A stretch of DNA of 64,000 nt from Candidatus Eremiobacterota bacterium. Its GTDB lineage: Bacteria > Vulcanimicrobiota > Vulcanimicrobiia > Vulcanimicrobiales > Vulcanimicrobiaceae. Numbering within the stretch: position 1 is the stretch's first letter; the number at the start of each line of letters is the position of its first letter. Of this stretch, positions 1 to 64,000 are shown in pieces. Where the stretch lies: positions 2,329,300 to 2,393,299 of the forward strand of contig JAFAYE010000001.1 of assembly GCA_019240525.1 (NCBI GenBank). The letters are read 5' to 3'. The position numbers were made by a program, and so were the translations under genes. The notes under the pieces were generated by a model. That model did not search any database, was not told where the DNA came from, and was given only the letters and a program-made list of their open reading frames with translations.

Positions 1-414
1 GATGGCGAGTTCGACGGCGCCAAAGGCGAGCGGCAGCGTTGCGATCTCCGCGCAGACCACCACGTAGTTCGGGTGGCGGAAGATGCGATACGGACCGCGG
101 CGCACGAGGGGTGTCCCCGCAACGCTAATGATGCGCGTGGTCCAATACGGGCCCAGCGCCGCGATCGTCCAGAGGCGCAGCGGCTGCAGCGCGGCGTAGA
201 GTCCCAGCAGCCTCCAATTCGGAACCGCCGACGGTGGAATCAGAAGTGCCATGCTCGCCAACCATGCGGCGTGCAATGCTACGAAAAACGGATACTGAAC
301 GGCTCCGTACTCCACCCCGCCGCGCGCGATCAAGGCGCGGGTGTTCCGCGCTGAGTAGAACAGCTCCAACGTACGCTGCAGCGCAACGAGTGCGAGCACG
401 ATATAGAGTATCAC
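1..414 (-). CDS. Isoprenylcysteine carboxyl methyltransferase-family membrane protein (3' end outside window)
   Basis: The first 138 residues are visible and the gene runs off the left edge. Hydrophobic segments lie near residues 2-12, 42-60 and 68-88, followed by the ICMT/phospholipid-methyltransferase signature RGPYRIFRHPNY at about 106-117, which binds S-adenosylmethionine at the membrane. The GTG start shares a GTGA overlap with the stop of the upstream type III polyketide synthase, so the two are translationally coupled. In Bacillus the equivalent pair (BpsA and YpbQ/BpsB) makes alkylpyrones and O-methylates them. By analogy this protein probably methylates the PKS product. Substrate assignment is inference; the family call is firm. 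Confidence 0.8.
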   Translation of the reverse strand, partial: MILYIVLALVALQRTLELFYSARNTRALIARGGVEYGAVQYPFFVALHAAWLASMALLIPPSAVPNWRLLGLYAALQPLRLWTIAALGPYWTTRIISVAGTPLVRRGPYRIFRHPNYVVVCAEIATLPLAFGAVELAI

Positions 415-1457
415 GACTCGAGGAGAGTAAAGCCGGCGGTGAATCCTGGCCCTAGGGCGCTGACGAGCGCGCGACTCCACGGTCTGCCGTTACCAATCGA
501 CCGTTCGAGTACGAACATCACCGTCGCCGCCGACATATTGCCGTATTCGCGCAAGACGTCGCGCGCCGTTCGCAGCGAACCCGATTCCAACTCGAACGCG
601 CCTTCAAGCGCGTCGAGCACCTTCGCGCCGCCGGGATGGCAGATAAAGGCATCGACGTCGCGCAGCGTCAGTCCATGACCGGCGAGAAAATCCACTGCGA
701 CGTCGTGCAGCTTGGTCGTCACGAGCTCGGGGATGTCTCGGGAGAAGATTGCTTTGAAGCCTTCGCGCGTTACCTCCCAACCCATCACGTCGAGCGAATC
801 GGGCCACGTATATTCTCCACCGGCAACGATGGCAGGGCCCTGACCGGCGCATGTCACGAGTGCGGCGGCGGCGCCATCGCCGAAGAGCGCGGTGGCAACG
901 ATGTTGCTCTTGGAAAAATCGTCGCGCCGGAAACAGAGAGCGCAGAGTTCGACCACAAGGAAGAGCACGAGCGCGTCGGGATTGGCACGCGCGAGGGCAG
1001 CGGCGCGCGCCAAACCAATCGTTCCGCCGGCGCAGCCCAAGCCAAAGATCGGCAGTCGTTGCACCGTGCGCCGCAGGTTCATTCGTTCCATCAGGAGGGC
1101 GTCGAGGCTCGGCGTTGCGATACCGGTGGTCGAAACGACGACGACTGCGTCGATCTCATCGCGCCGCCGTCCCGCGCGCTCCAATACGGAATTCGTCGCC
1201 GACTCGAGCAGAGCAAGCGCCGAGTCGAGGTAGACCCGGTTACGTTCAGGCCATTCGTGCAGGTCCTCGTACCATTCGATCGGGACGCATGAATAACGCC
1301 GTTCGATGCCCGTATTGCCGAACATTGGAAGCAGGCGCGCGACCTCGCGCGAGCGCGGCCCCAGCTTGTAATCGATGCGGCGCATCACTTCGCTTTGGCC
1401 GAGCTCGTACGGAGGCACCGCCGTTGCGACGGCGAGAATCCGTGCGTTCGCGGTCAT
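411..1457 (-). CDS. Type III polyketide synthase (chalcone/stilbene synthase-like)
   Basis: A 348-residue thiolase-fold enzyme with the type III PKS triad: Cys142 in GLGCAGG, His274 in CHPGG and Asn307 in YGNMSA. These enzymes extend an acyl-CoA starter with malonyl-CoA and cyclise the product to alkylpyrones or alkylresorcinols. I chose the ATG at 1457 because the protein then starts one strand before the conserved core. ATGs at 1502 and 1532 lie in or upstream of a TTGACA-type promoter on this strand. The stop overlaps the GTG of an ICMT-like methyltransferase, the usual bacterial partner. The gene is divergent from the YncE-like gene at 1536. Product chain length cannot be read from sequence. 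Confidence 0.9.
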   Translation of the reverse strand: MTANARILAVATAVPPYELGQSEVMRRIDYKLGPRSREVARLLPMFGNTGIERRYSCVPIEWYEDLHEWPERNRVYLDSALALLESATNSVLERAGRRRDEIDAVVVVSTTGIATPSLDALLMERMNLRRTVQRLPIFGLGCAGGTIGLARAAALARANPDALVLFLVVELCALCFRRDDFSKSNIVATALFGDGAAAALVTCAGQGPAIVAGGEYTWPDSLDVMGWEVTREGFKAIFSRDIPELVTTKLHDVAVDFLAGHGLTLRDVDAFICHPGGAKVLDALEGAFELESGSLRTARDVLREYGNMSAATVMFVLERSIGNGRPWSRALVSALGPGFTAGFTLLES

Positions 1458-1503
1458 CTCGGCAACGTTCCGCTCTGTCGGCAGGGTCCCCGCGGCCCGC
1501 ATG

Positions 1504-1532
1504 CTAATGGCATACCTCCCGTGTCGTGTCAA
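1504..1532 (-). promoter_or_regulatory. Possible sigma70-type promoter for the type III PKS gene
   Basis: Reading the minus strand, a perfect TTGACA (1532-1527) is followed after 17 nt by CATTAG (1509-1504), a weak -10. It would start transcription near 1497, excluding the upstream ATGs and supporting the start at 1457. Only the -35 is convincing. Confidence 0.35.
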
Positions 1533-1535
1533 CCT

Positions 1536-3830
1536 ATGGCAGCGGCGCTGTTGGCCGCCGTTCTATTGGGTGCGGCGAGCCGGCCGGCTCCTCTTATCGT
1601 CTATTCGGCTCCAGCCGGCACGCGGCCGACCGGCGCCGATATAATTCATCTGACGACCGCCGTTCTTCCCAGCGGGCGAATCGCGGCGCCCGCCGGCACG
1701 AGCGTCTTCGTGGGCAGCAATCCGCTGGGCTTGGCGCTATCACCCGACGGCCGCTTTGCAATCGTTTCCAACGATGGAGCACCGCCAAACTCCTCGCTGA
1801 CGGTCGTCGACACGAAGAGCATGCGAGTCGCAAGCGAGTACAAGGACCGGTCGGCGGCCTTCTTCATGGGTGCTGCCGTCGCGCGCGACCCCAACGATCC
1901 GTCGCGCACCCTCGTCCTCGCCTCCGACGGCGCGGCGGGCTCGCTGCGCGTCTTCGATCTCGACAGTGCTGGACAGCTCACGCCGGAGTCCCAGAGCGTG
2001 GTGTTGTCGGCCCCAACGGGCCGACGCGCCTTTCCCGCGGGCATCACGATTGCGCCCAACGGTCGCACCGCATACGTCGCGGATAATCTCGGCGACTCGG
2101 TGATCGCCGTCGATCTCGCTACGCGCAGCGTGGCAAGCTCGCTGCCGGTCGGGGATTTTCCGTTCTATGTGGCGGCCGGCAATCGTCAGATTCTGGCGGC
2201 CGGAACGGGGCTCTCAGCCTATGCTGCGCTAGTTCCTCCCGCACAAGTACCGCAGTTCACGCAGCCGGCGTTCGATGCGGCACGGTCGTCGTCGCTAACC
2301 GTCATTGATGCTTCGGGGGGCGCCGAGATCGGCGATCCTACGACGGTTCGCATGGATGCGCCGCCCGATGGCACGCAGATCGTCGGAGGCGCAGCGCCCG
2401 GAGCAACGCTCGTAAGCCGGAACGGCGCGCTTGCCTACGTCGCGCTTGCCAACGTCGATCGCGTTGCGGTTGTGGCACTTGCGGGCGAACCGCGGGTAAT
2501 TCGCGGGCTCGATCTGCGCCTGTATCCCGGCGCGCCGTATGGTGCCGAGCCGAGCGCAGAAGCGCTGAGCGCCGATGGCAAGCGGTTGTACGTTGCACTT
2601 GCCGGCCTCAACGCGGTTGCGGTGCTCGATGCGCAACGGCCGACCCGTTATCGTTACGGATTGATTCCCACCGCGTGGTATCCAACCGCGCTCGCACTCT
2701 CGCGCGACGGGCGCTACCTTTACGTTCTCGATACGAAAGGCATCAACGGATGGGGCATCTTGCAGCGCGTCGATCTGAAGCGCACGTATCTGGTGCGGGC
2801 GACGCTCGATGCGCTTCGTTATAATCGAACGCCATCCGTCGCAAAGTTCGATCCCGTCGTCCCGCCGCTGGGCTCCAACCAGCGCAGCGAGTCGATCGAT
2901 CACGTCGTCTACATCGCTCTAGGAACTCCCGGCTACGACGCAATTTTCGGCGATCTCAAAGACGAGGCCGGCAATCCGCGCGGAAACGGGGATGCCACCT
3001 TGAGCCTGTATCCCGAGAGCGTTACACCCAACCTGCACGCGCTGGCTCGCACGTATGCTTTGGCGGATAACTTTTACGCCTTGGACGCCGATGCCGACAT
3101 CGCCAAGGAGTTTGCAACCGCCGGTGAAGCGACGCTCTATCAGCAATTGGTTGCCGCTGCGGGTGCGGCGCGCGCTCCAATGAATGACCGCGGCGACGAT
3201 CCCGAAGATTACGGACGCGCGGGCTATCTCTTCAATGCGCTGCAGCGCGCCGGACTCTCTTATCGCGACTACGGCGGCCTGCTTCGGCTCTCCGGATACG
3301 ACGGATCGAAATACAATCTCGACGTTCCCGCGCTCTCGGCGCTCGCCGGAAACGTCGACCTCGACTACGCCTCGTCAGATCCAAAGGTCAGCGACGCGCA
3401 ACGCGCCTCCGAATTCGCTCGCGACATGCAGCGCTACGTGGCCAGCGACACCATGCCGCGATTCACCTATGTCTCCCTGCCGGCAGAGAGCGGCGCGACG
3501 GGCGCGACCGACGTGGACCACGCACTTGGCAGCATCGTCGATTTCGTCTCACATACGCCGCACTGGAGCTCGACGGCTATCTTCCTCGTGCCTGACGCTC
3601 CACAAGGTTCGAACGATCACGTCCACGCATTACGCACGTATGCGCTTGTCGTTTCACCGCTTGCGCGGCGAGCGTTTGTCGGCAACAAGCATTTGAGCGT
3701 CGCGAGCGTTCTGAAAACGGAGGAAGAGATCTTCGGTTTGCCGCCGCTAACATTGAACGATCTGCTCGCATCGGATTTGTCGGAATTTTTTACCGACGCC
3801 CCGTCGCCCGAGCCGTATCAGGCGAAATGA
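1536..3830 (+). CDS. Exported YncE-like beta-propeller fused to an alkaline phosphatase/phosphoesterase-like domain with degenerate active site
   Basis: 764 residues. The ATG at 1536 opens a signal peptide (MAAALLAAVLLGAASRPAP). Residues about 35-450 carry repeated SPDGRFAIVSN/VVDT-type YVTN propeller blades. Residues about 455-760 follow the phosphoesterase fold found in bifunctional YncE/alkaline-phosphatase proteins (IDHVVYIALGTPGYDAIFGD, then VTPNLHALAR and DNFYALDAD). In typical members the first motif reads KENRTYDQ and a later one SADGH; here the metal-binding Glu/Asn and His positions are gone. It may therefore be a binding rather than catalytic protein of the periplasm or surface. 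The stop overlaps the next start (ATGA), so it heads the operon through 7245. Confidence 0.8.
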   Translation: MAAALLAAVLLGAASRPAPLIVYSAPAGTRPTGADIIHLTTAVLPSGRIAAPAGTSVFVGSNPLGLALSPDGRFAIVSNDGAPPNSSLTVVDTKSMRVASEYKDRSAAFFMGAAVARDPNDPSRTLVLASDGAAGSLRVFDLDSAGQLTPESQSVVLSAPTGRRAFPAGITIAPNGRTAYVADNLGDSVIAVDLATRSVASSLPVGDFPFYVAAGNRQILAAGTGLSAYAALVPPAQVPQFTQPAFDAARSSSLTVIDASGGAEIGDPTTVRMDAPPDGTQIVGGAAPGATLVSRNGALAYVALANVDRVAVVALAGEPRVIRGLDLRLYPGAPYGAEPSAEALSADGKRLYVALAGLNAVAVLDAQRPTRYRYGLIPTAWYPTALALSRDGRYLYVLDTKGINGWGILQRVDLKRTYLVRATLDALRYNRTPSVAKFDPVVPPLGSNQRSESIDHVVYIALGTPGYDAIFGDLKDEAGNPRGNGDATLSLYPESVTPNLHALARTYALADNFYALDADADIAKEFATAGEATLYQQLVAAAGAARAPMNDRGDDPEDYGRAGYLFNALQRAGLSYRDYGGLLRLSGYDGSKYNLDVPALSALAGNVDLDYASSDPKVSDAQRASEFARDMQRYVASDTMPRFTYVSLPAESGATGATDVDHALGSIVDFVSHTPHWSSTAIFLVPDAPQGSNDHVHALRTYALVVSPLARRAFVGNKHLSVASVLKTEEEIFGLPPLTLNDLLASDLSEFFTDAPSPEPYQAK

Positions 3831-4663
3831 CGGCCCGCAACGACGTGCAGTACGGCCCCCGCCTGGTGACAACCGCCACGGGGAGGCTGCGCTCTGCGTT
3901 GCTAACGCGCCCGTCAGCCGCAATCGAGCGCGCCGAACCTCTCATCGGCGAACCAGGCGCGATCTATTCACGCGCGCTCGAACAACTCGACGTGCTGCGC
4001 AAGACGCTCGAATACTTCGGAGTCGAGACCACCGTCGTGCAAGCGAGAGGCGACGAACCCTGTGAAGTCGCCGCCGCCGATACGGCAGTTCTGTTTGAAG
4101 ATGGCGCCGCCCTGATGCGGCTGACGTCACTCGCGCGCCGAGCTGAAGTCGACCGAATGGAAGCCGAGTTCGGCGCGATTGACGTGCCGCTTGCGGGGCG
4201 TATCACCGCGCCGGGGCTTCTCGATGGAAACGATGTGTTGTTGGCAGGTCGCACGGCATTCCTCGGCATCGGAGTACGTGGCAACGAGCTTGGCCGTAGC
4301 GGATTCGCGCAGCTTGCGCAGGCTCACGGCTATCGCGTCGTCGAAGTCAAGCTCGCTCCAGGCCTCGGGCCGCTGCGTGCGGTCGCCGGTGCCGTGGCGG
4401 AGGACACCATCGCCGTTGGCCGCGATTGCGTCGATCTCGACGCATTTGATGGCTTTCGCACGATCGTGCTCGAGCCGGGGGAGGGGCAGGCCGCCGGCGT
4501 ACTACCGCTCGGCGAGCGTCACGTGATCGCCGACATTCGCTTCCGTACCGCGCTCGCGGCAATGCGCCGCGCGGGCATCACCGTCGAAGCACTCGACTTG
4601 TACGAGTTCAACAAGCTGGGTCTGACACCGTCGATGCTGACACTCGCGCTGCGGCGGGAATGA
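3827..4663 (+). CDS. Dimethylargininase/arginine deiminase-fold protein lacking catalytic Cys and His (pseudoenzyme?)
   Basis: 278 residues with the beta/alpha-propeller pattern of the guanidine-modifying superfamily: DTAVLFEDGAALMRL near 85-99, LLDGNDVLLAG at 131-141, GIGVRGNELG at 147-156 and an EF-K-LGLT C-terminus at 260-267. In active DDAH enzymes the C-terminus reads GG-LTC-LSLR and an LHLK-type His lies mid-protein. Here residues 266-278 contain no cysteine (LTPSMLTLALRRE), and the expected His region is GPLRAVAG at 181-188. The only cysteines are at 79 and 201. A hydrolytic role is therefore doubtful. The start overlaps the preceding stop (ATGA). Fold call is good; function unknown. 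Confidence 0.7.
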   Translation: MTARNDVQYGPRLVTTATGRLRSALLTRPSAAIERAEPLIGEPGAIYSRALEQLDVLRKTLEYFGVETTVVQARGDEPCEVAAADTAVLFEDGAALMRLTSLARRAEVDRMEAEFGAIDVPLAGRITAPGLLDGNDVLLAGRTAFLGIGVRGNELGRSGFAQLAQAHGYRVVEVKLAPGLGPLRAVAGAVAEDTIAVGRDCVDLDAFDGFRTIVLEPGEGQAAGVLPLGERHVIADIRFRTALAAMRRAGITVEALDLYEFNKLGLTPSMLTLALRRE

Positions 4664-4666
4664 GGC

Positions 4667-5398
4667 ATGCGGATCGCCGTACTTTCCGACATCCACGGCA
4701 ATCTGCTTGCGCTCGATGCCTGCTTGGCCGATCTGGAGGCGCAGGGAAGTGCGGATGCAATCGTTATTGCCGGCGACCTTTGCCTTGGCGGACCGAAGCC
4801 GAAGAAGGTTTTGCAGCGTCTTCAAGAGATTGGCGCCGCCTGCATCCGAGGAAATACCGATCGCTATCTCTCCGACGAGTACGAACGCGACGAGCTGGAA
4901 TCGGCGGAAATTGCGCAGATCGCGTGGACGCGAAGGGAAATCGGCGAACGGTGGGTTTCGTGGCTGAAGGATCTTCCGTTTGCCATGCGCATCGGTGAAG
5001 AGACGAATCAGCTCTTGGTGGTGCATGCGAATCCAAAGAGCGACGACGAACACATTTGGCCCGATGCCGGCGACGACGAACTGCGGCGTCTAATCGGCGA
5101 GGAGTCCGCGACCGCGATCGCCTTCGGTCACTTGCATCTTCCGTATGCACGCATGTGGCGCGGACGACTGCTCGTCAACGTTTCATCGGCGGGTCTGCCG
5201 AAAGACGGCGATCCCCGCGCCGGGTACGCGATCCTAACCGAACGTGACGGCGGCTGGCAGGTCAAGCATCGGCGGGTCGCATTCGATGTGAAGAAAGTTG
5301 CAACCCAACTCGCCGATTGCGGGATTCCGGAGAGTGCAGAGCTTATTGCCACCCTCCGCCGCCATCGGTACAAACAATTAAAGAGTTCGATTCCATAA
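4667..5398 (+). CDS. Calcineurin-like metallophosphoesterase (YfcE/MJ0936 type)
   Basis: 243 residues with the full metallophosphoesterase motif set: SDIHGN (Asp8, His10), AGDLCLGG near 34-41, GNTD near 62-65, VVHANP near 115 and GHLHLP near 153. These ligate a di-metal centre that hydrolyses phosphodiesters or phosphomonoesters in the cytoplasm. No signal peptide is present. It starts 4 nt after the previous stop, and its 3' end overlaps or abuts the ABC ATPase gene, so it belongs to the same plus-strand operon. The C-terminal 70 residues include a basic tail (RRHRYKQLK). The natural substrate cannot be inferred. Confidence 0.85.
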   Translation: MRIAVLSDIHGNLLALDACLADLEAQGSADAIVIAGDLCLGGPKPKKVLQRLQEIGAACIRGNTDRYLSDEYERDELESAEIAQIAWTRREIGERWVSWLKDLPFAMRIGEETNQLLVVHANPKSDDEHIWPDAGDDELRRLIGEESATAIAFGHLHLPYARMWRGRLLVNVSSAGLPKDGDPRAGYAILTERDGGWQVKHRRVAFDVKKVATQLADCGIPESAELIATLRRHRYKQLKSSIP

Positions 5399-6123
5399 GA
5401 GCCGGCACGCCCGCAATCGAGGTCGAGCGGCTCGTCAAACGGTACGGCGCCTTCACCGCGGTCGACGGAATCTCGTTGCGCGTGGCAGCGGGCGAGTTTT
5501 TTGGTTTTCTTGGACCCAACGGCGCCGGGAAGACGACGACGATCAATGCCATTGCGGGCTTGGCGCACAAGACGGCGGGGAAGATTGCCATCTTTGGACA
5601 CGATAGCGAGCGGGAGTGGCGGCAGGCTCGGCGGCTCGTCGGTCTTTCGCCGCAAGAGTACAATTTCGACCGGTACCTGTCGCTCCGCGACGTCTTGATG
5701 TTTGCGGCCGGGTATTACGGGCTGCACGGAAAGCACGTTGCCGAGCGCGCCGAGATGCTGCTCGAACGGTTTGGATTAAGCGCGCTTGCGCACTTGGAAT
5801 ACACCAAGGTGTCGGGCGGCCAAAAGCGCCGGCTTTCGCTGGCGCGCGCGCTGATTCACGAGCCCAGCTTGTTGATTCTCGACGAGCCAACGGCTGGTGT
5901 CGATGTCGAACTGCGCTTAGAGCTTTGGCAGTGGCTTCGAGAACTCAATAGCGACGGCCTCACGATTTTTCTCACCACCCACTATCTCGAAGAGGCCGAA
6001 CAGCTTTGCAAGCGCATTGCGATCATTCGCAAGGGGCGAATCGTCACCGAAAAGCCCACCCGAGAGCTCGTTGCCGAAGGCTCGTCGCTGCAAGAAGTCT
6101 TTTTGGAGCTGACTCGCAATTAA
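5317..6123 (+). CDS. ABC transporter ATP-binding protein (ABC-2 exporter type)
   Basis: Numbered from the TTG at 5317, the protein has Walker A GPNGAGKTT at 66-74, Q-loop SPQE at 111-114, signature VSGGQ at 165-169, Walker B LLILDE at 185-190 and a TTHYLEEAE switch-His motif. Homology begins only at IEVERLVKRYG (residue 34). The TTG gives a long overlap with the upstream gene and about 30 non-homologous residues, but it is the only conventional start. An ATA at 5395, overlapping the upstream TAA and lying 9 nt after AAAGAG, would fit the family length better. It pairs with the permease that follows; the cargo is unknown. Confidence 0.88.
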   Translation: MRDSGECRAYCHPPPPSVQTIKEFDSIRAGTPAIEVERLVKRYGAFTAVDGISLRVAAGEFFGFLGPNGAGKTTTINAIAGLAHKTAGKIAIFGHDSEREWRQARRLVGLSPQEYNFDRYLSLRDVLMFAAGYYGLHGKHVAERAEMLLERFGLSALAHLEYTKVSGGQKRRLSLARALIHEPSLLILDEPTAGVDVELRLELWQWLRELNSDGLTIFLTTHYLEEAEQLCKRIAIIRKGRIVTEKPTRELVAEGSSLQEVFLELTRN

Positions 6124-6880
6124 TCTCTACGGCCTCTGGACGCTGATCAAGCGTGAAATCGTACGCAGTCTCAAGATCATCAATCAAGTGATCTGGCCGC
6201 CGATTATTACGACCCTGCTCTACGTTTTCGTCTTCGGGTTGGCGCTTGGTAGTCGTATTCCGAGCGTTCAAGGCGTTAGCTACGCCCAGTTCTTGATTCC
6301 CGGCCTGATTATGCTGCAAGTCATCGATGCGTCGTACGGCGAGTGCTCGAGTTCCCTCTTCCAGGGGCGGTTCATGAACTCGATCCAAGAGCTGCTTATC
6401 GCACCAATGTCGGCGCTCGAGATCGTTGCGGGATACATTTTGGGCAGTCTGGCGCGGGCGCTCCTCATTGCGGGGTTGATTACGGGGCTGGGCATCGCGC
6501 TCGTGCACATTACGCCGCGCGATTGGCTGCTGTACTTCTGCGTCATCGCCGCGGTTTCGATCTGGTTTTCGGCGCTCGGCTTAATTTTTGGCTTGCTTGC
6601 GGATAAGTTCGATCATATCGCGATTCTCACGACCTTCGTCATCACGCCGCTTACGTTCGTCGGCGGCGTCTTTACTTCCGCAACGATGTTGCCGCCGGCA
6701 CTGCGAAACTTCGAACTTTTTAATCCAATTTTCTACACAATTGATGCCTTTCGCCGCAGCTATACCGGCGAGAGCTACCTTCCACCGGCGTTTTCGTTGG
6801 CGATGATCGGGCTGCTCGCAGCTATCGCGGTTGGTGTGGTCTTGCGAATGACCGCGATAGGTTATAAGCTGCGTACGTGA
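6119..6880 (+). CDS. ABC-2 type transporter permease
   Basis: An ABC-2 membrane protein with about six hydrophobic helices and the family features LIPGLIMLQVI, SIQELLIAPMSALEIVAGY and LTFVGGVFTSATMLP, ending DAFRRSYTGE and a last helix. The family N-terminus (NLYGLWTLIKREIVR) lies upstream of the first conventional start, the GTG at 6188. Homology therefore places the start at the ATT at 6119, which overlaps the preceding TAA and follows a GGAG by 10 nt. If translation instead began at GTG6188, the first cytoplasmic helix would be lost. It forms one exporter with the ATPase before it; substrate unknown. Confidence 0.85.
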   Translation: MNLYGLWTLIKREIVRSLKIINQVIWPPIITTLLYVFVFGLALGSRIPSVQGVSYAQFLIPGLIMLQVIDASYGECSSSLFQGRFMNSIQELLIAPMSALEIVAGYILGSLARALLIAGLITGLGIALVHITPRDWLLYFCVIAAVSIWFSALGLIFGLLADKFDHIAILTTFVITPLTFVGGVFTSATMLPPALRNFELFNPIFYTIDAFRRSYTGESYLPPAFSLAMIGLLAAIAVGVVLRMTAIGYKLRT

Positions 6881-7245
6881 TAACAGCTCTCGCATTATTC
6901 GTAGCGCTCGCAACGCCGATGCGCCTATCGGTCACGCCCTGGACGGGTTCGGACTTACAGACGACGGCCACGAGTGCGGCAAAATATCGTCTCGAAGTGA
7001 GCGGTAAGCCGAACGCTTCCTACCGCCTTCGCGCCGTCGGCGTGGCGCGCGGATGGATAGCCGCTTTCTGCACGCAGCGCGTCTGTTCGCCCGAGCAGAT
7101 CGAGGCGCACCTTCCCTCATCCGGCGATGCGATCTTGCAGTTCGAGTTAATTCGCGAATCCGACAGCGCGCCCAGGCTGAGCGGCGCGACGATCACCGAT
7201 AGCGACGGCGCTTCGGTCAGCGTGCCGGCGGCGTACCGGCAATAG
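6877..7245 (+). CDS. Small exported protein of unknown function
   Basis: 122 residues beginning with a GTG that overlaps the permease stop (GTGA). Residues 1-15 are hydrophobic and look like a short signal peptide (MITALALFVALATPM). The rest is soluble, beta-rich in appearance, with two cysteines in FCTQRVCSPEQ around residues 62-69 that could form a disulfide, and no family motif I recognise. Being last in the coupled operon with the ABC exporter suggests an envelope role, but this rests on position only. Confidence 0.6.
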   Translation: MITALALFVALATPMRLSVTPWTGSDLQTTATSAAKYRLEVSGKPNASYRLRAVGVARGWIAAFCTQRVCSPEQIEAHLPSSGDAILQFELIRESDSAPRLSGATITDSDGASVSVPAAYRQ

Positions 7246-7270
7246 CCATTTCAGCCTCGCGCACATGACC

Positions 7271-8107
7271 CTAGAAAAACGGATTGTGTTGTTTTTCGAG
7301 GGCGATCGTCGTCGGTGGACCGTGGCCGGGCATCACAGCCGTATCGTCGGGGAGTGAAAAGAGTTTGCTGCGAACGCTGTTGAGAATATCGTCGTACGTG
7401 CTGGCATCGCCGTACGCTCCGCCGACGCTGGCGGCGAAGAGCGTATCGCCGGCGAAGACCGCACCCTGAAAAACGTAGCACGACGACCCGTCGGTGTGGC
7501 CGGGCGTGTGCAGCATACGGATGGTCGCGCCGTCGCCAAAGGGCAACGTTTCGCCGTCGCGGACGAGGAGTGCCTCGCCGGCGAGCGAGCCGATGGCAGA
7601 GACGTCGAGCCGATGCATGACGATCTTGGCTTGCGGAAACGCCTTCGCAATCGGGGCCGTCGCATCGCAATGATCGAGATGCTTGTGCGTGATGAGAATG
7701 TACTGAAGATGGTAACCGCCATCGCGCAGAATCCGCAAAAGGTTCTGCGGAATACCGGCGGGGTCCACGAGCGCCGCCCGGAGACCGTCTTTCAAAAAGA
7801 AGACGTAGCCGTTGCTGGGATGAGGCTCTTGAGCGTGCCGGCGGATATCGTCACGGCCTTTTACGTCCGGATACCATCGGCCCGCAGCAACTTCGGCGAG
7901 CTTCGCCCCGTCTAGACGCAACCTGGGCGCCAGCGCGCGAGCCTCCTCATCGCTTGCCGTGCCGTCGTCTTTGAGCCATCGTTGGATGGCCTCCGAACTG
8001 ATCCCGCTGGCGCTCGCAAGCTGCTCGGTCGTTGCGCCGGCTCCGCGCATCGCCTTTCGCAGAACGTCGCCAAATGTATCCTCTAGTGGGATTCGGGCAT
8101 CACTCAT
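7271..8107 (-). CDS. Metallo-beta-lactamase-fold hydrolase with N-terminal XRE-like helix-turn-helix
   Basis: 278 residues from the ATG at 8107. Residues about 10-60 resemble an XRE helix-turn-helix (TTEQLASASGISSEAIQRWL). Residues 90-278 are a glyoxalase-II-like MBL domain: ITHKHLDHCD (His141, His143, Asp145, His146), LHTPGHTDG (His204), AGDTLF (Asp221) and PGHGPPT (His262), a complete di-zinc set. The HTH fusion is unusual and suggests either DNA binding or a reused helical domain. The gene is divergent from trxB, leaving a short shared upstream region. Likely thioester or related hydrolase; physiological substrate unknown. Confidence 0.78.
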   Translation of the reverse strand: MSDARIPLEDTFGDVLRKAMRGAGATTEQLASASGISSEAIQRWLKDDGTASDEEARALAPRLRLDGAKLAEVAAGRWYPDVKGRDDIRRHAQEPHPSNGYVFFLKDGLRAALVDPAGIPQNLLRILRDGGYHLQYILITHKHLDHCDATAPIAKAFPQAKIVMHRLDVSAIGSLAGEALLVRDGETLPFGDGATIRMLHTPGHTDGSSCYVFQGAVFAGDTLFAASVGGAYGDASTYDDILNSVRSKLFSLPDDTAVMPGHGPPTTIALEKQHNPFF

Positions 8108-8149
8108 GCGCCTGTTTTCGACACTCCGCGCCACTTGGCTGCAACCGGG

Positions 8150-9121
8150 ATGGGGGCGCGGAAGTCGAAAGAAGCCGAGGTGGAACGAGTTGTCATCATC
8201 GGTTCCGGACCGGCGGGCCTTACCGCGGCAATCTACGCGGCGCGCGCAAATTTACGACCGCTCGTGCTCGCCGGCGGCCTCTACGGTGGGCAGCTCATGC
8301 TCACGACCGATGTCGAGAACTACCCCGGATTTCCAGAAGCGATTTCCGGCCCCGAATTGATGCTACGCTTTCGCGAGCAGGCCGAGCGTTTCGGCGCGCG
8401 CGTGGAGAACGTCGACGTTGAGTCGGTCGATTTTCGCAAGCCGCCGCTGGTCGTGCGTACCAGCGACGCCGAGCACGAAAGCAAGACGGTGATCGTCGCG
8501 ACGGGTGCGAGCGCTCGTTGGCTCGATATTCCGGGCGAGGAGCGACTACGCAGCCGAGGCGTGTCGAGTTGCGCGACCTGCGATGGCGCTTTCTTTCGTG
8601 ACAAGCACATCACCGTGGTTGGCGGCGGCGACTCGGCGCTCGAAGAAGCGCTCTTTCTGACACGGTTCGGGCGTCGCGTCACGATCGTGCATCGCCGCGA
8701 CCGGTTGCGCGCGAGTAAGATTATGGCCGACCGCGCGGCATCGCACCAAAAGATCGATTTCATTTGGAATACGATGGTCGAAGAAGTGCACGGCGAGACG
8801 CACGTTACTGGGTTGCGCCTCCGTGACATCGAAAAGGGCAACACCTACGACGTTCCGACCGATGCTCTTTTCGTCGCGATCGGGCACACGCCAAATACCG
8901 CGATCTTCGCCGGCCAACTGGATCTCGACGCGCGGGGATACATCGCATCCCCCGACGGAACGGCGACCAATGCCGAGGGTGTTTTCGTGGCCGGGGACGT
9001 CAACGACCACCGCTATCGTCAGGCCATTACGGCGGCGGGCGCGGGTTGCCGCGCGGCAATGGACGCGGAGAAGTATCTCGAGGCGCTCGAGTTTACAGTA
9101 GATTCGCTAGCGCGTCTTTGA
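8150..9121 (+). CDS. trxB: Thioredoxin reductase
   Basis: 323 residues from the ATG at 8150. A GTG at 8180 preceded by a GAAG-type site is an alternative start closer to the fold. FAD-binding GSGPAGLTAA lies near the N-terminus, the redox motif CATCDG is at Cys141/Cys144, NADPH-binding VGGGDSALEEA follows, and the C-terminal FVAGDVNDHRYRQ contacts flavin. The enzyme passes electrons from NADPH to thioredoxin in the cytoplasm. Its 3' end overlaps the convergent SDR-like gene by 29 bp. CATC and the domain order make this a classical low-molecular-weight TrxB. Confidence 0.92.
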   Translation: MGARKSKEAEVERVVIIGSGPAGLTAAIYAARANLRPLVLAGGLYGGQLMLTTDVENYPGFPEAISGPELMLRFREQAERFGARVENVDVESVDFRKPPLVVRTSDAEHESKTVIVATGASARWLDIPGEERLRSRGVSSCATCDGAFFRDKHITVVGGGDSALEEALFLTRFGRRVTIVHRRDRLRASKIMADRAASHQKIDFIWNTMVEEVHGETHVTGLRLRDIEKGNTYDVPTDALFVAIGHTPNTAIFAGQLDLDARGYIASPDGTATNAEGVFVAGDVNDHRYRQAITAAGAGCRAAMDAEKYLEALEFTVDSLARL

Positions 9122-9932
9122 GTTCGGGAAAAATAAAACGGTAACCGAGCTCTTGGGTGCGGCGCGGCAAGACGCGCTGGCCGCGCAAGAGTATGTCGGC
9201 CCCTTCGCCGAGCATTGCGCGCAGCACGAACGTCGGTACGGCAACCCGCGCGGGGCGATGCAACGCGGCGGCGAGCTCGCTCGTGAAGGTGGCATTGGTC
9301 GTGGGATTGGGCGCGGTGGCATTGAGCGGCCCGTCGAACCGATCGATCGCCCCGAGATAAATTTTCACGAGGTCGTCGACGTGCACCCACGAGTACCACT
9401 GTCGTCCGTTGCCGACGATGCCTCCCATGCCGGCGCGAAAGGGTGGTAGAATTTTCTCCAGCGCTCCTCCGGCGGCACCGAGAACGATACCCGTGCGAAC
9501 GAGGGCAACGCGCATTCCAAGATTCGTCGCGGAGTTCGCTTCGCGCTCCCAGCCTACGCAGACGTGCGCTAAGAAGTCGTTGCCCGGTGGACTGGTCTCA
9601 ACGAACGTTTCCGTTTCGCTCGTCCCATAGTACCCGACCGCTGAGGCACTGACGTACGTCGTGCAACGGCGGTCGCGTTGTGCCAATTCGTCGAGGAAAC
9701 GCCGGGGTGCGCCGATGCGACTCTCTTCGATCCGCAGCTTTACGGCTGCGTTCCAGCGCTGTGCGAGCGGCTCGCCGGCGAGGTTGACGATCGCTTCGCA
9801 GGCGGCGGCAAGCGTCGCTGCGTTCGACGGATCGCGTAGCGACGCACTCACGACCTCATCGCCGCGTTGGTGCAACGCGGCGATGAGATACTTGCCGACG
9901 AAACCGGATGCACCGAGCAACATCACCTTCAC
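9093..9932 (-). CDS. TIGR01777-family NAD(P)-dependent epimerase-like protein (YfcH/SDR39U1 type)
   Basis: 279 residues with the N-terminal Rossmann motif GASGFVG (7-13) and the family features IVNLAGEPLA, SAVGYYGT, LRTGIVLG-like (VRTGIVLGAAGGALEK), WVHVDD and LNATAPNPTTN, ending in the DUF1731-like region LLRGQRVLPRRTQELGYRF. Members are atypical extended SDR proteins whose reaction is unsettled. The GTG start lies 4 nt after the stop of glcE, making it the third gene of a minus-strand operon. Its 3' end overlaps trxB tail to tail. Confidence 0.88.
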   Translation of the reverse strand: MKVMLLGASGFVGKYLIAALHQRGDEVVSASLRDPSNAATLAAACEAIVNLAGEPLAQRWNAAVKLRIEESRIGAPRRFLDELAQRDRRCTTYVSASAVGYYGTSETETFVETSPPGNDFLAHVCVGWEREANSATNLGMRVALVRTGIVLGAAGGALEKILPPFRAGMGGIVGNGRQWYSWVHVDDLVKIYLGAIDRFDGPLNATAPNPTTNATFTSELAAALHRPARVAVPTFVLRAMLGEGADILLRGQRVLPRRTQELGYRFIFPELKDALANLL

Positions 9933-9936
9933 GTCG

Positions 9937-11160
9937 TTACATTCCGCCGACGAAGCAACCGGGATTCAGGGTGCGGTTCGGATCAAAACGTGCTTTCAGC
10001 GCGCGCATGCGGTCGATGGCAGCGGGCGGCGTACCCCAAACGCGCAGATTCGCCCGGTGGGGGTGATTGCTTGCGACGACCTGCGCTGCCGGCATCATCG
10101 CGTGCAGCGCCTCGTCGAAGTTTTCGATCTTTGAGCCAAAGGCATGTGAGTCAAGATCGCTCACCCGAAGCACGACATCGCCGTTCATCAAGTCTGCGAT
10201 CGTCTCACCGCGCAGCTCGAAGCTCTGCGCGAGGCCGTGCATCTGCGATGCGCTTGACGGCGCCTCTCGTGCGAGCGGATAGAGGCGATACGTGACCGAG
10301 CGTTCGCCCAACGACGCGACGTACGCATCAACGACGCGCTCGAATGCCTCGCGCGCCCCGGCATCGACGATCCGCGTTTCGGGTACACCCGCGCGTCCCA
10401 ATGCCGAGCGCAGCTCGAGCGTCGCTCGTTCGATCAACGCAGCACTACCCTCGAGAAGCAGCAATAGACGGCCTTCCGGGCCTTCGTCACCGTCGATGGC
10501 GTGGTGAAAGCCCTCGATCACAAAAGCCGCCGACGGTGGAACTCGCAGCGCCGAAAGCTGCGTGCATGCGCGCTCCCGGGTTCGCTCCGGCAGCGGTGCG
10601 AGGAAAAGCCGGGCGTGGGTGGGACGCGGGATCGTTTTGAGGTTCGCCTGAGTGAGAACGCCGAGCGTGCCGAAGGATCCGACGTAAAGACGGCTCATGT
10701 CGTAGCCGGCGACGTTTTTGACTACCATTCCACCCGCGCGAGCGATGGTTCCGTCGGCAAGCACGATCGTTGTGCCGATGAGAAAGTCGCGCGGACGCCC
10801 GTACAGATGCCGCCGCGGACCGAGCCAACCCGCGGCCAGCGTCCCTCCCAACGTGGCATACTGCGGCTGCGGAGCATCGAAGGGAACGAATTGCCCCTGG
10901 CTTGCAAGCAAACTGGTAAGGTTCGCGATTGGCGTCCCAGCACGCACGGAGATGACCAAATCGGTGCGCTCGTTCGCGGCGATGCCGGTCAAGCCGACGG
11001 TGCTGAGCGTGACGTCGACCCGTTCGGGCGCATGGCCCATGCCGTTGAGCGTCTCCCCGCCGGCGATCCGTATTTTGTTGCCGCCGCGGTCGCAGCGCGC
11101 AACAATCTTGGCAACTCCTTGTGTGCTTTTCGGGGTCGCACGCTCGCGCGTGGCCCTCAC
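9937..11160 (-). CDS. glcE: Glycolate oxidase-type FAD-binding subunit GlcE
   Basis: 407 residues from the GTG at 11160, which overlaps the glcD stop (GTGA). A PCMH-type FAD-binding half carries ATLGGTLAAGWLGPRR and GGMVVKNVAGYDMSRLYVGSFGTLGVLT. The C-terminus ends FDPNRTLNPGCFVGGM. GlcE is the shorter flavin subunit of glycolate dehydrogenase, GlcDEF, which oxidises glycolate or D-lactate at the membrane. Only D and E are present here; no iron-sulfur GlcF follows, since the next gene is an SDR-like protein. The electron acceptor of this pair is thus unclear. Confidence 0.85.
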   Translation of the reverse strand: MRATRERATPKSTQGVAKIVARCDRGGNKIRIAGGETLNGMGHAPERVDVTLSTVGLTGIAANERTDLVISVRAGTPIANLTSLLASQGQFVPFDAPQPQYATLGGTLAAGWLGPRRHLYGRPRDFLIGTTIVLADGTIARAGGMVVKNVAGYDMSRLYVGSFGTLGVLTQANLKTIPRPTHARLFLAPLPERTRERACTQLSALRVPPSAAFVIEGFHHAIDGDEGPEGRLLLLLEGSAALIERATLELRSALGRAGVPETRIVDAGAREAFERVVDAYVASLGERSVTYRLYPLAREAPSSASQMHGLAQSFELRGETIADLMNGDVVLRVSDLDSHAFGSKIENFDEALHAMMPAAQVVASNHPHRANLRVWGTPPAAIDRMRALKARFDPNRTLNPGCFVGGM

Positions 11161-12548
11161 GGTGGAACCACTTCCGCACACTGCACGCCGCGGGGGAAAA
11201 TCTTTTCGGGATTGAGCATCCGCGCCGGGTCGAAGACATCGCGCACGCGCGCCATGGTTGCGAGGTCGTCGGTCGAGTAGATGCGTGTCATCGCATCGCG
11301 CTTCTCCCATCCGATGCCGTGCTCCCCGCTAATGGTGCCTCCGAGATCGATCGCCGTTTGTAAGATCTCATTGCCGGTCGCGACAACGGCGGCGACCTGC
11401 TTTTCGTCGCGCCTGTCGTACATGAGCAATGGGTGTAAGTTACCGTCGCCGGCGTGAAAGACGTTTCCTACCGTGATTCCGTTGGCGCGCGACGCGGCGC
11501 CCACCGCGCGCAACGCCTGGGGAAGGCGGCTGCGGGGTACGCAAACGTCTTGCGTGTAGTAGTTGGGTGCGATGCGTCCGGTTGCGCCGGCGGCGCTTTT
11601 GCGGCCGGCCCATAGCACGTCGCGCTCCGCCTGATTTCGAGCGCTTCGCCACGAACGGGCACCGTGGCGCGTGACGATCGCCTGAATTGCGGCTTCAGAT
11701 GCGCCGACGTCTTCCTCGAACCCGGCATTTTCGATCAGCAAAACCGCAGCAGCCTCAGTAGGATAACCGGCGTGAAAGGCCGCTTCGACCGCGGCGGTGA
11801 TGACGTCGTCCATCATCTCGAGCGCCGTGGGGAGAATTCCGGCGGCGATAATGGCCGAGACGGCCTCGGATGCGGCATCGATGTCGTCGAAGGCGGCGAC
11901 TCCTACCCGCACCGATTCGGGGAGTGCGAGCAGTCGCAGCCATGCCGACGTGACGATTCCCAGCGTTCCTTCGCTTCCAACCATGGCGGCCGTCAGATCG
12001 TAGCCGGCGTCGTCGAGGGCCGTTGTGAAGACCTCACCGTTTGCATCGACGACTTCCAAGCCGAGCACGTGGTTCACGGTCGTACCGTATGATAAGCAGT
12101 GTGGGCCGCCGGCATTGGTGGCGATATTGCCGCCGAGCGACGATATTTGCTGCGAAGACGGATCGGGCGCGTAAAAGAGGCCACTCGATGCCGCGTGGCG
12201 CGTGAGATCGAGGTTGACGAGACCAGGCTGGACGCGCGCTCGTCGATGACGCTCGTCGAACTCCAGCACGCGATTCATGCGCGCGAACGAGAGAACGACA
12301 CCGCCGACCTTCGGTACCGCGCCGCCGCACAATCCAGTGCCGGCGCCCCGTGCGACGATGGGCTCCCCGCAATCGCGCGCGATCTTCACAATTGCGCAAA
12401 CGTCGCGCGTCGAGCGTGGCAGGGTGACCGCCGACGGCCTCCCTCCGTCCAAATAGGCGTCGAAGGCATAGACTGCGAGATCTTCCGGCGCGGTCTTGAC
12501 CGCGTCGCTTCCGAGTGCTTCAATCAGCCGTTCCCGCAGCACCGGCAA
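11157..12548 (-). CDS. glcD: Glycolate/D-lactate oxidase FAD-linked subunit GlcD
   Basis: 463 residues, TTG start. The N-terminal PCMH FAD domain shows PIVARGAGTGLCGGAVP, SSLGGNIATNAGGPHCLSYG and AAMVGSEGTLGIVT. The C-terminal cap domain contains GNVFHAGDGNLHPLL and GEHGIGWEKR, both hallmarks of the GlcD/D-lactate dehydrogenase group that orient the 2-hydroxy acid. Together with GlcE it should oxidise glycolate or a similar hydroxy acid to the 2-oxo acid. It is the first gene of a coupled minus-strand operon (glcD-glcE-SDR), divergent from aroH. Confidence 0.88.
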   Translation of the reverse strand: MPVLRERLIEALGSDAVKTAPEDLAVYAFDAYLDGGRPSAVTLPRSTRDVCAIVKIARDCGEPIVARGAGTGLCGGAVPKVGGVVLSFARMNRVLEFDERHRRARVQPGLVNLDLTRHAASSGLFYAPDPSSQQISSLGGNIATNAGGPHCLSYGTTVNHVLGLEVVDANGEVFTTALDDAGYDLTAAMVGSEGTLGIVTSAWLRLLALPESVRVGVAAFDDIDAASEAVSAIIAAGILPTALEMMDDVITAAVEAAFHAGYPTEAAAVLLIENAGFEEDVGASEAAIQAIVTRHGARSWRSARNQAERDVLWAGRKSAAGATGRIAPNYYTQDVCVPRSRLPQALRAVGAASRANGITVGNVFHAGDGNLHPLLMYDRRDEKQVAAVVATGNEILQTAIDLGGTISGEHGIGWEKRDAMTRIYSTDDLATMARVRDVFDPARMLNPEKIFPRGVQCAEVVPP

Positions 12549-12588
12549 GGATTTCGCCGTTTGAAGGAGACCTGCTGCAAGGACAGCC

Positions 12589-12618
12589 TTGACAAATCAT
12601 CGTGGGCTGTGGTTGGTT
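12589..12618 (+). promoter_or_regulatory. Possible promoter of aroH-tyrA
   Basis: A perfect TTGACA (12589-12594) is followed after 18 nt by TTGGTT (12613-12618), a poor -10. The ATG at 12628 begins 9 nt later, which would give a nearly leaderless mRNA. The -35 is convincing, the -10 is not. Confidence 0.35.
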
Positions 12619-12627
12619 GCGAAGGCA

Positions 12628-12999
12628 ATGTTTTCTCGAGGGATTCGCGGAGCGATCACGGCCGAAGGCGACGATGTAGCGGCAATCGCGCGCGCGACCA
12701 AGCGCGTGTTAACGGAGATGACTCGGCGCAATCAGATCGCGGTCGACGACATCGCTTCGATCCTCTTTACCGTTACGCCGGATTTGCGCGCCGGCTTTCC
12801 CGCGCTGGCGGCTCGGGAAATGGGCTGGACGTGGGTGCCGATGCTCCACGCTTGCGAGATCGACGTTCCGGGAGCACTGGGGCGCTGCATTCGCGTACTG
12901 ATGCACGTGAACACTCCCAAGCATCCCGCGCAAATCGAGCACGTTTACCTTGAGGGCGCGACGGTCTTACGGCCCGACTTGATGCGAACGAGTTCTTGA
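12628..12999 (+). CDS. aroH: Chorismate mutase, AroH (monofunctional, Bacillus type)
   Basis: 123 residues matching the trimeric AroH fold: RGIRGAI at the N-terminus (Arg7), PMLHACEIDVPGALGRCIRVLMH at 71-93 (Cys76, Glu77, Arg89 in the active site) and HVNT. It converts chorismate to prephenate. I chose the ATG at 12628 because the family begins directly with MxxRGIRGA; the TTG further upstream lies inside a likely promoter -35. The stop overlaps the TTG start of tyrA (TTGA), so the two successive tyrosine/phenylalanine steps are coupled. Confidence 0.92.
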   Translation: MFSRGIRGAITAEGDDVAAIARATKRVLTEMTRRNQIAVDDIASILFTVTPDLRAGFPALAAREMGWTWVPMLHACEIDVPGALGRCIRVLMHVNTPKHPAQIEHVYLEGATVLRPDLMRTSS

Positions 13000-13805
13000 G
13001 GGCGACACTCGGGATTCTCGGTATTGGAGCGATCGGTGGCTCGATCGCACTGCGCGCGCGGCGCAACGGAATGCGCGTCATCGGCGCAGACAGCGAAGAG
13101 GCAGTATTAGCGAAGGCGCACGAGGTCGGGGCAATCGACGAGTCCGGGGCGAGCGAGCGTCTTTTCGAAGAAGCCGACATCGTAGTTATCGCGCCGCATC
13201 TCGAGGCGACGGTACGCACGCTCGAGCATCTGAGGAGCACGCCCGCGGCGGCAACCTTGATAATGGACGTCGCTTCGGTCAAACTTCCAGTCGTGCGTGC
13301 AGCGGACGGACTGCGCAATTTCGTTGCAACGCACCCAATGGCGGGGACGGAACGCAGCGGAGTGCGTGCGGCGCGCGGCGATCTTTTCGAGGGGCGCACC
13401 TGGGCCTACGCGCCGAGCAATGATGGTGCACTCGACCGCCGCGGGCGCGATTTCATCGAATCGATGGGAGCGTTACCGTTTGCCATTGCCGCGGACGAGC
13501 ACGACCGCCTGGTTGCGCTCACGTCGCACGTGCCGCAACTGGTCGCATACTACTATGCCGCCCTGCTTCGCCAGGGCGATTGGGCGAAAGCGGAGCGCCT
13601 CTGCGGTCCGGTCGCGAGCGAATTACTGCGAATTTCCACCATGAAGTTCGATATGTGGAGGAGCGTTCTGCAGACGAATGCTGCCAATATCGAGCCCCAA
13701 CTTCGGCGGCTCGTTCGCGACCTCGAAGGAGCCGCCGATGCCCTCGCGGCCGGCGGTAGCGGATCCGTTCCTACCGACTCATCCGAAAGGCAGGCTCAGG
13801 CGTAA
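12996..13805 (+). CDS. tyrA: Prephenate/arogenate dehydrogenase
   Basis: 269 residues with TTG start coupled to aroH (TTGA overlap). NAD(P)-binding GILGIGAIGGS opens the protein; THPMAGTERSG, DEHDRLVALTSHVPQL and a helical C-terminal dimerisation region (LRISTMKFDMWRSVLQTNA) are characteristic of TyrA. It oxidatively decarboxylates prephenate (or arogenate) on the way to tyrosine. There is no fused mutase or ACT domain. Cofactor choice cannot be told from the motif alone. Confidence 0.9.
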   Translation: MRATLGILGIGAIGGSIALRARRNGMRVIGADSEEAVLAKAHEVGAIDESGASERLFEEADIVVIAPHLEATVRTLEHLRSTPAAATLIMDVASVKLPVVRAADGLRNFVATHPMAGTERSGVRAARGDLFEGRTWAYAPSNDGALDRRGRDFIESMGALPFAIAADEHDRLVALTSHVPQLVAYYYAALLRQGDWAKAERLCGPVASELLRISTMKFDMWRSVLQTNAANIEPQLRRLVRDLEGAADALAAGGSGSVPTDSSERQAQA

Positions 13806-13825
13806 TGCTTTGGAAAGGAGATTAC

Positions 13826-14134
13826 ATGAAATCTATTACAGCAGGACTTGTCCTCGGAATAGCCATGCTTATGGGGGCCATGCAGCCCGCTCTCGCCCAG
13901 AGCAGCATGTCCTCGTCCATGATGGCCATGCCGCATTGCGCGGCCAACGATCCGGTCGTCGGCGTCAACATGAACACCAAAATGTATATGACCCGCGCGC
14001 AAATGATGGCGAAGTCCAGCGGGATGACCCCCGCGCAGAAGCAGGCGATGATGGCGAAGAATCACGTCAAGTTGATGTGCAAATCGCAAGCGACCGCGAT
14101 GGGCGCGAAGATGATGGCTTCACCCCCGATGTAA
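13826..14134 (+). CDS. Small exported methionine-rich protein
   Basis: 102 residues. The ATG at 13826 follows an excellent AAAGGAG site by 7 nt; an upstream ATG at 13805 lacks one. A signal peptide ends near PALAQ (residue 25). The mature chain of about 77 residues contains 17 methionines, two cysteines (PHCAAN and KLMCKS) and many lysines, with repeated MM pairs. Methionine clusters in exported proteins often bind Cu(I) or Ag(I), but I recognise no named family. A metal-binding role is inference. It lies 20 nt downstream of tyrA and convergent to the namZ-like gene. Confidence 0.7.
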   Translation: MKSITAGLVLGIAMLMGAMQPALAQSSMSSSMMAMPHCAANDPVVGVNMNTKMYMTRAQMMAKSSGMTPAQKQAMMAKNHVKLMCKSQATAMGAKMMASPPM

Positions 14135-14156
14135 GTCCGCTCGGGCAGACGGAGCG

Positions 14157-15386
14157 CTAATCGTAGAGCAAATAGCGACGGCGGGTGACCTCGAACTCTG
14201 CGACCGCCGGCGCCCATTGCTGGAGGATTGCCGGTGCCCCCATACCGTCGAGTAAGCCTTGCCGGAATGCATCCGTGCCCCAATCGCGATCGAGGCCGTT
14301 GACGCTCTTGATTCCAATTGCGTGCGGAAAGAGGTCGCGAATCGCGACGGCGATTTCGACGGCCGTCCGAACCGCGTAAAAGCGTCGGGGATCGAAGACG
14401 ATCAACTGCACGCCGGTAAGTTCGTGGCCCTCCCAGAAGCCGGTCAGCGGCGACCATGCCGCCGCTCGAAACCAAACGCCGGGCAGATCGCGAGCGTTCA
14501 AACGAGCGGCGAGGCGGGCGCCGTCGATTCCGGCCGTGCCGGCCAAGAAGAAAGGCAACGTGAACCCGCTGCCGTTGTTGATGCCGGCACTGTCGAGTAG
14601 ACCGGTGCCGACGTAGACGAACGTCGTCTCCCAGGTTGGGATGTTGGGTGAAGTCGGCACCCATTGAAGCCCTGTATCCGGCCAGATCGTCGAGCGGCGC
14701 CAGCCGTTCATGCGAACGACGCGCAGTTTAGCCCCGATCCCGAAGCGATCGTTGAAGAGACCGGCCAGCTCACCGATGGTCATGCCGTGTCGTATTGGAA
14801 TGGGATAGAGCCCGATAAACGATTCGTAAGGCGGTTCGAGCACCGGGCCCTCGACGATTTCGCCGCCGATCGGATTGGGGCGGTCGAGTACCCAAAACTC
14901 TTTTCCGTATTGCCGGGCGCTCTGCATTGCATACGCCATCGTGGAGATGTACGTGTAGGCGCGCGACCCGACGTCTTGAATGTCGAAGAGCAGGACGTCG
15001 ACGCCATCGAGCATCGTCGCGCTGGGATGACGCGATGCGCCGTACAGACTATAGACGGGCAGACGGGTTTGGGGGTCGACCGACGATGCAATCGAGGCGC
15101 CGGCACCGCGGTCGCCCCGGAAGCCGTGTTCCGGCGCGTAGATAGCTTTGATGCGCAGCTCGCTGCGCCGGTGAGCCGCATCGACAATCGATTCCAAGCG
15201 CGATGTGACGCCGCTCTGATTCGCGATGATGCCGACGCTTCGCCCATCGAGTTCACGCCAGGCGCTGCGCAAGAAGACTTCATCGCCCAGTTCGATCCGC
15301 GCCGACGGCACGGGCTCGGCTCGCAGGCGCGCCGTTGTCGCCGCAGCGATCGCCGCCGTGGCGGCTAGGAAGCGATGGCGAAGCAC
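14157..15386 (-). CDS. DUF1343 protein, exo-beta-N-acetylmuramidase NamZ family
   Basis: 409 residues with an N-terminal signal-like stretch (RFLAATAAIAAATTARLRAEP). The DUF1343 signatures are all present: VGIIANQSGVTS, YAPEHGFRG, FDIQDVGSRAYTYISTM, WVLDRPNPIGG, then PNIPTWETTFVYVGTGLL and GFWEGHELTGVQL. Characterised members (NamZ) release MurNAc from the non-reducing ends of peptidoglycan fragments, so periplasmic cell-wall recycling is likely. The GTG start overlaps the end of mqnD by 22 bp, making it the last gene of the long minus-strand operon starting with the 2-oxoacid dehydrogenase. Confidence 0.87.
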   Translation of the reverse strand: MLRHRFLAATAAIAAATTARLRAEPVPSARIELGDEVFLRSAWRELDGRSVGIIANQSGVTSRLESIVDAAHRRSELRIKAIYAPEHGFRGDRGAGASIASSVDPQTRLPVYSLYGASRHPSATMLDGVDVLLFDIQDVGSRAYTYISTMAYAMQSARQYGKEFWVLDRPNPIGGEIVEGPVLEPPYESFIGLYPIPIRHGMTIGELAGLFNDRFGIGAKLRVVRMNGWRRSTIWPDTGLQWVPTSPNIPTWETTFVYVGTGLLDSAGINNGSGFTLPFFLAGTAGIDGARLAARLNARDLPGVWFRAAAWSPLTGFWEGHELTGVQLIVFDPRRFYAVRTAVEIAVAIRDLFPHAIGIKSVNGLDRDWGTDAFRQGLLDGMGAPAILQQWAPAVAEFEVTRRRYLLYD

Positions 15387-16210
15387 GGCTCAATCGGGCG
15401 ATGCAAGATTCCAGCGTCGTGCGCCCGCGAAAACAGCGCGCTCACCGCTTCGCGTCCGACCTGCCCGAGATCGTCGGTAAACTCATTGACGTACAGCTCG
15501 ATGTGCGCCCGTATCACGTCGTCATTCATTTCGACCGCGCGTTCGCGTACGTAGGGCATAACCGCCGCCTCGCTTTCGCGGGCAAAGGCGAGGCTTTGCC
15601 GGATTGCCGAATCGAGCTCGCGCACGTGCTCGTCGGAAATGTCGTTGCGGACGAGAATCGCGCCCAAAGGAATGGGAAGCCGTGTCATGGTCTCCCACCA
15701 CTCACCCAGGTCGGCGATGGAGATGAGGCCGGCGTCGCGATAGGTAAAGCGCGATTCGTGAATGACGAGGCCCGCATCGATGTCGCCATTGACCACGGCG
15801 GGAATGATGCGGTCAAAACGCATCGGCACGACTCTGGGTCGCCGCCCGAGTGCAAGCTCCAAGAGCATATACGCGGTCGTGCGTTCGCCCGGAATGGCGA
15901 TTCGCTGCTCGGCGAATTCGGCAAAGAGCGGTGGCGATTCGGCGGGCAACGCCACCAACAATGGACCGCAGCCGCGACCAATCGCGCCGCCTGACGGAAG
16001 AATTCGATAGCGATCCAAGAGGTAAGGAACGGCGCCGTAACTGACTTTTGTGAGTTCGAACTCGCCGCGCGCGGCGCTCTGATTCAGTTCCTCGATATCG
16101 GCGAGATGGGCTTGCACCGGCGGTGCGCCTTCGAGCAGACCGTTCGTGAGTGCGGCGAAGACGTACGTATCGTTCGGGCACGGCGAGTAGGCCAACGTGA
16201 TCGGGCTCAT
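15365..16210 (-). CDS. mqnD: 1,4-dihydroxy-6-naphthoate synthase (futalosine menaquinone pathway)
   Basis: 281 residues from the ATG at 16210, which overlaps the mqnB stop (ATGA). The N-terminal MSPITLAYSPCPNDTYVF is the MqnD signature (SPCPNDT). Further features are TKVSYGAVPYLL, GAIGRGCGPLL, IPGERTTAYMLLELA and the conserved AGLVIHESRFTY. It is a periplasmic-binding-protein-fold lyase that converts cyclic dehypoxanthinyl futalosine to 1,4-dihydroxy-6-naphthoate. With mqnB next to it this shows futalosine-type menaquinone synthesis; mqnA and mqnC are not in the window. Confidence 0.93.
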   Translation of the reverse strand: MSPITLAYSPCPNDTYVFAALTNGLLEGAPPVQAHLADIEELNQSAARGEFELTKVSYGAVPYLLDRYRILPSGGAIGRGCGPLLVALPAESPPLFAEFAEQRIAIPGERTTAYMLLELALGRRPRVVPMRFDRIIPAVVNGDIDAGLVIHESRFTYRDAGLISIADLGEWWETMTRLPIPLGAILVRNDISDEHVRELDSAIRQSLAFARESEAAVMPYVRERAVEMNDDVIRAHIELYVNEFTDDLGQVGREAVSALFSRAHDAGILHRPIEPCFAIAS

Positions 16211-16818
16211 TGATTCATCTTTCCCACGGCGACGATCTCGAATAAGGCGTCGGCCACGCGCCGCAAGCCGGCGATCCCGGCCCCGAAATCCCATCCGCTC
16301 GAAGCCTGGTCGCCGCAGCGGTTCGAGATGCCTCGCAGCTCGATTGCCGGAACTTGCGCGCGCGCGGCGGCGCGAAGCATCGCGAAGCCTTCCATCGATT
16401 CGACCTGCGCCCCACGCGCACGCAAACGACGAGCCGTCGCGTTACTCGCCGTCACTCGGGTGACGGTGATGCCGCGAAGGGCGGGAAATCCGCGCTCGAT
16501 CAGTCGGGCTACCAACTCGGCATCGGAGGTCGCGCGAGCGACGATCTCTGCGCCCAGCGGCAAGGCCAGGGGATCACCGTTTTCCCGATCGAGCTCGATC
16601 TCATCATCGGCCACGACGACGCCGTCCCCAATCCGAGCACCGTCCAAGGCGCCGGCGATACCGGCATTGACGACGAGGTCGTAGCGGCGCCGTGCGAGCG
16701 CCGCGCTGACGGCGCACGAAGCCTCGATCGGTCCCACGCCCGCAATCAGCGTTTCCACGCCATCGCGGCGTTGCCAAAAATGAAGCTCCTCGTGGACGGC
16801 GCCAACGAGCAAAATCAC
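16207..16818 (-). CDS. mqnB: Futalosine hydrolase
   Basis: 203 residues with the nucleoside-phosphorylase-like fold typical of MqnB: LIAGVGPIEAS, VVNAGIAGAL, VVADDEIELDR, VESMEGFAMLRAA and ELRGISNRCGDQASSGWDF. The last two are nucleoside and base contacts. It cleaves futalosine to dehypoxanthinyl futalosine and hypoxanthine. The GTG start overlaps queE's stop (GTGA), and its own stop overlaps mqnD's ATG. It is translated as part of the coupled queD-queE-mqnB-mqnD-namZ block. Confidence 0.92.
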   Translation of the reverse strand: MILLVGAVHEELHFWQRRDGVETLIAGVGPIEASCAVSAALARRRYDLVVNAGIAGALDGARIGDGVVVADDEIELDRENGDPLALPLGAEIVARATSDAELVARLIERGFPALRGITVTRVTASNATARRLRARGAQVESMEGFAMLRAAARAQVPAIELRGISNRCGDQASSGWDFGAGIAGLRRVADALFEIVAVGKMNQ

Positions 16819-17399
16819 GGCAGGCCGATGAATTTGTGCGTCTGCAACGAGAGGCGAAACCGCTCAGGATGCGCTTTGGCATAGTCGACCGCCACGGCGA
16901 CGTTGCGCGGCTTGTTGCCTTCCGGCTGCAAGAGGATCGTCGGTTGAGCGGCAAAGTTCGCGAGAAGCTCCTCGGGGACGCGCTCGTCCACGATGAGCTT
17001 CGCCTCATTCGCGCGTTGCGCCATGCGGGGATCGAGGCGCTCCTTGGGTGAGACGCAGAGCCAAACGTCCGCGGGCAGCTGGGTGAAAATACTCCCGTTG
17101 GATTCGATGTGCACTCGGCGCCCATCGCGCCGCAGCGCTTCGATCAATGCCGTCGTTTCGGTTTGGGCGAGCGGCTCGCCGCCGGTGAGCACGACCATCG
17201 GACAGTCGCCTCCGATACCGCGCACGCGCGCGACGACTTCGTCGACGGCGGCAAAGAATTTCGTCGAGTAATCCGTGTCGCAGAAATCACATGCCAAGTT
17301 GCAACCGGCCAATCGAACGAAGACTGCGGGTGTGCCGGTCCACATCCCCTCGCCCTGAATGCTGTAGAAAATTTCCGCTAGTTGCAACAAGCGCACCAT
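16815..17399 (-). CDS. queE: 7-carboxy-7-deazaguanine synthase (radical SAM)
   Basis: 194 residues from the ATG at 17399. IFYSIQGEGMWTGTPAVFVRLAGCNLAC contains the family start motif, followed by the radical-SAM cluster Cys33-x3-Cys37-x2-Cys40 (GCNLACDFCD), then VVLTGGEPL and IESNGS. It ring-contracts 6-carboxytetrahydropterin to CDG in queuosine/7-deazaguanine synthesis. It lies 10 nt downstream of queD, the enzyme of the previous step. The length is on the short side but within the family range. No queC or queF is in the window. Confidence 0.93.
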   Translation of the reverse strand: MVRLLQLAEIFYSIQGEGMWTGTPAVFVRLAGCNLACDFCDTDYSTKFFAAVDEVVARVRGIGGDCPMVVLTGGEPLAQTETTALIEALRRDGRRVHIESNGSIFTQLPADVWLCVSPKERLDPRMAQRANEAKLIVDERVPEELLANFAAQPTILLQPEGNKPRNVAVAVDYAKAHPERFRLSLQTHKFIGLP

Positions 17400-17409
17400 C
17401 CCTCGACGA

Positions 17410-17790
17410 TCAGAATGGCGCGTGCCGGGCGATGTCCGCGCGGCGCAGGACGGCGCAGGCGGTCGCCGTTTCCCAGACCACGATCTCATCTAACCGTATC
17501 AGCGAGGGCTCGAGTCGCTTCCAGATCCACAAAACGATATTTTCCACGGTGGGATTGTCGATGAAATCGTTGAGGTTCTGGTGGTCGAGCACGGCGACGA
17601 CGCGCTCGCCGACGACGCGTTCGATCCGATCGAAATCATCGACCATCCCGCGGGCCGGACCGCGCGTGCGAAGCGGTCCGCGAACGGAAATTTCCAGCCG
17701 ATACGAATGACCGTGCATTCGCGCGCATTTCCCGGGATGAAACGGCAGAGTATGCGCGGCTTCGAAGCGGAAACGCTTGCGGATCTGTAC
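17410..17790 (-). CDS. queD: 6-carboxy-5,6,7,8-tetrahydropterin synthase (no conventional start codon)
   Basis: About 126 residues. All catalytic elements are present only if translation starts upstream of the first ATG at 17718: EAAHTLPFHPGKCARMHGHSY gives zinc ligands His13, His26 and His28 and catalytic Cys22, followed by DHQNLNDF and PTVENI. Between the in-frame TAA of the E2 gene and that ATG there is no ATG, GTG or TTG. A strong AAGGAG (17804-17799) is placed 8 nt before a GTA codon at 17790, with an ATC 6 nt further. I place the start at 17790 provisionally. The enzyme makes the QueE substrate from dihydroneopterin triphosphate. Confidence 0.85.
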   Translation of the reverse strand, partial: VQIRKRFRFEAAHTLPFHPGKCARMHGHSYRLEISVRGPLRTRGPARGMVDDFDRIERVVGERVVAVLDHQNLNDFIDNPTVENIVLWIWKRLEPSLIRLDEIVVWETATACAVLRRADIARHAPF

Positions 17791-19083
17791 TTAAAACTCT
17801 CCTTGCGGGCCCATGGACTCGAGCCGCCGTTTCAACTCGGCGAGGAAACCGCTGGCGACGTAGCCGTCGACGACGCGGTGGTCCAGCGAGAGGCAAGAGT
17901 TCATCATACGGCGGATAGCGATCGAGTCGTCGTCGCGCACGACGAGCTTCTTGACCACGGCCTCCATGGTTACGATGCCCGCTTGGCCGGCGTTGATGAT
18001 TGGCGCCGACGCCCACGAACCGTTTGCGCCGTTGTTGTTGACGGTGAACGTTCCGCCGGCGAGCTCGTCAACGCCGAGTTTGCCTCTGCGCGCTTTGTCG
18101 ATGAGCTCTCCTGCCGCGATTGCAATGCCCTTGACCGAAAGCTTATCGGCGTGCTTAATGACCGGAACGATGAGATTCGCTGCCAGCCCGATGGCGATGC
18201 CGATGTTGACTTCGTCGCTGACCTGAATTCCCGGCTGAGTCGAACTCGACGCGGCGGCGAACTTGGCGTTCATCAAGGGAAATGCCGCGAGCGCCTGGAC
18301 GACCGCACGAATGAAGAACGGCAAGAGCGTCAGCTTGTAGCCACTTTCGCGTTCGAAACGATCCTTCTCGCGCAACCGCCACTGCCAGACGTCGGTCACG
18401 TCGATCTCCACCATCGACCACGCGTGCGGCGCGGTGTGCCGGCTTTCGACCATGCGTTCAGCGATGATGCGCCGGGCTTGGGAGAGGGGAACGAACGTGC
18501 CGGGGATCGGCTGCGCGTAGGTCGAGGTCCGCGTTGCGCCCGGCACGACCGTGGGCGATGCGGGCGGCGACGGCGGCGCTGCAGCAGGGGCCGGAGCGGC
18601 GGCGCCACTTGGAGCGGTCGAAGCGCCGGCGTGGGTGGCGGCGAGAATATCGTCGGCGGTCACGCGCCCGTTCGCGCCACTGCCCTTAATCGTACGGATA
18701 TCGACATGATGCTCGCGCGCGAGACGACGTACCGCGGGCGAGGCGGCAATCGACGAAGCACCGTTTCCTGACGGTCCTTGCGCTGGTGTTTGCGAGCTCG
18801 TCGCGCTGGGCGTCTGGGCCGGGGGAGCTGCAACCGCGGCTGCACCAGCCTCGTCGATCACGGCAATCGGCGTGCCGGTGGCGACCGTTTCACCCTCCTT
18901 GACCAGGAGCTCGCGAATCGTTCCGGTGACCGGTGAAGGAACGCCGGCGTTAACTTTGTCGGTCGAGACTTCGACGAAATCTTCGTACTTGTCCACGCTC
19001 TCGCCAACGCTCTTGAGCCATTGCGCGACGGTGCCTTCGGTGACCGTTTCGCCGAGTTGCGGCATCGTAATCGTGGTTGCCAT
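17791..19083 (-). CDS. 2-oxoacid dehydrogenase E2 component (dihydrolipoamide acyltransferase)
   Basis: 430 residues: lipoyl domain 1-76 with the lipoylated Lys43 in VSTDKVN, an Ala/Pro-rich linker, an E3-binding domain at about 112-148 (ASPAVRRLAREHHVDIRTIKG), a second Ala/Pro linker, and a catalytic domain ending DHRVVDG (His402). It transfers an acyl group from lipoate to CoA. Branched-chain 2-oxo acids are the likeliest substrate given the separate alpha and beta E1 chains, but pyruvate cannot be excluded. It abuts E1-beta upstream and carries the AAGGAG that serves queD at its 3' end. No E3 gene is in the window. Confidence 0.9.
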   Translation of the reverse strand: MATTITMPQLGETVTEGTVAQWLKSVGESVDKYEDFVEVSTDKVNAGVPSPVTGTIRELLVKEGETVATGTPIAVIDEAGAAAVAAPPAQTPSATSSQTPAQGPSGNGASSIAASPAVRRLAREHHVDIRTIKGSGANGRVTADDILAATHAGASTAPSGAAAPAPAAAPPSPPASPTVVPGATRTSTYAQPIPGTFVPLSQARRIIAERMVESRHTAPHAWSMVEIDVTDVWQWRLREKDRFERESGYKLTLLPFFIRAVVQALAAFPLMNAKFAAASSSTQPGIQVSDEVNIGIAIGLAANLIVPVIKHADKLSVKGIAIAAGELIDKARRGKLGVDELAGGTFTVNNNGANGSWASAPIINAGQAGIVTMEAVVKKLVVRDDDSIAIRRMMNSCLSLDHRVVDGYVASGFLAELKRRLESMGPQGEF

Positions 19084-20096
19084 CAGAACTTCACCATCTC
19101 CCGCATCGCGTCGGCCATTTGCGCCGGCGTCGTCATGAACTCTTCCTCGAGCGGCAGCGCATACCCCATCGCGGGAACATCGGGCCCGCAGAGGCGCCGA
19201 ATCGGCGCGTCGAGGGAGAAGAGCGCTTCTTCGGCGACCATCGCACTGATCTCGGCGCCGATGCCTCCGAACTTGTTGTCTTCGTGAATGATCAGCAGCT
19301 TGCGCGTCTTCTCGACACTATTCAATATCGTTGTCTTATCCATCGGCCGAATCGAGCGCAAGTCTATCACTTCAACGGCGAACCCTTCATTCGCCAGCTG
19401 TTGCGCGGCTTCGAGCGCCCAGTGGACGTAAAGCCCGTACGACACGACGGTCAACTGAGTACCTTCGTTCAGGACGTTTGCCTTACCGAGCGGAATCGTG
19501 TAGTGGCCGGTAGGAACGTCGCCTTTGATCAGCCGGTACGTTTTCTTATGTTCTAAGAAGAGCACGGGATCGGGATCGTCGATCGCGGTGTTCAGCAGTC
19601 CCTTGACATCGGCGGGGAAGGCCGGCGCGACGATTTTGAGCCCGGGTACGTGATAGAAGAGCGCCTCGATGGAAACGGAGTGAGAGAGCGCACCGCGTAC
19701 TCCGCCGCCATAGGGCGTACGAATCACGAGCGGACAGGTGTACTCGCCGTTGGAACGATAGCGAATCTTCGCCGCTTCGCCGACGATCTGATTAAACGAC
19801 GGATAAATGAAATCGGCGAATTGAATTTCGGCGATGGGACGCAGCCCTTCCATCGCCATTCCTACGGCGATTCCAACGATGGATGCCTCGGCGATCGGGG
19901 TATCGATGACTCGGCGCTCGCCGAATTCTTGCACGAAGTCCTTGGTGATGAGGAAAACGTTGCCGCGAGCGCCGACATCCTCGCCGATGATTAACGTGCG
20001 TTCGTCGGCCTTGAGCGCGTCGTAGAGCGTCGCGCGGACGGCTTCGACGTTGTTCATCACGGTCGTCTTTGCGCTTACGACTGCCACGGCTGCCAT
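19083..20096 (-). CDS. 2-oxoacid dehydrogenase E1 component, beta subunit
   Basis: 337 residues with the TPP-binding transketolase-like features IGEDVGARGNVF, VIDTPIAEASIVGIAVGMAMEGLRP, RTPYGGG, FPADVKGLL and DLRSIRPMD. It combines with an alpha subunit to decarboxylate a 2-oxo acid and reductively acylate E2 lipoate. The ATG start lies within the last codons of the downstream E1-alpha paralogue (22 bp overlap), and the stop shares a base with the E2 start. Closest in pattern to branched-chain/acetoin-type complexes. Confidence 0.9.
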   Translation of the reverse strand: MAAVAVVSAKTTVMNNVEAVRATLYDALKADERTLIIGEDVGARGNVFLITKDFVQEFGERRVIDTPIAEASIVGIAVGMAMEGLRPIAEIQFADFIYPSFNQIVGEAAKIRYRSNGEYTCPLVIRTPYGGGVRGALSHSVSIEALFYHVPGLKIVAPAFPADVKGLLNTAIDDPDPVLFLEHKKTYRLIKGDVPTGHYTIPLGKANVLNEGTQLTVVSYGLYVHWALEAAQQLANEGFAVEVIDLRSIRPMDKTTILNSVEKTRKLLIIHEDNKFGGIGAEISAMVAEEALFSLDAPIRRLCGPDVPAMGYALPLEEEFMTTPAQMADAMREMVKF

Positions 20097-21103
20097 GCTC
20101 CTTCGTGAACGTGAACGTACAGATCTGCGGAGGTTGGATAGGGCTGTGCTTCGGCGGCGTCGGTCGCTTCGTTGGTCTCGCGCAACACGCCTTTGCGCAT
20201 CTCCTCAACATCGCCGGCGCGCAGGATCTCGTGCTCGAGGAGGAGCGCCTCGAAGGCGGGCACCGGATCTTGCTTGCGACGCTCCAGAACGATTTCGCGC
20301 GTGCGGTACGTCATGTCATTATCGTCGGTCGAGTGCGCAAGATAGCGGTAGCACGTGCCCTCGATCAGCGTCGGACCGCCGCCGTTGCGCGCGCGATCCA
20401 TCGCCTCGTGCACCGCAGCGTACGTTTCGATCGGATCGAAGCCGTTGAATCGCCGGCCGGGAATTCCATATCCCGCCGCGCGCTTCCAAATTTCCGGTTC
20501 GGCCATCTGCTTGGTGATCGGCGTCGAAATCGCCCACTCATTGTTCTCGACGAGCATGACGAACGGCAGCCGGTGGATCGCGGCAAAATTCATCGACTCG
20601 TGCCACTCGCCTTCACTGGTGGTTCCATCGCCGCACGTTGCCAACACCGCACGACCGGTCTCACCGCGGTACTTGAGGGCGTAGGCTGCACCGACGGCGT
20701 GCGGCAAATGCGCGGCAAGGATCGAGGAGAACGACATCAATCCCGCCGCCTTGGAGGAATAGTGGTTCGGAAATTGGCGTCCGCCGTTGTGATCGGCCGC
20801 GCGGGCGAAAATGGAGAGCATGATTTCGTAGGCGGAAAGCCCGATTCCGAGGCAGAGGCCCAGATCGCGATAGTAGGGCGCAAGAAGGTCGCGTCCGCGG
20901 TTGAAGGCCATGGCGGCGCCCGCCTGTAGCGCTTCGTGCCCTTCGCTACCCAGAGCGAACGGAACCTTACCTTGGCGATTGAGCTGAAAGCCGCGATTGT
21001 CGAGCTGACGCTGAAGCAACATGTTGCGGAAGATCGCGCGCAACTGCTCGTCGCTCAGTCCGTGGCGTTCCAACGTCCCGGTTGCAAAATCGGTACTAGC
21101 CAT
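20075..21103 (-). CDS. 2-oxoacid dehydrogenase E1 component, alpha subunit (copy adjacent to E1-beta)
   Basis: 342 residues with RFQLNRQGKVPF-like substrate region, APYYRDLGLCLGIGL and the thiamine-diphosphate motif GDGTTSEGEWHESMNFAAIHRLPFVMLVENNEWAIS. LAHSTDDNDMTYR corresponds to the phosphorylation-loop region of mitochondrial homologues. It is followed directly by E1-beta. It is preceded 18 nt upstream by a second E1-alpha of the same length and very similar sequence. This copy is probably the partner of the E1-beta because of the overlap. Confidence 0.9.
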   Translation of the reverse strand: MASTDFATGTLERHGLSDEQLRAIFRNMLLQRQLDNRGFQLNRQGKVPFALGSEGHEALQAGAAMAFNRGRDLLAPYYRDLGLCLGIGLSAYEIMLSIFARAADHNGGRQFPNHYSSKAAGLMSFSSILAAHLPHAVGAAYALKYRGETGRAVLATCGDGTTSEGEWHESMNFAAIHRLPFVMLVENNEWAISTPITKQMAEPEIWKRAAGYGIPGRRFNGFDPIETYAAVHEAMDRARNGGGPTLIEGTCYRYLAHSTDDNDMTYRTREIVLERRKQDPVPAFEALLLEHEILRAGDVEEMRKGVLRETNEATDAAEAQPYPTSADLYVHVHEGAWQPWQS

Positions 21104-21121
21104 TCTCGTGTGCCTCGTCCC

Positions 21122-22147
21122 TCAAATCCACGCGCTCCAGCGATCGCCATACACCTGCTCGAATACGTCGTGCGCGGCCGGATAGGCCATCGCTTCCGCC
21201 CGATCGGTGGCGTCGTTGACTTCTTCGAGGACGCTGCGCTTCAATGCTTCCGACCGGTCGCGAGTCAAAATCTCGTGCTCCAGGAGAAGCCGCTCGAAAC
21301 CGGGCACCGGGTCGTCCTTCCGGCGCGTTTCCACTTCCTCGCGGGAGCGGTAGGTACGGTCGTCGTCGTCGGTGGTATGCGACAGGAAGCGATAGCACTT
21401 GGCTTCGACTAACGTCGGACCGGCGCCGCTGCGGGCTCGCGTCAACGCCTCGCCCACGGCGGCGAAGCACGCGATCGGATCCATTCCGTTGACGACTGTC
21501 CCGGGAATCCCGTAGCCCGCGGCACGTTTGTAGACGTCAGGCTGTGCCATTTGCTTTGAGAGCGGGGTCGAGATCGCCCATTCATTGTTCTCGCAGAGAA
21601 AGACCACCGGTAACCTATGCACCGCCGCAAAATTGAGCGACTCATGCCACTCGCCTTCGCTCGTCGCTCCGTCGCCGAACGTCGTCAGGACGGCACGGCC
21701 TTGCTCCCCGCGCAGAGCCAGGGCGTACGCCGCTCCAACCGCATGCGGGAGCTGGGCGGCGATCACGGAGCTGATCGTTTGCAGGCCGAGGCGCCGGCTG
21801 GCGTAGTGATGCGGGAATTGCCGCCCCGCCGAGTTATCGGCCGCTCGCGCAAAGAGTGAGAGCAAAACTTCATAGGGGGTGAGGCCGATGCCGAGTGCGA
21901 GGCCAAGATCGCGATAGTACGGCACGAGGATGTCCTTGCCGCGTGCGAACGCCATTGCCGCCCCGGCCTGCACGGCTTCATGTCCCTCGCTCGCCGAAGC
22001 AAACGGAATCTTACCCTGACGATTGAGCTGAAAGCCGCGGTTTTCCAGCGTTCGCTGCATCAGCATGTTGCGATAGATCTCAACGAGCCGATCGTCGGTC
22101 AAGCCCCGCCGATCGAAAGCAGCCAACTCGCGCCTACGCGTTGTCAC
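21122..22147 (-). CDS. 2-oxoacid dehydrogenase E1 component, alpha subunit (second, tandem copy)
   Basis: 341 residues, GTG start, first gene of the minus-strand operon. It shows the same motif order as its neighbour: RNMLMQRTLENRGFQLNRQG, VPYYRDLGLALGIGL, TFGDGATSEGEWHESLNFAAVHRLPVVFL and SHTTDDDDRTYR. TPP- and magnesium-binding residues appear intact, so it is not an obvious pseudogene. The pair looks like an old tandem duplication: the region around the active site is nearly identical, while the C-termini differ. It may give the complex alternative substrate ranges. That is inference. Confidence 0.88.
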   Translation of the reverse strand: MTTRRRELAAFDRRGLTDDRLVEIYRNMLMQRTLENRGFQLNRQGKIPFASASEGHEAVQAGAAMAFARGKDILVPYYRDLGLALGIGLTPYEVLLSLFARAADNSAGRQFPHHYASRRLGLQTISSVIAAQLPHAVGAAYALALRGEQGRAVLTTFGDGATSEGEWHESLNFAAVHRLPVVFLCENNEWAISTPLSKQMAQPDVYKRAAGYGIPGTVVNGMDPIACFAAVGEALTRARSGAGPTLVEAKCYRFLSHTTDDDDRTYRSREEVETRRKDDPVPGFERLLLEHEILTRDRSEALKRSVLEEVNDATDRAEAMAYPAAHDVFEQVYGDRWSAWI

Positions 22148-22225
22148 GAAGCCTCAGTCGCTCGCCATCGTCTGTAAATCCTGCGCCGAAGGTAGCAGCG
22201 GCGCCTTCGCCCAAGGACCAGCGCG

Positions 22226-22969
22226 ATGGCTCGGAAGAGCGCAGCGTTTCTCGTGGCGCTAGCGTGCTCGCTCATGCCCGTGCGCGCCTCCGAAGTGCAG
22301 GCTGCGCATTGGACGCACGATAATCCATTCTGCGGCGTGCTCGCCGCCGTCGCTCCGCTCCGCGACGGATTGCGCTATGGCCTGCGGCTCTTCTCGCAGC
22401 AGGGTGTGACACTCGCCGCACACGTTACTTTGGTGAGCGATACCGACGCGTACGACGCACTCGTTTCCGAGAGTAATCTTTTCGGCCCGCGGAACGATCG
22501 CGAGTTAAACCCGATCGTCGTCACCTTGCCCAGTAAAGACCTTCTCAAGTTTTTTTTCGTCGACTCCTATTCCGTCGACGGGGGTACGAAGGTCACGTGC
22601 CCTTCTTATGTCTTCGCAATCGGCAGCCAAGTCGTCGGATTGGATGATGACGCGGAGGTCATTTCGGCGCAACACGTGCAGTCGCTGGGAAGGTTGCCGT
22701 GCGGGCAGATGTACTTCCCCCCGCAGATCGGGCACCAGTTCGAAGGCATTATCGGTAGCTACGGCGACAAGCGCCTAACGACGTCCTATCGTATCTTCAT
22801 CGATTCGGCAGGCCAGCCGATTCGCGAAGAGCTCATCGCTTCCAGCGGCGTCGTCGGCGTTGACACGGGAGCCCTCGGCACCATTCAAGGTCACCAATTC
22901 GTGCCGGCGAAATTTCTTTGCACTCCGGTCGTCGGCGTCATAGATATCGAAATGGAGTACGATCCATGA
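22226..22969 (+). CDS. Exported protein with TonB-C-like C-terminal domain
   Basis: 247 residues. A signal peptide covers about 1-26 (FLVALACSLMPVRA). The middle, around 40-165, is unassigned and has cysteines near 36, 126 and 159. The last 65 residues (YRIFIDSAGQPIREELIASSGVVGVDTGALGTIQ, then FVPAKFLCTPVVGVIDIEMEY) match the pattern of TonB/TolA C-terminal domains: beta strand with DaxG, SSG, DxxAL, FxPA and a final strand. There is no N-terminal membrane anchor beyond the signal peptide, so it is not a classical energy transducer. It is coupled to the following amidohydrolase by ATGA. Confidence 0.6.
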   Translation: MARKSAAFLVALACSLMPVRASEVQAAHWTHDNPFCGVLAAVAPLRDGLRYGLRLFSQQGVTLAAHVTLVSDTDAYDALVSESNLFGPRNDRELNPIVVTLPSKDLLKFFFVDSYSVDGGTKVTCPSYVFAIGSQVVGLDDDAEVISAQHVQSLGRLPCGQMYFPPQIGHQFEGIIGSYGDKRLTTSYRIFIDSAGQPIREELIASSGVVGVDTGALGTIQGHQFVPAKFLCTPVVGVIDIEMEYDP

Positions 22970-24120
22970 ATGCGCGTGCTAATGAACTCGTCACATATCG
23001 CCGGCATTTTCATACAAACCCCGAGCTCTCGATGGAGGAGTACGAAACGGCCGCCTTCATCGAGCGCGAGTTGCGAAGCTTCGGATTTGAGGAGATCCGC
23101 ACGGGCGTCGGAAAGACCGGTCTGCTCGCGACGTTGCGCGGGGGCAAGCCCGGCTGCGTCACGCTCCTGCGTGCCGACATGGATGCGCTGCCGGTCGAGG
23201 AGCTCAACGACGTGCCCTATCGGTCGGCGCGAGCAGGCATCATGCACGCGTGCGGTCACGACGGGCATATGGCGATTCTCTTGGCCGCGGCCCGCGAGCT
23301 GATGGGGCGGCGAGATGAAGTGCCGGGCACTCTCGTTTTCTGTTTTCAGCCAGGTGAAGAAGGCCATTCCGGCAACAAGCAGATGATCGACGACGGCGCA
23401 CTGGAGAACCCGCACGTCGATCGCACGTTTGCGCTGCATCTCTATAGCGGGCTCGACGTTGGAAAGGTCGGCGTTCGCGACGGCCCGTTCTTCGCTTCAT
23501 CGGATCGCTTCGACATCGAGCTGAACGGCCTCGGCGGCCATGGCGCGATGCCGGATAGGGCCGTCGATCCGATCGTCGGTGCGGCCGAACTGGTAACGCT
23601 CCTGCAAACGGTGGCCAGCCGCGAAATCGCTCCGCAGCAGCCCGTCGTCGTCACGGTAGGATCGCTCCACGCAGGGACGACGTTCAACGTCATTCCTGAC
23701 TGCGCCCGGATGCAAGGCACCGTGCGTGCGTTCGATGAACGCGTTCGGGAAACGCTTCCGCAACGCATCGAACGTTTAATCGCAGGTTTGTGCGGCGCGC
23801 TGCGGCTCGAATATCGTTTCGATTATCAATGGATCTACCCGCCGACGATCAACGACCCGGCGGCCAATGCGATCGTGCGCGCCGTTGCGCGAACGGTCGC
23901 GGGCCCCGAGAACGTGGTCGACCCGCACGAGATCGTCATGTGGTCCGAGGACATGTCATTCATGCAGCAGCAACGGCCCGGCGCGTACTTTCTCGTGGGT
24001 GCGCGCGGGCCCGGTTCGACCGAGCCGCATCACAGCGCTCGCTTCGACGTTGACGAAGCCGCACTCGAACTCGGGTTTCAGATGATGGTCGGGTTAGGCT
24101 TGAGCTCCCGCGATGGATAG
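22966..24120 (+). CDS. M20-family amidohydrolase (N-acyl-amino-acid/hippurate hydrolase type)
   Basis: 384 residues from the ATG at 22966 overlapping the previous stop. Metal- and substrate-site motifs are ADMDALPVEE, MHACGHDGHMA, FQPGEEGHSG, ALHLYSGLDVG and GLGGHGAMPD (dimerisation lid). SEDMSFM and PHHSARFD come near the end. The set is typical of the hippurate hydrolase/IAA-amino-acid hydrolase group that removes N-acyl groups from amino acids in the cytoplasm. No signal peptide. It is followed by a coupled FAD oxidoreductase gene (8 bp overlap). Exact substrate unknown. Confidence 0.9.
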   Translation: MNARANELVTYRRHFHTNPELSMEEYETAAFIERELRSFGFEEIRTGVGKTGLLATLRGGKPGCVTLLRADMDALPVEELNDVPYRSARAGIMHACGHDGHMAILLAAARELMGRRDEVPGTLVFCFQPGEEGHSGNKQMIDDGALENPHVDRTFALHLYSGLDVGKVGVRDGPFFASSDRFDIELNGLGGHGAMPDRAVDPIVGAAELVTLLQTVASREIAPQQPVVVTVGSLHAGTTFNVIPDCARMQGTVRAFDERVRETLPQRIERLIAGLCGALRLEYRFDYQWIYPPTINDPAANAIVRAVARTVAGPENVVDPHEIVMWSEDMSFMQQQRPGAYFLVGARGPGSTEPHHSARFDVDEAALELGFQMMVGLGLSSRDG

Positions 24121-25360
24121 CGCGATCGGCACCGACGCGCGCCGCTACGTGATCGTCGGAAACGGTTTTGCCGGTACGACCGCGGCCGAGCAACTTCGCA
24201 AACACGACTCGTCATGTGAAATCACGCTTTTCGGCGACGAGCCGTACACACTCTACAATCGGATCTCGCTCCCGCCGATGCTCCGAAGGCAAATCCCCGA
24301 AGAAAAGGTGATGATTCGCAACCTGGCGTGGCACCAGGAGCACCGAATAGCGCTTCATTTACGCGCCCACGTCGAGCGCATCATTCCCGAGGAGTGCGTC
24401 GTCGAGGTGGAGGGCAAGCGCTATCCCTACGACGCTTTGCTGATTGCGACCGGCGGCCGGCCGAACCCCACCGGAAAACCGGGTTCCGAGGATGCTGCGA
24501 ATCTCTTTGCGTTCCAATATCTTGACGACACTCGCGCTATCTCCGAGCAGATCGATCGCAGTCGCGCGGCGGTCGCTATCGGCGGGTCGTTCATCGCCTA
24601 CGAACTTTCCGAGGCATTCGCATCGCGGGGCCTCGAGACGCACTGGCTCATGCGCGGACCGCGCGGACTGCACCGCATCATGGACGAGGAGGCTGGCGCC
24701 CTGCTTCACGAGGCCGCGGCGGCCGACGGCGTCCACATGCACTATGGTGAAGAGGTCGAAGAGTTCGTCCGATCCAACGGCGCGATCGCCAAAGTGCGCA
24801 CGACCTCGGGCAAGGAGATCGTCGCGGAATGCTATGCATATGGCTTTGGATTGGCGATGAACACCGAGCTTTGCGACGGCTCAGGAATTCATACGAGTAA
24901 GAACGGCATCGTCTGCGACGATCATCTCGAGACCAACGTCAAGGGGGTCTACGCCGCCGGCGACGTTGCCGATTTTTACGATCCGATTCTCGAACTGCGC
25001 TACCGGATGGGCACGTGGAACAACGCCGGCGCTCACGGAAAAGTGGTCGCGCTCAACATGATGGGTGGCAGCGAGCGATATCACGACGTGCCCGAGTATT
25101 CGTCGCTGCTCTTCAAGGGGCAAACGATCACGCAGTTCGGACTGGGTACCGATCTACGGCCGGAGCTCGAAGTCGCCCGCAAAATCGACCGGGAGAAGAA
25201 GTGGTATCGCGCACTCTTTTTTTGGGAGGATCGTTTGGTCGGCGGTCTGATGCTCGGTAAAGGCAACCGCGCCGGCAAACGCAAGTACGTCGAAGCAATC
25301 AAGTCGAAGCAGCGATTTCCAAAGCCCGAATGGAGCGCGATGTTGGACTGGACGGCGTAG
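24113..25360 (+). CDS. FAD-dependent NAD(P)H oxidoreductase (rubredoxin/NirB-reductase-like)
   Basis: 415 residues with two Rossmann motifs: VIVGNGFAGTTAAEQLRK near the N-terminus for FAD and VAIGGSFIAYELSEAFASRG for NAD(P)H. ISLPPML, LLIATGGRP and VYAAGDVADFYDPI are typical of nitrite-, ferredoxin- and rubredoxin-reductase-type enzymes. The CxxxxC motif of dihydrolipoamide dehydrogenase is absent. A C-terminal domain (residues 310-415) includes FWEDRLVGGLMLG. It probably passes electrons from NAD(P)H to a small redox protein not encoded nearby. It sits in an operon with an amidohydrolase and a threonine dehydratase-like gene. Confidence 0.82.
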   Translation: MDSAIGTDARRYVIVGNGFAGTTAAEQLRKHDSSCEITLFGDEPYTLYNRISLPPMLRRQIPEEKVMIRNLAWHQEHRIALHLRAHVERIIPEECVVEVEGKRYPYDALLIATGGRPNPTGKPGSEDAANLFAFQYLDDTRAISEQIDRSRAAVAIGGSFIAYELSEAFASRGLETHWLMRGPRGLHRIMDEEAGALLHEAAAADGVHMHYGEEVEEFVRSNGAIAKVRTTSGKEIVAECYAYGFGLAMNTELCDGSGIHTSKNGIVCDDHLETNVKGVYAAGDVADFYDPILELRYRMGTWNNAGAHGKVVALNMMGGSERYHDVPEYSSLLFKGQTITQFGLGTDLRPELEVARKIDREKKWYRALFFWEDRLVGGLMLGKGNRAGKRKYVEAIKSKQRFPKPEWSAMLDWTA

Positions 25361-25364
25361 CCCG

Positions 25365-26324
25365 ATGCAAACGCCTGTGGTTCACCCCATCGACCTTGCG
25401 TCGATCGAGGCGGCGCGGACGCGGATCGCCGCAACCATCGTGCGCACCCCGCTCGTGCGGCTCGAGCTCGGTGATCGCTATCCGGACGTGCGGCTCAAGC
25501 TCGAGAACTTACAGCCGATCAACGCTTACAAGCTTCGCGGCGCGGCGAATGCCGTAGCTGGGCTTCAGCCGCACGAACGCGCCCGCGGCGTTTGGACGAT
25601 CAGCGCGGGGAATGCGGGCCAAGGCGTGGCGTACGCCGCGCGCAGCGCGGGTGTGCCGTGCACTGTGGTTGCAATCGAAACGGCGCCGGAATCCAAGCTC
25701 GAACGAATGCGCGCGCTCGGCGCGCGACTCGTCCTCGCGCCCTATGAGGTTTGCTGGAAAGCGCTCGAGGAACGCGCCTATCCGGGCGTTGAGGGAACCT
25801 TCATCCATCCGTTCGACGACGACAATTTCATCGCCGGACACGCGACGATGGGACTCGAGATTCTGGAAGACGCTCCCGACACCGTCGCCGTCATCGCGGC
25901 GATTGGCGGAGGCGGATTGATTACCGGGTTGGGAAGTGCCATGCGAGCGCTCAAGCCCGAGATCAAGGTGTGGGGAGCCGAACCTTCTACCGCTTCACCG
26001 GCGGCCGCGTCTTTTGCGGCCGGCTCACCGCAGGTTTTTCGCGGCTGGACGGCTTCGTTCGTTGACGGCGCGGGCGGACAGAGCCTTTTCCCTCGCATGT
26101 GGGAACGGATGCGACCCGTTGTGGACGGCGTGATCGTCGTCACGCTCGACGAGGTTCGCGCAGCGATGCGTTTGATCGCTCAGAGAGTTCGCGTCATTAC
26201 CGAAGGGGCGGGAGCCTTGGCCGTAGCCGCCGCGCTTACGTGCAAGCCCGGCTCGGGTCCCATCGTGGCGATCGTTTCGGGCGGAAATATCGACCTCGAG
26301 AAGTTCAGCGAGTTAATTCGTTAG
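25365..26324 (+). CDS. Threonine/serine dehydratase-like PLP enzyme
   Basis: 319 residues of fold-type II PLP enzyme: LKLENLQPINAYKLRGAANA holds the Schiff-base lysine, ISAGNAGQGVAYAA binds the substrate carboxylate, AAIGGGGLITGLG is the phosphate loop and IVSGGNIDLE closes the site. There is no C-terminal regulatory ACT domain, so it resembles catabolic threonine dehydratase or serine racemase-type members. It starts 4 nt after the oxidoreductase gene. Its 3' end overlaps the convergent threonine aldolase by 20 bp; the two act on the same amino acid, which suggests threonine/serine catabolism here. Confidence 0.85.
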   Translation: MQTPVVHPIDLASIEAARTRIAATIVRTPLVRLELGDRYPDVRLKLENLQPINAYKLRGAANAVAGLQPHERARGVWTISAGNAGQGVAYAARSAGVPCTVVAIETAPESKLERMRALGARLVLAPYEVCWKALEERAYPGVEGTFIHPFDDDNFIAGHATMGLEILEDAPDTVAVIAAIGGGGLITGLGSAMRALKPEIKVWGAEPSTASPAAASFAAGSPQVFRGWTASFVDGAGGQSLFPRMWERMRPVVDGVIVVTLDEVRAAMRLIAQRVRVITEGAGALAVAAALTCKPGSGPIVAIVSGGNIDLEKFSELIR

Positions 26325-27369
26325 CGGCTGCTACACACGAGCGTTCTACGCACTCGGCAAACTCCTCGATGTCGCGCTCGGTCGTCGCCCAATGCGCCAT
26401 CCAGCGTACCTCGGGCAAAGATTCATTGAAGACGTAGAAGGGAAACTCACGCTGGATGCGCTCGATCGCGCCGCGTTCGAGCGTTGCAAAGACGGCGTTG
26501 CATCGCACCGGACGCGTTACGCGCACGCCGGAGATCGTTGCTACCCGCTCGCCTAGTCGGCGAGCCATCGCGTTGGCGTGCGAGGCGTAGCGCGACCACC
26601 GATCGCCGGTGAGAAGCGCATCGAGTTGGGCGCCGAGATAACGCATTTTCGAGGCAAGCTGCATCGATTGCTTTTGCACGAAAGGGGCGGCCCCACCGTG
26701 CAGGCCCGGCGTAAAGAAGCAAATTGCTTCACCGAGCATCAAGCCGTTTTTTGTGCCGCCAAAGCTCAGCACGTCGACGCCGGCGTTGACCGTCGCCTCC
26801 CGCAAGGTCGCGCCCAACGCGACGGCAGCGTTCGCCAGACGGGCGCCGTCAACGTGGACGATCAATCCACGCGCATGAGCAAAGGTGCAAAGCTCGCGCA
26901 ACTCGTCGATTTCGTAGACGCCGCCGAACTCCGTCGCTTGGGATATTGAAACGGCGCGCGGTTGCGCGAAATGGACCTCTCGGTCCGCGTGCAGATGCGA
27001 CGCGATATCGGAGGGTCGCAGTTTTCCGTCGTCGGTTGCAATCGGAATGAGCTTCGACCCGCCGAAGCGCTCCAATGCGCCACATTCGTCGGTTTGTAAG
27101 TGCGCGCTCGCGGGCGCGAGCACGGCTTCCCATGGACGGAGCAGCGAACTCAGCGCGGCCACGTTCGCGCCAGTGCCGTTGAAGGTGAAATAGACATCCG
27201 TCTCATCCCCGAAATGCTCGCGGAATCGAGCAACGGCTCGGGCCGTCCAGGGATCACCGCCGTAAGCAGCGGCATCTCCGGCGTTGGCCGCAACGATCGC
27301 TTCGAGGATCTCCGGCGCGATGGGTGCGTTATTGTCGCTGGCAAAGCTGCGGCGCGATGAAGAATTCAT
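26305..27369 (-). CDS. ltaE: Low-specificity L-threonine aldolase
   Basis: 354 residues of fold-type I PLP enzyme: SDNNAPIAPEILEAI at the N-terminus, FTFNGTGANVAAL, QATEFGGVYEIDEL, VHVDGARLANA and the PLP lysine in VLSFGGTKNGLML. It cleaves L-threonine or allo-threonine to glycine and acetaldehyde. It is a monocistronic minus-strand gene, tail to tail with the dehydratase-like gene and divergent from etfD. Family members also act on other beta-hydroxy amino acids, so threonine specificity is presumptive. Confidence 0.88.
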   Translation of the reverse strand: MNSSSRRSFASDNNAPIAPEILEAIVAANAGDAAAYGGDPWTARAVARFREHFGDETDVYFTFNGTGANVAALSSLLRPWEAVLAPASAHLQTDECGALERFGGSKLIPIATDDGKLRPSDIASHLHADREVHFAQPRAVSISQATEFGGVYEIDELRELCTFAHARGLIVHVDGARLANAAVALGATLREATVNAGVDVLSFGGTKNGLMLGEAICFFTPGLHGGAAPFVQKQSMQLASKMRYLGAQLDALLTGDRWSRYASHANAMARRLGERVATISGVRVTRPVRCNAVFATLERGAIERIQREFPFYVFNESLPEVRWMAHWATTERDIEEFAECVERSCVAAANELTR

Positions 27370-27392
27370 AGCTGGCGGCGATTGCGCGGTCG

Positions 27393-27421
27393 CTGAGGAG
27401 TCACCTTGCGCGCCGTATAAC
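27393..27421 (+). promoter_or_regulatory. Probable promoter of etfD, giving a near-leaderless mRNA
   Basis: CTGAGG (27393-27398), a 17-nt spacer and TATAAC (27416-27421). The etfD ATG begins 8 nt after the -10, so transcription should start within about one base of it. There is no Shine-Dalgarno sequence before that ATG. Confidence 0.5.
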
Positions 27422-27429
27422 TACTAGCC

Positions 27430-29082
27430 ATGCCCGAGCGCGACCGTCTCGAAGTTGATGTCCTCTTTGTCGGTGCCGGTCCGGCGAGCCTTGCGGGCGC
27501 GATTCGGCTCGGTCAGCTCGCGCAGGCTGCCGGTCGCGCTCTTGAAATTCTGGTGATCGAAAAAGGCGGGGAGATCGGTCATCATGGACTCTCCGGCGCC
27601 GTGATGGATCCTCGCGCTCTGGACGAGCTTTTGCCCTCGTGGAGGGAATCTGCGCCGATCGAGTCGCCGGTGACGACCGACGAACTCTGGTTTCTGACAT
27701 CGCGCGCAAAGATCAAAGCCCCCTTCACGCCTCCGCCGCTCAAGAATCATGGTAAGTACGTCGCATCGCTGCAGAAGATGTGCAAGTGGCTCGGTGAGGT
27801 CGCGGAAGCAAGTACCGCTCAGGTTTTCCCGGCCTTTCCTGGCCAGGAGCTGCTCTGGCACGAAAACCGGGTGATCGGCGTTCGGACCGGCGACAAGGGA
27901 CTCGATCACAACGGTCAACCGAGATCCAACTACGAGCCGGGCGCAGACATCATCGCGAAAGTTGTCGTTTTGGGCGAAGGACCCCGCGGCACCCTGGCCA
28001 AGCAGGCCGCGTCTCGTCTGAATCTTTACGAGGGACGTCAGCCGCAAGTCTACGCGGCCGGCGTTAAAGAGCTGTGGCAACTCCCCGACGACCGCGTGAA
28101 GGCGGGTTCGGTCGTCCACACCCTTGGATATCCGCTTCCGACGGAAACGTTCGGCGGCGGGTTTATCTACGGAATGCGCGACAACATTCTCGATATCGGC
28201 CTTGTAACAGGGTTAGATTACAAGAATCCGACCACCGATCCGCACAACGAGCTGCAGCGAATGAAAGAGCATCCCGTTGTTCGCGCCATGCTCGAGGGCG
28301 GCTCGCTGATTCGCTACGGCGCGAAGGCAATTCCGGAGGGTGGCCTCTTCGCGATGCCGCGTCCGTATGCCGACGGATTGCTGCTGGTCGGTGACTCTGC
28401 CGGCTTCTTGAACGGCATGCGGCTCAAAGGCATTCACCTCGGCATGAAGTCAGGAATGCTTGCGGCAGAGACGATCTGGGAAGCGCTGCAGGCCGAACGC
28501 TACGATAGCGCAACGCTCGCGTCGTTCGAGCGGCGATTCAAAGACTCGTGGGCCTATGCCGAGCTTCGCTCCGCCCGGAACTTCCATCAGGGATTTCACA
28601 ATGGAATGGTCGCGGGACTCGTCAACGCCGGCCTATCGACCTTCACCGGCGGCGCCGGTTTCGGATTCATCGACAAGCTCCGCGGTGAGCACGGGTACGC
28701 GCGGATGAAGAAAATGGGGTTTGCGCCTACGCCGACGCCGCGCGCTCGTATCGACAACACGATCACCTTCGACAAGCTGACCGACGTGTACAACAGCGGA
28801 ACGATGCATGAAGAGAATCAGCCGTGCCATCTCATCGTTTCGGACACGAACATTTGCCGCGACCGGTGCACGCGCGAGTATGGCAATCCGTGCGAGTATT
28901 TTTGCCCTGCCGCGGTCTACGAACCAATGTTTGAAGCGGTCGATAATGGGTTTGAAGGCCGGCTGCAGATCAACTTCACGAATTGCGTGCATTGCAAGAC
29001 GTGCGACATCGCCGATCCGTATCAAATCATCACGTGGGTGCCTCCGCAGGGGGGCGAAGGGCCGATCTATCTCGGAATGTGA
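27430..29082 (+). CDS. etfD: Electron-transfer flavoprotein:quinone oxidoreductase
   Basis: 550 residues, usual family length. N-terminal FAD motif VDVLFVGAGPASLAGAIRL, then GHHGLSGAVMDPRAL, GCRGTLAKQ-type EGPRGTLAKQ, and GLLLVGDSAGFLNGMRLKGIHLGMKSG. The C-terminal ferredoxin-like domain has four cysteines in C-REYGNPCEYFCP and NCVHCKTCDI for a [4Fe-4S] cluster. The enzyme takes electrons from ETF, reduced by acyl-CoA and other dehydrogenases, into the membrane quinone, here presumably menaquinone. No ETF alpha/beta gene is in the window. thiO follows with a slight overlap. Confidence 0.93.
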   Translation: MPERDRLEVDVLFVGAGPASLAGAIRLGQLAQAAGRALEILVIEKGGEIGHHGLSGAVMDPRALDELLPSWRESAPIESPVTTDELWFLTSRAKIKAPFTPPPLKNHGKYVASLQKMCKWLGEVAEASTAQVFPAFPGQELLWHENRVIGVRTGDKGLDHNGQPRSNYEPGADIIAKVVVLGEGPRGTLAKQAASRLNLYEGRQPQVYAAGVKELWQLPDDRVKAGSVVHTLGYPLPTETFGGGFIYGMRDNILDIGLVTGLDYKNPTTDPHNELQRMKEHPVVRAMLEGGSLIRYGAKAIPEGGLFAMPRPYADGLLLVGDSAGFLNGMRLKGIHLGMKSGMLAAETIWEALQAERYDSATLASFERRFKDSWAYAELRSARNFHQGFHNGMVAGLVNAGLSTFTGGAGFGFIDKLRGEHGYARMKKMGFAPTPTPRARIDNTITFDKLTDVYNSGTMHEENQPCHLIVSDTNICRDRCTREYGNPCEYFCPAAVYEPMFEAVDNGFEGRLQINFTNCVHCKTCDIADPYQIITWVPPQGGEGPIYLGM

Positions 29083-30229
29083 GGAGGTTCGTTCTGAGGG
29101 CGACGTCGTCGTCGTCGGCGCAGGCCTGATCGGACTCTCCATTGCCTTTGAGCTGGCCGAGCGCGGTGCTTCCGTCCGGATCTACGATCGCGCCGAGCCT
29201 GCGCGCGCGGCTTCGTGGGCCGGCGCTGGGATGCTCGCCCCGTACACCGAGCGCATCGCCAACGAGTCGTTGCGCGCATTATGCGCGCTGTCGCTGCAGG
29301 AATATCCGAATTTTGTCGCACGCGTTCGCGAGGCCGGCGGCGTCGAGCCACAGCTGCGGCTCGACGGGGTCTTGTATGCGGCCTTTGACGACGAAGAATA
29401 CGAATCGCTCCGCGCGCGCGCTGCGGACCTGCGAGCTCGCGGCATCGATTGCGAGCTTCTCGACCGTGCCAGCGTACTGGCTGGCGACGCATGGCTTGGA
29501 GCCGGCCTCACGGGCGGGTTGCTCAAACGATCGGAGGGATACGTCGATAACCGCCGGCTTGGCCGCGCCCTCGTCGCCGCCTGCGCGGCGCGCGGCGTGC
29601 GGATCGAGCAGAGCTTTTCGACGTCGGTCGAGTGCGATTCTCGCAGGGTGCTCGGGGTGCGCACCGACCGCGGATTCGTCGCATCGCGCGCGGTCGTCAA
29701 CGCGTGTGGTGCGTGGAGTGCTCGCCTTGCCGGCGTGCCGCCGGCGTGCGTTCCCCCCGTCGAGCCGATCAAGGGACAGATGATCGCGTTAAACGTACCG
29801 ATCGGATTCGTGCGACGCGCTACGTGGGTGCCGGGAGCGTACCTGGTACCTCGCGACGACGGGCGACTATTGATCGGTGCGACCGTGGAGGCCGCCGGCT
29901 TCGACGAACGCGTGACCGCCGAAGGCGTTCACGCACTCTTGCACGCCGCTTTGGCCGCCGCGCCGGCGTTGGCAGGCTTCTCGATAACCGAGAGCTGGGC
30001 GGGGATTCGGCCGGGAACGCCCGACGAGCTTCCTTTTCTTGGCGCAACGCCGCTCGAGGGCTTGTTCCTGGCGACCGGACATTTCCGCAATGGAATCTTG
30101 CTCGCGCCCGCAACCGCGCGCTTGATCGCCGATGCCATCGAAAGCCGCCCGAGTGCGACGCTCGACCCCTTCGGGCTCGGCCGCCTCGGCACGAAACGGC
30201 CCAGGACGGAACGAATCACCTCGAGGTGA
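29069..30229 (+). CDS. thiO: Glycine oxidase ThiO (start codon unresolved)
   Basis: FAD-dependent D-amino-acid-oxidase-fold protein with DVVVVGAGLIGLSIAFELAERG near the start, AASWAGAGMLAPY, LKRSEGYVDNRRL, AVVNACGAWSARL and the C-terminal ITESWAGIRPGTPDELPFLG and GHFRNGILLAPATA. It oxidises glycine to iminoglycine for thiazole synthesis, in keeping with thiS and thiG just downstream. No ATG, GTG or TTG lies in frame between 28952, deep inside etfD, and the homology start near 29102. An ATC at 29069, 8 nt after AAGG, is the least bad start. A strong GAGGAGG at 29081 has no usable codon after it. The 5' coordinate is provisional. Confidence 0.85.
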   Translation: MSECEEVRSEGDVVVVGAGLIGLSIAFELAERGASVRIYDRAEPARAASWAGAGMLAPYTERIANESLRALCALSLQEYPNFVARVREAGGVEPQLRLDGVLYAAFDDEEYESLRARAADLRARGIDCELLDRASVLAGDAWLGAGLTGGLLKRSEGYVDNRRLGRALVAACAARGVRIEQSFSTSVECDSRRVLGVRTDRGFVASRAVVNACGAWSARLAGVPPACVPPVEPIKGQMIALNVPIGFVRRATWVPGAYLVPRDDGRLLIGATVEAAGFDERVTAEGVHALLHAALAAAPALAGFSITESWAGIRPGTPDELPFLGATPLEGLFLATGHFRNGILLAPATARLIADAIESRPSATLDPFGLGRLGTKRPRTERITSR

Positions 30230-30426
30230 GAGCAACGATCAACGGACGGCTGCGCGAGTTTCCAAACGAGCTAACCGTCGCGGAGCTTCTCGAAATTCTC
30301 GGCTCCGCTCGCGCTGGAGTCGCCGTTGCCCGCAACGAGCAAGTCGTCGTTCGCGCCGAATACGGACGTCAGCGCGTCTGCGAGGGCGACCGCGTCGAAA
30401 TTATCGAAGCGGTCGCAGGTGGCTAG
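30226..30426 (+). CDS. thiS: Sulfur carrier protein ThiS
   Basis: 66 residues with beta-grasp pattern ([25 protein letters not shown]) ending in the essential Gly-Gly tail (EAVAGG). The C-terminal glycine becomes a thiocarboxylate that delivers sulfur to ThiG. The GTG start overlaps the thiO stop (GTGA), and thiG follows with no spacer to speak of. Confidence 0.88.
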
Positions 30427-30427
30427 G

Positions 30428-31213
30428 ATGGATGGGGACACGTTCAAGATCGGACGGCACGAATTCGATTCACGTTTGATCGTCGGCACGGGAAAGTATC
30501 CCTCGCTTGCGGTGATGCAAGCGGCGCACGCCGCGAGCGGCGCGGCGATGGTGACCGTAGCGATACGACGCATCAATCTCGATGACGCCGAGGGAAAGAC
30601 GCTGCTGGAATACATCGATCGGGATCGGTACAAAATTCTTCCGAACACGGCGGGATGCTATTCGGCGAAAGAGGCTGTGTTGACGGCGCAGCTCGCGCGC
30701 GAACTCTTGGAGACCGATCTCATCAAGCTCGAAGTTATCGGAGACGCGCAGACCCTGTATCCTCACTCGCAGGAAACGCTCCTTGCAGCCGAAGAGCTGG
30801 TCAAGCAGGGTTTCACCGTGCTGCCCTACATCGGCGATGACCCCGTGGCGTGCACGCACCTCGAGGAGATCGGCTGCGCCGCGGTCATGCCGTTGGCGGC
30901 GCCGATCGGAAGCGGTTTGGGAGTCTGCAATCCCTATTCGATTCGGATCATCAGAGAGCGTACGACCATACCGGTTATCGTCGATGCGGGGGTCGGCACC
31001 GCGTCCGATGCGGCGATCGCAATGGAGCTCGGCGTTGACGGATTGCTGATGAATACGGGAATCGGGCTTGCTCGCGATCCCGCGCTGATGGCAGCGGCGA
31101 TGAAGCACGCCGTGATCGCAGGGCGTGAGGCTTTCTTAGCCGGACGCATGGAGAAGCGCCTGTATGCAAGCGCATCGAGTCCAATGAAGGACCTCATTTC
31201 CACGTCGCGGTGA
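30428..31213 (+). CDS. thiG: Thiazole synthase ThiG
   Basis: 261 residues from the ATG at 30428, one base after the thiS stop. TIM-barrel motifs are [52 protein letters not shown] (Schiff-base lysine), [36 protein letters not shown] and [11 protein letters not shown]. ThiG condenses 1-deoxyxylulose 5-phosphate, dehydroglycine (from ThiO) and ThiS-thiocarboxylate sulfur to the thiazole of thiamine. Together with thiO and thiS it is a complete Bacillus-style thiazole module; thiC, thiD and thiE are not here. Confidence 0.95.
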
Positions 31214-31230
31214 TCGGCGAGAGACTCAGA

Positions 31231-32811
31231 TCACGATGACGCCAGGCGCCACGACCAGGCGTTCCAGAACGTGGAGCCGTTCGGAGCCGGAGCGATCCCG
31301 CGAACGTAGCTTCGGTAGACGTCGGGAATCCGAACTTGCCAAAGCGTGAAAAACGGGAGATCGCGAACGATCTCGCGCTGGACAACCGCGTAGTCGGATG
31401 CACGCCGGCTCCGCTGAGCGTTGTCGAGCGCGTCGCGCGTGGCGAAATCGGCACGCGGGTCGCACCAGAACGAGTAGTTCACGCCCGCCGGCGGCATTTG
31501 ATCGCAGCTTAGACTTCGCGAGTCGTCGGGATCGCTGCCCAGAACCCACCATGCGTCGTATGCGAGTTGGTAGCGGCCGCCGGCGAGGACGCCGCCCGCC
31601 GTGGACTGACCGTAGAACATGCCGCTGGGATACTGCTTGACGATGGTTCGGATGCCCACGCGCTGCAAGTCTTCTTGAATGATGGCGCTCACTAACGGCG
31701 AGCCGTTGATGATCTGCGGCGCGATGGCAAGCGTCAGCTCCAACGTACGTCCGCGGATGAGCCGCCGTGCCGCCGCGGGATCGTACCTCGGCGAGGACGT
31801 CGTGCCGTCGTATGCCCAACTGTTGCGCGGTTGATCGCCGTCGACGACGAGGCCGCTTCCGTGCGTCGCAGCCGCAACGAGCGTCCGGCGATCGATTGCC
31901 ATCGCGATCGCACGGCGAACGCGGACGTCGCGCAGGATCGCGTCGCGAAGGTTAAACCGCAAAACGTGCAAGTCGTTGACCGGCGTGAGCGCGATGCGAA
32001 GCGCGGAAATCGTTCGCAGCTGCGGCAAGAGCGCAGGATCGACGTCGAAGTAAGCGTCGGTTTCGCCGGTGCGGAGAACTTCGAGCCGAGTATTCGGATC
32101 GGGGATAATCCGATAGACCAGGCGCTCGATGTGGGGTTTCCCGCGCCAGTAGAGCGGATTGGCAACCAACGTGATGCTGTCCCCGTGCGCCCAACGAACC
32201 ACCTTGAACGGACCCGAGCCGATTGGCCGCTCGTTATAGGCGATGCGGTTCAAGTCGGAGTAGCGCGCAAGAAGATGCGCCGGCATGATCGCGCCGACCC
32301 CTTGCGGCCCAAAGAAATACTGCACGAAGGGAGAGAATCGCCGGCGTAAGCGGACTACGATCGTTCGCGCGCCACGCGCGTCGATCGCCTGCACTTCCTG
32401 ATAGCCGACGCGCGAGGATACGTTATTTCGACGGTCGACGATTGCGCGATAGGAGAAGACGATGTCCGCCGCAGTCAAGGGGGATCCATCCTGCCAGCGG
32501 ACGTTGCGACGGAGATGATAGGTGATCGTTCGCTGATCGCGCGAGATGCCGCCGTTGGCCAAGGTCGGCACCGTCTGAGCGATTTCGCCAATCGCATTGC
32601 CGCGATCGTCGTTCTCGATCAGATATGACATGTAGAGATGGCTGAAGTTGAGCTCGTCGGATTCGTTGGAGAGCATCGGATTCAACGAATCGGGCTCGCC
32701 GGCGAGGCCGCTGAAGACGAGTTGCGAGCCGGACGTATGCCGTTCGCCGGCCGCAGAGCAGGCGGCGCACGCGATGGCCAGGACCAGCGAAAGATGGACG
32801 CGGCGCGTCAT
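31231..32811 (-). CDS. Peptide/nickel-type ABC transporter solute-binding lipoprotein (family 5)
   Basis: 526 residues from the ATG at 32811, ATGA overlap with the upstream methyltransferase stop. Lipoprotein signal near residues 1-20 (LSLVLAIACAAC). Family-5 hallmarks are DSLNPMLSNESDELNFSHLYMSYLIE, RTITYHLRRNVRWQDGSPLTAADIVFSYRAI, RPIGSGPFKVVRW and VRRAIAMAIDRRTLV. It should bind oligopeptides or similar solutes outside the inner membrane. No permease or ATPase gene is adjacent, so it relies on a transporter elsewhere or has another role. It resembles the SBP at 35133 in order of motifs. Confidence 0.88.
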   Translation of the reverse strand: MTRRVHLSLVLAIACAACSAAGERHTSGSQLVFSGLAGEPDSLNPMLSNESDELNFSHLYMSYLIENDDRGNAIGEIAQTVPTLANGGISRDQRTITYHLRRNVRWQDGSPLTAADIVFSYRAIVDRRNNVSSRVGYQEVQAIDARGARTIVVRLRRRFSPFVQYFFGPQGVGAIMPAHLLARYSDLNRIAYNERPIGSGPFKVVRWAHGDSITLVANPLYWRGKPHIERLVYRIIPDPNTRLEVLRTGETDAYFDVDPALLPQLRTISALRIALTPVNDLHVLRFNLRDAILRDVRVRRAIAMAIDRRTLVAAATHGSGLVVDGDQPRNSWAYDGTTSSPRYDPAAARRLIRGRTLELTLAIAPQIINGSPLVSAIIQEDLQRVGIRTIVKQYPSGMFYGQSTAGGVLAGGRYQLAYDAWWVLGSDPDDSRSLSCDQMPPAGVNYSFWCDPRADFATRDALDNAQRSRRASDYAVVQREIVRDLPFFTLWQVRIPDVYRSYVRGIAPAPNGSTFWNAWSWRLASS

Positions 32812-33371
32812 CGCTTGTGCGCGATCGCAAACCAATGCACCGCGCCACGCAACGGACGTTCGCGATGGGCCCACGCTCCGGCAGTGTCGTCCGCGCAGGT
32901 TTCGGCAAGCTCTTCGATCTGAAACTCGCGTTGCAGCACTCCAAGCAAGGCGTCGCGGTCGAAATACGCATGGAGGATGCCGCGTTCGTCCCCGTCGAGC
33001 GGCACGAACGTGAAATCATCCACGCGTGCGCCTTTCCCGAAGCGCCGGTCGCTCGTCGAACCAAAGGTCGCATAGAGTAGTCCGCCGCCGTGCAGGTTTT
33101 GCGCGATCGCACTCAACCGAGCCGCGATTGCCGCCGGCGTGCCGTGCAGCAGCCCATGCGTGGATAGAGCGGCGGTAAAAGGCTGCGGCGCGTTTGGAAT
33201 CGGCGTCTCCGATTCGGCAGTGTCGTCGCCCACGGCGACGACACAAAAGCCTGCGCGGCGCAGCGCCTCAGCGTTGCGTCCGTGCCCGGCGGCGAAATCT
33301 AGCACTCGGCTCTGCGGCCTCGACTGCAGGCGTTTGATGAGGCGTTCGGCCAATGGATGAGGCGCACTCAC
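32808..33371 (-). CDS. Class I SAM-dependent methyltransferase
   Basis: 187 residues, GTG start. Motif I VLDFAAGHGRNAEALRRAG at about 23-41 binds SAM; later regions FTAALSTHGLLHGTP and GGGLLYATFG correspond to motifs II and III. The chain is somewhat short, and the acidic end of motif I/II (VVAVGDD) is present. Substrate unknown. It is translationally coupled to the downstream solute-binding lipoprotein (ATGA) and divergent from bcp. Confidence 0.75.
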   Translation of the reverse strand: MSAPHPLAERLIKRLQSRPQSRVLDFAAGHGRNAEALRRAGFCVVAVGDDTAESETPIPNAPQPFTAALSTHGLLHGTPAAIAARLSAIAQNLHGGGLLYATFGSTSDRRFGKGARVDDFTFVPLDGDERGILHAYFDRDALLGVLQREFQIEELAETCADDTAGAWAHRERPLRGAVHWFAIAHKR

Positions 33372-33399
33372 TCGAAGCTTTTTCTAGAAAGGGCGAGAA

Positions 33400-33816
33400 A
33401 TGCTTGGCGAAGGCGATCGGCTTCCCGCCGTCACCCTGCTTGACGATCAAGGCGGCTCGGTCACGACGACCGATTTGCTCGGAGCACCCCTGGTTTTGTA
33501 TTTCTACCCGAAGGACGACACGCCCGGATGCACCACCGAGGCGTCCCAGTTCCGCGATCTGTTCGAGCAGTTCGAAAAGAAAAAGGCGCGCATCGTCGGT
33601 GTCAGCCGCGACTCCGTGGAATCGCATCAACGTTTCAAGAAGAAATTTTCCATCCCGTTCACCTTGCTCGCGGATACAGAATCGCAGCTTTATAAAGCGT
33701 TGGGCGTCAATGGCCGCTCGACGTTTCTCCTCGACGAAAGCGGTCGAATCGTCAAGGTGTGGCCGAAGGTCAACGTCAACGAGCATGCGGACGAGGTGCT
33801 CGCATCGTTGCCCTGA
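33400..33816 (+). CDS. bcp: Peroxiredoxin of the Bcp/PrxQ family (1-Cys form)
   Basis: 138 residues with LVLYFYPKDDTPGCTTEASQFRD: the peroxidatic cysteine is in the TPGCT motif at residue 44. In many Bcp proteins the resolving cysteine sits five residues later (TPGCTTEAC). Here that position is Ser, and there is no other cysteine, so the enzyme must be regenerated by an external thiol. It reduces peroxides in the cytoplasm. The stop overlaps the next start (CTGA). Confidence 0.9.
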   Translation: MLGEGDRLPAVTLLDDQGGSVTTTDLLGAPLVLYFYPKDDTPGCTTEASQFRDLFEQFEKKKARIVGVSRDSVESHQRFKKKFSIPFTLLADTESQLYKALGVNGRSTFLLDESGRIVKVWPKVNVNEHADEVLASLP

Positions 33817-34583
33817 GCCGCGAGCTTGCCCTGCACGTTGTCGGCTCGAGCCCGGCGATGCCGCGCCCAGGCGGCGCTTGCAGCTGTTATCTGGTGAAGA
33901 GCCGCAACGCGGCCGTGCTCTTCGACATTGGCTCCGGCTCCGCGGGGAAGCTGCGCCTCGCGGTCGACTATACGGACCTTGATGCGATTCTCATCACCCA
34001 CATGCATGCCGACCACTTCTTCGATCTCGTACCCTTGCGCTACGCGTTGAAGTATGGCGAGCGCCGAGCGGATCGGCTCCCGCTCTGGCTTCCGCCGGGT
34101 GGGTGCGACGCGTTGGATGCGCTGCGCCGCGCGGTCTCCGTCGATGCGCCGGCCGATTTTTTTGACGGCATCTTCGCGGTTCGCGAGTACGAGCCGTCGG
34201 AACCGATAATGGTCAAGGATATTCAGCTGCACTTGCGCAGGACACGGCATTACGTGCAGGCCTACGCGGTGCGCGCCGAGTGCTGCGAGACGAGCCTAAC
34301 GTATTCCGCAGATACGGCACCATCCGACGATGTTGTCGATTTCGCTCGCTCGAGTTCGCTCTTTCTTTGTGAGGCCGCTCTGGGGTTGGGCAGCGAGGAA
34401 GGCGAACGGGGACATTCTTCAGCCTGGGAAGCAGGCGAGATGGCGCATCAGGCGCGGGTGCGGCGGCTCCTGCTCACGCACTATCCCGCGCGAGATTCCG
34501 CGCAATCACTCGTCGAGGCCGCGCAGAGCCGCTACGAAGGTGCGGTGAGTGCGGCCGACGACGGCATCAAGCTCGACATCTAG
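33813..34583 (+). CDS. Metallo-beta-lactamase-fold hydrolase (RNase Z/PhnP-like), probable CTG start
   Basis: About 256 residues: LHVVGSSPAMPRPGGACSCYLVKS at the N-terminus, the zinc motif ILITHMHADHFFD, then TYSADTAPSDDVVDFARSSSLFLCEA and LLLTHYPARDSA. This pattern is typical of RNase Z-like/beta-CASP-free MBL proteins. The reading frame shows no ATG, GTG or TTG at the homology start. A CTG at 33813 overlaps the bcp TGA in the CTGA arrangement that parallels the many ATGA/GTGA overlaps here. A GTG at 33759 is possible but would overlap bcp by 58 bp. Substrate unknown. Confidence 0.8.
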   Translation: MSRELALHVVGSSPAMPRPGGACSCYLVKSRNAAVLFDIGSGSAGKLRLAVDYTDLDAILITHMHADHFFDLVPLRYALKYGERRADRLPLWLPPGGCDALDALRRAVSVDAPADFFDGIFAVREYEPSEPIMVKDIQLHLRRTRHYVQAYAVRAECCETSLTYSADTAPSDDVVDFARSSSLFLCEAALGLGSEEGERGHSSAWEAGEMAHQARVRRLLLTHYPARDSAQSLVEAAQSRYEGAVSAADDGIKLDI

Positions 34584-34594
34584 ATCCTTACGAG

Positions 34595-34618
34595 CTAAGG
34601 AGCCTGTAGGGCTCTTAG
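34595..34618. terminator. Hairpin between convergent genes
   Basis: CTAAGgAGCC / GGCTCTTAG forms a 9-bp stem with one bulge and a five-base loop, sitting between the end of the MBL gene and the pyrE stop codon, which it partly overlaps. No T-run follows, so termination is only suggested by position. Confidence 0.4.
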
Positions 34619-35145
34619 TTCTCCGTCTTCGGGTCGTCGGAGGGCAGCGAGAATTGGATAATCGCGCGTACCGGCGCGAGGCCGCGGCTAATCACTGCGT
34701 AGGGCGTTACGGTCAATCCTAGCTCGCGCAGACGCGTCGCCGCGGCGAGCAAATCGTGCCCGTTCGTGACGACGTCCTCAAGCAACAAGACGTGTTGACC
34801 AGCGCTGTACGGCCCTTCCACGTAATCATTGGCGAAGGCGCCGTACGCTTTGGGCTTCTTTCGTACGGCGACCATTGGAATGCCCGTCAGTTGCGAGACG
34901 GCGGTCGCGATGACGACCCCACCGAGTTCGGTGCCGGCGACCAGGTCGGGACGAACGTCCGCGATGATCGGCGCGAAGAGCCGCGCGATGCGCCGCAACA
35001 CGTGCGGATCGGAGAAGAGCCGAAACTTGTCGATATAGTAATCGCTTCGCGCGCCTCCGGCCAGAACATAGTCGCCGCGGGTCAATGCTCGCTCGGCAAT
35101 GATCTTGCGCAACCACGTCAGCTCGCTGAGCCCTAGATGCTCCAT
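34615..35145 (-). CDS. pyrE: Orotate phosphoribosyltransferase
   Basis: 176 residues from the ATG at 35145; an ATG at 35160 is an alternative with deeper overlap. Features are GDYVLAGGARSDYYIDKF, LVAGTELGGVVIATA, VRKKPKAYG and the PRPP loop VLLLEDVVTNGHDLLAAA. It makes OMP from orotate and PRPP in pyrimidine synthesis. The start overlaps the end of the solute-binding lipoprotein gene, and it ends the long minus-strand operon that begins with the ECF sigma factor at 41830. No other pyr gene is nearby. Confidence 0.92.
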   Translation of the reverse strand: MEHLGLSELTWLRKIIAERALTRGDYVLAGGARSDYYIDKFRLFSDPHVLRRIARLFAPIIADVRPDLVAGTELGGVVIATAVSQLTGIPMVAVRKKPKAYGAFANDYVEGPYSAGQHVLLLEDVVTNGHDLLAAATRLRELGLTVTPYAVISRGLAPVRAIIQFSLPSDDPKTEN

Positions 35146-36776
35146 TGCCACGCGTTCCATGATTCGACGACGGGATTCGGATCGAAGCCTCGAAAGTCGA
35201 CGCTCACGGGCTCCATCTGGCGCAGCCAATAGACGAAGAGGGCGGGATTGTCGCGCATGAGCAGCTCGGCGATCCGATCGTAGGCCGATTTTCGCGAGGC
35301 CCGATCGTAGCGCGTTAGAGCGATTCGTTGGGCGACTTGCATCTGGGGATCGCAATAGCGCGAATAGTTGTAGCCCCCCGGCGGAAAGTTTTCGCACGTG
35401 AACTGGGTGCTATCGTCGGGATCGACGCCTGCATACCATCCGCTCACCGACATGTCGAATTTACCGAGCTGGAGAATGCCTCCCATTCCGGCTGGAGCAA
35501 AGAGCACGTCGGCGGGATACGATTTTATTTCGGAATCGATGCCTGCTTCGCGAAGCATCGCCTGCACCTCGAGTGCCTCACGTCTCCTGGTAACGCTCGA
35601 ATTGTTCGTCACGATGACGAGGGTGAGCGGCTCTCCGTCCTTGCGCATGATTCCGTCCGGCCCCGGGCTCCAGCCCGCTTCGCGCAGGAGGGCGCGTGCC
35701 TCGGCAGGGTCGTGCGGGTAGTTACGGATCTGTGGATTATAGGCCCACATCCAATTCGGAATGTCGGTCGTGGCCACGCTTTGCGTCCCGAACGCTAGGG
35801 TTCGCACAAGCTCGGATTTATCAACGGCGTAGGCAATGGCGCGACGCACGCGCGGATCTGCCAGAAGAGGCCGGCTCACGTTGAATTGGACGTAGGAGTA
35901 GCCGTTGACGTTGACCCAAACGATGCGAATGTCGCGGACCGAACGCAACGTCTGGTAGTTCTCGATCGATGCCTGGAAGATGAAGTCAATAGCATGAGTG
36001 CGCAGCAAGTTAATCGCCGTGTCCTCGTCGGGAACGGTCTTAACTACGACCTGATCCAGCGCCGGCCGTCCCATAAAAAAACCGTCGTTTCGCGTTAACG
36101 ATATGTGGTCTCCGCGGGACCAGGCGGCAAATTTGAACGGGCCATCGCTGACGGCGGGCTTGCTATTGAACGCAAGCTGATTAATATTCGGATAGGCGGC
36201 GAGCACGTGGGCGGGCGCCACCATATACGGCTGGTCGCTTTCGGCAAAGAACGTATCGACGAACGGTGCGAACGGTCGTTTCAAGTGCACGACGAGCGTG
36301 AGAGGATTCGGCGTGTCGGCGGCAGCGACGTCGTCGTACCCGTGACGAGAAATCACGTCGTTGTTTGGATTCATAATCGCCTGCCACGACCACTGAACGT
36401 CCCGTGAAGTTACCGGCACGCCGTCGGTCCATCGAACGCCCCGGCGAAGATGATACGTAATCGTGCGGCCGTCTCGACTTATCCCTCCATTGGCTTGCGT
36501 CGGAACCTGCGCTGCCAGCATCGGCAATGGATTGCCCTTCGAATCGGCCGTGACCAGCGGTTCGAACATGAGGCGATCGACAAAAACATCGGCGGTGTCG
36601 GAGTTGAGTAACGGATTGAGCGTCTTGATATCGGTCGCGATTGCTATGCGCAGCACGCCGGCCTGCGTCCAGGAATGCCGCATCGACCCCATTCCGCTCG
36701 TGACTTTCGTGCACCCCGCAAGAATTGCCGCACAGGCCAATCCCGAAAAGACGCGGCCGGCGCGAGACCCGGTCAC
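35133..36776 (-). CDS. Peptide/nickel-type ABC transporter solute-binding lipoprotein (family 5), second copy
   Basis: 547 residues, GTG start sharing one base with the stop of the EF-G2 gene. The lipobox is LAGC at about 19-22. Family-5 features are LRIAIATDIKTLNPLLN, LMFEPLVTADSKGNPLPML, GRTITYHLRRGVRWTDGVPVTSRDVQWSW, VSDGPFKFAAWSRGD and VRRAIAYAVDKSELV. It is paralogous in layout to the protein at 31231 but clearly diverged. Again there is no permease or ATPase gene next to it. Its place between a translation GTPase and pyrE gives no functional hint. Confidence 0.88.
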   Translation of the reverse strand: MTGSRAGRVFSGLACAAILAGCTKVTSGMGSMRHSWTQAGVLRIAIATDIKTLNPLLNSDTADVFVDRLMFEPLVTADSKGNPLPMLAAQVPTQANGGISRDGRTITYHLRRGVRWTDGVPVTSRDVQWSWQAIMNPNNDVISRHGYDDVAAADTPNPLTLVVHLKRPFAPFVDTFFAESDQPYMVAPAHVLAAYPNINQLAFNSKPAVSDGPFKFAAWSRGDHISLTRNDGFFMGRPALDQVVVKTVPDEDTAINLLRTHAIDFIFQASIENYQTLRSVRDIRIVWVNVNGYSYVQFNVSRPLLADPRVRRAIAYAVDKSELVRTLAFGTQSVATTDIPNWMWAYNPQIRNYPHDPAEARALLREAGWSPGPDGIMRKDGEPLTLVIVTNNSSVTRRREALEVQAMLREAGIDSEIKSYPADVLFAPAGMGGILQLGKFDMSVSGWYAGVDPDDSTQFTCENFPPGGYNYSRYCDPQMQVAQRIALTRYDRASRKSAYDRIAELLMRDNPALFVYWLRQMEPVSVDFRGFDPNPVVESWNAWQWSI

Positions 36777-38815
36777 TACACCGCAGCTTTGGGAGCGGTG
36801 CGTCCACCCGGCACGGGATCGTAACGCTCGTGGCGCCAGCTATACGTGCCCAGTCCCTGTGTTGCCGTGCGTAACTCCGTGATGTAGCGCGAAAGCTCGA
36901 CGGCCGGGACGTACGCTTCGACGACGTCGAGACCCGGCTTTTCTGCAGGATTCATCCCCAAAATCTGTCCGCGCTTGCCGGTAAGCTGCTGAAGGACGGT
37001 CGACGTATAGATCGTCGGAACGGTGACGGTCACGTACGCGATCGGTTCGAGGACGACGGGATTACATTTGGGCAGAGCTTCGCGGACTCCCATTCCGGCC
37101 GCGGTCTTAAAGGACTGCTCGCTCGAATCGACGTCGTGGTATTGACCATCGAAGAGCGTGACGTGCAAATCGGTGACGGGATAACCGCTCGATCCGTGCG
37201 AGAGCGCTTCGCGCACGCCTTTTTCAACGGCCGGAATGAACTGACGAGGAACGACGCCGCCGACGATCTTCTCGTCGAAGCTGACACCGGTGCCGCGCTC
37301 GCGCGGTTCGAAGCGCAGCCAAACGTCGCCGAACTGACCGTGACCGCCGGTTTGATGTTTGTACCGCGAATGAATTTCGGTACCACCAGTGATCGTCTCT
37401 TGATACGGGATCGTCGGCGCGGCGGTTTCGACTTCGACCTTGTACTTGCGCGCGAGCCGTTCGACCGCAATAGAAACGTGCTGTTCGCCGCGACCCAGCA
37501 AGAGCAACTCGTGCGTTACGTCGGCTCGCTCGAGGCGCAAGGCTGGATCCTCGTCGACGATCCGGGCGAGCATCTGCGAGATTTTTGCTTCGTCAATGCG
37601 CTCTTTTGGCTTGATCGCGACGGCAAAAACCGGCTCGGCGACGGTCACGCGCGGCAGCAGAACCTTATGGCCGATCGACGTCAGCGTGTCACCGGTCGAA
37701 ACCGATTCCAACCGGGCCAACGCCACGATGCTGCCGGGACCGCTCTCGCCGATTGGCTCTTGTTTCTTGCCCTGGAGCCGGTAAAGACCGCCAAGTCGCA
37801 CCTTCTCATCGCCCTTGCTGGTATTGCTCAGCGTGGCATCGGCTTTGATCGTGCCGCAGAGCACGCGCGCAATCGAGACTTTCCCGCTCTGCGGATGGAT
37901 CGCGGTTTTGATGACGCGCGCTACGACGGGCGAACCGGGGTCGGGCGCAATGGGCCGCCCCTCCGCATCGGGATGCGGCGCTTGCGCCGGGGATGGAAAC
38001 CACTTCTCGATGGCACGAACGAGTGCCGCAACGCCCGCGCCGGCGCCCCCCGCGGCAACCAAGACCGGTACGACTTGGTCGTGCGCGCATTCGCTGCACA
38101 AATCGCGATCGATCTCTTCGATCGGCGGTTCCACGCCTTCGAGCAGTTCCTCCATCAGATGATCGTCGAAATCGGCCATCGCTTCGAGCAGCTCGACGTG
38201 CAAGCGCCGAGCTTCGTCGTGCAAATCGTCGGGAATCGTCTCTTCGGTTTCGCCGGCATCGCCCGCGAAACGGTATGCGGTCATGTGCGCGAGATCGACG
38301 TACCCCTCAAAGCGCTCCGCGCTGCCCATCGGAAGTTGTTCGGCGACGACGTGCCGTCCATACGCACGCTGGAGCGCGGTCAATGTCTGCGCAAAATCGG
38401 CCCCGGGGCGGTCCATTTTATTGACGACGAAGATATGCGGCATCTTCCTCGATTCGAGATGCTCGACGATCATTTGCGTTTGCACGATTCGCCCAGGATC
38501 GGCTTCAACGACGACCACGGCCGCATCCACCCCTGCGAGCGCTTGTCGCGTTTCCTCGAAAAAATCGACGAAGCCCGGCGCGTCGACGATCGTGATGTCA
38601 ATGCCGTCGGCGGCCGTGTGCGCGAGGCCGATCGTGGTTGACTGAAGATGAGCCGCGTCTTCGGGCTCGTGATCGGTGACGGTCGTGCCGTCAGCGATCG
38701 AGCCACGCCGTCCGATGGCGCCCGTATAAGCGAGAATCGCCTCAACCAGCGTGGTCTTTCCCGCGTGATGCGGTCCTACGAAAGCGATATTCCGCAGGCG
38801 ATCGATGTCCGCCAA
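36776..38815 (-). CDS. Elongation factor G-like GTPase (EF-G2/FusA2 type)
   Basis: 679 residues, TTG start after an AAGGGG site. G-domain motifs are FVGPHHAGKTTL (G1), DAPGFVDF (G3) and NKMDRP (G4). The switch I segment LQSTTIGLAHTA replaces the RGITI of canonical EF-G. Domains II-V follow (IHSRYKHQTGGHGQFGDVWLRFEP and NPAEKPGLDVVEAYVPAVELSRYITELRTATQGLGTYSWRHERYDPVP). EF-G2 proteins bind ribosomes but usually do not replace EF-G in translocation; the role is unsettled. It lies 29 nt after the PHP-tail gene in the sigma-factor operon, so it could be co-expressed under stress. Confidence 0.88.
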   Translation of the reverse strand: MADIDRLRNIAFVGPHHAGKTTLVEAILAYTGAIGRRGSIADGTTVTDHEPEDAAHLQSTTIGLAHTAADGIDITIVDAPGFVDFFEETRQALAGVDAAVVVVEADPGRIVQTQMIVEHLESRKMPHIFVVNKMDRPGADFAQTLTALQRAYGRHVVAEQLPMGSAERFEGYVDLAHMTAYRFAGDAGETEETIPDDLHDEARRLHVELLEAMADFDDHLMEELLEGVEPPIEEIDRDLCSECAHDQVVPVLVAAGGAGAGVAALVRAIEKWFPSPAQAPHPDAEGRPIAPDPGSPVVARVIKTAIHPQSGKVSIARVLCGTIKADATLSNTSKGDEKVRLGGLYRLQGKKQEPIGESGPGSIVALARLESVSTGDTLTSIGHKVLLPRVTVAEPVFAVAIKPKERIDEAKISQMLARIVDEDPALRLERADVTHELLLLGRGEQHVSIAVERLARKYKVEVETAAPTIPYQETITGGTEIHSRYKHQTGGHGQFGDVWLRFEPRERGTGVSFDEKIVGGVVPRQFIPAVEKGVREALSHGSSGYPVTDLHVTLFDGQYHDVDSSEQSFKTAAGMGVREALPKCNPVVLEPIAYVTVTVPTIYTSTVLQQLTGKRGQILGMNPAEKPGLDVVEAYVPAVELSRYITELRTATQGLGTYSWRHERYDPVPGGRTAPKAAV

Positions 38816-38844
38816 TCTCTATCCCCTTTGAAAGTCCGGCTTTG

Positions 38845-40425
38845 CTAGCGGCGCTTTGCCGCTGATTTCTTCTTTTTAACGCCTTTCTTGGCGCTAGTTT
38901 TGGCACTCTTTTTGATCGCGCTCTTCTTGAGCGCGCTTTTTCTATGGGTGCTTTTCTTGATCGCGGGCGCCTTGCGCTGCGGCTTTTTCTTGGCAGTTGC
39001 CTTCTTGGCCGTTGCGAAACGCGCCGGTTTTGTTGCGCCGCGCGAGCGCGACGGTTGCTTGCGCGCGGGAACCTTTTGCGTGGTTGCTTTTCGCGTCGCC
39101 GCCGCACGCGGGGGTCGCTTTCGAGCGGGCGCTTTCGGCGCTTTGGCACTCGGTTTTTTCTTTGGCGCGGGCGCCGGCTTCGCGATTCGAGCGGCTTTCG
39201 CGTTCTTGGCCGACGATGACGATTCGGCAGTTCGGCGCGAGGTGCTCGGTTTTGGCGGCGGCGACGGCGGCCGCTTTGAGGCGCGACCTGAGGTGGTCGC
39301 GCGCTTTTTCGGCCCAGTATCACGGGCCGACCGAGTGCCGGAGCGGGATGGAACGCGCTCGGCTTCTTCTGGCAGGCCTAGCTCCGCGCGGCTCAATCCG
39401 GTAATGCTGCTGCCCGGCGCGCTTGGCTGACGGTGCGCTTGCTGCTGCGCCTCGAGATGTTCGCGGGTCGCGCGCAACGCGACGCGCGCCAAGCGGCCGG
39501 CGACCGGGAAAACGATTTCGTTCACGCGCGCATCGTCGAGGAGCTTGAGCACGGCGTCAAAACCGTTGCCTTGATCCTTTGGGCTGTGAGCATCCGAACC
39601 GATCGCAATGCCGACGCCGCGAGCCCTTGCCTTGCGAATCAAGCGCGCGTTGGCATCGAGATATTTCTTCTTCCGATCGTCGGGGTGATCCCGATAAAGA
39701 AAGCGCGTGCTGATTTCGACCGCTAAGCCGCGCCGATGTGCCACGTCGAGCATGCGGTCTTCGTGCTCGTCAAGCTTTTTCTGGGTCGGCCAGCGGCCGA
39801 ACGTTGACGGACCGTAGAAATGCCCCACGACATGCGTCGGAAGCTTTTCGAGGTCGTCAAGGAGCTTGGCCATGTAGAGGTCCCAGAGTTGGTCCGCACC
39901 GACGACCTCGTGCAGCGCGACGAACTCTTCGTTGTCGAACGGCCACGGCCAGTCGCCGCCCTTCTCCGGGTGTTGAATCGGAACGAAGTGCACGGATCGG
40001 ATGATTCCATCGGGACGCATGGCGTCCACGATATTTTGAGCGTCGGGGCGGGCGCGGGGATCGTTATCCATCTCCGCGCCAATCGAGAAGCGCATGCCTC
40101 GACGCAGGCCCTCTGAAACAATCGCCGCGTGCGCGATGTCCACGCCGGCGGTCTCAGCGGCGCCGAGCAAGTCGCCGGCTTGCGCGAGCTTGAGTGCGCG
40201 ACGGACCGTATTGACCGCGCCCGGATCTTCAAACGTCAGGTAGTTAGCGTGATCGGCGACCATGAGGAAGCGTGGAGAGCTGCGCCGGCACGCGTGGTAA
40301 AACCATAGGAAGAGCATTCGCGCTGAATACGCGATCGGTCGTTCCTCGGAGAAAGGACGATGTTCGCCCTTGGCGTGCCCGTGAACGTCGGGAATCGCCG
40401 CGATTCTGGGGTCCGGGGTCGCCAC
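38845..40425 (-). CDS. PHP-domain phosphoesterase with histone-H1-like Lys/Ala/Pro-rich C-terminal tail
   Basis: 526 residues, GTG start. Residues 1-320 are a PHP domain with all metal ligands visible: PDVHGHAKGEH, VADHANYL, GAEMDND, SVHFVPI, VVGHFYG, VEIST and GSDAHSPKD. These domains hydrolyse phosphate esters (histidinol phosphatase) or act as nucleases or proofreading units in DNA polymerases. From about residue 345 to the end runs a strongly basic, low-complexity tail of KKSA, KKA, RKAP and PKKK units like histone H1 or mycobacterial HupB tails, expected to bind nucleic acid. It follows the anti-sigma-Ogt gene by 18 nt. A DNA-damage role is plausible inference. Confidence 0.82.
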   Translation of the reverse strand: MATPDPRIAAIPDVHGHAKGEHRPFSEERPIAYSARMLFLWFYHACRRSSPRFLMVADHANYLTFEDPGAVNTVRRALKLAQAGDLLGAAETAGVDIAHAAIVSEGLRRGMRFSIGAEMDNDPRARPDAQNIVDAMRPDGIIRSVHFVPIQHPEKGGDWPWPFDNEEFVALHEVVGADQLWDLYMAKLLDDLEKLPTHVVGHFYGPSTFGRWPTQKKLDEHEDRMLDVAHRRGLAVEISTRFLYRDHPDDRKKKYLDANARLIRKARARGVGIAIGSDAHSPKDQGNGFDAVLKLLDDARVNEIVFPVAGRLARVALRATREHLEAQQQAHRQPSAPGSSITGLSRAELGLPEEAERVPSRSGTRSARDTGPKKRATTSGRASKRPPSPPPKPSTSRRTAESSSSAKNAKAARIAKPAPAPKKKPSAKAPKAPARKRPPRAAATRKATTQKVPARKQPSRSRGATKPARFATAKKATAKKKPQRKAPAIKKSTHRKSALKKSAIKKSAKTSAKKGVKKKKSAAKRR

Positions 40426-40443
40426 GTTCGCTAAGGTTGGCGT

Positions 40444-41175
40444 CTAGCCCCGGTAGCCCTCCATTTTCAGAATTCGAGCTTTCATTTCGAGTCCGTAGTA
40501 GTAGTCATGCAGATCGCCGGATGAGTCGACCACGCGATGACAAGGGAAGAGAAATGGAAGCGGATTACGCGCCATGACGCGCCCGACCGCACGAGCCGCC
40601 TTCGGCCGACCGATTTGCGTTGCAACCCAGGCGTACGACCGCACTTCGCCGGGGGGGATGCGGGCTGCCGCGCGCAGCACCGACTGTTCGAAGGGCGTCA
40701 GGTCGCTGATATCGATAAGGGCATCGTCGAGTTTCCAGGTGTCGAAGAAACGGTCGAGCGCGCGAACCAGCCAAGGCGGCGCCTCGCCGGGAACGACCCG
40801 CCGATGCAGCCGGCGTTCGGCGCGTGCGACGATCTCCTCGAGCGCTTGTCCGGTATCGAGCGATACGTAGGCGATGCGTTCCGACTTGAGACCGACGTAA
40901 AGCCGGCCAACCGGAGTCGTCAGCGCCGCCAAAACCAGCGGCGGATACTGCGTTCCCTTCAAGGTGGCGATGTGCTGAACGACCTTCTTTGCGAAGTCGC
41001 AGGACGGTTCGGGAGGCGGCAGGCATGAGAGGCAGTACGCAACACCCTCGTACTGCTCGTACATTGCTTGGCACGAAGGGCAGGACCGAAGGTGGCTATG
41101 GACGGTCTCCTTGAGCGATGTTTGGCACTCACCGCGGAGCTCGTCCCACAAAGCCTCAACGTCACGACAACGCAT
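40444..41175 (-). CDS. Anti-sigma zinc-finger domain fused to O6-alkylguanine-DNA alkyltransferase (Ogt)
   Basis: 243 residues from the ATG at 41175; an ATG at 41199 is also possible. Residues 1-45 form a zf-HC2 anti-sigma domain with the zinc motif His28-x3-Cys32-x2-Cys35. Residues 80-145 are the Ogt N-domain (TTPVGRLYVGL). Residues 160-243 are the catalytic domain: PFEQSVLRAAARIPPGEVRSY, PKAARAVG with the Arg finger at 195, PCHRVV with acceptor Cys212, and KARILKMEG with the supporting Glu239. All residues needed for alkyl transfer look intact. It overlaps the ECF sigma gene by 14 bp and is cytoplasmic. It probably holds the sigma factor and senses DNA alkylation; that link is inference. 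Confidence 0.88.
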   Translation of the reverse strand: MRCRDVEALWDELRGECQTSLKETVHSHLRSCPSCQAMYEQYEGVAYCLSCLPPPEPSCDFAKKVVQHIATLKGTQYPPLVLAALTTPVGRLYVGLKSERIAYVSLDTGQALEEIVARAERRLHRRVVPGEAPPWLVRALDRFFDTWKLDDALIDISDLTPFEQSVLRAAARIPPGEVRSYAWVATQIGRPKAARAVGRVMARNPLPFLFPCHRVVDSSGDLHDYYYGLEMKARILKMEGYRG

Positions 41176-41830
41176 GTTGGGGGACTCCTTCAGGAACAAA
41201 ACGGCCGATTTGCGGACCGAGGATGCGTCGCAGGATGCGCACCGCCCGATGGACGTGAGATTTCACCGTGCCGATCGGCTGATTGAGAATCTCGGCGATC
41301 TCGGGATGACTGCGCCCCTCGATGAAGCGCAAGGTTGCGGCCGCACGCAAGTGCATCGGCAACTGCAAGAGCGCCCGCTCGACCAGGGCGATGTCGGTGT
41401 TTTGCTCGACGATCGCTTCGGGCTGTGGCGGCCCTTCGTGCGACTCGCGCAGAATCGCGTCAGGATCGGCGAGCGCATCGAGCGCCACATTCGAAGGACG
41501 TTTGCCGCGCAGACGGTTACGCGTCACATTGAGAGTAATCGTGTAGAGCCATGGCTGCAGCCGAAGATCGGCACGTTGTCCGGACGACATTTTGCCAAGC
41601 GCGCGGTACGCGCGAACGAACGCATCCTGAACGATCTCTTCGGCGTCCTCGCGATTGCCGGTCATGCGCAGCGCGAAACCGTAGAGTCGGCGTTGGTACT
41701 CGTCGACAATCCTTTCGAAATTCGCCACGCTTGGCGCGGAATCGGCGGGACGCCGAACCGCCGCCCTGCGTCCGGGCGTCGTCGCTGATGGCACGTGTAC
41801 TCCCCGCAGGAGTGGCGCGAGCGCGCTCAT
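41162..41830 (-). CDS. ECF-type RNA polymerase sigma factor
   Basis: 222 residues. A 35-residue Arg/Pro-rich leader precedes region 2 (FERIVDEYQRRLYGFALRMTGNREDAEEIVQDAFVRAYRALG) and region 4 (LPMHLRAAATLRFIEGRSHPEIAEILNQPIGTVKSHVHRAVRILRRIL). No region 1.1 or 3 is present, so it is group IV. It is first in an operon with the anti-sigma-Ogt fusion, a PHP-tail protein, EF-G2, a solute-binding lipoprotein and pyrE. An AAGG lies 4 nt before the ATG. Autoregulation is expected but only faintly supported by the upstream sequence. Confidence 0.92.
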   Translation of the reverse strand: MSALAPLLRGVHVPSATTPGRRAAVRRPADSAPSVANFERIVDEYQRRLYGFALRMTGNREDAEEIVQDAFVRAYRALGKMSSGQRADLRLQPWLYTITLNVTRNRLRGKRPSNVALDALADPDAILRESHEGPPQPEAIVEQNTDIALVERALLQLPMHLRAAATLRFIEGRSHPEIAEILNQPIGTVKSHVHRAVRILRRILGPQIGRFVPEGVPQHALS

Positions 41831-41841
41831 ATACCTTACCC

Positions 41842-41869
41842 GACCACCGCTGCCAGGGCCGTGGTTTCA
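41842..41869 (-). promoter_or_regulatory. Speculative ECF-type promoter of the sigma-factor operon
   Basis: On the minus strand TGAAACC (41869-41863) is followed 18 nt later by GTC (41844-41842), just upstream of the sigma gene. This resembles the AAC/GTC core of many ECF promoters, but the elements are short and could be chance. Confidence 0.25.
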
Positions 41870-41967
41870 CGCGCACCCTAAAAATTCCTCAAGTGGTGTC
41901 GTCTTCTGCGTAAATTGAAGGCAGGGGTTTGAGGGCGCGCTCCTAAAGAATGGCCATGCCGCTTTTG

Positions 41968-41985
41968 TTCGGGCCGCAGCCCGAA
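41968..41985 (+). other. Perfect RNA hairpin in the 230-bp gene-free region
   Basis: TTCGGGC-CGCA-GCCCGAA is a perfect 7-bp stem with a 4-base loop, 11 bases before a strong terminator hairpin. Together they look like the 3' part of a small RNA or of an attenuated leader for the gene at 42064. The rest of 41831-42063 holds no gene I can support. An overlapping 31-codon reading frame (41950-42043) is possible but unproven. Confidence 0.5.
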
Positions 41986-41995
41986 GACTTTCGAC

Positions 41996-42035
41996 AAGCC
42001 GCTTTGCTCAGAAGGAGCCAAGCGGTTTTTGTTTT
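41996..42035 (+). terminator. Intrinsic terminator upstream of the gene at 42064
   Basis: AAGCCGCTT-T-GCTC / GAGC-C-AAGCGGTTT forms a 13-bp stem with one mismatch, one G-T pair at the base and a five-base loop (AGAAG), followed by TTTTTGTTTT. No plus-strand gene ends here, so it must terminate a short transcript started in the intergenic region, or act as an attenuator 29 nt ahead of the next start codon. Confidence 0.75.
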
Positions 42036-42063
42036 GCGGGCGTGATGAGGAAAGGTGCGTTTT

Positions 42064-42456
42064 ATGCAGCAAGCCATCGAGCCTACGGAAATTTCGCTGG
42101 ATGCGTACACAATGTGCAGCTTTTTGCCCGCAATCGACTCGGCACGCGCCATTCCGCTTGCGCTCATTGGGTACCGCCAAAGCGAGGATCCGTGGTTCGT
42201 GTGGCTCGTTCCGAAAGATGGGGTCGACCCAACGGGTTTAACGGAGGATCCGTACTACGCCAAAGTGCTGCGCGATCCGCACGGCTACTTTAAGAAGAAG
42301 CTCGCGAAGTACGTCGAGGAAACGGGGTGCGTGAAACGCGGCATCGAGATGCTCATCGACTGTCATCAGAACCACCTCGCGTTCACTCCGCTCACGGAGT
42401 TGCGGGAGCAACCGTTTCGTCACCCCTTACAAGTGGAGTTGGTGGGAGCGTTTTAG
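42064..42456 (+). CDS. Hypothetical soluble protein
   Basis: 130 residues. The ATG at 42064 follows GAGGAAAGG by 9 nt, which decides it over a GTG at 42055. The chain is acidic to neutral with aromatic-rich stretches (YRQSEDPWFVWLVPKDG, DPHGYFKKKLAKYVEE) and three cysteines; no membrane segment or known motif. An intrinsic terminator lies just upstream, so expression may be controlled by read-through. The 3' end overlaps a convergent exported-protein gene by 65 bp. Confidence 0.65.
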   Translation: MQQAIEPTEISLDAYTMCSFLPAIDSARAIPLALIGYRQSEDPWFVWLVPKDGVDPTGLTEDPYYAKVLRDPHGYFKKKLAKYVEETGCVKRGIEMLIDCHQNHLAFTPLTELREQPFRHPLQVELVGAF

Positions 42457-43171
42457 GCGTCGCCCGCATACTGCGGCGATAGCGAATGAGCACCGGCACG
42501 GAGACCGGAGGACGACCCTGCGCCAGACGGGCGTCGAGCGTGAGCGTGATCGCCAGAGCGAGCAGCGTACCGTTCCTGCTCGCATAATAGGCGGTCGCAT
42601 CCATGCGGATCGTACCCGAAACCAGCGTTTCGGAATAACCCGGGAGCGGACCGGTCATTGCACCTTGCGCTTCGAATCGAACCCCGATACTTGGCTGGCT
42701 CTCGATCCGCCCGGCGGGCATCGGTCGAAGGTATCCGTGCAGGACGGCTTCCGCGCCCAAGGGTGAGGTCGCTGCAAAGGGTACGCGCCCACGTAAGGCG
42801 CTCAGCTCGTGAAGCGTGGTGGAATCGAGCCGCACCGCAAACGGCTGATTGAGAATGGTCAGGAAATCGGGATCGTCATCGACGCGATCCTCGAACGCGC
42901 CCTTCGTCGTGAGAACTTGAACGAAGCGCGCCTCGGCGCGACTCTTACCGTCCGGGCCGTTTCGCAGATAACGAGCGTGGGCTTCAAAGCGCCAATTCGA
43001 GCCCTGCTGGCGAATCGAAAGTAACTGCGTGCCGGAGTAAGAGACTCTGGAGGACGTTTGCGATGCTGCGATGCGATAAACGTCGTCCCCCAGCGTGTCG
43101 TACTGGACGTCGGCACGCGCTGGCCCAGCTACCGATAAGAGTGCGGCAACCAAAGCTACGCCAAATTTGAT
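42392..43171 (-). CDS. Exported protein of unknown function with probable ATC start
   Basis: About 259 residues. IKFGVALVAALLSVAGPARA is a textbook signal peptide, but the frame has no ATG, GTG or TTG in front of it. An ATC at 43171 is 6 nt after a CGGAG site and is the likely start. The mature part is soluble and beta-rich in appearance, with no cysteines and no family I recognise. It ends in a Pro/Thr-rich tail. A small gene of unknown function (43237-43554) lies 65 bp upstream in the same direction. The last 65 bp overlap the convergent gene at 42064. Confidence 0.65.
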   Translation of the reverse strand: MKFGVALVAALLSVAGPARADVQYDTLGDDVYRIAASQTSSRVSYSGTQLLSIRQQGSNWRFEAHARYLRNGPDGKSRAEARFVQVLTTKGAFEDRVDDDPDFLTILNQPFAVRLDSTTLHELSALRGRVPFAATSPLGAEAVLHGYLRPMPAGRIESQPSIGVRFEAQGAMTGPLPGYSETLVSGTIRMDATAYYASRNGTLLALAITLTLDARLAQGRPPVSVPVLIRYRRSMRATPKTLPPTPLVRGDETVAPATP

Positions 43172-43236
43172 CGTGAACTCCGTTCTTCCAAGAAGCTTTT
43201 CTACTACAGTATCACTCGCTGCAAGAAGCGAGGATG

Positions 43237-43554
43237 CTACCGATAGTGGACGGCCGTTCCTCGCCGAGCTCGTAGGAAGAAACGAATGTCGGCGGTTCGT
43301 TCGCAAACGACGATTGCATCGGCATCGGCAAAAGTGCGCCCGTTCACGTCGACAATGAAGTCGCCCGACTCGAGCCCGGCCAGCGTCCGATGAATGCTGC
43401 GTGAAAACTTGTCGTCCGGAGCGCGCGCGCCGATCGCCTCGCGTACGGCGAAGCCGATCAACTCGCGCAGGCGCATCGGCGTTGCCAGCGCAAAGGCGCC
43501 CGAGCCGCCGACTGCGACGGCGTGGAGGTCGAGCGGAACCTTCACGCGGATCAT
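43237..43554 (-). CDS. Small hypothetical protein
   Basis: 105 residues from an ATG. Sequence looks like a genuine soluble domain (LRELIGFAVREAIGARAPDDKFSRSIHRTLAGLESGDFIVDVNGRTFADADAIVV), with no signal peptide or transmembrane segment and one cysteine. Positioned upstream of the exported-protein gene and divergent from 43617, likely the first gene of a two-gene unit. I recognise no family. Confidence 0.55.
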   Translation of the reverse strand: MIRVKVPLDLHAVAVGGSGAFALATPMRLRELIGFAVREAIGARAPDDKFSRSIHRTLAGLESGDFIVDVNGRTFADADAIVVCERTADIRFFLRARRGTAVHYR

Positions 43555-43616
43555 GACAATGACAATTTCTGCCGCATCGAGGACCTGCCTGCCGGCGGGG
43601 ATAAATCAACGGGCGA

Positions 43617-44027
43617 ATGTCCCTCGGGAACGTGCCGCCCGATATGCTGGTTGCTGCCGTCGAGAAGCTTCTCGCCAAGATGGACGATACCGATCTTGCC
43701 GCATTCTATGAAGGCGAGCTATCGAGCATGCCGTCTGACGCGACGCGCGCCTTCGTCGAAGCGCTCTTCGAGGCGTTTCGCGAGCGAGGTGAGTCGTCCG
43801 AAGATGCGGCCGAAGGCGCGGGCACGACGCTCGAAAGCATCCAAGAGCGCCACGAGGACGCTCTGCTCGCGTTGATTACCTACGCTCGCGCAAATGCCGA
43901 TCTTTTGAAGGAAGCCACGACCATTTTTGTCGAGCAGCATCCGGGTTTGATCCAGACGCTGCCGCCGGCGTTGCGCGACGCGCTCGCCGAACGATTGCGT
44001 CCTCCGCTGGAAAAAGGCTCAACCTAG
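43617..44027 (+). CDS. Hypothetical acidic helical protein
   Basis: 136 residues, acidic and almost entirely helix-forming (LVAAVEKLLAKMDDTDLAAFYEGELSSMP, then AFVEALFEAFRERGESSEDAAEGAG). The end is Leu/Pro-rich (LIQTLPPALRDALAERLRPPLEKGS). No signal peptide, cysteine or known motif. The next gene, encoding a membrane-anchored protein, begins 4 nt after its stop, so the two are probably co-transcribed. Start at the ATG at 43617; an ATG at 43644 is possible. Confidence 0.6.
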   Translation: MSLGNVPPDMLVAAVEKLLAKMDDTDLAAFYEGELSSMPSDATRAFVEALFEAFRERGESSEDAAEGAGTTLESIQERHEDALLALITYARANADLLKEATTIFVEQHPGLIQTLPPALRDALAERLRPPLEKGST

Positions 44028-44031
44028 CGCG

Positions 44032-44790
44032 ATGGGCGATCAACGCCGGAGGCGCCGGCCCGACGACGACTCGCGTGGTGGATTGCCGCTCTTGCCAATG
44101 GTCATCGTCGTTATTCTGGCGGGATTGCTCTTGGGAGGCGCGCTCGCGCACTTCTTCGGCCGCTCGAACAACGCCGGCGCACCAGCGACGGTTGCCGTGG
44201 CATCTCCCGCCGTGGCACCGCCCGCCGTAACCCCGGCGCCAGTTCCGACGCGGCCTGCCGCAACACCGATGCCAACGAGTTCCGCGCCGACGCCCACGCC
44301 GCTCACCAAGCCGACGCGCGTGCCGACCGCGGGGCCGTCGGGGGCGCCGACGTCAACTGCGGTCGCCACGACAACGCCGGCGCACCGGCATGTCGCCGCC
44401 GTCGCGGTTGCGAGCCCGAAGCCGACGGTGCAGGCGAAGCAATCGACACCGCGTCCCGCGGCGACGATCGCTTCAACCCCTCGTTCGGCCGCCGTTGCGG
44501 CAGCGGCCGAGGATCGCGCCGGCGTCGTCGTCCGATCGTATCTCGAAGCGCTTGCGCGCGGCGATCGCTCGGGAGCCGCCGCCTACCTTGCGCGGGGCGA
44601 GCCGAGCGAAACCTTCATGAGCCCCGACGCGCGCATCGCCTCGATTCGCTCCTCGAACCTGGGGGCTGCTGGATATCGCGTGACAGCGGACGTTCAGACG
44701 GGCACCGGCGAGTACTACGTGACCTTCACCGTCGAACCGGGCCCGGGCGGATTACAGATTACCGACCACTATGCGATTCGGCCGCAATAA
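44032..44790 (+). CDS. Single-pass membrane protein with Pro/Thr/Ala-rich linker and C-terminal folded domain
   Basis: 252 residues. A basic cytoplasmic start (RRRRRPDDDSRGG) precedes one transmembrane helix at about 18-42 (LPLLPMVIVVILAGLLLGGALAHFF). Residues 50-160 form a low-complexity Pro/Ala/Thr linker. The final 90 residues (VVVRSYLEALARGDRSGAAAYLARG, then YYVTFTVEPGPGGLQITDHYAI) resemble an NTF2-like or DUF4878-type domain exposed outside the membrane. The topology is clear, the function unknown. It follows 43617 by 4 nt and is convergent with the symporter gene. Confidence 0.6.
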   Translation: MGDQRRRRRPDDDSRGGLPLLPMVIVVILAGLLLGGALAHFFGRSNNAGAPATVAVASPAVAPPAVTPAPVPTRPAATPMPTSSAPTPTPLTKPTRVPTAGPSGAPTSTAVATTTPAHRHVAAVAVASPKPTVQAKQSTPRPAATIASTPRSAAVAAAAEDRAGVVVRSYLEALARGDRSGAAAYLARGEPSETFMSPDARIASIRSSNLGAAGYRVTADVQTGTGEYYVTFTVEPGPGGLQITDHYAIRPQ

Positions 44791-44802
44791 GCCTTAGCGT
44801 TC

Positions 44803-46431
44803 CTAGGCTTCGGCGCCCAGCCCGGTCGTGGCTCGTACTTGCAGCTGGTCGAACATCGCCTCCGACTCGCGATCGCGCGAAACCAGCGTTCCGGCAATCG
44901 CGCCGAGCAAGCCGATCGGAATCGAGACGATGCCCGGATTTTCAAGCGGAAAGATCGCGTGGGCGCCCATGAGCACCGGACTAACTGCAATCAGCGCGAG
45001 CGATGAAATCAGGCCCGCGAGCATGCCGGCAATCGCACCGAGCCGCGAAAAGCGCCGCCAGGAGAGCGCCAGCAAGATCACGGGAACGTTTGCGCTGGCC
45101 GCGACTGCGAAGGCGAGCCCAACTAAGAACGCGACGTTGAAACCGCGCACCGCGATCGATAGCGCGATGGCGACCATACCGACGATCAGCGCCGTCGACC
45201 GCGCGACGAAAAGATGCTCGGTTTCGTCGCCTCGCCCGCTACGCACGAGGCTGAACCAAATGTCGTGCGCGAACGCCGACGCCGCCGTGATCGTGAGGCC
45301 GGCGACGACCGCCAAGATCGTCGCAAATGCCACGGCCGCGACGAACGCCGTCAAGAGCGAGCCTCCAATCTGTTCGGCGAGCAATGGTGCGGCGAGATTA
45401 CTGTCGGGTTTTGGAACGATATAGCCGTCGCGCGTCAGCTGCGCGTCGAGCGTCGTCTGTTGTTCGGGATGGTGCGCGATGTATCCGATTGCTTGACCGG
45501 CATACATGCGCCGGCCAATGTGCTCTTTACCGACGATCGTTGCCGCACCGAGTCCCATGAACGAAGTCGTTAGATAGAAGATGCCAATCAAGGCCATGGC
45601 CCAGGCAACCGATGTGCGCGCCGCCTTCGCCGAAGGCACGGTGAAGAAGCGCATGAGGATATGGGGAAGTCCGGCGGTTCCAAGCACGAGCGCAAGGCCG
45701 AGTGAGATGAGATTCCAAGCGCCGATCGGGCCATGGAAGAGCAATCCGGGTTGCAGCAGATTGGAGACGCCGCCGGGTACCTTCACCGCCGAGGCGGCGT
45801 CGAAAAACCGCGCAAACGAAAAACCGAAGTGGCGCATCGCCAAGATCGAAAGCCCGATCGAGGTGAGGAGTAAGAGACCGGCTTTGATTATCTGAACCCA
45901 CGTCGTCGCCAGCATTCCTCCGAAAAGGACGTAGACGAGCATCAGGACGCCGACGGCGCAGATTGCGATAACGTCGCCGACGCGCGGCAGGAGGAGATTG
46001 ACCAACGCGCCGACGCCGACCATTTGTGCGATCAAATAAAAGAGCGTGATGGAGAGCGTCGAGAGCGCCGCAATGGCCCGAACTCCGCGGCCGCGCAGCC
46101 GAAACGACATGAGATCCGCGACGGTGTACTTTCCGGTATTGCGCAACGGCTCGGCGACGAGAAGCAGCACGGCCAGGTACGCAACGAGCCAGCCGACCGA
46201 GTACATGAAACCATCGAACCCGTAGAACGCCACCAGGCCGGTGATGCCTAAGAATGAAGCGGCAGAGACGTAGTCCCCGGCAATGGCCCAGCCGTTCTGC
46301 AAACCGCCAATCCGGCGTCCCGCGGCGTAAAATCCACGGCTCGTTCGGCTCTGCCCCGAAGCCCAATAGGTAATGACCAGCGTGATGCCGACGAAGATCG
46401 CGAACATGACCAGTGACGGTTGCGGCGTCAC
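44803..46431 (-). CDS. Sodium:solute symporter, cation/acetate ActP-like
   Basis: About 542 residues from a GTG at 46431 overlapping the DUF485 stop (GTGA). It shows the solute-sodium symporter pattern with about 13 hydrophobic helices and the ActP features YWASGQSRTSRGFYAAGRRIGGLQNGWAIAGDYVSAASFLGITGL, LRNTGKYTVADLMSFRL and GTAGLPHILMRFFTVPSAKAARTSV. It imports acetate or other short carboxylates with Na+ or H+. The preceding DUF485 gene is its usual partner. Here both are the tail of a coupled chain starting at sufC. Confidence 0.9.
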   Translation of the reverse strand: MTPQPSLVMFAIFVGITLVITYWASGQSRTSRGFYAAGRRIGGLQNGWAIAGDYVSAASFLGITGLVAFYGFDGFMYSVGWLVAYLAVLLLVAEPLRNTGKYTVADLMSFRLRGRGVRAIAALSTLSITLFYLIAQMVGVGALVNLLLPRVGDVIAICAVGVLMLVYVLFGGMLATTWVQIIKAGLLLLTSIGLSILAMRHFGFSFARFFDAASAVKVPGGVSNLLQPGLLFHGPIGAWNLISLGLALVLGTAGLPHILMRFFTVPSAKAARTSVAWAMALIGIFYLTTSFMGLGAATIVGKEHIGRRMYAGQAIGYIAHHPEQQTTLDAQLTRDGYIVPKPDSNLAAPLLAEQIGGSLLTAFVAAVAFATILAVVAGLTITAASAFAHDIWFSLVRSGRGDETEHLFVARSTALIVGMVAIALSIAVRGFNVAFLVGLAFAVAASANVPVILLALSWRRFSRLGAIAGMLAGLISSLALIAVSPVLMGAHAIFPLENPGIVSIPIGLLGAIAGTLVSRDRESEAMFDQLQVRATTGLGAEA

Positions 46432-46763
46432 TGCGGTAAATCGATCAACTCGTGTGTTTCGCGCCGGCGCATTCGCGCAGCTTGAACGTCGAAAGCGCGC
46501 GCGCGGCGCATATAAAGCGCCAAAAGAATCCAAGCCATCGCGAACTGGGAAAGCGCAAAGCAGTACGCCAAGGTCAGCGGTCCCACGACCGGCCTGCTCA
46601 TGGCGGCTGGGAAGAATCCTGCGGAGATCGGCAGTGCGAGATAATACGCAATGAAAAAAACGGTCGCCGGAACGACGAAGCGGCGACGCGAACGCAACAG
46701 CGTACGGAACTCGGGCTCCGCCGCAAGCTCCTTCCAGCGGGTCGGCTTGATCTGCCGCGTCAC
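46428..46763 (-). CDS. DUF485 inner-membrane protein (YjcH-like)
   Basis: 111 residues from a GTG at 46763 that overlaps the sufU stop (GTGA). Two transmembrane helices (FVVPATVFFIAYYLALPISAGFF and VGPLTLAYCFALSQFAMAWILLALYM) and the N-terminal EFRTLLRSRRRFV are typical of DUF485. In other bacteria it precedes actP and is thought to assist the symporter. The GTGA overlap with actP supports the same here. Confidence 0.85.
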   Translation of the reverse strand: MTRQIKPTRWKELAAEPEFRTLLRSRRRFVVPATVFFIAYYLALPISAGFFPAAMSRPVVGPLTLAYCFALSQFAMAWILLALYMRRARAFDVQAARMRRRETHELIDLPQ

Positions 46764-47149
46764 TCTTCGTCCGGCCAGCCGGCGATCTCGCCGATCGCCG
46801 CGCTCTTGAGCACTCGCAGACCGAGCGTCGCGCACTTCATGCGCGTCGGACTGATCCCGATGCCGACGTTCTCCAACACGATGTCTTTTGAAAGCGCGGC
46901 GACGTCGGCCAGTTTCATGCCTTTGATGCGTTCGGTGAGCATCGACGCCGAGGCTTGGCTAATTGCGCAGCCCCTTCCCGAAAATCGGACGTCTTCGACG
47001 ACGCCATCGCCGAGCTGCAGCTCCATGCGAATCTCATCTCCGCAGAGCGGGTTCAGATCCTCCGCCTGAGCGTCGACGCGTTCGAGATGCCCGAAATTTC
47101 GTGGATGCCGATAATGGTCGAGGATGTAGTCGCGGTAGAAGTCGTCCAC
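46760..47149 (-). CDS. sufU: SUF system iron-sulfur scaffold/sulfur acceptor SufU
   Basis: 129 residues from a GTG at 47149; a CTG at 47164 overlapping the sufS TGA (CTGA) is an alternative. DDFYRDYILDHYRHPRNFG opens the fold. Cys36 in NPLCGDEI (with Asp38), Cys61 in GRGCAISQAS and a third Cys in MKCATLG complete the zinc/cluster site of SufU. It accepts sulfur from SufS. Directly downstream of sufS and coupled to the DUF485 gene. Confidence 0.9.
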   Translation of the reverse strand: MDDFYRDYILDHYRHPRNFGHLERVDAQAEDLNPLCGDEIRMELQLGDGVVEDVRFSGRGCAISQASASMLTERIKGMKLADVAALSKDIVLENVGIGISPTRMKCATLGLRVLKSAAIGEIAGWPDEE

Positions 47150-47160
47150 GACAGCCGGAC

Positions 47161-48435
47161 TCAGACTCCGAAAACGCGCGCCGCTTTTTCGAGCCCGACG
47201 CACAGCGCATCGACGTCGGCCACGGTATTGTAAATATAGAACGAGGCGCGCGCCGTCGCGGCCCAGCCCATTTTCTCCATGAGGGGCATGGTGCAGTGGT
47301 GACCGGCGCGGACGCACACACCCTCCGTATCGAGGATCGAAGCGAGGTCGTGCGCGTGGACGTCGGACAGATTGAAGGAAATGACGCCGGAAATCAGCGC
47401 GGGGTCGCGCGGGCCGTAAATTGCCAAGCCGCGATGTTCGAACTCGGCAAGACGCTCCAATGCGTAGCCGGTCAGGCGCCGCTCGTGATCGCGCACCCAT
47501 TCCATCCCGACCTCTTGCAGATACTTCACCGCAACGCCAAACGCGATTGCGTCGGCAATGTTGCTCGTCCCGGCCTCAAATTTGCGCGGTGATTCGGCGA
47601 ACGTGGTATGACCGTACTCTACTTTTCTAATCATGTCGCCGCCCGAGAAGAACGGCGGCATCGCTTCGAGTAATGCGCGCTTGCCGTACAGCACGCCGAT
47701 ACCGGTGGGGCCCAGCATCTTGTGACCGCTAAACGTGTAAAAATCGACGTCGAGGCTTTTGACGTCGACGGGCAAATGCGGCGCACCTTGGGCGCCGTCA
47801 ACGAGTACCGTTGCACCGGCGGCGTGTGCGCGTCGCACGATCGCTTCGAGCGGTAAAATCGTTCCGAGCGTATTACTAACGTGCGCGCATGCGACGAGCT
47901 TGCAGCCGTCGAGGAGCTGGTCGAGGTCGTCGAGGACGTACAGGCCGCGTTCGTCGACCGGAATGAAACGCAGTTCTGCGCCGGTTCGTTCCGCCAACAA
48001 TTGCCACGGCACGAGATCGGAGTGATGCTCGAGTTCGGTGAGAAGAATCGCGTCGCCGGCGCGGATATTCGCGTTGCCCCAAGAGTACGCGACGAGATTG
48101 ATCGCTTCGGTCGTGTTGCGAACCCAGACGATCTCGTGCTCGTCGGTTCCGACGAAGCGCGCCACTTCGACTCGGGCCTGCTCGAATTCGGCGGTAGCTC
48201 GGGCAGCAATCTCGTAGACACCGCGATGGATGTTGGCGTTATACTGTTCGTAATAGTCGACCAGCGCTTGAATGACGGCGCGCGGCTTCTGTGAAGTGGC
48301 GGCCGAATCGAGGTAGACTAACCGCTTTCCGCGCGACGTTGGGCGCGCCAGGATCGGAAAGTCGGCGATGATGCGCCGAGTCTTTTCGTCCGCGGCGGAA
48401 TCGAAGGGCGAGGCGCTTCTGAGCGTTTGCGTCAC
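47161..48435 (-). CDS. sufS: Cysteine desulfurase SufS
   Basis: 424 residues, GTG start overlapping the sufD stop (GTGA). Group II desulfurase with YLDSAATSQKP, NIHRGVYEIA, WVRNTTEAINLVAYSWG, ELEHHSDLVPW, FYTFSGHKMLGPTGIGVLYG (PLP lysine) and the catalytic cysteine in VRAGHHCTMPLM. It removes sulfur from cysteine as a persulfide for cluster assembly, with SufU as partner encoded next. Confidence 0.94.
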   Translation of the reverse strand: MTQTLRSASPFDSAADEKTRRIIADFPILARPTSRGKRLVYLDSAATSQKPRAVIQALVDYYEQYNANIHRGVYEIAARATAEFEQARVEVARFVGTDEHEIVWVRNTTEAINLVAYSWGNANIRAGDAILLTELEHHSDLVPWQLLAERTGAELRFIPVDERGLYVLDDLDQLLDGCKLVACAHVSNTLGTILPLEAIVRRAHAAGATVLVDGAQGAPHLPVDVKSLDVDFYTFSGHKMLGPTGIGVLYGKRALLEAMPPFFSGGDMIRKVEYGHTTFAESPRKFEAGTSNIADAIAFGVAVKYLQEVGMEWVRDHERRLTGYALERLAEFEHRGLAIYGPRDPALISGVISFNLSDVHAHDLASILDTEGVCVRAGHHCTMPLMEKMGWAATARASFYIYNTVADVDALCVGLEKAARVFGV

Positions 48436-49637
48436 ACGAGCTTTTCCGACAGATCGGAGCGAATATCGTCGCGCAGACGCGCTGAGGGAAAGCGCTCGAT
48501 GGCAGGCTCGAAGAAACCCAACGCGATCATGCGTTCCGCGGCAGAAACGTCGATACCGCGACTCTGCATATAGAAAATCTGCTCGGCATCGATCGCTCCG
48601 ATCGTTGCGCCGTGATACGCTTTGACGTCGTTTGCAGCGATTTCCAGCGCCGGAACGGAGTCAACATGCGCGGTAGGCGAAAGCAGGAGTGCGTCGTCGC
48701 GCAAGCGCGCGTCGCTTCCCTGCGCGTTCCGTTCGATTCGAATGTTTCCGAGAAAGCGGGCTTGGCCGCGTTCGCGCGCCGCAGATTTGACGAGCGTTTC
48801 CGAGCTCGCCTCGCCGGCGCGGTGATGAACGGTACTGACGACGTCAACGTGCTGCGATCCGCGTGGAAAGAAGAGCGCCGTCACCTGGGCATCGATTCCC
48901 GGCTCTTCAATGGAGACGCGAACATCGCCGGCCGCGAGTTCGGCACCGAGCTCGGCGAGTGCCCACGTGAGGCGCGCGTCACGGCCGGGACGCGCGACGC
49001 GATGGATGATCGCGCGTGCGGTGCCGTCGGTTTGTTGACACGCAGCATAGGTCACGTCGGCGTTCGCATCCGTGACGATTTCGGTCGCGCCGCAGACAAA
49101 CGCGTGCGCGCCGGAAGTAACCCGCTCGACGACCGTGACGCGAGCGCCGCGCTCGGCGAGGACGACGCTCCAAGGGAAGACGGCGATCCCGGCGGGAGCA
49201 TGATAGTGAAAGAGAAGCGGCTCGTCGCAAGCATGGTCGGCGGGGACGTACGCGAACAGCCCCGTGCCGGCAAAGGCCTGCGCCAGAGCTCCGAATTTGC
49301 TCGCTCCGATGCCCGTCGTTCCGAAGGCTCGCGCGAAAAGCTCCCGGTGCTCGCGCGCAGCCGTCGCTAGATCGCAGACGAGAACCCCTGCAGCGGCATT
49401 CTCGACGCGAACCTCGGCAGCCCCGGCGGTTACCGCGCCCGCGGCAGGTACGATCGAATCGAAATCAACACGCCAAAAGCGTCCCGGCCTTTCGCGGCCG
49501 CTTGGCAGTGAGAAAAAACGATCGAGCGCGGCAAGGCGCGCGTCGCTAGGGAGCAAGAGTTCGTCGAAGCTCGCGACGCGGTCGTAGAGCTCGTGGGTTC
49601 GCGCCGCGCTTACGCCTCGGTCCGGTGCGCTAAGCAA
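48432..49637 (-). CDS. sufD: SUF cluster assembly protein SufD
   Basis: 401 residues, TTG start overlapping the sufC stop. The SufB/D beta-helix core is recognisable in ADVTYAACQQTDG, the VSTVHHRAGEASSETLVKSAARERGQARFLGNIRIERNAQGSDA region, and LLLSPTAHVDSVPALEIAANDVKAYHGATIGAIDAEQIFYMQSRGI. The N-terminal FWRVDFDSIVPA fits SufD. SufD normally works in a SufBC2D complex, but no sufB lies in this operon or the window. It may have to serve with a SufB encoded elsewhere. Confidence 0.9.
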   Translation of the reverse strand: MLSAPDRGVSAARTHELYDRVASFDELLLPSDARLAALDRFFSLPSGRERPGRFWRVDFDSIVPAAGAVTAGAAEVRVENAAAGVLVCDLATAAREHRELFARAFGTTGIGASKFGALAQAFAGTGLFAYVPADHACDEPLLFHYHAPAGIAVFPWSVVLAERGARVTVVERVTSGAHAFVCGATEIVTDANADVTYAACQQTDGTARAIIHRVARPGRDARLTWALAELGAELAAGDVRVSIEEPGIDAQVTALFFPRGSQHVDVVSTVHHRAGEASSETLVKSAARERGQARFLGNIRIERNAQGSDARLRDDALLLSPTAHVDSVPALEIAANDVKAYHGATIGAIDAEQIFYMQSRGIDVSAAERMIALGFFEPAIERFPSARLRDDIRSDLSEKLV

Positions 49638-50397
49638 CGACGCTATTCTCCTCGCGAATCGTATCGTAGCCTTCGCGTTCGATACGGTGGGCGAGATCGG
49701 CGCCGCCAGTGAGCACGATTCGACCGTCGATCATGACGTGAACGACGTCGGGAACGACATATTGAAGAATTCGTGGATAGTGCGTGATGATCAGAAAGCC
49801 GGTTTCGCGCCCCTCGTCACTCGCTCGCAGTGCGGCGATCGAGTCGCCGACGTCCTTAAGCGCGTCGATGTCGAGACCGGAATCGGTCTCGTCCATAATC
49901 GCGTATTTGGGCGCCAAAACCGCGAGCTGCAGCATTTCGAGCCGCTTCTTTTCCCCGCCGGAGAAGCCGTCGTTCAGGTAGCGGCCCATGAAGGATGGAT
50001 CGATACCCAGTTGCTCCATCTTTTCGAGAAGCAGCGCGCGAAATTTCGCTGGCGGCAGATCGCCCGGGCGTTCGGCCTGGCGCGCGGCATGGAGAAAATT
50101 CGCGACCTTGACGCCTGGTATCGCCGCGGGATACTGGAACGAAAGAAAAAGGCCGGCCCGGGCTCGCTTGTCGGGGGCTAGGGCGAGCAGATCCTCGCCG
50201 TCGAGATGCACGTCGCCGCTCACGTCGTACTGCGGATGGCCGGTAAGCGAGAAGGCGAGGGTCGATTTGCCGCTGCCATTCGGTCCCATCAACGCCTGGA
50301 CGCGACCCGGTTCGACCGTGAGGTTGATCCCTTTGAGGATGTCATTGCCGGCGACGCGACAGCGAAGGTTAGAGATGCGGAGGCCTCGATCGAGCAT
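49630..50397 (-). CDS. sufC: SUF system ATPase SufC
   Basis: 255 residues from the ATG at 50397. Upstream in-frame GTG (50415) and ATG (50406) lie before the predicted transcription start, so they were not used. It has Walker A GPNGSGKST, the SufC-specific LFLSFQYPAAIPGV, signature DGFSGGEKKRLE, Walker B AIMDETDSGLDID and ITHYPRIL. It powers the SufBCD scaffold. First gene of the operon sufC-sufD-sufS-sufU-DUF485-actP, all joined by overlaps except sufS/sufU. Confidence 0.93.
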   Translation of the reverse strand: MLDRGLRISNLRCRVAGNDILKGINLTVEPGRVQALMGPNGSGKSTLAFSLTGHPQYDVSGDVHLDGEDLLALAPDKRARAGLFLSFQYPAAIPGVKVANFLHAARQAERPGDLPPAKFRALLLEKMEQLGIDPSFMGRYLNDGFSGGEKKRLEMLQLAVLAPKYAIMDETDSGLDIDALKDVGDSIAALRASDEGRETGFLIITHYPRILQYVVPDVVHVMIDGRIVLTGGADLAHRIEREGYDTIREENSVVA

Positions 50398-50404
50398 GCG
50401 ATTC

Positions 50405-50433
50405 ATCGTAGCCACGCTCGCTTAGAAAGTCAA
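50405..50433 (-). promoter_or_regulatory. sigma70-type promoter of the suf operon
   Basis: TTGACT (50433-50428) and TACGAT (50410-50405) with a 17-nt spacer on the minus strand. The ATG at 50397 begins 7 nt after the -10, so the mRNA should start at or next to the start codon (leaderless). Confidence 0.7.
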
Positions 50434-50448
50434 GGAAAAACTTTACTA
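50423..50448. promoter_or_regulatory. Candidate operator (inverted repeat) between sufC and sufR
   Basis: TAGAAAGT-N9-ACTTTaCTA, an imperfect inverted repeat centred on the divergent promoter region. It covers the sufC -35 and the sufR -35, a fitting site for the SufR-like repressor encoded at 50481. Binding is inferred from position only. Confidence 0.4.
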
Positions 50449-50471
50449 TCTCGCCGACTTCGTGCTAGGAT
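50442..50471 (+). promoter_or_regulatory. Promoter of the sufR-like gene
   Basis: TTTACT (50442-50447), 18-nt spacer, TAGGAT (50466-50471). The ATG at 50481 starts 9 nt after the -10, leaving a leader of about two bases and no room for a ribosome-binding site. Confidence 0.55.
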
Positions 50472-50480
50472 AGCGCTCAG

Positions 50481-51122
50481 ATGCACGCCGATCGCTTCTT
50501 TCAGACCACCCGCGGCAAGATCGTGAGCGAGTTGCGCCGTCGCGGCTGCGCCTCAGCGACGGAACTGGCAAACTCGTTCGGCCTATCGCCGAATGCCGTT
50601 CGACAGCAGCTCATGGTACTCGAACGCGACGGACTCGTCGTCGAAACGCCGGTCCGCCGAGGCCCGACCAAGCCGACCTACGAGTTCTCGCTGACCCCGG
50701 AAGCCGACAAGCTTTTTCCCCAAGCTTACGATAAGTTGCTCACCGCCGTGTTGCACGAGGTCCGCAGTCAATTCGGGACGGCCGCCGTCGAGCGCGTCTT
50801 CGACGGCCTTTCACGACGCACGATTGAGCGCGCGCGCTCGACGGTCACGGCGACCGATCCCGAAGAAAAGGTCGCGCAACTGACCGAGATGCTGCGCAAG
50901 AGCGGAGTCGTTGCCGAATACAGCTTGATCGACGGCGGCTTCGTCTTGCACGAGCATAACTGCCCGTACTCGAGCGCTGCGAAGGAGCACCCGGAGGTCT
51001 GCCAAGTTATCCATCACGTCTTGGACCAAACTATCGGCGGCGAACACGTCCAGACGGAATCACTCGCCCGCGGCGGCAAAGAGTGCCGCTTCGAGCTGCG
51101 CCCCGCCCAAACGGTGAGTTAG
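50481..51122 (+). CDS. sufR: SufR-like iron-sulfur-sensing transcriptional regulator
   Basis: 213 residues. A winged helix-turn-helix covers about 10-60 (SATELANSFGLSPNAVRQQLMVLERDGLVVETP). The C-terminal region carries Cys161 (EHNCPYS), Cys174 (PEVCQ) and Cys202 (GKECRFE), the spacing expected for a SufR-type cluster ligand set. SufR represses suf genes when its cluster is intact. The gene is divergent from sufC across an 83-bp region containing both promoters and an inverted repeat. It is followed one base later by an IscU-like gene, which it may co-regulate. Confidence 0.85.
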   Translation: MHADRFFQTTRGKIVSELRRRGCASATELANSFGLSPNAVRQQLMVLERDGLVVETPVRRGPTKPTYEFSLTPEADKLFPQAYDKLLTAVLHEVRSQFGTAAVERVFDGLSRRTIERARSTVTATDPEEKVAQLTEMLRKSGVVAEYSLIDGGFVLHEHNCPYSSAAKEHPEVCQVIHHVLDQTIGGEHVQTESLARGGKECRFELRPAQTVS

Positions 51123-51123
51123 C

Positions 51124-51621
51124 ATGGATTTTCCTAAGTTTCAACGACTGGTCGAAGAGCGCGGCGGTTTTCGCACGATGGAAAACGCGACCGCAAGCGG
51201 CGAATACTTCAGCGACTCGTGCGGCGACATGTACAATTTCTTTTTGAAAGTCGGGCCGGGAGCCGTGATCGAAGACATCTCGTACTTCACCACGGGGTGT
51301 GGATTCGGTACGGCGACGTGTAGCCTCGTCGTCGGCCTGGCGCAGGGTAAGACGATCGAAGAAGCCGCCGCTATTTCGACGAGCGAAATCGAGAGCGAGC
51401 TGGGCGGATATCCTGAAAAGAAGAAGGACTATCCCGAACGCGCGCTCGAGGCGCTGCACGTCGCGATTGACGATTATCGCGCGAAGGTCGCGTCGGGTCG
51501 AGTGCCGGATTACGCCGCCATGCCCATCGCGGCAACCTCGTCGCCGCAACCCAAACCCGCAGCCGCTGCGCCCTCGTCAAATGGCGCCGACGGGAAAAAA
51601 CTCGTCATCAATCTGCGGTAA
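51124..51621 (+). CDS. IscU/NifU-N-like iron-sulfur scaffold protein lacking the third canonical cysteine
   Basis: 165 residues. Cys33 (DSCGDMYNFF with Asp35), Cys59 (FTTGCGFG) and an additional Cys66 (TATCSLV) are visible. The position where IscU has its third ligand (KxHCS) reads KKDYPERA, without cysteine. The family fold is otherwise clear (VIEDISYFTTGCGFGTA, and EALHVAIDDYRAK). A Pro/Ala-rich linker follows, and the C-terminus is KKLVINLR. Coupled to sufR, so iron-responsive expression is likely. It may be a carrier rather than a full scaffold. Confidence 0.8.
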   Translation: MDFPKFQRLVEERGGFRTMENATASGEYFSDSCGDMYNFFLKVGPGAVIEDISYFTTGCGFGTATCSLVVGLAQGKTIEEAAAISTSEIESELGGYPEKKKDYPERALEALHVAIDDYRAKVASGRVPDYAAMPIAATSSPQPKPAAAAPSSNGADGKKLVINLR

Positions 51622-52198
51622 CGCAAGCATCGTCCGGCGCGAGCGGGGCGCTTGCCAGGATTTCATAGCGTGACGTTTTGCGAACGGGGTCCGCGAGAGA
51701 TTCGAAGAGGACGAGTTCTCGCATCCGCAGCGTCAACGGCGGGACTTCGATCGGTGGTAAAGCGTGTCGCGGCTCCTTGACGCGAGCGATCGTGACGTGC
51801 GCGACGATATCGCCGGGAAACGTGAATCCGAGTGCGGCAAAGGTGCGACGAACGCTGCCGGCGAGAACGTGAAAGCGATCGTCGGGTTCGCGCGCGCCAA
51901 CGAAAACGATGCGAGGCCTGCGGTCGTGCGGAAAGCCGCCGAGCCTATCGAAGGTCACGGTAGCGGCCGCAGCCCGCGTCGCCGCGCGCGCCAGTTCGGC
52001 GACCAGCGGTTCGAGCCGGACCGGCTCGACGAAACCCAAGAAGGCGATGGTCACGTGTAGCTTCTCCGGCGCTTCGTAGCGCGCCGCGAATCCCGTTCTC
52101 CGCAACTCCTCGGCAACCGCGGTGCAGGCGGCGCGGACGTCGTCGTCGAGCCGAATTCCTACGAAGAGCCGCCGCTTGCGCGGTCGCCGGTCATCCAC
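51608..52198 (-). CDS. thpR: RNA 2',3'-cyclic phosphodiesterase (2H family)
   Basis: 196 residues, GTG start. Two HxTx motifs of the 2H phosphoesterase fold are present: His48-Val-Thr50 (EKLHVTIAFLG) and His134-Val-Thr136 (AHVTIARVK). LFVGIRLDDDVRAA is the usual beginning. It opens 2',3'-cyclic phosphates on RNA. Overlaps the IscU-like gene tail to tail by 14 bp and the MBL gene upstream by 8 bp. Confidence 0.9.
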   Translation of the reverse strand: MDDRRPRKRRLFVGIRLDDDVRAACTAVAEELRRTGFAARYEAPEKLHVTIAFLGFVEPVRLEPLVAELARAATRAAAATVTFDRLGGFPHDRRPRIVFVGAREPDDRFHVLAGSVRRTFAALGFTFPGDIVAHVTIARVKEPRHALPPIEVPPLTLRMRELVLFESLADPVRKTSRYEILASAPLAPDDACVTAD

Positions 52199-52832
52199 CG
52201 CTCAAATAAGGATTCGACGTACGCTCGACGCCGATGGTCGTGAACGGTCCATGCCCGGGGATAACGGGCGTCGCATCGTCGTAGCTCATGAGCTTCGCGC
52301 GTATCGAGCCTACAATATCTTCCATCGAGGTGCCGCCAAGATCCCAGCGTCCAATCGAGCCGGCGAAAAGCGTATCGCCAGTTAATAGGACGTGCCGTTT
52401 ACCATCCGCGAGCTCGAAACAGACGCTGCCCGGCGTGTGGCCGGGTGTATGCAGCACGCGACAGCGAAAAGTTCCAAGCTCGAGCACGTCGCCGTCGCGG
52501 AGCGCTCCATCAATTGCCACAACCGCGGGCGCGGCGGCTAGTCCGATCCAGCGGGCTTGGAGCGCGAGCGTTTGATAGAGCGGCAGGTCTGCGGGGTGGA
52601 GGAATGCTCGGCCTCCGCTTAACTCACGCAATCGTCCGACGTCTCCGATGTGATCGATATGGGCGTGCGTGTGAATCAGATACTTGGCCCGCCAGCCTCC
52701 CAGCTCGAGGCGAGCCACGACTTCGTCCACGCCGTCGCCGCCATCGACGACAATGGCTTCACGGCTGACCTCATCGGCGAGGATCGTGCAGTTGCACTGC
52801 AGCGGCCCGACTGCGAAGGTTTGCGCATTCAT
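52191..52832 (-). CDS. Glyoxalase II-like metallo-beta-lactamase hydrolase
   Basis: 213 residues from the ATG at 52832. QTFAVGPLQCNCTILAD, LIHTHAHIDHIGDVG, VLHTPGHTPGSVCFEL, LTGDTLFAGSIGRWDL and PVIPGHGPFTTIGVERTSNPYL are all typical of the GloB-like/YcbL group with a complete metal site. It probably hydrolyses hydroxyacyl-glutathione or another thioester. Lies 8 nt downstream of the flavin reductase gene on the minus strand. Whether glutathione exists in this organism is unknown. Confidence 0.88.
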   Translation of the reverse strand: MNAQTFAVGPLQCNCTILADEVSREAIVVDGGDGVDEVVARLELGGWRAKYLIHTHAHIDHIGDVGRLRELSGGRAFLHPADLPLYQTLALQARWIGLAAAPAVVAIDGALRDGDVLELGTFRCRVLHTPGHTPGSVCFELADGKRHVLLTGDTLFAGSIGRWDLGGTSMEDIVGSIRAKLMSYDDATPVIPGHGPFTTIGVERTSNPYLSGG

Positions 52833-52840
52833 CGAGGTTG

Positions 52841-53323
52841 TTACTCGACGTAAATACCGAAGTCGTGGAAACCGCCGTTGAAATATCCCAGCGGCGAGCC
52901 GGGGCGGGCGCTGCACGACACTACGCGGCCGATCAGAATGGAGTGCGAGCCGGACTGGTACTCGTCGGCGAGCTCGCAATCAAAATGCGCGATCGTGCCC
53001 CCGAGAACCGGCGCGCCCGTGGCGTCGACCACATACTCGATATCGGCAAATTGTCGCTCGCGCACGCTACCAGAAAAACGCTCCGCGAGGCGGCGCTGAT
53101 CGCCCGCCAGCACGTTCACGCAGAAGACCCGCGAACTCGAGATGAAGAGATAGCTTCGCGCCTCGCGATTGACGCAGATCAGCAAGCTGGGCGGATCCAA
53201 TGACACGCTGGCAAATGCGTTGACGGTGATGCCGCGCGGCTCGCCTTCCTTAAGCGTCGTAACGACGGTAACCCCGGTGGGGATACGACGCATCGCATTG
53301 CGGAACGCGTCGCCGGTGCTCAC
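52841..53323 (-). CDS. Flavin reductase-like (DIM6/NTAB) FMN-binding protein
   Basis: 160 residues, GTG start overlapping the O-methyltransferase stop (GTGA). FRNAMRRIPTGVTVVTT, GITVNAFASVSLDPPSLLICVNREA, FCVNVLAGDQRRLAERF and SILIGRVVSC are family landmarks for FMN binding. These proteins reduce free flavin or serve as the reductase part of two-component monooxygenases, but no oxygenase is adjacent. Confidence 0.88.
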   Translation of the reverse strand: MSTGDAFRNAMRRIPTGVTVVTTLKEGEPRGITVNAFASVSLDPPSLLICVNREARSYLFISSSRVFCVNVLAGDQRRLAERFSGSVRERQFADIEYVVDATGAPVLGGTIAHFDCELADEYQSGSHSILIGRVVSCSARPGSPLGYFNGGFHDFGIYVE

Positions 53324-53901
53324 TGCCGGCGGGCGCCAAGCCCGATGCCGAAAGGAAGAATCGTCGCCTGCAGTTCCGGATGCGCAAGAAACCGTTGGGC
53401 GAAGCCGTGCATCGTTAACGCGTCGTTGAAGACGGCGAGGCCCGAAAGCTTCAGCATGGGAACGAGAAGTTCGAGATAACGCATGCAGTCGTCTTCGCCC
53501 GCGGCTACGAAGGCGATGTCCACGTTGCGATGTGAAAAATTCTCAAGCATGCGGAGCGGTGAAGTATTGAATACCTCGATGGACTCATTGACGCCCGCTC
53601 GCCGAAAATAGGAGCGCGCAACGTCGGTCCGATCGGCACGATCGTCGATGGTCCAGATCTTCCCGACGCTCGGCTGCGCGAGTGCCATCCAAAGGGTGGC
53701 ATCGCCGTACGCGGTGCCGATTTCGAGGATGCGGTTGGCCTGCATCGCCACGACAATGGTTGCGAGAAAGCGGCCCGTCGCGTGGGAAATTACCGGAACG
53801 CCGTCGCGCGACGCGCGCTGCTCCAGTTCGATTTGCAACTGAGTTGGGGAGCGATGCATCGCTTCGAGATCGCGCAGCAGCTCGTCGGTCGCCACCAACA
53901 T
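53320..53901 (-). CDS. O-methyltransferase (caffeoyl-CoA/COMT-like class I SAM enzyme)
   Basis: 193 residues. RILEIGTAYGDATLWMALA is SAM motif I; IWTIDDRADRTDVARSYF and NVDIAFVAAGEDD(CMRYLELL) follow the Methyltransf_3 pattern. In active enzymes the latter motif is usually FIDA; here it is FVAAG, so the metal ligand is altered. The substrate is unknown. First gene of a coupled minus-strand unit (O-methyltransferase, flavin reductase, MBL hydrolase, thpR) downstream of folD. Confidence 0.8.
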   Translation of the reverse strand: MLVATDELLRDLEAMHRSPTQLQIELEQRASRDGVPVISHATGRFLATIVVAMQANRILEIGTAYGDATLWMALAQPSVGKIWTIDDRADRTDVARSYFRRAGVNESIEVFNTSPLRMLENFSHRNVDIAFVAAGEDDCMRYLELLVPMLKLSGLAVFNDALTMHGFAQRFLAHPELQATILPFGIGLGARRQ

Positions 53902-53919
53902 CGCTTGGGCGCTTCGCGA

Positions 53920-54774
53920 CTAGCGACCTGCGCGCTCGGCGGCCTTGACGACGTTTCGCAAAAGCGCCACATTGGTCACCGGCCCGACGCCGCCGGGAAC
54001 CGGCGTGATTGCACCTGCCACAGCGACCGCGCTTTCGAAGTCGACGTCGCCCTTGAGAACGCCATCGACGAGCGTCGTGCCAACGTCGATGACGGTCGCG
54101 CCGGGCATCAAGTCGGCGCCGCCGATCAACCCTGGAACGCCGGCCGCAACGACGACAACTTCCGCGAGCCGCACGTGCGGCTGCAATTCCCCCGATTCTT
54201 TATGCACGATCGTTACCGTCGCATCTTGGGCCAACATAAGCAGCGCGACCGGCGCGCCGACGACGATCGAGCGTCCGATCATCACCACGCGCCGTCCTCG
54301 CAGCGGCCAGTGCGGACTGCGCTCGAGCAAAAGCATCACCGCAGCGGGTGTCGCCGGTACGTACTCGGTGCCGCTGCCAAACGCGAGGTGTCCTTGATTG
54401 GTCGGATGGGTTCCGTCGACGTCTTTGTGCGCGGGCATCGCATCGGCAATTTCGCGAATGGATAGGTGGGCGGGAAGCGGTTGTTGCAGCATGACGCCAT
54501 GCACGCTCGCGTCGGCATCGAGATCCCTCAAACGCGAGCGGACCTGTTCGGCCGTTGCGCGTTCTCCAAGATGCTCGACGGTTACCGCAATGCCGACTCG
54601 GTCGCCGGTTCGTTCGAGGTTGCGGACGTACGCGAGGCTCGATGGATTCTCGCCGACGAAAACGACCACAAGCTTAGGATCGATACCGGAGTCGCGCAGG
54701 TCGGCGGCGCGCGCCATGAGTTCGGTCCGTAAATCGGCGGCAAGGCTTCGCCCGTCGAGAATCAAGGCAGGCAC
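53920..54774 (-). CDS. folD: Bifunctional methylenetetrahydrofolate dehydrogenase/cyclohydrolase FolD, with the catalytic Lys replaced
   Basis: 284 residues from the GTG at 54774. LILDGRSLA opens the protein, HGVMLQQPLPAHL and the folate motif KDVDGTHP follow, and GRSIVVGAP with PVPGGVGPVT binds NADP. The helix that normally reads YVxxK (Tyr52/Lys56 in E. coli) here reads AYVRNLER: Tyr49 is kept, but the lysine position is Leu53. That lysine is needed for cyclohydrolase activity, so the enzyme may work mainly as dehydrogenase, or use another residue. Long leader frames upstream of the GTG are not conserved. Confidence 0.9.
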   Translation of the reverse strand: MPALILDGRSLAADLRTELMARAADLRDSGIDPKLVVVFVGENPSSLAYVRNLERTGDRVGIAVTVEHLGERATAEQVRSRLRDLDADASVHGVMLQQPLPAHLSIREIADAMPAHKDVDGTHPTNQGHLAFGSGTEYVPATPAAVMLLLERSPHWPLRGRRVVMIGRSIVVGAPVALLMLAQDATVTIVHKESGELQPHVRLAEVVVVAAGVPGLIGGADLMPGATVIDVGTTLVDGVLKGDVDFESAVAVAGAITPVPGGVGPVTNVALLRNVVKAAERAGR

Positions 54775-54863
54775 GCCGTCGCGGTTTCGTTCGGCGGAGG
54801 AGAGGAACCTAGTCTTCTGCGGTACAGGACAGTCGCGAGGCGGTAACGCAAACGGGCTCACGC

Positions 54864-55397
54864 ATGTCTCGGTACGTCCTCTGGGCGATTCTGACGATCG
54901 CCTTGGCAATCGGATTCTTTATCCTCAAACCGTTCTTCGCTGCGCCTGCGAATCGCGGTGCGGGCCCTGGGGCGTTGGTTGGCGAGCCGGCACCGGTATT
55001 CGCGCTCAAGGATGACCGCGGCATCGCTGTTTCGCTGGATCGGTATCGCGGGCGGGTCGTTCTCATGAATTTATGGGCGTCGTGGTGCCCGCCGTGCCGC
55101 GCGGAAATGCCGGATCTGCAGCACTTGCAAAGCGCCTACGCGGGAAGCGGGCTCGCCGTGCTGGGGGTCAACGAGGGCGAGTCCGCGCAACGCGCGCACG
55201 CGTTCGCCGATTCTCTGCAAATTCGCTTTCCGATTTGGATCGACGCCGGCCAGCAATACGGCCGTGCCTACGCGGTGTTGGGCCTGCCGACGACCGTCAT
55301 TCTCGACCGCCATGGGGTCGTGGTCCGCGGCTTGGACGGCGCGCTTACGTTCAGACAAATGGAATCGGCGGTGAGTCCGTTGGTTCGGGCGCATTGA
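54864..55397 (+). CDS. Membrane-anchored thioredoxin-like protein (TlpA/ResA type)
   Basis: 177 residues. An N-terminal transmembrane anchor (VLWAILTIALAIGFFIL) precedes a redoxin domain with Cys75-Pro-Pro-Cys78 (ASWCPPCRAEMP), IDAGQQYGRAYAVLGLPTTVIL containing the cis-proline, and a C-terminal helix. It is expected outside the inner membrane, reducing disulfides in apocytochrome c or other exported proteins. Its stop overlaps the next start (TTGA). Confidence 0.87.
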   Translation: MSRYVLWAILTIALAIGFFILKPFFAAPANRGAGPGALVGEPAPVFALKDDRGIAVSLDRYRGRVVLMNLWASWCPPCRAEMPDLQHLQSAYAGSGLAVLGVNEGESAQRAHAFADSLQIRFPIWIDAGQQYGRAYAVLGLPTTVILDRHGVVVRGLDGALTFRQMESAVSPLVRAH

Positions 55398-56296
55398 ATG
55401 CGTTGATCGTGGCGGCGCTCGCCGTTGCCGGAGCCGTGCTCGTGCAGCTCCTCAGCCCGGGCCACGCCGTTTACCATGCGGGCTGGTACAATGTTTTGAT
55501 TGCGGCGCTGATCGTCGTCGCATGTATTGCCGGACGCCGATTGGCTCGCGCGGGATCCGCGCCCCGACGTTTGAGCATCGCGCTGGTCCTCGCGGGAACC
55601 GGTATCGTCGGATTTGCCGGACTCGCCAGTGGTCTGCTCGGAGCCGACAATGAAACGTTCGTCGGCGCACCCGGGGAACGCGTGCGCGTTGCGTCACTCG
55701 GCGTGCTCGTCTTTCCTACTGCGGTGAGCGACGGACGCGGCAGCGCGGTTCGCCTGGAGCGCCCGCTGCACGCGCCGCTGCAAGTCGGCACGCGATCGCG
55801 CGACGCCGGCGATTTCGTTCTGCGCGCGCAGCCTCGTCCCGTCGTTTACGTGCAAGCGCGTGACGCCAGCGGCAATCGTCTGACGATCACCCAGCCGCAA
55901 GGCACGGCCTTCCTGTCGCCGGTCCTCTTGATGCAGCACCAGCAGCCGCTTGCGGGACTAAACCTTCCCTACGATTCGTTTAACCTGCCCGCGGCACGGC
56001 GCATCGTCAAGGCGGTGATGTTTAGTCCCGCGCAAGCGGCGCTACTGTTGCACGGAGGCGCCGAGCCAGGCGAACCGGCCGTGCTCTTCGCCGTCGATGA
56101 CGAGAACGAACGTCCGCTCCCGCACGCAATTGCGTTGAGTGCTGCCGGGCGCGCGGTTCGCGTCGCCGGACTTACCTTGCAAGGCGACGTGACGACGTAT
56201 CCGGCCGTCGAAGTCATTGCGGTTCCCAATCTTCTCGGCACCGCTTTTGGCACGTTGCTCGTGCTCGGCGGACTTATCGCCCTGATCGTTTCCTAG
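55394..56296 (+). CDS. Polytopic membrane protein of unknown function coupled to tlpA
   Basis: 300 residues from a TTG overlapping the tlpA stop (TTGA). Three N-terminal helices (LIVAALAVAGAVLVQLL, YNVLIAALIVVACIAG and SIALVLAGTGIVGFAGLASGLL) are followed by about 190 soluble, beta-rich residues. These contain GERVRVASLGVLVFPTAVSDGRGSA and ALLLHGGAEPGEPA. A last helix (LLGTAFGTLLVLGGLIALIV) ends the chain. The layout, with a large extracytoplasmic domain between helices, recalls ResB-type cytochrome c assembly proteins, but I see no diagnostic residue. tlpA linkage is the only functional clue. It overlaps the glycosidase gene by 23 bp. Confidence 0.6.
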   Translation: MNALIVAALAVAGAVLVQLLSPGHAVYHAGWYNVLIAALIVVACIAGRRLARAGSAPRRLSIALVLAGTGIVGFAGLASGLLGADNETFVGAPGERVRVASLGVLVFPTAVSDGRGSAVRLERPLHAPLQVGTRSRDAGDFVLRAQPRPVVYVQARDASGNRLTITQPQGTAFLSPVLLMQHQQPLAGLNLPYDSFNLPAARRIVKAVMFSPAQAALLLHGGAEPGEPAVLFAVDDENERPLPHAIALSAAGRAVRVAGLTLQGDVTTYPAVEVIAVPNLLGTAFGTLLVLGGLIALIVS

Positions 56297-58436
56297 CGAG
56301 CGGTTTTATCGGCTCGGTCGCCGATTGGCCGGCGACGATCGCGCGAACGTTTCGCAGGACGATACTGCCCTGTGAAACTTCGATGCCTTTGGGTGGGAGC
56401 ACGTAAATGGCCATCAATCGTGCCGCGCGCGTGTCCGGTGGAAAGCGGACCGTCACGTTTCGCCAGCCCGGCTCCCCGAGCTGCGTTGCATCCACGAGGA
56501 CGTCTTCGTTGATCTCGTTGCGCACCGCTACGCGCGCGCGCGCATCGCTGCCGTCGTCTTGCAGGTCGAACGTCAGACCGATCGTGTCGGCGGGCAACGC
56601 GATGTCGGTCGCAGCATAGGCGGCTCGCTCACCGTTGCCAAAGACAAAGCTGAGGCGAACGCAGGTAGCGCAGCCCGCGCCTTTCTCGAGGCTGCCGGCC
56701 CCGCCGTGCCGAGCAGTTACAAAGTGCGCCTGCGCGACGAATGGAAGCGGGACCTCGTGCGATCCGACGGTGACGCGCGCGCTGGCGACCGTCTGACCGA
56801 TCGCGACGGTCACCGTCGCATCGTGCGTTCCGGCTCGGAAATGGCCGAAGCGATCGATTGAGCCTGCGTTCGAGCTCCACCGCAAAAGTGGCGGAAGCGC
56901 GAGCCCGTAGCCATGCGAATCATAAGCACGCGCCTTCAACGCGACCGTCGTATTGGGATCGAGGTTCGGGCGCGCAGGTATGATGTTGCTTCGGGCGGGC
57001 GTCGCCGCGATTTCGATCGGGACCTCGCCCTTCAATCCGTCGCCGCGCAGCAGGAGGCGCCCGAGACCGGGACGTTCTGCGATGAACCTGCCGTCGCGAT
57101 AGATCCCGAGTCGTGCGGGCAGAACCGTCCCGCTTACGGCAGCAGGACTGGTCGCAACGTGATAGGCTGCATCGAGAGCCGTGACGCGCAGGTCAATCGC
57201 GGCGCCGTCGATCGCGCGAAGGATTCCGGGACGGGCGACCAGCCGCACCGGCGGCCCGACGGGCGCCGTACTATAGACGAAGATTCCGTCGGCGACGGGG
57301 CGTTCGCGCCCCTCGGAGGGCGAATTGACCACATCGGCAAGGGTGTCACCCAACCGCCGCACGACCAGCGTGGACGAGCCGCCCCCGTCGAAGAGTAGGC
57401 CTTCGGTTGCTCCCAGCGCACGCATAAGCGCAGCGAACTCACGGCGCGTAACGCCGACGCTCAACTCGGGCTGACGTCCATCGATTTCGACCAGAAAAAG
57501 CCGGCCGTCGGGCGCAATCGCCGCACCCGAACACGGCACGCGCTTGAAGTTCTCTTGGCGGTAGGGAGCGTCGCGATCGTCGTACCATTCGCCCTCGTGT
57601 AGAATCAGCGCCCCGCCGCCGACAGCGGCGACGATGGAACTCAGCTCGAGCGGTGCGAGGTCGCCGCTCGCAGTCACGACGTCGCCCGCATTCGGCACAC
57701 CGACGATTCCATAGTCGCTCGGTCCGATTGCGACGTAATATCCCGGCGGCTGCGGCTTGAGATTGTCAACGACCCCGGTTACGCGATAGCGTGCCAGCGG
57801 AGGCGTTCCGTCGAGGGGTTGCAGTGAAGCCAAGGTGACGTTCTCACGCGGCGGCACACGTCCGTAGAGCGGCGTTAGCAGCGACACACCTCCGCCGGGC
57901 TGAGGCAGCTCGTCGATTCCGTCGAGCGGCATCGTGCGATCGGCGACAACAATCTGTCCCGCGAATGAGAATTCGGCGATGTGCGCGATGCCGTCGCGAG
58001 TGATTGCCAAAACGTAACGCTTGTAGGGCAACTGCAGCAACGCGCCGTCTCGCACGACCATATTGATGGGACGGTTGGTGTTGCCGATATCGAAGAAATC
58101 GCCGTTGATGCCCGCCACGGCACGAGTCCGCCGCGCCATCGAGCCGACCGTTTCGCCGCGAGAGATCAAAGAATCGTCGGCGATGACGGAACCAAGCTTT
58201 ACATCGCTGCGATCCGTTTGAACCGCAACGACGTGAACGGCTAGCGGACCGACCGTCGTCTCCAGCTGGTAGTTTCCGTAGGCGATTCCAGGGGCAACGC
58301 TCTCCACCGTCGGGGCTTGTTCGATAATGCGTGGGAAGGGCGCCGCGGGTTCGATGCGAGTGGGCAGTTCGCTCGCGTGCGTGCTTGCGGTGGCAGCGAT
58401 GAAGCCGATGAGAAGGCTGACGGCGATGCGGTTCAT
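56274..58436 (-). CDS. Exported phosphodiester glycosidase (NAGPA/DUF2233) family protein
   Basis: 720 residues. Signal peptide 1-22 (IAVSLLIGFIAATASTHA). The NAGPA domain spans about 110-390: AGINGDFFDIGNTNRP, MVVRDGALLQLPYKR, AAVGGGALILHEGEW and TEGLLFDGGGSSTLVVRRLGD. The C-terminal half contains Ig-like and carbohydrate-binding-like stretches (LKARAYDSHGYGLALPPLLRWSSNAGSIDRFGHFRAG and WRNVTVRFPP). Such proteins cleave sugar-phosphodiester bonds or modify exopolysaccharide. It overlaps the YncE-like gene upstream (ATGA) and belongs to a three-gene minus-strand set. Confidence 0.85.
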   Translation of the reverse strand: MNRIAVSLLIGFIAATASTHASELPTRIEPAAPFPRIIEQAPTVESVAPGIAYGNYQLETTVGPLAVHVVAVQTDRSDVKLGSVIADDSLISRGETVGSMARRTRAVAGINGDFFDIGNTNRPINMVVRDGALLQLPYKRYVLAITRDGIAHIAEFSFAGQIVVADRTMPLDGIDELPQPGGGVSLLTPLYGRVPPRENVTLASLQPLDGTPPLARYRVTGVVDNLKPQPPGYYVAIGPSDYGIVGVPNAGDVVTASGDLAPLELSSIVAAVGGGALILHEGEWYDDRDAPYRQENFKRVPCSGAAIAPDGRLFLVEIDGRQPELSVGVTRREFAALMRALGATEGLLFDGGGSSTLVVRRLGDTLADVVNSPSEGRERPVADGIFVYSTAPVGPPVRLVARPGILRAIDGAAIDLRVTALDAAYHVATSPAAVSGTVLPARLGIYRDGRFIAERPGLGRLLLRGDGLKGEVPIEIAATPARSNIIPARPNLDPNTTVALKARAYDSHGYGLALPPLLRWSSNAGSIDRFGHFRAGTHDATVTVAIGQTVASARVTVGSHEVPLPFVAQAHFVTARHGGAGSLEKGAGCATCVRLSFVFGNGERAAYAATDIALPADTIGLTFDLQDDGSDARARVAVRNEINEDVLVDATQLGEPGWRNVTVRFPPDTRAARLMAIYVLPPKGIEVSQGSIVLRNVRAIVAGQSATEPIKPLARKRSGR

Positions 58437-59701
58437 TCGCTCCGTTCGCTTGGGCGCCATATCGCGATTGCGAGCGGATAACCTCCGGTCGCAAATGGGG
58501 CGCCCGCAATACGACGAAGCGTGCGCAGATCGAACGCGTCGATCGTGTTCGCGCCGGCGCAGGGAACGTAGAGCCTGTGGGCGCTCGCATCGAGTGCGGG
58601 TTTCCACGGCGTCGCGCAGGTTTGTAACGGCGGCCGCTTGGGGCGCAAGCTGCGCGCGTCGAGCACGTCGATGCGCGCCAGAGCCTCGTCGGTCACAAAG
58701 AGCGTTTGCGTGGACGAATCGAGCGCCGCGCCGAGGGGAAAGGTGAGATCCGCGCTGCGAGCGACCAGCCGCGACCTGGGACCGCGCAATGCGAACGCTA
58801 CGGCCGACCCGGCAGCGGCAAAGAGCGACTCGGCACTCTGATTCGAAACAACGTACAGCCGTGTGCCGTCGGGCGAAAGGACGAGCGAAAAAGCGCGGCC
58901 GATCGCGTAGAAGCGTCGAACGACACGCATCGAGCGTGCGTTGATGACGGCGACCGTGCCGTCGTTGGTGTTGGCGACGTAAACGAGCTGACGGCGCTCG
59001 TCGATCGCGAGGCCTTCCGCCGTTGCGCCGGTGGCGACGCGGGTGACCGCCCCTCCCGCATCGATGCGCGTCAGCGCGCCGCTTCCGTTCCAATCGCGAT
59101 CGGTCACAAAGACTTGGCGCGTTCGGCCGTCGATTGCGACGTCATCGCCGAACGCAACGTCGCCGATTCGCACCACGCCCCAGGGTTGCAGCCTCGCCAA
59201 CGCCAGCGACGTGCCTTGCGTATCGGGCGCTGCGACGCGGCCGTCCGCGTCGATGGCGACGTCGCCTGGAGCGCCGGGTATTGCGAGCACGCCGAGCACC
59301 GAAAGAGTATGCGCATCGTGAAAAACGAGGCCATCGTCGTACGAAGCCGCAACCAGGAGCGCGCGATTCTTGGGCGGGGGAATGCCGATGCGCACGGTTG
59401 CCGCGGCGAGGCCGGCCGCGTTGCCAACGACCAGCAACGCGCTCGAGCTTGCACGCAGCCGCGGAACTTCATAGAAGCCGCCGGCAATCCGCCCCGCACC
59501 CAGCACCGCGAATTGATACGGTGGCGCAAATCCGTTGACGTGCAACTGGAGGAGGCTTCCGGGCAGATACTGCCACGGTGCGATCGTGATGCGTCCGGTG
59601 GCGAGTTGCTGTTTTTGCGGATGCGCCGCAGCGCCAGCGAGTGCGATGCACGCCGATGCGAGCAGAGCGATGCGCCAGACCTGCGGTTCACGCCGGCGCA
59701 T
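58433..59701 (-). CDS. Exported YncE-like beta-propeller protein
   Basis: 422 residues from the ATG at 59701. Signal peptide about 1-26 (IALLASACIALAGAAA). An N-terminal Ig-like stretch (WQYLPGSLLQLHVNGFAPPYQFAVLG) leads into a seven-bladed propeller with VYVANTNDGTVAVINARSM, SLVLSPDGTRLYVVSN and LYVPCAGANTIDAFDLRTLRR repeats. No catalytic domain follows. It probably binds a ligand or protein outside the inner membrane. Overlaps both neighbours in its operon. Confidence 0.85.
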   Translation of the reverse strand: MRRREPQVWRIALLASACIALAGAAAHPQKQQLATGRITIAPWQYLPGSLLQLHVNGFAPPYQFAVLGAGRIAGGFYEVPRLRASSSALLVVGNAAGLAAATVRIGIPPPKNRALLVAASYDDGLVFHDAHTLSVLGVLAIPGAPGDVAIDADGRVAAPDTQGTSLALARLQPWGVVRIGDVAFGDDVAIDGRTRQVFVTDRDWNGSGALTRIDAGGAVTRVATGATAEGLAIDERRQLVYVANTNDGTVAVINARSMRVVRRFYAIGRAFSLVLSPDGTRLYVVSNQSAESLFAAAGSAVAFALRGPRSRLVARSADLTFPLGAALDSSTQTLFVTDEALARIDVLDARSLRPKRPPLQTCATPWKPALDASAHRLYVPCAGANTIDAFDLRTLRRIAGAPFATGGYPLAIAIWRPSERSE

Positions 59702-60974
59702 CAATTATCTCCGCGATGCGCGCAAGCCCGACGCCGACGTCGCTTCCGGGGGCGACCGTGGTCTCGGTAGTCTTTCGGGGGTCGAGCGCAAAGCTTGCCA
59801 ACCTGTAGCCGTCGAAAGTGCCGGCGACGATCGTGCCGTCGGGGTCCACGGCGAACGCACGATGCATCGAACGATCGAAAACCACGATGTAGAGGCGCAA
59901 CTCCATCGCGCGTGCCCGGGCGATGCGCTCGGACCACGGGTCGCCGAGTGCGGTGCTCCAACAGATGAGTGCGTAGTTCGCGCGACGATAGGCGACCAAT
60001 CCGGCCGGATCGAGAACGACGCTATCCTCGACCGCGGCTGCTGGCAGTTTGCGGCAGAGCGCCGTTAAGCTCTCCGGGTCGCATGGGGAGAGTGCGTAGC
60101 CGTCGTCGAGCACCTCAATGCGCGCGTCAATATCTTCAGGAAGCGGATCGATCGAGATCGCGAGGCGCAACGGGCCATCGAAGTGCGCGCCGGTCATTTG
60201 CGGCGGCGGTACGGTGCTGCGTTGCGGAGCTTCGCTTCCCAGAACGATCGACCCGAAGAGCGTCTCGGGCTCGCGCTCGCCGGCGATGGCGACTATCTCG
60301 CCCTGCGGGTTCACGATTTGACTCTTACCGCAGTAGGCGACCATGCCCAACTCGCTCCCACATTTGTTCGCGGCAACGAACGGCACTCGATTTTCGTAGG
60401 CGCGCACGCGCCCGAGAAGGTCGGCTTGAGCGTTCTCCAGACGATGCGGGTCGCGGCCGCTCGTCACCCATGCCGTTGGCATCACCAATGCGGCCGCGCC
60501 GCGGTCGACGAGATGCCGCGCGATGGTAGGAAGACGACCGTCGGCGCAGATGAGTACGCCGAGGACCCCGACTGCGGTCGCAATCGGTTCGATACGTTCG
60601 CCCGGCGAAAACCAACGCCGATCAAAATGCCAGAGGAAAAGCTTGTCCGTACGTCCGGCGAGCGAGCCATCGGCATCGATCACGAATGCAGCGTTGCGCA
60701 CCGCGCCATTCGCGGCTGCGGCGCCGACCACGATGACCGTTCGCGTAGCCGAGGCGATGCGACGCAGTCTTTCCAGCGCGGTCTCAACAGCACGCATATC
60801 AATCGCAGCGTTCCCGATAACATACGCGGGGAACGTGGCCTCGGGCAACACAATTAAATCGGCATGAGAGGCGACGCGCTGCACGTCGTCGGCGATGAGT
60901 TCGCAGACGCGGGGGAAGTCACGGCGGTCATGTGCTCTCAGTTGCATCGCCGCAACGCGAAGGCAAGCGGTCAT
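59688..60974 (-). CDS. Carbon-nitrogen hydrolase with degenerate second nitrilase-like half
   Basis: 428 residues from the ATG at 60974. Residues 1-260 are a nitrilase/CN-hydrolase domain with Glu45 (LPEATFPAY), Lys111 (GRTDKLFL) and Cys143 (LICADGRLP), followed by LGRVRAYENRVPFVAANKCG. Residues about 270-428 resemble the last half of another such domain (ICWSTALGDPWSERIARARAMELRLYIVVF, then AFAVDPDGTIVAG) without its Glu, Lys or Cys. The first half is likely active on a nitrile or amide; the second may be structural. First gene of the unit with the YncE-like and NAGPA genes. Confidence 0.82.
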   Translation of the reverse strand: MTACLRVAAMQLRAHDRRDFPRVCELIADDVQRVASHADLIVLPEATFPAYVIGNAAIDMRAVETALERLRRIASATRTVIVVGAAAANGAVRNAAFVIDADGSLAGRTDKLFLWHFDRRWFSPGERIEPIATAVGVLGVLICADGRLPTIARHLVDRGAAALVMPTAWVTSGRDPHRLENAQADLLGRVRAYENRVPFVAANKCGSELGMVAYCGKSQIVNPQGEIVAIAGEREPETLFGSIVLGSEAPQRSTVPPPQMTGAHFDGPLRLAISIDPLPEDIDARIEVLDDGYALSPCDPESLTALCRKLPAAAVEDSVVLDPAGLVAYRRANYALICWSTALGDPWSERIARARAMELRLYIVVFDRSMHRAFAVDPDGTIVAGTFDGYRLASFALDPRKTTETTVAPGSDVGVGLARIAEIIDAPA

Positions 60975-61042
60975 CCGCCGCCAGATTCGCGCCTCGAAAA
61001 GGTATGCCCTTATTTGCCGACAAATCGTTGCATCAGGAGAGT

Positions 61043-61894
61043 GTGCTAAACGTGAGACGCGCGATTCCAAAATTGACGCTTGCGGTATCCACCGCAAGCG
61101 TTCTTTTGTTTGCCGCGACACCGCCGTCGACTTTGGCGGGTGCGGCCGTTCCGACGCCGACGCCGCCCGCCGCGAAGAGCAAAGACGTTTGCGGCGTCAC
61201 TAAGAGCAAGTGGGCGCACATACAATGCGAACAATTCAACAGCTCCGCGCCGGGAGACGAATATTTCGGCCGAATGAAGATGAGCTATCTCGGCATCGAC
61301 AACACGTATAAGGACGGCGCGATCAGCGCCGGCGGCTACACGACCGATCCAAAGCTCATTTCGAAGTTGGATTTTGCGACCGACGCACTGCGAAAGTGGG
61401 CGGCGAAGTATCCGAACGATCCACAACTGCCACGTTCGTATTTCTTGGGCGTTCAAGTACTCCGAAAAGTCTACACGCAGAGCGAGCAGCAAACCACGTG
61501 GGAGTTTGTAGAGCTGCTGGTGACCAAATACGGCGGAACCTATTTCGGCAAAGTCATGAAGGCGAGCCTCGCCAACGGCTACACCGAGCATTGGTTCGCA
61601 TTGGCGCAGATTTGCCCGACGCCGCTACCCCTGGGAGTGATGCCCGAAACGACACCAGCCGCAACGCCATCCCCCACGCCCGCTCCGGGACATCCGGCCA
61701 TTGACGTCATCACGCCGCCGTGCGTCCAGCCGTCATCAACCCCTGAAGTCGAGCCAACCGAAGCGCCGACGCAACCGCCAACGCAAGCGCCAAGCGTGAA
61801 ACCAACTGCTTCGGGCACGCGGCCCCTGCCGCGCGCTTCCGCGAACGTGCCGGGTCCGTCCCCGGCTCCGCCTTCGGTGCGTTCGACGAGCTAA
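61043..61894 (+). CDS. Exported protein with Pro/Thr-rich C-terminus, unknown function
   Basis: About 283 residues. Start ambiguous between GTG at 61043, 4 nt after an AGGAGA site, and GTG at 61052. Signal peptide LTLAVSTASVLLFAATPPSTLAGA. The folded part (residues about 50-185) begins KDVCGVTKSKWAHIQCEQF with two cysteines, and contains KLDFATDALRKWAAKYPNDPQLPRSYFLGVQVLRKVYTQ, which looks helical (TPR-like at best). The last 90 residues are Pro/Thr/Ala-rich and unstructured. Divergent from the CN hydrolase. No recognised family. Confidence 0.7.
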   Translation: MLNVRRAIPKLTLAVSTASVLLFAATPPSTLAGAAVPTPTPPAAKSKDVCGVTKSKWAHIQCEQFNSSAPGDEYFGRMKMSYLGIDNTYKDGAISAGGYTTDPKLISKLDFATDALRKWAAKYPNDPQLPRSYFLGVQVLRKVYTQSEQQTTWEFVELLVTKYGGTYFGKVMKASLANGYTEHWFALAQICPTPLPLGVMPETTPAATPSPTPAPGHPAIDVITPPCVQPSSTPEVEPTEAPTQPPTQAPSVKPTASGTRPLPRASANVPGPSPAPPSVRSTS

Positions 61895-61915
61895 GCTCAG
61901 CGAGCTAAGCTCAGC
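61888..61915 (+). repeat. Tandem 14-bp duplication
   Basis: GAGCTAAGCTCAGC occurs twice head to tail (61888-61901 and 61902-61915). The first copy contains the stop codon of the exported-protein gene. Each unit holds a short inverted repeat GAGCT-A-AGCTC. It looks like local slippage rather than a functional element. Confidence 0.6.
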
Positions 61916-61932
61916 GGGACGCCCAGATAACA

Positions 61933-61964
61933 AAAGCCCTCCGCGTGAGCGGAGGGCTTTGTGT
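61933..61964. terminator. Strong symmetric intrinsic terminator
   Basis: AAAGCCCTCCGC-GTGA-GCGGAGGGCTTT is a perfect 12-bp stem with a tetraloop, followed on the plus strand by GTGTTTT and flanked on the other side by A-rich sequence. It sits between the convergent genes ending at 61894 and 61983 and should terminate both. Confidence 0.88.
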
Positions 61965-61982
61965 TTTCGGGCGATCCGATGC

Positions 61983-63311
61983 TTACAGCTTTATGCCGAT
62001 ACCCGCATACGGGCCGCTTTCGGAGAATCCGATCGGGGCTGCGTTGTGATTGTAGCCACGATCGCCCAGGAATCCGGCTTCAAGGAAGAGCGGAAATCCG
62101 GGGAACGAGTACGAGAATCCAATGTCGTACTTGAAGATATCGTACCCAACGTTGTACGTGCACGACCCGCCGGTGGGATTACCACATGCCAGCGGATTGC
62201 TGTTGTAGTTGCCGTTGACGCCGAAGTAGTAAAGCGCGCTTCCATAAAACGAGAACGCGCGATCTAGATCCGGCAGTTTTTCGAGGCCGACACCGGCGCC
62301 CGTTTCTTTCGGATATCCGTAGTTGTTTCCGCGCCACATGTATCCACCAACGAGGTAGATGCGTGGCTTGAGGATACGAATGCCCAGACGAGCGTCGAAG
62401 TCATAGTCTCGACCGATGAAGGCCGGAACCGAGGTCTGACCGAGTCCGCCGATGGTGGTGACATAGCAGTCGGCACCGCCGCAGTTATGCGGCCAGTTCC
62501 ACTGACGGTAGTCGACCTCAACCATGAAAGGCAGGGCCATGATCGGAATCTCGATGGCTCCGTGGAGCCGGTAGGAGAAGCCTCCATTGTTGTTATTGCT
62601 GGTGTTGCCGGGGTCAAACTCGTTGTAGACCTTCGGCGAGATGATGTAATCGCCGGCAGCGTAAAAGTCGTAGTACGGCGCGGCCGACGGCATTGGCGTC
62701 GCTGTCGGCGGCGGTGGTGGCGGCGGCGGCGGCGGTGGAGCCGGCGTTGGCGGCGGGGTCGGCGGAATATAGCGAACCACGACGATACGACGGTCCGGAA
62801 CCCATTGGACGTAAGCGCCCATGCCTTCCGAAATCACGCGAACCGGTACGAGAACGGTGCCTTGGTAGATAATCGGCGGAACGTCCAAGGGACGTGTCTC
62901 GCCATTGATGACAACCTCCGGCTTTCCGACGGTCACTTTGACCTCGGCGCCGGCTTTGCTGACCGTCACGGTCTTGCTGCCTGCGTCAAACGACACAGTT
63001 GCGCCCATTTGCTCGAACATCGAGCGAAGCGGGATCAGTAAGGTTCCGCCGCGCACGAGCGCAGCGAGAACGCGAGCCTGCTTCAGTATATCGGGCTTCG
63101 CATAGACGTGGTGGTCATTGAAGAGAATCGGATACTGACCCGACGGCGGGGACCCGAAGTTCGCCGGCGGAGCAGCCATCGCACCCTGGTCTTGAGCGAT
63201 CGCGTTGGTTCCAATGTTGCCATGCGACGCTCCAGGCTGGGCTGCGACCGCGTTGAGTCCAAGACCGGCTACCATTAGCGCGGCCAGGACCCCAGTGCTC
63301 AGTCGCTTCAA
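61983..63311 (-). CDS. Copper-amine-oxidase-N-like (stalk) domain fused to predicted outer-membrane beta-barrel
   Basis: 442 residues. TTG start 5 nt after a full AGGAGG site. Signal peptide about 1-24 (ending AVAA). Residues 75-182 are a CuAO_N1-like domain (LLIPLRSMFEQMGATVSFDAGSKTVTV, then VLVPVRVISEGMGAYVQW). A poly-proline hinge at about 183-205 follows, then about 235 residues of alternating beta strands rich in Tyr, Phe and Gly (YIISPKVYNEFDP, then FSYRLHGAIEIP and FDARLGIRIL). It ends GPYAGIGIKL, as in porin-like barrels. This indicates an outer membrane. Function unknown; the stalk domain may bind peptidoglycan. Confidence 0.78.
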   Translation of the reverse strand: MKRLSTGVLAALMVAGLGLNAVAAQPGASHGNIGTNAIAQDQGAMAAPPANFGSPPSGQYPILFNDHHVYAKPDILKQARVLAALVRGGTLLIPLRSMFEQMGATVSFDAGSKTVTVSKAGAEVKVTVGKPEVVINGETRPLDVPPIIYQGTVLVPVRVISEGMGAYVQWVPDRRIVVVRYIPPTPPPTPAPPPPPPPPPPPTATPMPSAAPYYDFYAAGDYIISPKVYNEFDPGNTSNNNNGGFSYRLHGAIEIPIMALPFMVEVDYRQWNWPHNCGGADCYVTTIGGLGQTSVPAFIGRDYDFDARLGIRILKPRIYLVGGYMWRGNNYGYPKETGAGVGLEKLPDLDRAFSFYGSALYYFGVNGNYNSNPLACGNPTGGSCTYNVGYDIFKYDIGFSYSFPGFPLFLEAGFLGDRGYNHNAAPIGFSESGPYAGIGIKL

Positions 63312-63442
63312 TGTGTCCTCCTAGCTGTTAATTGAGCTTAGGCCCAACCGCCCGGACCCTGCGGGTGCCGGTCGCGAGTGCCTTTGGCGTCCTTTTCGGG
63401 GACGGACGATTGCCTCCCCTGCAGTGAGAGGAGACTTTGCGC

Positions 63443-63838
63443 TTAGGCGAGCTTCTCGCGCAGCTTTGCCAGAAACTTGGCCTTGTCGATGATGTAGCGC
63501 TCGTGGCTGCCTTCGGCGACGGCTTCCTGTTCGTCGAAGACGTGGACGGCAAAGCTCACCCGCGGACCATCGAGCATGACCACTTCTACTTCAGTACGTA
63601 CGATGAATCCGACCGGCACCGGTTTCTTGTGCTCGAGATCGACGTGAGTACCCAGCGTAATCTGACCGGGCCTCAAAATCGGCTCGACGCAATGGATCGC
63701 CGCGCTTTCGACGAGTTGAACGAGCATGGACGTAGAGAGGACGTCGACGCCCTTGTTGCCCGCCTTCTCGGCGGTCATCCACTCCTCGACGCGGCTCTGC
63801 AGGCTGTACGAGCGGCCGATGTCGAGTTTCGCGCTCAT
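63443..63838 (-). CDS. Hotdog-fold thioesterase (FlK/acyl-CoA thioesterase-like)
   Basis: 131 residues from the ATG at 63838. VEEWMTAEKAGNKGVDVLSTSMLVQLVESAA, LGTHVDLEHKKPVPVGFIVRTEVEV and VSFAVHVFDEQEAVAEGSHERYIID match the FlK-like hotdog family that hydrolyses short or unusual acyl-CoAs. A threonine/glutamate/histidine site (TSM, VES and HER) is plausible. The 131-bp stretch between this gene and the beta-barrel protein gene holds no feature I can support other than the latter's ribosome-binding site. Confidence 0.8.
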   Translation of the reverse strand: MSAKLDIGRSYSLQSRVEEWMTAEKAGNKGVDVLSTSMLVQLVESAAIHCVEPILRPGQITLGTHVDLEHKKPVPVGFIVRTEVEVVMLDGPRVSFAVHVFDEQEAVAEGSHERYIIDKAKFLAKLREKLA

Positions 63839-63900
63839 TGCCTCCGGGAGATACGCCCCGCAGCCGATTTCCTCATGCCGAGGTTCCAATAGTAGGTCCT

Positions 63901-63931
63901 TTGAATCAAAGACCGTTGGCCGCCGTATATG
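63901..63931 (+). promoter_or_regulatory. Possible promoter for the gene at 63961
   Basis: TTGAAT (63901-63906), 19-nt spacer, TATATG (63926-63931). Spacer is long, so this is tentative. It lies about 30 bp before a ribosome-binding site and ATG. Confidence 0.35.
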
Positions 63932-63960
63932 AGCCGTGAAGGCCCGCTTGTAGGAGAGAG

Positions 63961-64000
63961 ATGCTCAGGAAGACAGAACCCTCCGTTTCTTTAAAGGCAA
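63961..64000 (+). CDS. Start of an unidentified gene (truncated by window edge)
   Basis: An ATG at 63961 preceded by TAGGAGAGAG (AGGAG 5 nt upstream) opens a frame MLRKTEPSVSLKA that runs off the window. Only 13 residues are visible, so no product can be assigned. The strong ribosome-binding site and the promoter-like sequence before it make a real start likely. Confidence 0.45.
   Translation, partial: MLRKTEPSVSLKA

Follow-up and report, generated by a model that had tools for sequence, protein, structure and literature searches.

The anti-sigma factors closest to the one described here are those of the RsiW/SigW and RslA/SigL systems, with which our pair appears to have in common a homologous anti-sigma domain built of helices 1-3 plus a helix 4, the HxxxCxxC motif and a SigW-like sigma factor. 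Both are membrane-anchored sensors, whereas in our protein a soluble alkyltransferase takes the place of the membrane and sensor part. RsrA, RshA and ChrR resemble it in being soluble zinc anti-sigma factors with four ligands and an autoregulated ECF partner. They sense thiol or singlet-oxygen stress, whereas the present protein carries an alkyltransferase, and we know of no anti-sigma factor of the RsrA/RshA/ChrR type that carries a DNA-repair enzyme.

In E. coli Ada a self-alkylated repair protein serves as a transcription signal, as we propose here, and the Ogt fold is the same (1sfe); the Ada metal-binding domain recurs, moreover, in ECF-Ogt relatives from Eremiobacterota and Actinobacteria. 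Ada, however, is an AraC-type activator acting at Ada boxes, whereas here control would consist in the release of a sigma factor, and Pfam detects neither the AraC HTH nor the Ada zinc domain in our protein. An ECF sigma factor encoded with a 6-O-methylguanine-DNA methyltransferase is also found in the group ECF122, which a review, with an example from Cellulomonas, lists without an anti-sigma factor and with its mechanism unexplained (PMC8999054, citing Casas-Pastor 2021). The pair studied here comes from another phylum and differs from ECF122, as that review describes it, in that the Ogt is fused to an explicit zinc anti-sigma domain.

Gene layout and conservation of the pair

The locus lies in a Candidatus Eremiobacterota genome, in a window of 64,000 nucleotides at positions 2329300-2393299 of its contig, the whole stretch of DNA that was analysed. 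The features listed below are all on the minus strand and are given in window positions.

41162..41830, minus strand: ECF sigma factor, 222 aa (Pfam Sigma70_r2 58 bits, r4_2 49 bits)
40444..41175, minus strand: anti-sigma/Ogt fusion protein of 243 aa, start codon ATG at 41175 (translation, 60 homologues)
40951..41175, minus strand: predicted class I anti-sigma domain, fusion residues 1-75 (conservation, AlphaFold helices, profile matches)
40447..40938, minus strand: complete O6-alkylguanine-DNA alkyltransferase (Ogt), fusion residues 80-243 (PF01035, Foldseek)
40540..40542, minus strand: codon of the acceptor cysteine C212, in PCHRVV (invariant, 60/60)
40591..40593, minus strand: codon of the arginine finger R195 (59/60)
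40459..40461, minus strand: codon of E239, Ogt active-site network (60/60)
41840..41869, minus strand: putative autoregulatory ECF promoter TGAAACC-N17-GGTCGG (= TGAAACC-N18-GTC), just 5' of the sigma gene
38845..40425, minus strand: PHP-domain (HisJ-like) protein (NCBIfam histidinol-phosphatase 7.5e-17, below cut-off)

The sigma and fusion genes share an overlap of 14 bp, as an earlier note on this DNA had stated. The NCBIfam model closest to the sigma factor is SigW (1.9e-31) and its PDB matches are SigW (5wuq_A) and RpoE (1or7_A); by sequence it is a SigW-like ECF factor. The annotated ATG is probably not its true start, since the -10 of the promoter is a mere 12 bp or so upstream of it; a GTG 12 codons further in, near 41794, has a GGGGAG ribosome site in front of it and is the likelier start. 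The segment 41794-41830 is the stretch between the annotated ATG and this likelier start.

A search of 98 relatives and retrieval of the corresponding regions yielded 60 complete loci, one per genome, and in all 60 the sigma gene stands directly 5' of the fusion gene on the same strand, which is the opposite of the outcome, a fusion never found beside a sigma gene, that the earlier note had named as speaking against a switch. The two genes overlap by 14 bp in 51 loci and by 11 bp in five, and the remaining four show spacings of 0, +5, +5 and +8 bp. The 60 conserved homologues rule out a chance ORF or a mis-start of the fusion. Invariant in all of them are C3, W10, D11, H28, C32, C35, L49, L52, H68, Y181, N204, C212 and E239, and R195 is kept in 59. 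A profile of residues 1-76, run against 149 genomes of the phylum, gave full-strength matches to the N-terminal domain in just two families, both of the same order, and there in 94 of 103 genomes; the nine genomes of these families without a match are drafts less than 90% complete. The correlation of sigma and anti-sigma distances carries no information, since all the loci descend together. One genome (G016) encodes a third ECF factor (L149:1653-2462) that shares 56% identity with the window sigma. Its gene precedes an ORF of 164 aa instead of an Ogt gene, and this factor may be a paralogue whose partner was lost or changed.

Downstream, the PHP-like gene begins 18 bp past the fusion gene and is a possible third member of the operon. 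It is found in nearly all loci with enough flanking sequence, often with a pyroglutamyl-peptidase-like gene inserted between it and the fusion gene, and an EF-G-like gene is also present downstream. The PHP/HisJ-like protein has a long Lys/Ala/Arg-rich tail, gives no Pfam match at E 0.1, and keeps its synteny across the order. No Rfam element was found in 40000-42500.

The two halves of the fusion protein

In Pfam searches the fusion protein matches zf-HC2 and Ogt only. The zf-HC2 score is 20.7 bits in the whole protein, just below the cut-off of 22.2, and 23.2 bits, above it, in the genome search. The residue numbers put forward in the earlier note for the zinc motif and the active site (H28, C32, C35, R195, C212 and E239) are all correct; it had missed C3, which is the likely fourth zinc ligand. 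C3, H28, C32 and C35 are each present in 60/60 homologues, forming the H-x3-C-x2-C motif with an upstream ligand that is typical of class I anti-sigma domains. Against 177,635 PDB sequences the N-terminal profile ranked RsiW first (E 0.0059, over helices 2-4) and RslA second (E 0.14), which points to homology at modest scores. All 12 of the weaker profile matches retrieved within the phylum are ORFs immediately 3' of an ECF gene, and several of them have the sequence of a canonical membrane-anchored anti-sigma factor.

The AlphaFold (AF2) model of the fusion (pLDDT 83, pTM 0.71) places helices at residues 3-14, 21-31 and 33-43, a loop at 44-58 and a further helix at 59-73, that is, the three-helix bundle, linker and helix 4 of the class I layout (PMC7406223). 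In RseA, D11 of helix 1 contacts R149 and R178 of RpoE, and the mutation D11H abolishes RseA activity (PMC7406223). The fusion has an aspartate at the same number in its own helix 1, invariant in 60/60, and R168 of the sigma factor, which aligns to RpoE R149, is an arginine in 60/60; the equivalent of R178 is V197, with an invariant arginine, R198, adjacent to it. Foldseek with the fusion model returned alkyltransferases only and no anti-sigma match, perhaps due to the shortness of the domain and the lower confidence with which it is modelled. Since the profile matches, the ECF-adjacent distant matches, the helix layout and the D11/R168 signature agree, and an ECF sigma factor is encoded alongside in every locus, we assign the N-terminal domain, from sequence and model, as an anti-sigma domain, as the earlier note had proposed from the zf-HC2 motif.

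The invariant zinc site also provides the basis of the main rival explanation, a redox or electrophile switch in which the zinc-cysteine site (C3/H28/C32/C35, with C48/C51) would be the sensor as in RsrA/RshA, or would itself be alkylated, while the Ogt would be a tethered effector made in response. The zinc site and the loop cysteines C48 and C51 could serve redox sensing, which speaks against an alkylation switch; soluble zinc anti-sigma factors are often redox sensors (PMC7406223), and deletion of rshA in C. glutamicum raises cg0186, a putative methylated-DNA methyltransferase gene (PMC3489674). The CxxC formed by C48 and C51 is, however, complete in only 48 of the 60 homologues, one or both cysteines being missing in the other 12, and zinc may have a purely structural role, as it does in RsiW (PMC7406223), which of the solved proteins found is the nearest to the zinc domain. 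Such an effector could be a separate gene and would need neither fusion to the anti-sigma domain nor a fully conserved C212, and the Ada-type relatives described below retain the ECF-Ogt pairing without the zinc anti-sigma finger. We thus judge a redox switch to be unlikely, though deserving of attention.

The loop 44-58 itself (GVAYCLSCLPxxEPS; window 41002-41046) has a mean pairwise identity of 0.73, against 0.59 and 0.44 for the helices around it. Published class I anti-sigma factors have a flexible linker between helices 3 and 4, whereas the fusion has a well-conserved loop there, which is a candidate coupling element between the two halves.

The C-terminal half matches Ogt PF01035 at 98.8 bits (cut-off 27) and, in Foldseek, 4bhb (E 1.2e-11) and 1sfe (E 1.1e-9), its closest structures being M. 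tuberculosis Ogt, human AGT and the C-domain of E. coli Ada. Conservation within the fusion peaks in the Ogt C-domain, whose mean pairwise identity of 0.75 is just above that of the loop 44-58. The two-domain fold, the acceptor C212 in PCHR, the Asn hinge N204, Y181 and E239 (each 60/60) and the arginine finger R195 (59/60) bear out the claim of an intact Ogt/MGMT, and alkyl transfer by this half is predicted from the intact catalytic residues.

Alkyltransferase-like proteins give a signal on binding, with no transfer, and this general precedent, together with the conserved DNA-binding helix-turn-helix and R195, lends something to the idea that the Ogt half need only bind damaged DNA, with no alkylation of C212, to pull the anti-sigma domain off or deliver the sigma factor to the damage. 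Alkyltransferase-like proteins lose the cysteine, however, and C212 and E239, which are required for the chemistry and not for binding, are present here in 60/60, so that we regard a switch by lesion occupancy as improbable. The source genome encodes two further Ogt proteins, one joined to an AraC HTH but lacking the Ada zinc domain and one standing alone (L151:2965-3840; L152:2622-3179), and therefore the fusion pair is not its sole alkylation system.

Promoter and proposed mechanism

The motif TGAAACC-N18-GTC stands at a near-fixed position 5' of the sigma gene in 25 of the 60 loci, compared with 2.2% of random 340-bp pieces, and a looser GAAACC..GGTY version is present in many of the remaining loci. 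Its -35 element, TGAAAC, resembles that of SigW promoters. With zero mismatch, TGAAACC-N16/17-GGTCNG has a single site in the source genome, before the sigma gene, and the other 28 looser matches (GAAACC-N16/18-GGTC) are nearly all intragenic. A one-mismatch scan of the genus revealed no convincing alkylation gene with the motif, and in the scans of source genome and genus the strict motif preceded neither a conserved target nor any alkylation gene outside its own operon. Because the strict form occurs only at this operon and other matches lie mostly inside genes, the sigma operon is likely autoregulated through a conserved ECF-type promoter and a wider regulon is unproven; no second target that is clearly conserved came to light for the regulon that the earlier note has the pair switch on. 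In four sister genomes (L251-L254) a gene of the pirin family carries TGAAACC/TGCAACC-N17-GGTC about 12 bp before its ATG and is a possible, if weak, candidate for a second target of the sigma factor.

With the operon itself as the known target, and translational coupling through gene overlap being common, the logic might be reversed, so that the sigma factor or the zinc domain regulates or stores the Ogt, or the fusion merely secures co-production, with no damage-dependent release. The anti-sigma contact signature on both partners, the autoregulatory ECF promoter and the recurrence of the module with AlkB, Tag and Ada in another phylum argue against such an arrangement, to which we give very little credence.

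We consider it probable, with appreciable room for doubt, that the two proteins work in the cytoplasm as a sigma/anti-sigma switch reading DNA alkylation, Ada-like but sigma-based. In the resting state the zinc domain would hold the ECF sigma factor, with helix 1 (D11) on sigma4 and helix 4 on sigma2, while the Ogt domain would scan DNA and move the alkyl group of O6-alkylguanine irreversibly onto C212. As alkylated Ogt domains in other family members lose stability, the spent anti-sigma factor probably undergoes a conformational change or degradation, and the sigma factor would thereby be freed. Starting at the TGAAACC-N18-GTC promoter, it would then transcribe the operon that encodes it, giving fresh sigma factor and fresh Ogt/anti-sigma protein; repair capacity would increase, and the response would terminate itself once unalkylated protein exceeds the damage.

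The alkylation-sensing switch advanced in the earlier note is in this way partly supported, by the anti-sigma identity, the intact Ogt and the obligate ECF pairing, and the theme is reinforced by the AlkB/Tag/Ada operons of Actinobacteria and the Ada-domain pairs of the same phylum, both described below. Against it stand the restriction of the strict motif, as far as conserved targets and alkylation genes are concerned, to its own operon, the next gene in the window, which is PHP-like and not a known alkylation gene, and the two other Ogt proteins of the genome mentioned above.

If true, this would be the first anti-sigma factor known to us with a single-acting DNA-repair enzyme as sensor, forming a transcription switch that counts lesions, acts irreversibly and resets itself, and it would open, next to Ada, a second way into the adaptive response. 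It would also offer a testable mechanism for the unexplained ECF-Ogt association listed as ECF122, and its parts, being small and soluble, lend themselves to reconstruction in E. coli. The corresponding statement in the earlier note holds for the full texts searched (a body of literature without many subscription papers), in which no anti-sigma factor with an alkyltransferase is described, and methyltransferases are absent from the main text of a survey of 10,930 class I anti-sigma factors (PMC7406223). It has to be narrowed in that the ECF-Ogt neighbourhood, without an anti-sigma domain, is already in print (ECF122; PMC8999054). The pairing theme is thus on record, and the literature searched holds no account of the zinc anti-sigma-Ogt fusion or of how it would work.

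Related ECF-Ogt modules

The same two families contain a second type of pair, without the zinc finger, in which the partner of the ECF factor is an Ogt that begins with a short N-terminal extension and ends in an Ada metal-binding domain (L107:1493-3159, L127-L132); the Ada domain PF02805 scores 45.8 and 55.8 bits in two of them and 18.6 bits, below the cut-off, in a third (L130). Among Actinobacteria, ECF>Ogt-Ada pairs with overlapping genes are found in Rubrobacter radiotolerans, Nonomuraea and Streptomyces. Longer operons occur in Arthrobacter (Ogt>ECF>Ogt>AlkB>Tag; L208:2803-5946), Tsukamurella (Ogt>ECF>Ogt>2OG oxygenase>AlkB; L209:3483-6441) and Rhodococcus antarcticus (ECF>Ogt>2OG oxygenase>Ada domain; L210:3995-6723). 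These actinobacterial operons of the ECF-Ogt-AlkB type are ready-made alkylation response units under a sigma factor, and the actinobacterial ECF-Ogt operons are probably of the ECF122 or a related kind. In Streptomyces sp. NBC_00212 (L207:3389-4735) sigma region 4 (sigma4), Ogt and the Ada metal-binding domain are joined in one chain of 448 residues.

Taken together, we think it slightly better than an even bet that the modules made of an ECF factor plus Ogt(-Ada) constitute a class of DNA-damage switch of their own, the sigma-based equivalent of Ada, in which a suicide repair enzyme does the sensing for the anti-sigma factor as one of its domains, so that one lesion repaired would spend one anti-sigma factor and free one sigma factor. 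The class would comprise the zinc anti-sigma and Ada forms of Eremiobacterota, the actinobacterial forms and, once, a single chain. In a sigma tree with long branches the Ogt-linked sigma factors were not all gathered in one clade. When helix 4 of the zinc domain was compared with the extensions at the N-terminus of the Ada-type relatives, hhalign gave a probability of only 6%, a likeness that we do not claim. The sigma-linked Ogts have N-terminal extensions of about 33-53 residues, compared with nine in the first Ogt of the Arthrobacter operon. The ECF-Ogt operons of Arthrobacter, Tsukamurella and Rhodococcus are plasmid-borne.
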